A stretch of 15,049 bases of DNA from an uncultured beta proteobacterium (lineage in GTDB: Bacteria; Pseudomonadota; Gammaproteobacteria; Burkholderiales; Rhodocyclaceae): positions 1 to 15,049 of the forward strand of contig CAIZHL010000382.1 of assembly GCA_903932755.1 (NCBI GenBank), read 5' to 3'. The translations under genes were made by a program, and so were the position numbers. The notes beneath the pieces are model-generated. The model saw only the letters and a list, made by a program, of their open reading frames with translations. It was not told where the DNA came from and searched no databases. Shown here piece by piece: positions 1 to 15,049 of this stretch (position 1 is the first letter of the stretch; each line of letters opens with the position of its first letter).

Positions 1-201
1 ACCGGCGCCTGCGCCGCCGCGGTGGCCGGCATCCGCCGCGGCCTGCTGGATTCGCCGGTGCGCGTCGCCACGCGCGGCGGCGAACTGTCCATCGTCTGGA
101 ACGGCGCCGGCACCGGTAACGCAACTTCGCCGGTGCTGATGACCGGCCCCGCCGCCACCGTCTTCAGCGCCGAAATCGAACTCCCGAACAACCTCACATG
201 A
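1..201 (+). CDS. dapF: Diaminopimelate epimerase, C-terminal end (5' part outside the window)
   Basis: The first 66 codons, open from base 1 to a TGA at 199-201, match the C-terminal part of diaminopimelate epimerase. This cytosolic enzyme interconverts LL- and meso-diaminopimelate for lysine and peptidoglycan synthesis. The visible TGACAA segment at the very start carries the conserved cysteine that acts as one of the two catalytic bases in this family (family knowledge). It is followed by the usual G-L-L-x-S-P-V-R-V and G-G-E-L-x-I-x-W strands. The following genes, DUF484 and xerC, occur in the same order after dapF in many proteobacteria (dapF-yigA-xerC in enteric bacteria), which supports the call. 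The 5' end lies outside the window, so nothing can be said about its start or promoter. Confidence 0.93.
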
Positions 202-211
202 GACCTAACCT

Positions 212-340
212 ATGAAGACCTATCCCCCAGCCCCCTTTCCCATGGAAAGGGGTGACAGTGGTTCAGCCGCAAAAAACCCGCGGCTTCCGTATTGTTGTAT
301 GCACGCCGCCTTGGGGCGGCCCGACGGAGGCGTGAAATGA
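212..340 (+). other. Possible 42-codon leader ORF carried by the repeat
   Basis: An ATG at 212 opens a frame that runs through the whole repeat and stops with TGA at 338-340. That stop overlaps the ATG (337-339) of the DUF484 gene as ATGA. It is the same frame in which the second repeat copy is translated inside the ROK kinase. The two encoded peptides share a P-P-x-P start and an A-L-G-R-P-x-G-G end. No Shine-Dalgarno precedes the ATG, and GC-rich DNA often holds chance open frames. Expression is therefore doubtful, and the entry mainly records the frame relation. Confidence 0.2.
218..333 (+). repeat. Structured palindromic repeat, copy A (three hairpins)
   Basis: This block fills the gap between dapF and the DUF484 gene. 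It folds into three hairpins. The first has a 9-bp stem, 232-240 with 244-252, and loop CAT. The second has a 6-bp stem, 265-270 with 280-285. The third has a 6-bp stem, 305-310 with 315-320, and loop TTGG. The same order of hairpins and linkers recurs at about 11759-11867 in the same orientation. The first stem differs between copies but keeps pairing: a T-A pair here is a C-G pair there. The 3' edge of the element seems to supply the GGAGG Shine-Dalgarno (326-330) of the next gene. It is a dispersed non-autonomous repeat of unknown origin. Confidence 0.75.
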
Positions 341-987
341 AATCAGAAGACGTCGCCCACTACCTCCAGGACCACCCCGAATTCTTCGAGCAGTATTCCG
401 ACTTGCTGAATCTGGTGACCCTGTCCGACCCGCACAGCGGACGCGCCATCTCGATCACCGAAAAGCAGATGCTCAAGCTGCGCGACAAGGTGCGCGCGCT
501 GGAAGCCAAGCTGGCCGAACTGATCACCTTCGGCGAAGAAAACGACGTCATCTCCGGCAAGGTGCACGGCCTCGCCGTGGCGCTGGTCGTCGCCGGCGAC
601 CATGCGGGCGTGTCGCGCGCCTTGTATTCGCACCTGGGCGGCGCCTTCGCCGTGCCGCACGTGACGCTGCGCCTGTGGGGCGCCAGCCGGGGCGACGGCC
701 TCGAGTTCGAGCCGGTCACGGACGCCGTCAAGGCCTTCGCCTCCGGCCTGCAACAACCTTACTGCGGCGCCGTGGCCGGGCAGGAATCGCTGGCCTGGTT
801 CGGCGACTCGGCGGCGCACCTGCGCTCGATGACGCAGGTCGCGCTGCGCGAACCGGGCGGCACCTGCTTCGGCCTGCTGGTGATGGCCAGCGAGGAAGCA
901 CACCGCTTCTATCCGGAGCTCGGCACGCTGTACCTGGAACGCATCGGCGACATGGCCGCGGCCGCATTGCTGCGCGTCGCCGACTGA
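337..987 (+). CDS. DUF484 family protein (YigA-like)
   Basis: This 216-residue soluble protein belongs to the DUF484 family, which has a GAF-like fold. Members usually lie between dapF and xerC, as here, but their biochemical role is not established. The N-terminus shows the family's helical opening (V-A-x-Y-L-x-x-H-P-E-F-F, residues about 6-17). A coiled region rich in K, R and E follows at about residues 45-70, then a GAF-like region from about 90 to the end. The start was chosen at ATG 337 because GGAGG at 326-330 stands 6 bases upstream. An upstream ATG at 292 would add 15 arginine-rich residues encoded by repeat DNA, which is unlikely. Translation of xerC begins 74 bases after the stop, probably on the same transcript. 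The gap (988-1061) holds two small hairpins, 1009-1021 and 1024-1040. Confidence 0.88.
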   Translation: MKSEDVAHYLQDHPEFFEQYSDLLNLVTLSDPHSGRAISITEKQMLKLRDKVRALEAKLAELITFGEENDVISGKVHGLAVALVVAGDHAGVSRALYSHLGGAFAVPHVTLRLWGASRGDGLEFEPVTDAVKAFASGLQQPYCGAVAGQESLAWFGDSAAHLRSMTQVALREPGGTCFGLLVMASEEAHRFYPELGTLYLERIGDMAAAALLRVAD

Positions 988-1061
988 GCCTCGTGCCGCC
1001 CCGCGCTCGCACCACCGGTGCAGCGCCCTCTGGAGGGGCGGACGATCACCGGGAGGCGACT

Positions 1062-1979
1062 TTGCCGGAAACAGCGGACGCTTCGGTCGAGAAGTTCCTC
1101 ACCGAACTCGCCATACAGCGCGGCGCCAGCCCGCATACGCTGGCCGCCTACCGGCGCGACCTGGCGCGCCTGACGGAACTCGCGGCCGGCGTCGAACTGG
1201 CGGCGCTGAAGCCGGCGCAACTGCGTCGCGGCCTGATGGCCTTGCACTCCCGGGCACTGGCGCCGCGCTCCATCGCCCGCACCCTGTCGGCCTGGCGCAG
1301 CTACTACGCCTGGCTGGCGCGACGCGGCGCCATCGCGCTTAACCCCGCCGATGGCCTGCGTGCGCCGAAGCGCCCGCACGTGCTGCCGAAGGCGCTCGGC
1401 ATCGACCAGGCGGCGGCCCTGCTCGACCGGCCGCTGGCCGGGCCGCTTGCGGAATCGGCAGGCGAACCGCTGCAGGTACGCGATGCCGCGATGTTCGAGC
1501 TGCTGTATTCCTCCGGCCTGCGCCTGTCGGAACTGGTGAGCCTCGACTGGCCCGGCGGCCTCGACCTGGCGACGGGCGAAGTCACCGTCACCGGCAAGCG
1601 GAAGAAGACGCGCACTGTGCCTGTCGGCGACAAGGCGCGTGCGGCGCTGGAAGCGTGGCTGGCGCTGCGGCCGCTCCTGCTGCGCGACGAACAGCCGGCG
1701 CTGTTCCTCGGCCGCAACGGCACCCGGCTGACGCCGCGCCAGGTGGAAAGCCGCCTCGCGCAATGGGCGCAACGCCAGGGCGTCGGCGTCCATGTCCATC
1801 CGCACATGCTGCGCCACTCCTTCGCCTCGCATGTGCTGCAGTCTTCCGGCGACCTGCGCGCGGTGCAGGAAATGCTCGGCCACGCCAGCATCGCCGCGAC
1901 ACAGATCTATACTCATTTGGATTTCCAGCACCTGGCAAAAGTCTACGACTCCGCCCATCCAAGAGCAAAGGCCAAGTGA
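1062..1979 (+). CDS. xerC: Site-specific tyrosine recombinase XerC
   Basis: XerC works with XerD at the dif site near the terminus to resolve chromosome dimers, under FtsK control. The 305-residue length is normal. Residues about 8-90 form the SAM-like core-binding domain; residues about 110-290 form the catalytic domain. The whole catalytic set is visible: R154 (in G-L-R-L-S-E-L), K179 (in T-G-K), H248 and R251 (H-M-L-R-H), H274 (G-H-A-S-I) and the nucleophile Y283 (Q-I-Y-T-H). The start is taken as TTG 1062, with GGGAGG at 1051-1056 just upstream. The open frame extends further 5' but without family resemblance. XerC rather than XerD is called from the dapF-DUF484-xerC order. The last 17 codons and stop exist a second time just downstream (2063-2116), so the present C-terminus may be a replacement. 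Confidence 0.95.
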   Translation: MPETADASVEKFLTELAIQRGASPHTLAAYRRDLARLTELAAGVELAALKPAQLRRGLMALHSRALAPRSIARTLSAWRSYYAWLARRGAIALNPADGLRAPKRPHVLPKALGIDQAAALLDRPLAGPLAESAGEPLQVRDAAMFELLYSSGLRLSELVSLDWPGGLDLATGEVTVTGKRKKTRTVPVGDKARAALEAWLALRPLLLRDEQPALFLGRNGTRLTPRQVESRLAQWAQRQGVGVHVHPHMLRHSFASHVLQSSGDLRAVQEMLGHASIAATQIYTHLDFQHLAKVYDSAHPRAKAK

Positions 1980-2062
1980 GTGGATTTTGTCTTCGGCCGC
2001 TACGCTTGAGCTTCGCTGCGCGAAGATTAGCCTTCGACGCAACACGCCTGGTGGCGTGTTGT
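1980..2062 (+). other. Insert between the two xerC 3' ends, with two hairpins
   Basis: This 83-bp segment separates the functional xerC end from the orphan second copy. It holds a 6-bp hairpin (2011-2016 with 2020-2025, loop TGC) and a perfect 9-bp hairpin (2040-2048 with 2053-2061, loop TGGT). Neither is followed by a run of T, so a classical intrinsic terminator is not supported. Whether this is a mobile-element scar or a repeat unit cannot be decided from one copy. Confidence 0.5.
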
Positions 2063-2116
2063 CAGCACCTGGCGAAGGTGTACGACAGCGCCCACCCGAG
2101 GGCCAAAAGCAAATGA
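2063..2116 (+). pseudogene. Orphan second copy of the xerC 3' end
   Basis: These 54 bases encode the same C-terminal tail as xerC (Q-H-L-A-K-V-Y-D-S-A-H-P-R-A-K-x-K, then TGA). Base by base, 13 of 54 positions differ from 1926-1979, falling in 11 of 18 codons; ten of those are silent and one changes Ala to Ser. Homology stops abruptly upstream of the CAG codon. The silent pattern means the two copies diverged while both were coding, that is in different xerC genes, and were joined later. The fragment has no start of its own. Confidence 0.8.
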
Positions 2117-2150
2117 GAACCCGCGAAAAATCCGCAGCAAGAGCCGCGGC

Positions 2151-2375
2151 ATGAAACCGCATCACTGGCCCTGGACCTTCATCGTCTTCTGCGCACTCGG
2201 CATGATCCTCCTGCTCGCCGGGATTGCCGCACTGGCCGGCATGCTGAAGACGGCCCATCCGCTGTTCAACGACGAACTTGCCGCTTGGGCGCTGATCGTA
2301 TCGGCCGTCGCCTGCTTCCTGACAGGTGCCTTCCCGCTGGTCCTGCGTCGCCTGGCGGAACGCGAGGGCGCCTGA
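2151..2375 (+). CDS. Small membrane protein with two predicted helices
   Basis: This 74-residue protein has two hydrophobic stretches, about residues 8-32 and 44-65, joined by a short polar loop with acidic residues (N-D-E-L). The C-terminal tail is rich in R and E and is probably cytosolic under the positive-inside rule. I do not recognise a named family. The start at ATG 2151 is the first in frame, but only a purine-rich stretch (2137-2145) precedes it, so a good Shine-Dalgarno is lacking. The coding case rests on the coherent two-helix composition and on filling the gap between xerC and the converging exonuclease gene, whose end lies 19 bases away. The stop-to-stop space is too short for separate terminators. 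Confidence 0.6.
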   Translation: MKPHHWPWTFIVFCALGMILLLAGIAALAGMLKTAHPLFNDELAAWALIVSAVACFLTGAFPLVLRRLAEREGA

Positions 2376-2394
2376 GCTTTCCGCCGGCGGATTT

Positions 2395-3006
2395 TCAGGT
2401 CTGCGCCAAATGGCCCTCTGCCAGCGCCGCGCGATAGATCCGCAGGGCCGCCTGGGCGTCGTCCGCGGCGTAGAGCATCTGGCGTTCGGTCAGGCGCGGG
2501 TGGGACCAGTTGGAGGTGGTGATGTGCTTGGATTTCTGCATGCGGCGGCCCAGGTAGCGCGCCACCGCCGTCTTCGCGCCCATGGCCTGTTTCGGCTTTT
2601 CGCCGGGAAGCGCGCGCGAAAGATCGAGGATGCCTTGCGCCTCGATGCCGAGCCGGGCGCGCAGCTGGGCGAGGTCGCTGCCGAGGCCGAAACCGACTTT
2701 GAGGATCTGGCGCGACTCGAGGATCTGCCGCAGGCCGGAGCAATCCATCTGCGGCCTGACCGGAAACAGGTAAACCCGCTCTTCGGTCGCCAGCTGGATC
2801 AGGTGCGGTCCGGTGGACACCTCGCCCTTGGCGAAGGTCGGCTTCGCCTCGGTGTCGAAGCCGAGCACGGCTTCGGCCAGCAGCAACCGGCAGGCATCGG
2901 CCGCGGCGGCCGGCGAATCTGCCAGCACCACGTCGGCAATGGCGATTCCCTGATACAGGGGCAGTTCGACAGCGGCGGCGGGTTCCGGGGTCACATTAAG
3001 TTCCAT
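2395..3006 (-). CDS. 3'-5' exonuclease of the DEDDy (RNase D-like) family
   Basis: This 203-residue protein is a single-domain DnaQ-like 3'-5' exonuclease of the RNase D / WRN-exonuclease type. It is expected to remove nucleotides from RNA or DNA 3' ends with two metal ions. The acidic residues are visible: D51 and E53 in F-D-T-E (Exo I), D111 in G-S-D-L (Exo II), and Y179 with D183 in Y-A-A-D-D (Exo III, DEDDy type). It lacks the HRDC domains of full-length RNase D, so it is a short stand-alone form and substrate cannot be assigned. The ATG at 3006 was chosen because the protein resembles the family from there on. The frame stays open upstream to 3192, but that part is tandem-repeat DNA. The upstream repeat array touches the start codon and occupies the divergent promoter region shared with the gene at 3191. 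Confidence 0.85.
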   Translation of the reverse strand: MELNVTPEPAAAVELPLYQGIAIADVVLADSPAAAADACRLLLAEAVLGFDTEAKPTFAKGEVSTGPHLIQLATEERVYLFPVRPQMDCSGLRQILESRQILKVGFGLGSDLAQLRARLGIEAQGILDLSRALPGEKPKQAMGAKTAVARYLGRRMQKSKHITTSNWSHPRLTERQMLYAADDAQAALRIYRAALAEGHLAQT

Positions 3007-3007
3007 C

Positions 3008-3150
3008 CCGATATTATGTCCCGGCGGGACGCCGGGACGGTATCCCCTTGTGGGGTTTGTCCCCCCCCAGAGGTGGGGACGGTATCCCCTTGCGGGATAT
3101 GTCCCCGCGGGATACCGGGATGGCATCACCCCGGCGGGATATCGCAAACG
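3008..3150. repeat. Tandem array of about 42-bp hairpin units in a divergent promoter region
   Basis: Two near-identical units begin at 3034 and 3076 with GGGACGGTATCCCCTTG and end in GTCCCC (3064, 3106). A diverged third unit begins at 3117 (GGGATGGCATC). The tail of a fourth lies at about 3008-3033. The spacing is 42 and 41 bases. Each unit contains small inverted repeats, for example 3018-3022 with 3026-3030 and TATCCC with GGGATA in the second unit. The array lies between the exonuclease start codon (-) and the small Cys/His gene (+), so it probably overlaps their promoters. A TAAAAT at 3154-3159 just after the array could be a -10 element for the + gene, but no good -35 is seen. Confidence 0.8.
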
Positions 3151-3190
3151 GTTTAAAATCGACACAATTACCTGTCCAGGTCCCATCAGC

Positions 3191-3412
3191 ATGGCTGAAA
3201 CCGCTTTCTGCTACCACTGCCGCCAGCATCATCCGAAGACGGAAATGCGTCAGATCGAAACCAAGGCCGGCAAGCGCTGGCGCTGCATCCGCAGCATCGA
3301 GGCCACCCGCCAGGGTCAGGCCGCGCGCGAAGCCTATGGCCGCCAGGTTTCCGAGATGAACAAGTCCGAGGCGCAAAGCCGCGCCCGCATGTCGAAGCCG
3401 ATCGTCGTCTGA
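3191..3412 (+). CDS. Small Cys/His protein, possible zinc ribbon
   Basis: This 73-residue basic protein starts with a C-Y-H-C-R-Q-H-H cluster (residues about 7-14) and has one more cysteine in W-R-C-I near residue 35. The arrangement could bind one zinc ion, but the ligand set is incomplete compared with a classical four-cysteine ribbon. The C-terminal half is rich in Q, R, A and S and probably helical. I recognise no named family. The start at ATG 3191 is preceded only by a weak CAGG (3177-3180). The frame is open further upstream, but that part is repeat DNA. A lipoprotein amidase gene begins 28 bases after the stop, which allows a shared transcript. Confidence 0.7.
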   Translation: MAETAFCYHCRQHHPKTEMRQIETKAGKRWRCIRSIEATRQGQAAREAYGRQVSEMNKSEAQSRARMSKPIVV

Positions 3413-3440
3413 CGGCTGCCCCCGCCTGCATCGGCCAATT

Positions 3441-4187
3441 GTGCTTCGCGGGTGCGCCCTCCTCCTGCTGAGCCTGCTCTGCGCCTGCGCGCCGCTGCCC
3501 CCCGGCCGGGGACAGGGGGCGCTGTGGCAGCCATCGCCAAACTTCGACCAACGCCGGCCGAACTTCGTCATCCTGCACCAGACCACCAACGACAATGTTG
3601 CGAAGGCGCTGGCAACGCTGACCGATCCGCAGCGCAAAGTCAGCGCCCACTACCTGATCGGCCGCGACGGCGCGCTCATGCAACTGGTCGATGAGTCCGC
3701 CCGCGCCTGGCACGCCGGCGACTCGTGGTGGGGCGGCATGAGCGACCTCAATTCGGCGTCCATCGGCATCGAACTCGACAACACCGGCGACGAGCCTTTT
3801 GCCGAAGCGCAGGTCGCCGCGCTGCTGGTGCTGCTCGACGAACTGCGCGCGCGTTACCGGATTCCTGCGGCCAACTATCTGGCGCACGGCGATGTCGCGC
3901 CGACGCGCAAGGTCGATCCGAGCCGCCTCTTCCCCTGGCAGCGGCTGGCGCAGCAGGGCTTCGGCCTCTGGTGCGAATCACCGCCGCCAGCCGCTCCACC
4001 AGGTTTCGACACCATGCTGGGGCTGCAGGCGCTGGGCTATGACGTCCGTGGTGCCGCGGCGGCCCGTGCCGCCTTCCGCCGTCATTTCAGGGGTAGCGAT
4101 GACGACGCCGAACTGGCGCCCGCCGAGCAGGCCCTGCTGCATTGCCTGCTGCAGCAAAAGCTGCTGCGCGAACCACGCAGGGAGTGA
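3441..4187 (+). CDS. N-acetylmuramoyl-L-alanine amidase, AmiD-like lipoprotein
   Basis: This 248-residue amidase_2 (PGRP-type) enzyme is expected to cut the bond between N-acetylmuramic acid and L-alanine in murein or anhydro-muropeptides, using zinc. The N-terminus is a short lipoprotein signal ending in L-C-A-C, with C16 the likely lipidated residue, so it should sit in the outer membrane facing the periplasm. Zinc ligands are visible as H46 (I-L-H-Q), H149 (A-H-G-D) and D159 (R-K-V-D-P), with E111 (I-E-L-D) the probable catalytic acid. After about residue 175 comes a small helical region resembling a peptidoglycan-binding domain, as in AmiD. AmpD is cytosolic and lacks signal and tail, so AmiD fits better. 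The start is GTG 3441 without a clear Shine-Dalgarno. The next gene begins 7 bases after the stop. Confidence 0.87.
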   Translation: MLRGCALLLLSLLCACAPLPPGRGQGALWQPSPNFDQRRPNFVILHQTTNDNVAKALATLTDPQRKVSAHYLIGRDGALMQLVDESARAWHAGDSWWGGMSDLNSASIGIELDNTGDEPFAEAQVAALLVLLDELRARYRIPAANYLAHGDVAPTRKVDPSRLFPWQRLAQQGFGLWCESPPPAAPPGFDTMLGLQALGYDVRGAAAARAAFRRHFRGSDDDAELAPAEQALLHCLLQQKLLREPRRE

Positions 4188-4194
4188 CCGCGAC

Positions 4195-4623
4195 ATGAAA
4201 ACGAAGTTTCAGTGGAGGCTAACGCCGGATTCATCGGCGTTAAGCACAGCGGCCGTAACCAAGACGAGTCATGCCGCGATACCCGCCTACATCACCAGGG
4301 ATGGTTCCGAGATCCGCGAGCTGATGCATCCCGCAAGCCACGGCAACCAACTGCAAAGCCTGGCCGAAGCTACGGTCGCAGCGGGAACGCGCACCCAACT
4401 GCATCGCCATGCAGTGACGGAAGAGCTGTATCACGTCACCGCCGGCAGCGGGCTCATGACCCTGGGCGATGCCTGCTTCAAAGTCGGCGCCGGCGATACG
4501 GTGGCGATCGCGCCGGGAACGCCGCACCGGATCGAGGCCGTCGGGCCGGAGCCGCTGCGCATCCTCTGTTGTTGCAGCCCGCCCTACTCGCACGAAGACA
4601 CCGAACTGCTGGAGGACGCCTGA
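4195..4623 (+). CDS. Small cupin-domain protein
   Basis: This 142-residue single-domain cupin (beta barrel) carries metal ligands H70 and H72 in L-H-R-H, E76 or E77, and H111 in P-G-T-P-H. That is a full cupin set and should bind a metal such as Fe or Mn. A triple cysteine (C125-C127) near the C-terminus is notable. The reaction is unknown; cupins of this kind range from dioxygenases to isomerases and sugar-binding proteins. The start at ATG 4195 has AGGGAG at 4179-4184. About 25 N-terminal residues before H-A-A-I-P look unrelated to the compact cupin core and contain a DNA hairpin (4218-4245). The only later ATG, at 4324, would cut into the core. The stop overlaps the next start by one base (TGATG), so both cupins are probably co-translated. 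Confidence 0.83.
   Translation: MKTKFQWRLTPDSSALSTAAVTKTSHAAIPAYITRDGSEIRELMHPASHGNQLQSLAEATVAAGTRTQLHRHAVTEELYHVTAGSGLMTLGDACFKVGAGDTVAIAPGTPHRIEAVGPEPLRILCCCSPPYSHEDTELLEDA
4218..4245 (+). repeat. Inverted repeat inside the N-terminal codons of the cupin gene
   Basis: TAACGCCG (4220-4227) pairs with CGGCGTTA (4235-4242) around a 7-base loop. A further GC/GC pair follows across a bulged A. It lies within the unusual N-terminal extension of the cupin, close to the ribosome start region, so it may limit translation or be a small inserted palindrome. The GTTAAGC end resembles an integron core site, but the remaining attC features are missing. Confidence 0.55.
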
Positions 4624-4961
4624 TGGCCGGCAACCTGTTTGCCGGCCTTCCCAAGCTGCCCATGGTGCCGGAAGCCGCCGAACGCATGGAAACCCTGCTG
4701 GCCCGTCCCGGACTGCGCATCGAACGCATCGTCTCCACCGGCCAGGCCAGCCCTGAGGGATTCTGGTACGAGCAGGCGGATGCCGAATGGGTCGTGCTGC
4801 TCGCCGGCGATGCGCTGCTGCGTTTCGAGGATGAGGGCGAAGCGCGCCGCATGCACGCCGGCGACTGGATCTTCATCGAACCCGGGCGACGCCACCGGGT
4901 CGACTGGACGACAGCCGCAACGCCCTCGGTCTGGCTCGCGGTGCATCACGCGCCGGACTGA
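4623..4961 (+). CDS. Second small cupin-domain protein
   Basis: This 112-residue cupin shows the second barrel motif clearly (G-D-W-I-F-I-E-P-G-R-R-H, with H91). In the first motif the usual H-x-H pair is replaced by aromatic and polar residues (F-W-Y-E, about 47-50), followed by E55. Metal binding is therefore reduced or different from the upstream cupin. The ATG overlaps the preceding TGA by one base (4621-4625, TGATG), so translation is probably coupled. No substrate can be named; the pair may form a hetero-oligomer or act on related small molecules, which is inference only. The gene ends 51 bases before the end of the converging DUF1289 gene. Confidence 0.82.
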   Translation: MAGNLFAGLPKLPMVPEAAERMETLLARPGLRIERIVSTGQASPEGFWYEQADAEWVVLLAGDALLRFEDEGEARRMHAGDWIFIEPGRRHRVDWTTAATPSVWLAVHHAPD

Positions 4962-4969
4962 TTCAGGCC

Positions 4970-5011
4970 CCTGATCAGCGCGGCGAACGATCAGGCAACT
5001 TGTATCTTGCC
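4970..5011. terminator. Possible bidirectional terminator between converging genes
   Basis: CCTGATC (4970-4976) pairs with GATCAGG (4989-4995) around a 12-base loop, and GGCAA (4994-4998) with TTGCC (5007-5011). The hairpins lie exactly between the stop of the second cupin (+) and the stop of the DUF1289 gene (-). There is no clear T tract, so the call rests mainly on position. Confidence 0.35.
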
Positions 5012-5012
5012 C

Positions 5013-5270
5013 TCAGGTTGGTGCCTGTCCGCCCTTGCGGCGCGACTCGACGATGCCCATGCTCGGGGCGAATTCTCCTGCGCCGCTCGCGAGGACTTCG
5101 CGCCGCTGCTCGCAGCGCTGCAGCACCTCGCGCTGCTGGGCGTCGGTATAGGCCACCCACCAGTCGCGCTCTTCCTGGGTGCGGCAGCAGCCCAGGCAAA
5201 GCTGGGTTACCGGGTCCATCTGGCAAACCTTGACACAGGGCGCGCGGACCGCCATCGGCGTACGGTTCAT
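5013..5270 (-). CDS. DUF1289 family protein (short Cys-rich protein)
   Basis: This protein of 85 residues shows the DUF1289 pattern: C-x3-C-x8-C-x2-C near the N-terminus (C-V-K-V-C, then C-L-G-C), then C-R-T-x-x-E and a W-W motif, and a helical tail rich in Q and R. The four cysteines suggest a bound metal, probably zinc or an Fe-S centre, but the function of the family is not established. ATG at 5270 was chosen; a GTG at 5276 would add two residues, and neither start has a strong Shine-Dalgarno. The gene diverges from the AsmA-family gene across about 110 bases, so the two may share a regulatory region. Confidence 0.85.
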   Translation of the reverse strand: MNRTPMAVRAPCVKVCQMDPVTQLCLGCCRTQEERDWWVAYTDAQQREVLQRCEQRREVLASGAGEFAPSMGIVESRRKGGQAPT

Positions 5271-5311
5271 GGTCACTGAATTCGCGGGCAGAAATGAATC
5301 GGGAAGCTTAT

Positions 5312-5340
5312 TTTAGTTCCGGGCGCCGCGGTCTGATAAT
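5312..5340 (+). promoter_or_regulatory. Candidate sigma-70 promoter for the AsmA-family gene
   Basis: GATAAT at 5335-5340, preceded by T-G-type sequence (CTGATAAT), is a good -10 match. TTTAGT at 5312-5317 stands 17 bases upstream and is a weak -35. The site is 41 bases before the AsmA start, in the gap between divergent genes. It is a pattern match only. Confidence 0.4.
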
Positions 5341-5381
5341 GTGCGAAATCAATTCGAATCTGCCTGGAGCAGGAAACCCGC

Positions 5382-7487
5382 ATGAAAGCACTTCGCATAC
5401 TGGGCATTGTCCTCGGCGTCGCCCTCGCACTCGTCGCGGCCGGCCTCGGCACGCTGTATGCGCTGTTCGACGGCGAAAGGATCAAGGGCGAGCTGACGCG
5501 CGTCGTCATGGAACAGAAGCAGCGCAAGCTGGACATCGCCGGTCCGCTCGAACTCTCGGTCTGGCCCAGCGTCGGCATCAAGCTCGGCCGCCTGACGCTG
5601 TCGGAGCCGGGCGGCAAGGCGGAGTTTCTCGCGCTCGATTCGGCGCGCGTGGAAGTCGCGGTGATGCCCTTGCTGTCCAGGCAGGTGAAGGTCCAGCGCA
5701 TCGAGGTCAACGGACTCAAGGCGACGCTGGTGAAACACAAGGACGGCACGCTCAACATCGCCGACCTGACGGGCGGCGCCGGCGACAAGCCCGCGCCGGC
5801 CAAAAAGTCCGCCGCGGAAGTCGGCGCTGGCGACACGGCAGGCGCGCCGCTGCAGATCGACATTGCCGGCATCAAAATCGCCAACGCACAACTCACCTGG
5901 CGCGATGAAAAAAGCAGGGAAACGACCACCCTGTCCAACCTCGATTTCGGCAGCGGCCGCGTGCAGGCCGACAGCGGCCGGCAGACCTTGTCGGTCGATG
6001 CCTTGTCGCTCGCCGCCAAAGGCAAAACAGGCGCCGACAGTTTCGAGCTGATGCTCGACGTGCCGCGGCTCAACATTGCGCCCGAAAAATCCTCGGGCGA
6101 AACATTGAACCTCACCGCCAAGCTCGCCGGCAGCGGCCGCGAACTGGTCGCCAAACTGGTGCTGTCCGGCGTCGAGGGCAACGCCAAGGCGCTGAGGATC
6201 GGCAAGCTGGCGCTCGACCTGGATGCCAAGGCCGGCGAATCGGTGCTCAAGGCCCGCCTCGATTCCCCGGTAGCGGCCGACATCGCGGCACAAACCGTGG
6301 CGCTGGAAAAGCTCGCCGGCAGCATCGACCTGGCCAATCCGCAAATGCCGATGAAGCAGCTCAAGCTGCCGCTGTCGGGCAGCCTGCGCGCCGACCTGGC
6401 GAAGCAAAGCGCCGCGCTCGACCTGGGCACGCGATTCGACGAATCGAACATCGCGCTGAAGCTCAAGGTGGCGAAGTTCGCGCCGCTGGCGCTGGGTTTC
6501 GACCTCGACATCGACACGCTGAATGTCGACAAATATCTGCCGCCCAAGGTCGCGGAGGAAAAGGCCGCCGCCGCAAAGACCGCCGCCCAGGGCAAGCCGG
6601 CTGCGGAAGACAAGCTGGATTTTTCGGCGCTGAAGGGACCTGAGGTCACCGGCGCGCTGCGCATCGGACGCTTGCAGGTGGCGAAGCTGAAACTGGCCAG
6701 GCTGGATGCGAAGATCAGGCTCGCCGGCGGGCGGCTGGACGTGGCGCCGCTGACCATGGATCTCTATGAAGGCAGCACCAGCGGCAGCCTGTTCCTTAAC
6801 GCCGCGGGCAACCAGCTCGGCCTCAAGCAGAACCTGGTCGGGGTCAGCATCAATCCGCTGCTGAAGGATCTCGCCGACAAGGACCTGCTGGAAGGTCGCG
6901 GCAATGTCGCGCTCGACGTCACCAGTCGCGGCGACAGCGTCACCGCGCTGAAGAAGGCGCTGGGCGGCACGGCGTCCCTGAGCCTCAAGGACGGCGCGAT
7001 CAAGGGCATCAACCTGGCGCAGACCATGCGCGACATCAAGGGCAAGCTGGGCAGCCTGAAGGGCAAGGCCGAAGACACGACGCAGAAGGCCAAAGCCGGC
7101 GACAAGACCGACTTTTCGGAACTCACCGCCTCGCTGAAAATCGCCAACGGCGTCGCCCGCAACGACGACCTGGCAATGAAGTCTCCCTTCCTGCGCCTCT
7201 CCGGCGCCGGCGACATCGACATCGGCGGCGGGCGCATGGACTATCTGGCCAGGGCCACCCTGGTCAATACCAGTACCGGTCAGGGCGGCAAGGAAGCCGA
7301 CAAGGTGAAGGGTCTCACCGTGCCGGTGCGCATCACCGGGCCCTTCGACGCCCTCGCCTACAAGCCGGAACTCGGCGACCTGGCCGCCGACATGGCCAAG
7401 GCCAAGCTTGAAGAGAGGGCCGGCGCCATCACGGGCAAGGGCGACTCGAAGGCGAAGGACAAGCTCAAGGGATTGTTCGGCCGATAA
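5382..7487 (+). CDS. AsmA family protein
   Basis: This 701-residue protein belongs to the AsmA family, long beta-rich proteins anchored in the inner membrane and reaching into the periplasm. They are linked to outer-membrane assembly and, for related members, to lipid transfer. Residues about 5-28 form one membrane anchor. An AsmA N-terminal domain follows (L-x-L-S-V-W-P-S-V-G-I-K-L-G near 57-70). The AsmA C-terminal region spans about 420-670, with L-D-V-x-S-R-G and G-A-I-K-G-I-N-L about residues 508-548. Two Lys/Ala-rich linkers occur at about 130-147 and 390-410. The start at ATG 5382 has AGGA at 5371-5374. A candidate promoter lies at 5312-5340. A long open frame on the opposite strand across this gene is a codon-bias shadow. 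No partner gene is seen next to it. Confidence 0.88.
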   Translation: MKALRILGIVLGVALALVAAGLGTLYALFDGERIKGELTRVVMEQKQRKLDIAGPLELSVWPSVGIKLGRLTLSEPGGKAEFLALDSARVEVAVMPLLSRQVKVQRIEVNGLKATLVKHKDGTLNIADLTGGAGDKPAPAKKSAAEVGAGDTAGAPLQIDIAGIKIANAQLTWRDEKSRETTTLSNLDFGSGRVQADSGRQTLSVDALSLAAKGKTGADSFELMLDVPRLNIAPEKSSGETLNLTAKLAGSGRELVAKLVLSGVEGNAKALRIGKLALDLDAKAGESVLKARLDSPVAADIAAQTVALEKLAGSIDLANPQMPMKQLKLPLSGSLRADLAKQSAALDLGTRFDESNIALKLKVAKFAPLALGFDLDIDTLNVDKYLPPKVAEEKAAAAKTAAQGKPAAEDKLDFSALKGPEVTGALRIGRLQVAKLKLARLDAKIRLAGGRLDVAPLTMDLYEGSTSGSLFLNAAGNQLGLKQNLVGVSINPLLKDLADKDLLEGRGNVALDVTSRGDSVTALKKALGGTASLSLKDGAIKGINLAQTMRDIKGKLGSLKGKAEDTTQKAKAGDKTDFSELTASLKIANGVARNDDLAMKSPFLRLSGAGDIDIGGGRMDYLARATLVNTSTGQGGKEADKVKGLTVPVRITGPFDALAYKPELGDLAADMAKAKLEERAGAITGKGDSKAKDKLKGLFGR

Positions 7488-7793
7488 GCGCTGCACCGCA
7501 CCAGGGAAATCCGGACAAATCGCCGCCGGGATTTCGTTCTGCCGGGCGATCTGTGGCTACGTAGATTCCGCAAATTACTGCAATTTCCACGGATCAACAT
7601 TTCGGCTCGCGTTTGAGACTATCAATCTTTTGAGTTTCCAGTGCCGGTCCTTGCCGACCGCCTGGAACTTTCCGCCTTGGTTCCTGCAAAACCGTTATCT
7701 GCAAACGTTTGGGGGATTTCCTTGGCAGCAAACCTGCTTTACACGCCACAGAATTTTCCCTGTCGAAAGTTTCGGCATACCGGAATCTGACGC
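7488..7793 (+). other. 306-bp intergenic region before the diguanylate cyclase pair
   Basis: No convincing gene lies here and the base composition is less GC-rich than the flanks, as expected of a control region. Visible features are a weak hairpin soon after the AsmA stop (7507-7514 with 7526-7534) without a T tract, and an inverted CGGTC/GACCG near 7648-7663. CTGCAAA also occurs twice, at 7684-7690 and 7699-7705. A GG-N10-GC pattern at 7724-7737 resembles a sigma-54 promoter. No c-di-GMP riboswitch fold could be fitted with confidence. Confidence 0.6.
7722..7738 (+). promoter_or_regulatory. Candidate sigma-54 (-24/-12) promoter
   Basis: TTGGCAGCAAACCTGCT has GG at 7724-7725 and GC at 7736-7737 with ten bases between, the spacing required by RpoN. 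It matches the consensus at TTGGCA and at TGCT, but differs at three informative positions. It lies 56 bases upstream of the first diguanylate cyclase start, on the correct strand. Twin CTGCAAA repeats 20-40 bases further up could be activator contacts, which is speculative. Confidence 0.35.
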
Positions 7794-9542
7794 GTGGACA
7801 ACGAACCAGGGAAACCCCCGACACCGCGGGCGCGATTGTCGCCGGACCTTAAACTGGGCCGGCTGACCTCGATCGGTACAAAGCTCACGCTGGTGATCTC
7901 TCTTGTCATCGCGGTGGGGTTCGGCTCGATTGTCTATTTCTACACCCGGCAGCAGGAGAAGAACATCCTGCTGCAAAACGAACGGGCAATCCAGCAGGTG
8001 CTGGACAGTGTGAGCCAGGGACTGCAAACGATCATGATCACCGCATCGGCGGATGTCGCCCGGCTGTATGCGGACAAGCTCAAGGACGTCAAGGACATCG
8101 ACGAAATCAGGATTGTCCGTCCGGACGGGCTCGAAGCATTCCGCGACAACGAAACAATCCGTCAGATCAACGAGTACAGGAACGAAGCCGAGTTCCCCTT
8201 GCGGCCGACCACCTCAGTCAGCCGGACCTTCGCCGCGGACGACGGAAACCTGGCCCGGGCCATCCGGACCCAGCAAGTCGTCTATTACTACGACACGCAG
8301 CACGATGACCAGCACCTGACTTTCCTGCTGCCGATCAAGAACATCAAGCGATGCAAGCGTTGCCATGGCAGGGAGCAGGAGGTGCTGGGCGTGCTCGAAG
8401 TCCGGTCTTCCCTCGATTCCGCCAGGGAAGAGGTGCGGCAGACCTGGGTCCAGTCATCCCTGGTTCTGGCAATCTCCCTCGCCGCCGTGCTGCTCGTCGC
8501 GGCCGCGGTTCTCCGGCGCTACATCGTCCGTCCCATCGAGGTCGTATCGCTGGCCATGTCCAGGGTTGCCGCCGGCGATCTGGAGCAACGAATCCCCGTC
8601 ATGGGCAGGGACGAGCTTTCATTGCTTGCACGCTCCTTCAACAAGCTGACGGAAGAGCTGCGCCTGCGCCATGCCGGATTCAACGCCGAACACAACAAGC
8701 TCGAAACCATTTTGATGAGCGCCGATGAGGGAATCGTCGTTACCGACGGTTCGGGAAAGATCGTCCTGGTCAATCCGGCTGCCGAAACATTGCTCGACAA
8801 ATCCGCTGCCCGCATCGCCGACCAGGGGTTCATGTACTTGTTCGACGATCCGAAACGGATGGAAGCCGCTCTGGAAAATTCCGGCGCCAGCGGAGGCAGT
8901 GACGTCTTTCTCCACAACAAGCGCTATCTCGCGGTCTATGCATCTTCCCTAAGGGGCGCCGACGGACATCTGCTTGGCCATGCGCTGCTGATCCGCAACA
9001 TGACCGAAGAGAAACGGCTGGAACAAAAACTGCGTGAACTGTCGAACACGGATGTCCTTACCGGCCTGGCCAACCGCCGCGCGCTCGACGACATGCTGAA
9101 GCAGGAGTTCGGTCTCGCCCTGGACCAGGATCGCGACCTTGCCGTATTGATGTTCGACATCGATCACTTCAAACAATTCAACGACTGCCATGGCCACGAT
9201 CAGGGTGATCGCGTACTCAAGGCATTTGCCGTCGCCACCCGCGCCCGCGTACGCGAGGATCTCGATACCGTCTGCCGCTACGGTGGCGAGGAATTCACGG
9301 TGATCGCGCGCGAAACCTCGCAGGAAGGCGCCATGATTCTTGCCGAGCGGATTCGCGCCGACATCGAGGCCATGATGGTCGATGGCCTGCGGGTGACCAC
9401 CAGCATAGGCGTTGCGGGATTGTGCGAAACCGGTGCCGCGACGCCCGGCGAACTGATCGAGCGGGCCGATGCCGCGCTCTACGAGGCCAAGCGCGGCGGC
9501 CGCAACCGCGTCGCTGCCGCGGCGGACGGGCCGGCGACATGA
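7794..9542 (+). CDS. Membrane diguanylate cyclase with periplasmic haem-c sensor, HAMP, PAS and GGDEF
   Basis: This 582-residue protein should make c-di-GMP from two GTP in response to a periplasmic signal. The order is a first helix (about 31-50) and a periplasmic sensor (51-221) with C187-K-R-C190-H191, a CxxCH motif for covalent haem c. A second helix (222-241), HAMP (about 242-294), PAS (about 300-400) and GGDEF (about 415-575) follow. The active-site motif is G-G-E-E-F (497-501), with metal residues in F-D-I-D-H-F-K. The product-inhibition I-site R-x-x-D is not canonical: E488 stands where R is expected and R487 is one place off. The start is GTG 7794, with a weak Shine-Dalgarno. The stop overlaps the next start as ATGA. 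Haem-c PAS-like sensors are known from Geobacter chemoreceptors; whether this fold is the same is inference. Confidence 0.9.
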   Translation: MDNEPGKPPTPRARLSPDLKLGRLTSIGTKLTLVISLVIAVGFGSIVYFYTRQQEKNILLQNERAIQQVLDSVSQGLQTIMITASADVARLYADKLKDVKDIDEIRIVRPDGLEAFRDNETIRQINEYRNEAEFPLRPTTSVSRTFAADDGNLARAIRTQQVVYYYDTQHDDQHLTFLLPIKNIKRCKRCHGREQEVLGVLEVRSSLDSAREEVRQTWVQSSLVLAISLAAVLLVAAAVLRRYIVRPIEVVSLAMSRVAAGDLEQRIPVMGRDELSLLARSFNKLTEELRLRHAGFNAEHNKLETILMSADEGIVVTDGSGKIVLVNPAAETLLDKSAARIADQGFMYLFDDPKRMEAALENSGASGGSDVFLHNKRYLAVYASSLRGADGHLLGHALLIRNMTEEKRLEQKLRELSNTDVLTGLANRRALDDMLKQEFGLALDQDRDLAVLMFDIDHFKQFNDCHGHDQGDRVLKAFAVATRARVREDLDTVCRYGGEEFTVIARETSQEGAMILAERIRADIEAMMVDGLRVTTSIGVAGLCETGAATPGELIERADAALYEAKRGGRNRVAAAADGPAT

Positions 9543-11215
9543 TCCATTTCAGGCATATCGGTCATCGCCTGCTGGCATCCGTCGGCGGCGTCATCATTCT
9601 TGGCATCGTCGCCATCACCATTACCTACGCGACGCGCCAGGAGACGGCTTCGCTGCGACAGAATGAGCATGCCCTGGGCATGGTCTCCGACAGCGTCACG
9701 GAAGGCCTTTCGGCGCTGATGCTCGGTCGCCACTCCAAGGCAGCGCCGGATTTCGCCACCCGGCTGGGCAACGTACCCAACGTCACCGACTACCGCATCA
9801 TTCGCCTCGATGGTACCCAGGCCTTCATCGACGACCTCACCCTGCAGCAGGTCCGGAAGCGCATCGACAGCTTCGAGTTTTATCCCCGTCGTGCGGATCC
9901 GGTTCAGGTCGTTCCGGCTGCCGATCCGGCTCTCGAGCGCATGCGCACCACCGGCAAACGCATCTTCCATTACCACGTCAAACCAGGCGGCGAGCGCCTG
10001 GTAACGGTGTTCAGCCCGATTCCCAGCGCCAAGAAGTGCGGGGAATGTCACGACCCCCGGGAGTCGCTGCGCGGCGCAGTCACGTTTACCGTCTCGATGA
10101 AGGAAATCGACAGCAATGTCGCGCAGACCTGGCAACTGTCGGTTCTGGTCATCGCTTCGGCCCTTTTTGGCATGGTGTCCCTGATCTACTGGTTCGCCCA
10201 CCGCACCGTCAGCTCGCAACTGACCGGATTTCTCGCCGCGATGGATGCGGTCGCCGCCGGAGACAACTCGCTGCGACTGAGTGCGACGCGCCGCGATGAA
10301 ATCGGGGACATGGGGCGCTCCTTCAATCACATGAACGAGAATCTGCTCGAGAGTTACATGAAACTCGAGGAAGAGCGCACCAAGCTCAACACGGTGATTT
10401 TCAGTGCCGGCACCGGCATCGTGGTCACCGACGGCGCCCAGCATGTTGTTCTGGTCAATCGTGCCGCAGAGGAGATCATTGGCAGAACCTCGCAGGAGAT
10501 CGTCGAACGGGGCTTCCGGCAACTTTTCGACGACCCCGAGTGGATAGAGGCCAGGCTCGGCAGCGAGCACGCACAATCGGCGGCCGGAATCCTCAATTGG
10601 AAGGACAAGGTGCTCTCGGTCAGCGCCTCGACGATTCGCGATGGCGGCGGACAGGCCATCGGCTCCGCGGCGCTGATTCGCGACATCACCGAGGAAAAGC
10701 GTCTGGAGCAGTTGCTGAAGGAGCAGTCGATCACCGATACGCTGACAGGCATCTTCAACCGGCGTCATTTCGATGATGTTCTGCTTACCGAGTTCAAGCG
10801 CTGGAAGCGGTATGGGCAGCCTTTCTCGGTCATGATGATCGACGTCGATCACTTCAAGAAATTCAACGACACGCATGGCCACGACTGCGGCGATCACGTT
10901 CTTGCCGCCATCGGCCGGGTGCTCGAGGAACTCTCCGCTCCGGCACAGATTCCCTGTCGCTATGGCGGCGAGGAAATGATCATCGTCATGCCGGGAGTGG
11001 TCGAGCAGGGCGGCGCGGACCTGGCGGAAGCGATAAGGCTGGGCATATCCAAACTGGAGGTCGACGGACTCAAGGTCACCGTCAGCATCGGAGTCGCCGG
11101 ATTGCCCGGGCATGCGGTCGATGATGCCGACGCGCTGGTAAAGATTGCCGACGAGGCGCTGTATGTTGCCAAGGAAGCCGGCCGCAACCGGGTGTGCCTG
11201 GCAAAGCGCGGATAA
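9539..11215 (+). CDS. Second haem-c sensor diguanylate cyclase, paralogue with GGEEM motif
   Basis: This 558-residue protein has the same plan as its upstream neighbour: helix 11-30, periplasmic sensor 31-199 with C167-G-E-C170-H171 (haem c motif), helix 200-219, HAMP about 220-275, PAS about 280-382, GGDEF about 395-555. Shared signatures include Q-N-E-x-A and S-V-x-x-G-L near the start of the sensor and R-x-I/M-T-E-E-K-R-L-E before GGDEF. They are therefore diverged tandem paralogues. The active-site motif is G-G-E-E-M (476-480) in place of GGEEF, with the metal-binding acidic residues kept (I-D-V-D-H-F-K). There is no R-x-x-D I-site. Activity is likely but not certain. ATG 9539 was chosen because it overlaps the previous TGA (ATGA), giving a normal N-terminal anchor and coupled translation. 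Confidence 0.89.
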   Translation: MIHFRHIGHRLLASVGGVIILGIVAITITYATRQETASLRQNEHALGMVSDSVTEGLSALMLGRHSKAAPDFATRLGNVPNVTDYRIIRLDGTQAFIDDLTLQQVRKRIDSFEFYPRRADPVQVVPAADPALERMRTTGKRIFHYHVKPGGERLVTVFSPIPSAKKCGECHDPRESLRGAVTFTVSMKEIDSNVAQTWQLSVLVIASALFGMVSLIYWFAHRTVSSQLTGFLAAMDAVAAGDNSLRLSATRRDEIGDMGRSFNHMNENLLESYMKLEEERTKLNTVIFSAGTGIVVTDGAQHVVLVNRAAEEIIGRTSQEIVERGFRQLFDDPEWIEARLGSEHAQSAAGILNWKDKVLSVSASTIRDGGGQAIGSAALIRDITEEKRLEQLLKEQSITDTLTGIFNRRHFDDVLLTEFKRWKRYGQPFSVMMIDVDHFKKFNDTHGHDCGDHVLAAIGRVLEELSAPAQIPCRYGGEEMIIVMPGVVEQGGADLAEAIRLGISKLEVDGLKVTVSIGVAGLPGHAVDDADALVKIADEALYVAKEAGRNRVCLAKRG

Positions 11216-11284
11216 GGGCTCAATTCGAGGTCAACTCTGCGCAAGAGCGGGTTACCATTCCCGGTCACCCGGAATTTCGACGAA

Positions 11285-12262
11285 ATGCTCAGGATCGGGA
11301 TAGACCTTGGCGGCACAAAAATTGAAATTGCTTCCTTCAACGAGGATGGCGACGTATTGCTGCGCGAGCGCGTGGCAACGCCGCAGGGCGACTACGCGGC
11401 AACATTGAGGGCGGTAGCCGAACTGGTCGCAGCGGCGGAATCAAGAGCCGGCAGGGGCACGCTAGGCATCGGCATTCCCGGCGCCGAATCGCGCAGCAGC
11501 GGACTGATCAAGAACGCCAACTCGACCTGCCTGATCGGCAAGCCGCTGAAGCACGATCTCGAACAATTGCTCCAGTGCGAAGTCCGCCTCGCCAATGATG
11601 CCAACTGCTTCGCCCTCTCGGAAGCCATCGACGGTGCGGGCACCGGCGCGCAGGTGGTGTTCGGCGTGATCCTCGGCACCGGCGTCGGCGGCGGCATCGT
11701 GATCGACGGCAAGGTTCTGGCCGGCGCCAACGCCATCGCCGGCGAGTGGGGCCACAACTACCTTCCCCCCGACCCCCTTCCCGAGGAAGGGGGTGACGAC
11801 GGGTCGCCGCTACGCGGCTCCGGTGTATTGGCCGTTCCCGCCTTGGGGCGGCCCGGCGGCGGGAACCCCGCTGCCGAGCTAACCTGCTACTGCGGACGCA
11901 AGGGCTGCATCGAGCTTTATCTTTCCGGCCCCGGCCTCGCCGCCGACCATCGCCGTGTCGCCAGCGCCGACTTTTCCCCGGCAACCATCGTCGCGCGCGC
12001 CGCCGCCGGGGATGCCGACTGCGAAGCCACGCTGCAACGCTACGAAGCCCGCCTGGCCCGCGCGCTGGCGCAGGTCATCAACATCCTCGATCCGGATGTC
12101 ATCGTGCTCGGCGGCGGCATGTCGAACATCGACCGGCTTTACGCAAACGTGCCGCGCCTGTGGGGCGGGCATGTCTTTTCCGACCAGGTGGCGACCCGCC
12201 TGCTGAAGCACCGCCATGGCGATTCGTCGGGCGTGAGAGGAGCCGCATGGCTATGGAAATGA
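11285..12262 (+). CDS. ROK family sugar kinase (fructokinase / N-acetylglucosamine kinase type) with in-frame repeat insertion
   Basis: This 325-residue ROK kinase should phosphorylate a hexose or N-acetylhexosamine with ATP in the cytosol. Seen are the phosphate-binding D-L-G-G-T-K (7-12), the catalytic D105 in A-N-D-A-N, the second ATP loop G-T-G-V-G-G-G, and the zinc site: H157 in G-E-W-G-H-N and C201, C203, C208 in C-Y-C-G-R-K-G-C-I-E. The spacing from H157 to C201 is about twice that usual in Mak-type kinases. The excess, about residues 160-195, is encoded by a dispersed repeat also found near dapF (about 11759-11867). The frame is kept and all catalytic motifs survive, so the enzyme may still work. 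The start at ATG 11285 is the first in frame; its Shine-Dalgarno is weak. The stop overlaps the MOSC gene start. The substrate cannot be fixed from sequence. Confidence 0.9.
   Translation: MLRIGIDLGGTKIEIASFNEDGDVLLRERVATPQGDYAATLRAVAELVAAAESRAGRGTLGIGIPGAESRSSGLIKNANSTCLIGKPLKHDLEQLLQCEVRLANDANCFALSEAIDGAGTGAQVVFGVILGTGVGGGIVIDGKVLAGANAIAGEWGHNYLPPDPLPEEGGDDGSPLRGSGVLAVPALGRPGGGNPAAELTCYCGRKGCIELYLSGPGLAADHRRVASADFSPATIVARAAAGDADCEATLQRYEARLARALAQVINILDPDVIVLGGGMSNIDRLYANVPRLWGGHVFSDQVATRLLKHRHGDSSGVRGAAWLWK
11759..11867 (+). repeat. Structured palindromic repeat, copy B, inside the ROK kinase gene
   Basis: Three hairpins follow the same order as in copy A near base 218. The first is a 9-bp stem, 11773-11781 with 11785-11793 (loop CGA). 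The second is a 5-bp stem, 11806-11810 with 11814-11818. The third is a 5-bp stem, 11838-11842 with 11847-11851 (loop TTGG). The shared stretch GCCTTGGGGCGGCCCG lies at the same place in both copies, apart from a few bases. The insertion is translated as a Gly/Pro-rich loop without stops. A longer inverted pair, GTTCCCGCC (11834-11842) with GGCGGGAAC (11858-11866), marks the 3' edge. Confidence 0.78.
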
Positions 12263-12930
12263 TCGCACCCGTCAGCGTCGACGGGATTTTTACCGGCAAG
12301 ATCGGCTTCCTGCCGGGTGAGAGCCGCGGCAGCGCAATCGACAAGCGGCCGCTGTCCGGGCGCTGCGTCATCGGCCCCGAGGGACTGGCCGGCGACGAGC
12401 ACGCCGACCCGGGCGCCCACGGCGGAGCGGAAAAGGCCGTGCACCTCTTCCCGCAGGAGCATCACGCGGCGCTGGCGCGCGCCTTTCCCGAAGCCCGCCA
12501 TCTGCAGCCCGGCGGGCTCGGCGAGAATTTGTCGACCTGCGGCATCACCGAAAACGAGGCCTGCATCGGCGACATCTTCGCGCTCGGCACGGCGCGCCTG
12601 CAGATCGCCCAGCCGCGCACGCCGTGCTGGAAGATCGACGCCCGCTGCGGCGTGGAAGGCGTCGCCGCCCGTGTCGCCGAACACGGAATTGCCGGCTGGT
12701 ATTTCCGCGTGCTGACGCCGGGCGAATGCGCGGCCGGCGATGCGCTGATCCACCTTGAACGGCCGGCAGGCGCCGTCAGCCTGGCGCGCTTCAACCGCAG
12801 CCTGCGCGAGCAACGCCCCTCGCTGCAGGTGCTCGACCGGCTCGCCGGTGCACCCGGCCTGGCAGCGGAATGGGTACGCAAGATCCGCAGCCGCATGGAG
12901 TGGCTACAAGAAAACGGGGGAGCGTCTTGA
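12247..12930 (+). CDS. MOSC domain-containing protein (YiiM-like)
   Basis: This 227-residue cytosolic protein has a MOSC beta-barrel (about residues 10-170) with the expected cysteine, C127, in Q-P-R-T-P-C-W-K. It also has a C-terminal three-helix '3-alpha' region (about 175-215), as in YiiM. MOSC proteins bind molybdenum cofactor; YiiM-type members belong to molybdoenzymes that reduce N-hydroxylated compounds, and that role is taken from the family. G-G-x-E-K-A-V-H near 59-66 and G-x-G-E-N-L near 90-95 are also typical. ATG 12247 was chosen for AGGAG at 12238-12242; ATG 12253 is an alternative. It overlaps the kinase stop by 16 bases. The transporter start overlaps its own stop (TTGA), so all three genes probably form one operon. 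Confidence 0.88.
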   Translation: MAMEMIAPVSVDGIFTGKIGFLPGESRGSAIDKRPLSGRCVIGPEGLAGDEHADPGAHGGAEKAVHLFPQEHHAALARAFPEARHLQPGGLGENLSTCGITENEACIGDIFALGTARLQIAQPRTPCWKIDARCGVEGVAARVAEHGIAGWYFRVLTPGECAAGDALIHLERPAGAVSLARFNRSLREQRPSLQVLDRLAGAPGLAAEWVRKIRSRMEWLQENGGAS

Positions 12931-14111
12931 ACCTCTGGCTGCGCCTCTTCCTGCCCTTCGCCGCGGGTTACTACTTTTCCTATTTCCTGCGCAACGTCAA
13001 TGCCGTCATCGCGCCGGAGCTGACGCGCGAGCTGGGCGTCTCGGCCGCCGACCTCGGCCTCCTGACCAGCGCCTACCTGCTGGCCTTCGGCGCCGTGCAG
13101 CTGCCGCTGGGCCTGGCGCTCGACCGCTACGGCCCGCGCCGGGTCGAAACCGCGCTGCTGCTGGTTGCCGCCGCCGGCTGCGCGCTGTTCGCCGCCGGCA
13201 CCACGCTGACCGAACTGGCCATCGCGCGGGCGCTGATCGGGCTCGGCGTCTCGGCCTGCCTGATGGCGTCCTTCAAGGCCTTCGGCCAGTGGTTCGGCAC
13301 CGAACGGCAGGCCTCGCTCAATGCCGCCATCATGGCCGCGGGCGGCCTCGGCGCACTGACGGCATCGACGCCGCTGTCCTGGGCGATCCCGCAATTCGGC
13401 TGGCGCACGGTGTTCGTCGCCCTGGCAGTGGCCGGGCTGGCTGTCGCCGCCGGCATTTTCAGTACGCCGGACAAGAAGGGCGGCGCACAGGGCGAACCCC
13501 TGGCGCGCCAGATCTCCGGCCTGAAAAGCGTGCTCACCAGCCGCGCCTTCTGGCGCTACGCACCGCAATCGACGCTGATCGTCGGAGGCTTCATGGCGCT
13601 GCAGGGCCTCTGGGCCGTGCCCTGGCTGATGAATTTCTCGGGCCTCGGGCGCGAGGTAGCGGCCCACCACCTGCTGCTGATGGCCGGCGGCATGCTGACC
13701 GGCTTCCTCACCATCGCCTTCGGCGTGACGCCGCTGGCAAAGCGCGGCCCGGGTCCGGAGAAGCTCCTGACGTGGGGCATGGGGCTGGGTCTGCTGGCGA
13801 ACTTGCTTATCGTCCTGGGCGTCGGCCCGAGCCAGCCGCTGTGGCTTTCCCTGGGCCTCGTCTTCTCCGTCGGCAACCTGGCCTACGCCCTGCTGCAGGC
13901 CAACTACGGCCCCGAGTTGGCGGGCCGCGTGAACACCGCGCTGAACCTGATGGTGTTCCTCGGTGCTTTTGCCATCCAGTGGAGCTTCGGCGCCATGGTC
14001 GATCTGCTGCAAGCCGCCGGCCACGCGCCACGCGCGGCCTACCAGATCACCTTCGGCGGCCTGCTGGCATTACAGGTGATGAGCTGGCTGTGGTTTCTCA
14101 GGAAAACCTAG
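12927..14111 (+). CDS. MFS transporter
   Basis: This 394-residue major facilitator superfamily permease has about twelve hydrophobic helices in the inner membrane. The loop 2-3 motif is visible as L-D-R-Y-G-P-R-R (about residues 66-73). The first helix carries G-Y-Y-F-S-Y-F-L-R-N-V-N, typical of organic anion or sugar-phosphate-like members. A cytosolic loop at mid-protein is rich in G, K and Q (near D-K-K-G-G-A-Q-G). The start is TTG 12927, overlapping the MOSC stop as TTGA and preceded by GGGGGAG (12916-12922). No other start codon lies nearby in frame without invading the MOSC gene. Substrate is unknown; the sugar kinase two genes upstream suggests but does not prove a sugar-related cargo. 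Confidence 0.88.
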   Translation: MNLWLRLFLPFAAGYYFSYFLRNVNAVIAPELTRELGVSAADLGLLTSAYLLAFGAVQLPLGLALDRYGPRRVETALLLVAAAGCALFAAGTTLTELAIARALIGLGVSACLMASFKAFGQWFGTERQASLNAAIMAAGGLGALTASTPLSWAIPQFGWRTVFVALAVAGLAVAAGIFSTPDKKGGAQGEPLARQISGLKSVLTSRAFWRYAPQSTLIVGGFMALQGLWAVPWLMNFSGLGREVAAHHLLLMAGGMLTGFLTIAFGVTPLAKRGPGPEKLLTWGMGLGLLANLLIVLGVGPSQPLWLSLGLVFSVGNLAYALLQANYGPELAGRVNTALNLMVFLGAFAIQWSFGAMVDLLQAAGHAPRAAYQITFGGLLALQVMSWLWFLRKT

Positions 14112-14135
14112 GGATGCGCTGATCGAGTGTCAATT

Positions 14136-14204
14136 CGTCATTCCGGCGAACGCCGGAATCCAGAAGAAACAAGGCCCTGGACACCGGCATTCGCCGGTGT
14201 GACG
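14136..14204. repeat. Folded palindromic element between converging genes, probable two-way terminator
   Basis: Two hairpins are nested in an outer inverted repeat: ATTCCGGCG (14140-14148) with CGCCGGAAT (14151-14159), and ACACCGGC (14181-14188) with GCCGGTGT (14193-14200). CCAG (14159-14162) pairs with CTGG (14177-14180), and CGTCA (14136-14140) with TGACG (14200-14204). Elements starting CGTCATTCCGGCG are common intergenic repeats in proteobacteria (general knowledge). Placed between the stops of the MFS gene and priA, it could end transcription both ways, though T tracts are absent. Confidence 0.7.
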
Positions 14205-14221
14205 GCTTATTCAGTGGCTTC

Positions 14222-15049
14222 CTAAAACTCCAGCGGATCCACATCCAGATGCCAGCGCAGGCCGGCGGGCGTCTTCAGCGCGTAGAGCTCTTCCATCCAC
14301 GCCGTGAGGAAGGCCTGCAACGCCGGGCGGCTCAGCGATTCGACCAGGAGTTGGCCGCGCTCCAGCGTCATCAGGCGTTGCAGGCGCATCGGCACCGGAT
14401 CGTAGAGCGTGACACCGTCGGCCAGCGAATTTGGCAACATCGCGGCGGCCTTGCGGGCGGCAGCGAGAAAAGCCAGCGCCTGCTCCATGGTCCGCGCTTC
14501 GGCGCGCAGCATGGCCTGGAAGCTGAAGGGCGGAAAGCCGGCAATGCGGCGTTCGCCCAGCTGGTTTTGTGCGAAGCGCGCATAGTCGTGGTCGATCAGC
14601 GCGCGATACAGGGGATGGTCGGGATACTCGGTCTGGATCAGCACTTCGCCGGGCAGTTCGGCGCGCCCGCTGCGGCCGCCGACCTGCATCAGTTGCGCGA
14701 AGAGACGCTCGGGCGCACGAAAGTCGGCGGCGAACAGGGCGGCATCGGCGCCGACCGCGCCGACCAGGGTCAGCAGCGGAAAATCATGGCCCTTGGCCAG
14801 CATCTGGGTGCCGACCAGGATGTCGGCCTCACCGGCATGGATGGTGGCGAGCAAGGCCTGCCATTTCTTCGGCGTGCTCGCCGAATCGCGGTCGATGCGC
14901 AGGACGCGGGCTTCGGGAAAGCGTTCGACGAGCATGGTTTCGAGGCGTTGCGTACCGCGCCCGAAGGGCAGCAGGTCGACGTTGCCGCAATCGGGGCAGG
15001 CGCGCGGCACGCGCGCTTCGAAGCCGCAGTGGTGGCAGCGCAGGCGCCC
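14222..15049 (-). CDS. priA: Primosomal protein N' (PriA helicase), C-terminal part (5' part outside the window)
   Basis: The last 275 codons of priA run from the window edge to TAG at 14222-14224 on the - strand. PriA is the 3'-5' DNA helicase that recognises stalled forks and reloads DnaB. Visible are zinc-binding cysteines (C-H-H-C at the edge, C-P-D-C next), helicase motif V (V-G-T-Q-M-L-A-K-G-H-D-F-P, about 14774-14815) and motif VI (Q-V-G-G-R-S-G-R, about 14663-14686). The C-terminal domain follows, with G-E-V-L-I-Q-T and a P-P-F motif. Motif VI has G-G-R-S where many PriA have A-G-R-A, a mild change. The N-terminal DNA-binding domain and Walker A lie beyond the window. A GTG at 15010 is internal, since the family similarity continues upstream of it. 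Confidence 0.94.
   Translation of the reverse strand, partial: GRLRCHHCGFEARVPRACPDCGNVDLLPFGRGTQRLETMLVERFPEARVLRIDRDSASTPKKWQALLATIHAGEADILVGTQMLAKGHDFPLLTLVGAVGADAALFAADFRAPERLFAQLMQVGGRSGRAELPGEVLIQTEYPDHPLYRALIDHDYARFAQNQLGERRIAGFPPFSFQAMLRAEARTMEQALAFLAAARKAAAMLPNSLADGVTLYDPVPMRLQRLMTLERGQLLVESLSRPALQAFLTAWMEELYALKTPAGLRWHLDVDPLEF

Follow-up and report, generated by a model that had tools for sequence, protein, structure and literature searches.

A dispersed three-hairpin repeat lying in frame in a ROK-family kinase gene of a Sulfuritalea-like bacterium

The locus raises the question of how a hairpin repeat that also lies between genes of the same genome came to occupy the reading frame of a sugar kinase gene, and what it does there. 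The window (the whole stretch of DNA that was analysed, 15,049 nucleotides) belongs to a draft assembly (G000; 2.8 Mb in 603 contigs, 70% complete), and the best named matches of the kinase locus are to Sulfuritalea, Sulfurimicrobium and Rhodocyclales assemblies. An earlier note had claimed that a segment within the kinase gene is a second copy of the repeat that fills the gap between dapF and a DUF484 gene, and had suggested that this repeat is mobile. We consider it quite probable that the segment belongs to a family of non-autonomous palindromic elements dispersed in a Sulfuritalea-like lineage, which spread by insertion and at times enter genes in a stop-free frame. The features on which the analysis was based are collected in Table 1.

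Table 1. Repeat copies, hairpins and neighbouring genes in the window
Feature	Position	Strand	Basis
dapF 3' end, left of gap copy	1..201	+	TIGR00652, E 8.8e-9, partial, below cut-off
Second repeat copy, dapF-DUF484 gap	218..336	+	blastn and covariance model
DUF484 gene, right of gap copy	337..987	+	PF04340
ROK-family sugar kinase (fructokinase-like), host of the insert	11285..12262	+	PF00480, E 2.4e-78
Three-hairpin repeat copy, in frame in the ROK kinase, residues 159-195	11759..11868	+	Covariance model 109.8 bits (20 training copies, this one and the gap copy among them) and blastn family
Hairpin H1 of kinase copy, arms ACCCCCTTCC / GGAAGGGGGT	11772..11794	+	MFE fold; covariation over 80 copies
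Hairpin H2 of kinase copy, GCCGC / GCGGC	11806..11818	+	Consensus structure helix 2, 98.4% of cells paired
Hairpin H3 of kinase copy, GTTCCCGCC / GGCGGGAAC, highly conserved loop TTGGGGCGGCCCGGC	11834..11866	+	Multi-copy alignment and covariation

The kinase copy and its counterpart in the window

The NCBIfam model that fits the kinase best is that of fructokinase (NF007108; 381 bits, below the cut-off of 443), and the match falls into two stretches, the first of which ends at residue 161. Codon 159 begins exactly at position 11759 and the reading frame stays open through the repeat, which encodes the in-frame, stop-free, Gly/Pro-rich loop that the earlier note had described. The zinc-ligand positions that were said to be intact are indeed so: H157, C201, C203 and C208 are invariant across 48 aligned kinase sequences, the query included. 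In the AF2 model (mean pLDDT 79.2) the core is good and the loop uncertain, where pLDDT falls below 50 at residues 167-171 and 173-196; it is also low at 65-69 and 73-83. The aligned blocks of two PDB relatives are interrupted at the insert loop. The in-gene repeat is most likely translated, and is predicted to form a flexible Gly/Pro-rich surface loop that is tolerated by the host protein.

With the kinase copy as query, blastn found the gap copy (window 218-330) at E 1.9e-6 and 72% identity, and the alignment shows all three hairpins in both copies and in identical order, so that the shared sequence and hairpin order are borne out. The description as a hairpin repeat holds, but the unit is composed of three hairpins and is not a simple palindrome. 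The 115-nt stretch at 11759-11873 folds better than shuffled sequences (z -2.51; 2/200 as good), and in the single-sequence MFE fold the H2 and H3 stretches of the kinase copy are paired otherwise.

The 3' arm of H3 in the gap copy contains GGAGG, six bases ahead of the ATG of the DUF484 gene (337). A start-codon triplet near the end of a copy is common, with an ATG close by in 39/75 3' flanks (a count without a chance baseline). Because copies often end near a start codon and the H3 arm of the gap copy holds GGAGG, such copies may supply or mask a ribosome site. Elsewhere in the window, other short inverted and direct repeats (GGGACGGTATCCCCTTG and others) are clustered at 3021-3134, at the 5' end of a minus-strand ORF (2395-3192), and the 3' end of an integrase gene (1044-1979), at 1926-1980, is repeated at 2063-2117 with 76% identity, like a duplicated gene tail.

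A dispersed element and the pairing of its stems

A blastn search of the own genome with window 11759-11873 gave matches at 24 places (weakest E 1.5e-4), which rules out a chance match. The covariance model, built from 20 copies, gave 33 matches at E <= 1 in this genome, 29 of them at E <= 0.01; a complete genome of the genus had 47 at the latter threshold. The search of relatives that the earlier note had proposed was equally positive: copies are present in 31/31 examined genomes of the Sulfuritalea-like genus, in numbers from 11 to at least 63 per genome, the high counts being lower bounds as 63 candidates were scored in each. In other genera of the family, 5/6 genomes had at least one match (two of them a single match, E ~0.005), and there were matches in 0/24 genomes from other families of the order. 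When the sample was widened to 300 genomes of the order, with 12 candidates scored per genome, matches at E <= 1e-5 were seen in 6: five of the family, the own genome included, and one (G119) of another family. The copies apparently lie mostly between genes (as judged without systematic annotation), and adjacent (tandem) copies were seen in G001, G119 and G061.

One full copy was found on a viral contig (L324, 87 bits); the kinase copy as query gave no match in named phages or plasmids. At 21/25 viral-contig loci (L323-L347) we recognised, by eye, a shorter related repeat that shares H3, which also occurs in betaproteobacterial plasmids (7 records, of Acidovorax, Azoarcus, Rhodoferax, Variovorax and Burkholderia relatives) and gave no match in named phages. 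This shorter repeat at times lies just before a start codon, and it is in tandem in L337.

For the anatomy of the element we aligned 80 of 88 fetched copies, leaving aside eight from the own genome (L047-L054) that are weak or truncated. The full-length copies measure 104-119 nt and hold the three hairpins in fixed order: H1 is followed by GTGA in nearly all copies, then by H2 and by H3, a stem of variable sequence around a highly conserved loop. With regard to the terminal inverted repeats of a MITE, the 5' and 3' ends of the element are, by eye in the same alignment, not inverted copies of each other. An element that is especially favourable to open reading frames was considered and rejected, the real open fraction per frame being 0.612 vs 0.654 in shuffles; one of the plus frames was open in just 7/79 copies.

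The stems are paired almost throughout the 80 copies. Paired states make up 95.9% of 1790 cells, and double changes were seen in 20/23 pairs, involving 366 cells vs 93 +- 7 in shuffles and 45-80 in slid-partner controls. G-U accounts for 18/1717 standard pairs (1.05%). As a control, 30 cobalamin riboswitches of the same genus were aligned, folded and counted with the same script; in this one family, with its predicted structure and a set more alike than that of the repeat (81% vs 67% mean identity), G-U reached 179/1505 (11.9%). The repeat stems also contain 43 C-A plus A-C mismatches, more than the number of G-U pairs; on the opposite strand these mismatches would read as G-U. Because double substitutions go together with almost no G-U, and C-A and A-C outnumber G-U, the pairing seems to be preserved at the level of DNA, or of the minus strand, and not in plus-strand RNA.

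These counts bear directly on two other explanations. That the element is a functional RNA of the plus strand, such as a regulator, an sRNA or a riboswitch-like leader, and lies in a coding region by coincidence would be in line with the strong covariation, with the ATG triplets in the 3' flanks and with the GGAGG of the gap copy, but the scarcity of G-U relative to the riboswitch and the excess of C-A and A-C argue against it, as do the Rfam results. Rfam gave no match in the window at gathering score and two sub-threshold matches to the element (E 0.17 and 0.86, far under the gathering scores), by which membership of an Rfam RNA family is ruled out. We therefore hold a plus-strand RNA to be very improbable. 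The covariation could, on the other hand, be a matter of mutation only, with template switching re-copying the arms and no selected structure, a reading that concerns the pairing alone and is compatible with our main explanation. Double changes without G-U intermediates are what template switching is stated to predict (PMC8794818), and in the adenosyltransferase copies described below one H2 base pair is flipped between the own genome and six orthologous copies. Against it, the linkers and loops are highly conserved over the 80-copy alignment, suggestive of sequence recognition too, and a decayed H1 in certain coding copies (L223, L229) shows that not every stem is kept up by correction on its own. 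As a full account of the covariation mutation is conceivable but doubtful; as a helper in stem maintenance, template switching is likely.

The Y1/RAYT type of transposase was considered as a required mobiliser and rejected, since six copy-rich genomes (G001, G007, G012, G017, G019 and G035, three of them 98-99% complete) gave no match to PF01797 (Y1_Tnp) at E <= 0.001; most other genomes of the genus had at least one match. No mobilising enzyme was found. Matching of the flanks, as a test for target-site duplication, gave a weak signal in the 75 of 88 copies that passed the anchors (5.58 vs 5.05 +- 0.14 permuted), with p 0.045 when seeded on CTCA (n=19) and p 0.29 when seeded on ATGA (n=11).

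Filled and empty alleles

We compared the kinase with its orthologues, as the earlier note had advised. Among 27 genomes of the genus with the gene, 4 are filled, 19 have an 11-residue loop and 2 a loop of 14-15 residues, one (G021) has a short remnant-like loop and 1 further genome is unread. Typing of the best 120 of 7998 homologues plus the query, which was crude (P0025 was scored as other and is element-derived by eye), gave 29/121 filled (the query and P0001 probably being one locus), 87/121 with the 11-residue loop and 5/121 other; the nearest filled and empty pair among the listed homologues is 96.2% identical outside the loop. Loop-less orthologues thus exist and the genome has many further copies, so neither of the two observations that the earlier note had named as speaking against a mobile repeat was made.

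Two further kinds of insert were observed in the ROK proteins. Another loop of the kinase, around codon 52, holds a different in-frame palindrome in several species (L102, L101, P0003, P0017, P0026 and P0080), with a peptide like VMSLRACARDGIHADG and DNA arms like TCCCTGCGC/GCGCGAGGGA in L102 and TCCCCGG/CCGGGGA in L101, and next to it are further inserts of other sequence. A long-H1 variant of the repeat, with ~69-72 nt nested in frame within H1, occurs in ROK and MurE (P0015 vs P0014, which differ mainly by the 23 residues of this insert; L318, MurE of G018; and, by eye, the 5' part of L012/L039).

Insertions of the repeat were also found in unrelated genes. The PduO-type adenosyltransferase (TIGR00636) is filled in 7 and empty in 21 of the 28 genomes read, HrpA (TIGR01967) is filled in 4 and empty in 26 of 30, and MurE (TIGR01085), in which the element is antisense to the gene, is filled in 3 and empty in 27 of 30; for HrpA and MurE the empty state means a contiguous protein match that skips the insert, with junction DNA aligned for 7 and 6 genomes, respectively. 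Beside the insert, filled alleles differ from empty ones in one or a few host codons at the junction, and target duplication is not evident at the aligned coding junctions. A truncated copy probably lies in the SMC hinge (L050), LolD (P0126) has the repeat peptide as an N-terminal extension, and three SDR-like proteins (P0122, P0123 and P0125) have it internally. The number of coding insertions is a minimum because 31 of the 52 listed spanning-ORF references were scanned with Pfam, many being without any family; L048, L063, L179 and L191, with the element upstream of a domain or between genes, were left uncounted. That orthologous sites occur both filled and empty is the reason why we regard the repeat as spreading by insertion, and the suggestion of mobility is in this respect supported: the repeat behaves like the in-frame insertions of the type known as RPE.

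Selection and history were analysed for the adenosyltransferase. The filled adenosyltransferases are under purifying selection, with a flank pN/pS of 0.10 in the 7 filled and 0.20 in the 21 empty alleles, and the insert is relaxed (pN/pS 0.67); all 7 inserts measure 111 or 114 nt between fixed anchors. rpoB was present in 23 genomes, not including the own genome, and a tree was made of 22 after exclusion of one fragment. In it the 6 filled genomes do not form one clade (AU p 2e-6), and filled G011 is sister to empty G005 with support 100/100. A tree of the adenosyltransferase flanks from 28 genomes likewise rejects one clade of filled alleles (AU p 0.0005). Many branches in these trees are weak (starred inner branches 5/25 in the flank tree and 8/19 in the rpoB tree) and two long-branch rows, G012 and G030, meet each other; the filled label is barely more clustered than shuffled labels (6 changes vs 6.4, and 4 vs 5.3, in the two trees). 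The AU tests reject a purely vertical history, in which the insert arose once and was neither exchanged nor lost. As the filled alleles have derived junction codons in common, the simplest history is one insertion into the adenosyltransferase followed by exchange of filled or empty alleles. The divergence near the adenosyltransferase junction shows no clear local drop that would mark the footprint of an exchange.

That missing drop is among the points in favour of a homing-like spread, in which the element re-inserts at the same codon position of orthologues in other species, with almost no flanking host DNA, and no exchange of alleles is needed. The type-A ROK loops of P0001-P0004 are 0.95-1.0 identical to that of the query in spite of cores at 0.975, 0.901, 0.855 and 0.819 identity, P0003 (filled) and P0026 (empty) have the same residues of their own lineage on both sides of the loop, and pS in the adenosyltransferase is 0.163 in the insert vs 0.397 in the flanks. 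However, the loops of P0005 and P0006 (0.81 and 0.88) are about as divergent as their cores (0.84 and 0.83), the common junction codons of the filled adenosyltransferases point to descent from one filled allele with exchange, constraint on the element at the nucleotide level would reduce insert divergence as well, and a short exchanged tract would be hard to see in ROK because the flanks of the loop are conserved motifs. We therefore regard homing as unlikely; an extension of it, equally improbable, is that a ~110-nt, cargo-free element travels as folded single-stranded DNA (perhaps the minus strand) and, by homing to one codon position in orthologous genes of other species, repeatedly installs the same loop across the genus without inactivating the gene. 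The loop could also be an old functional part of a kinase subfamily, as might be thought from the number of filled ROK proteins, but this reading is refuted, to our mind almost with certainty, because copies of this DNA are scattered over the genome and occur in unrelated genes, and near relatives are without the loop.

In our preferred reading, that of a non-autonomous element spreading by insertion, the element may move as a folded DNA hairpin that is recognised by a protein supplied in trans. The conserved loops and linkers would then be the contact bases and the stems would need only to pair, with replication template switching possibly helping to keep the arms complementary. Filled and empty alleles may pass between species by short-tract recombination, which would give the patchy distribution.

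Relation to known repeat families

The element provides a bacterial case, outside Rickettsia, of a dispersed palindrome that adds a loop of ~25-40 residues (more in the long variant) to catalytic proteins, and these bacteria may show how wandering DNA adds new parts to proteins. The empty alleles in sister species offer a direct way to ask how enzymes tolerate, and might use, selfish DNA, and the near absence of G-U together with hundreds of double substitutions forms a data set for separating hairpin maintenance at the DNA level from that at the RNA level.

Several comparable systems have been described. The likeness to the RPEs, palindromic elements of ~150 bp in frame in unrelated protein genes of Rickettsia (PMC10969869, PMC6649704, PMC2635572), which the earlier note had seen, holds by description: the present element is an in-frame palindromic insertion in unrelated genes (ROK, adenosyltransferase, HrpA and MurE) with empty orthologues. 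The RPEs, however, belong to Alphaproteobacteria and reportedly lose the identity of their repeats with time (PMC6649704), while the stems of the present element stay paired in most copies. The coding inverted repeats of nematomorph mitochondrial genes, which are perfect, up to 284 bp long and gained or lost between species, with template switching as the proposed cause (PMC6649704), are similar as inverted repeats in coding genes but differ in belonging to animal mitochondria. The novelty that the note had seen in such a family did not hold, as intragenic REPs and BRE were already described (PMC3733652, PMC3110155).

REPs are stem-loops of 20-40 bp with a terminal tag, and in-frame intragenic REPs are described in several genera, including Thauera; in GTAG repeats GT pairing is often seen, and GTAG families are associated with transposase genes (PMC3733652). 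The present element resembles them as a short palindromic repeat in frame in protein genes, but it comprises three hairpins over ~110 nt with ~1% G-U in place of a single stem-loop, and it occurs in genomes without a Y1_Tnp match. GTAG or its complement is present anywhere in 20/80 copies and CGTC or its complement in 53/80, and the consensus is without GTAG.

The BRE, a GC-rich repeat of 75-91 bp in Betaproteobacteria, is dispersed, mostly intergenic, at times in tandem and in some cases entirely within a CDS, with loci present in one species and absent in others and with varying tandem numbers (PMC3110155). The present element matches it in host group, GC-richness, dispersal, occasional tandems and copies within CDS, and differs, as far as BRE can be compared by description, in its length of 104-119 nt and its three hairpins; the BRE section of that paper neither aligns filled with empty coding sites nor analyses the pairing. 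The shorter H3-sharing repeat overlaps the host range of BRE and, compared by description, probably is BRE, which would thus share H3 with the present element. In the literature searched (mostly without subscription journals) we found no description of the three-hairpin family, and its sequence strings were likewise unmatched. The kind of element is thus already known from intragenic REPs, RPEs and BRE, and what is new here is the three-hairpin family itself, with its unusually clear filled and empty sites.
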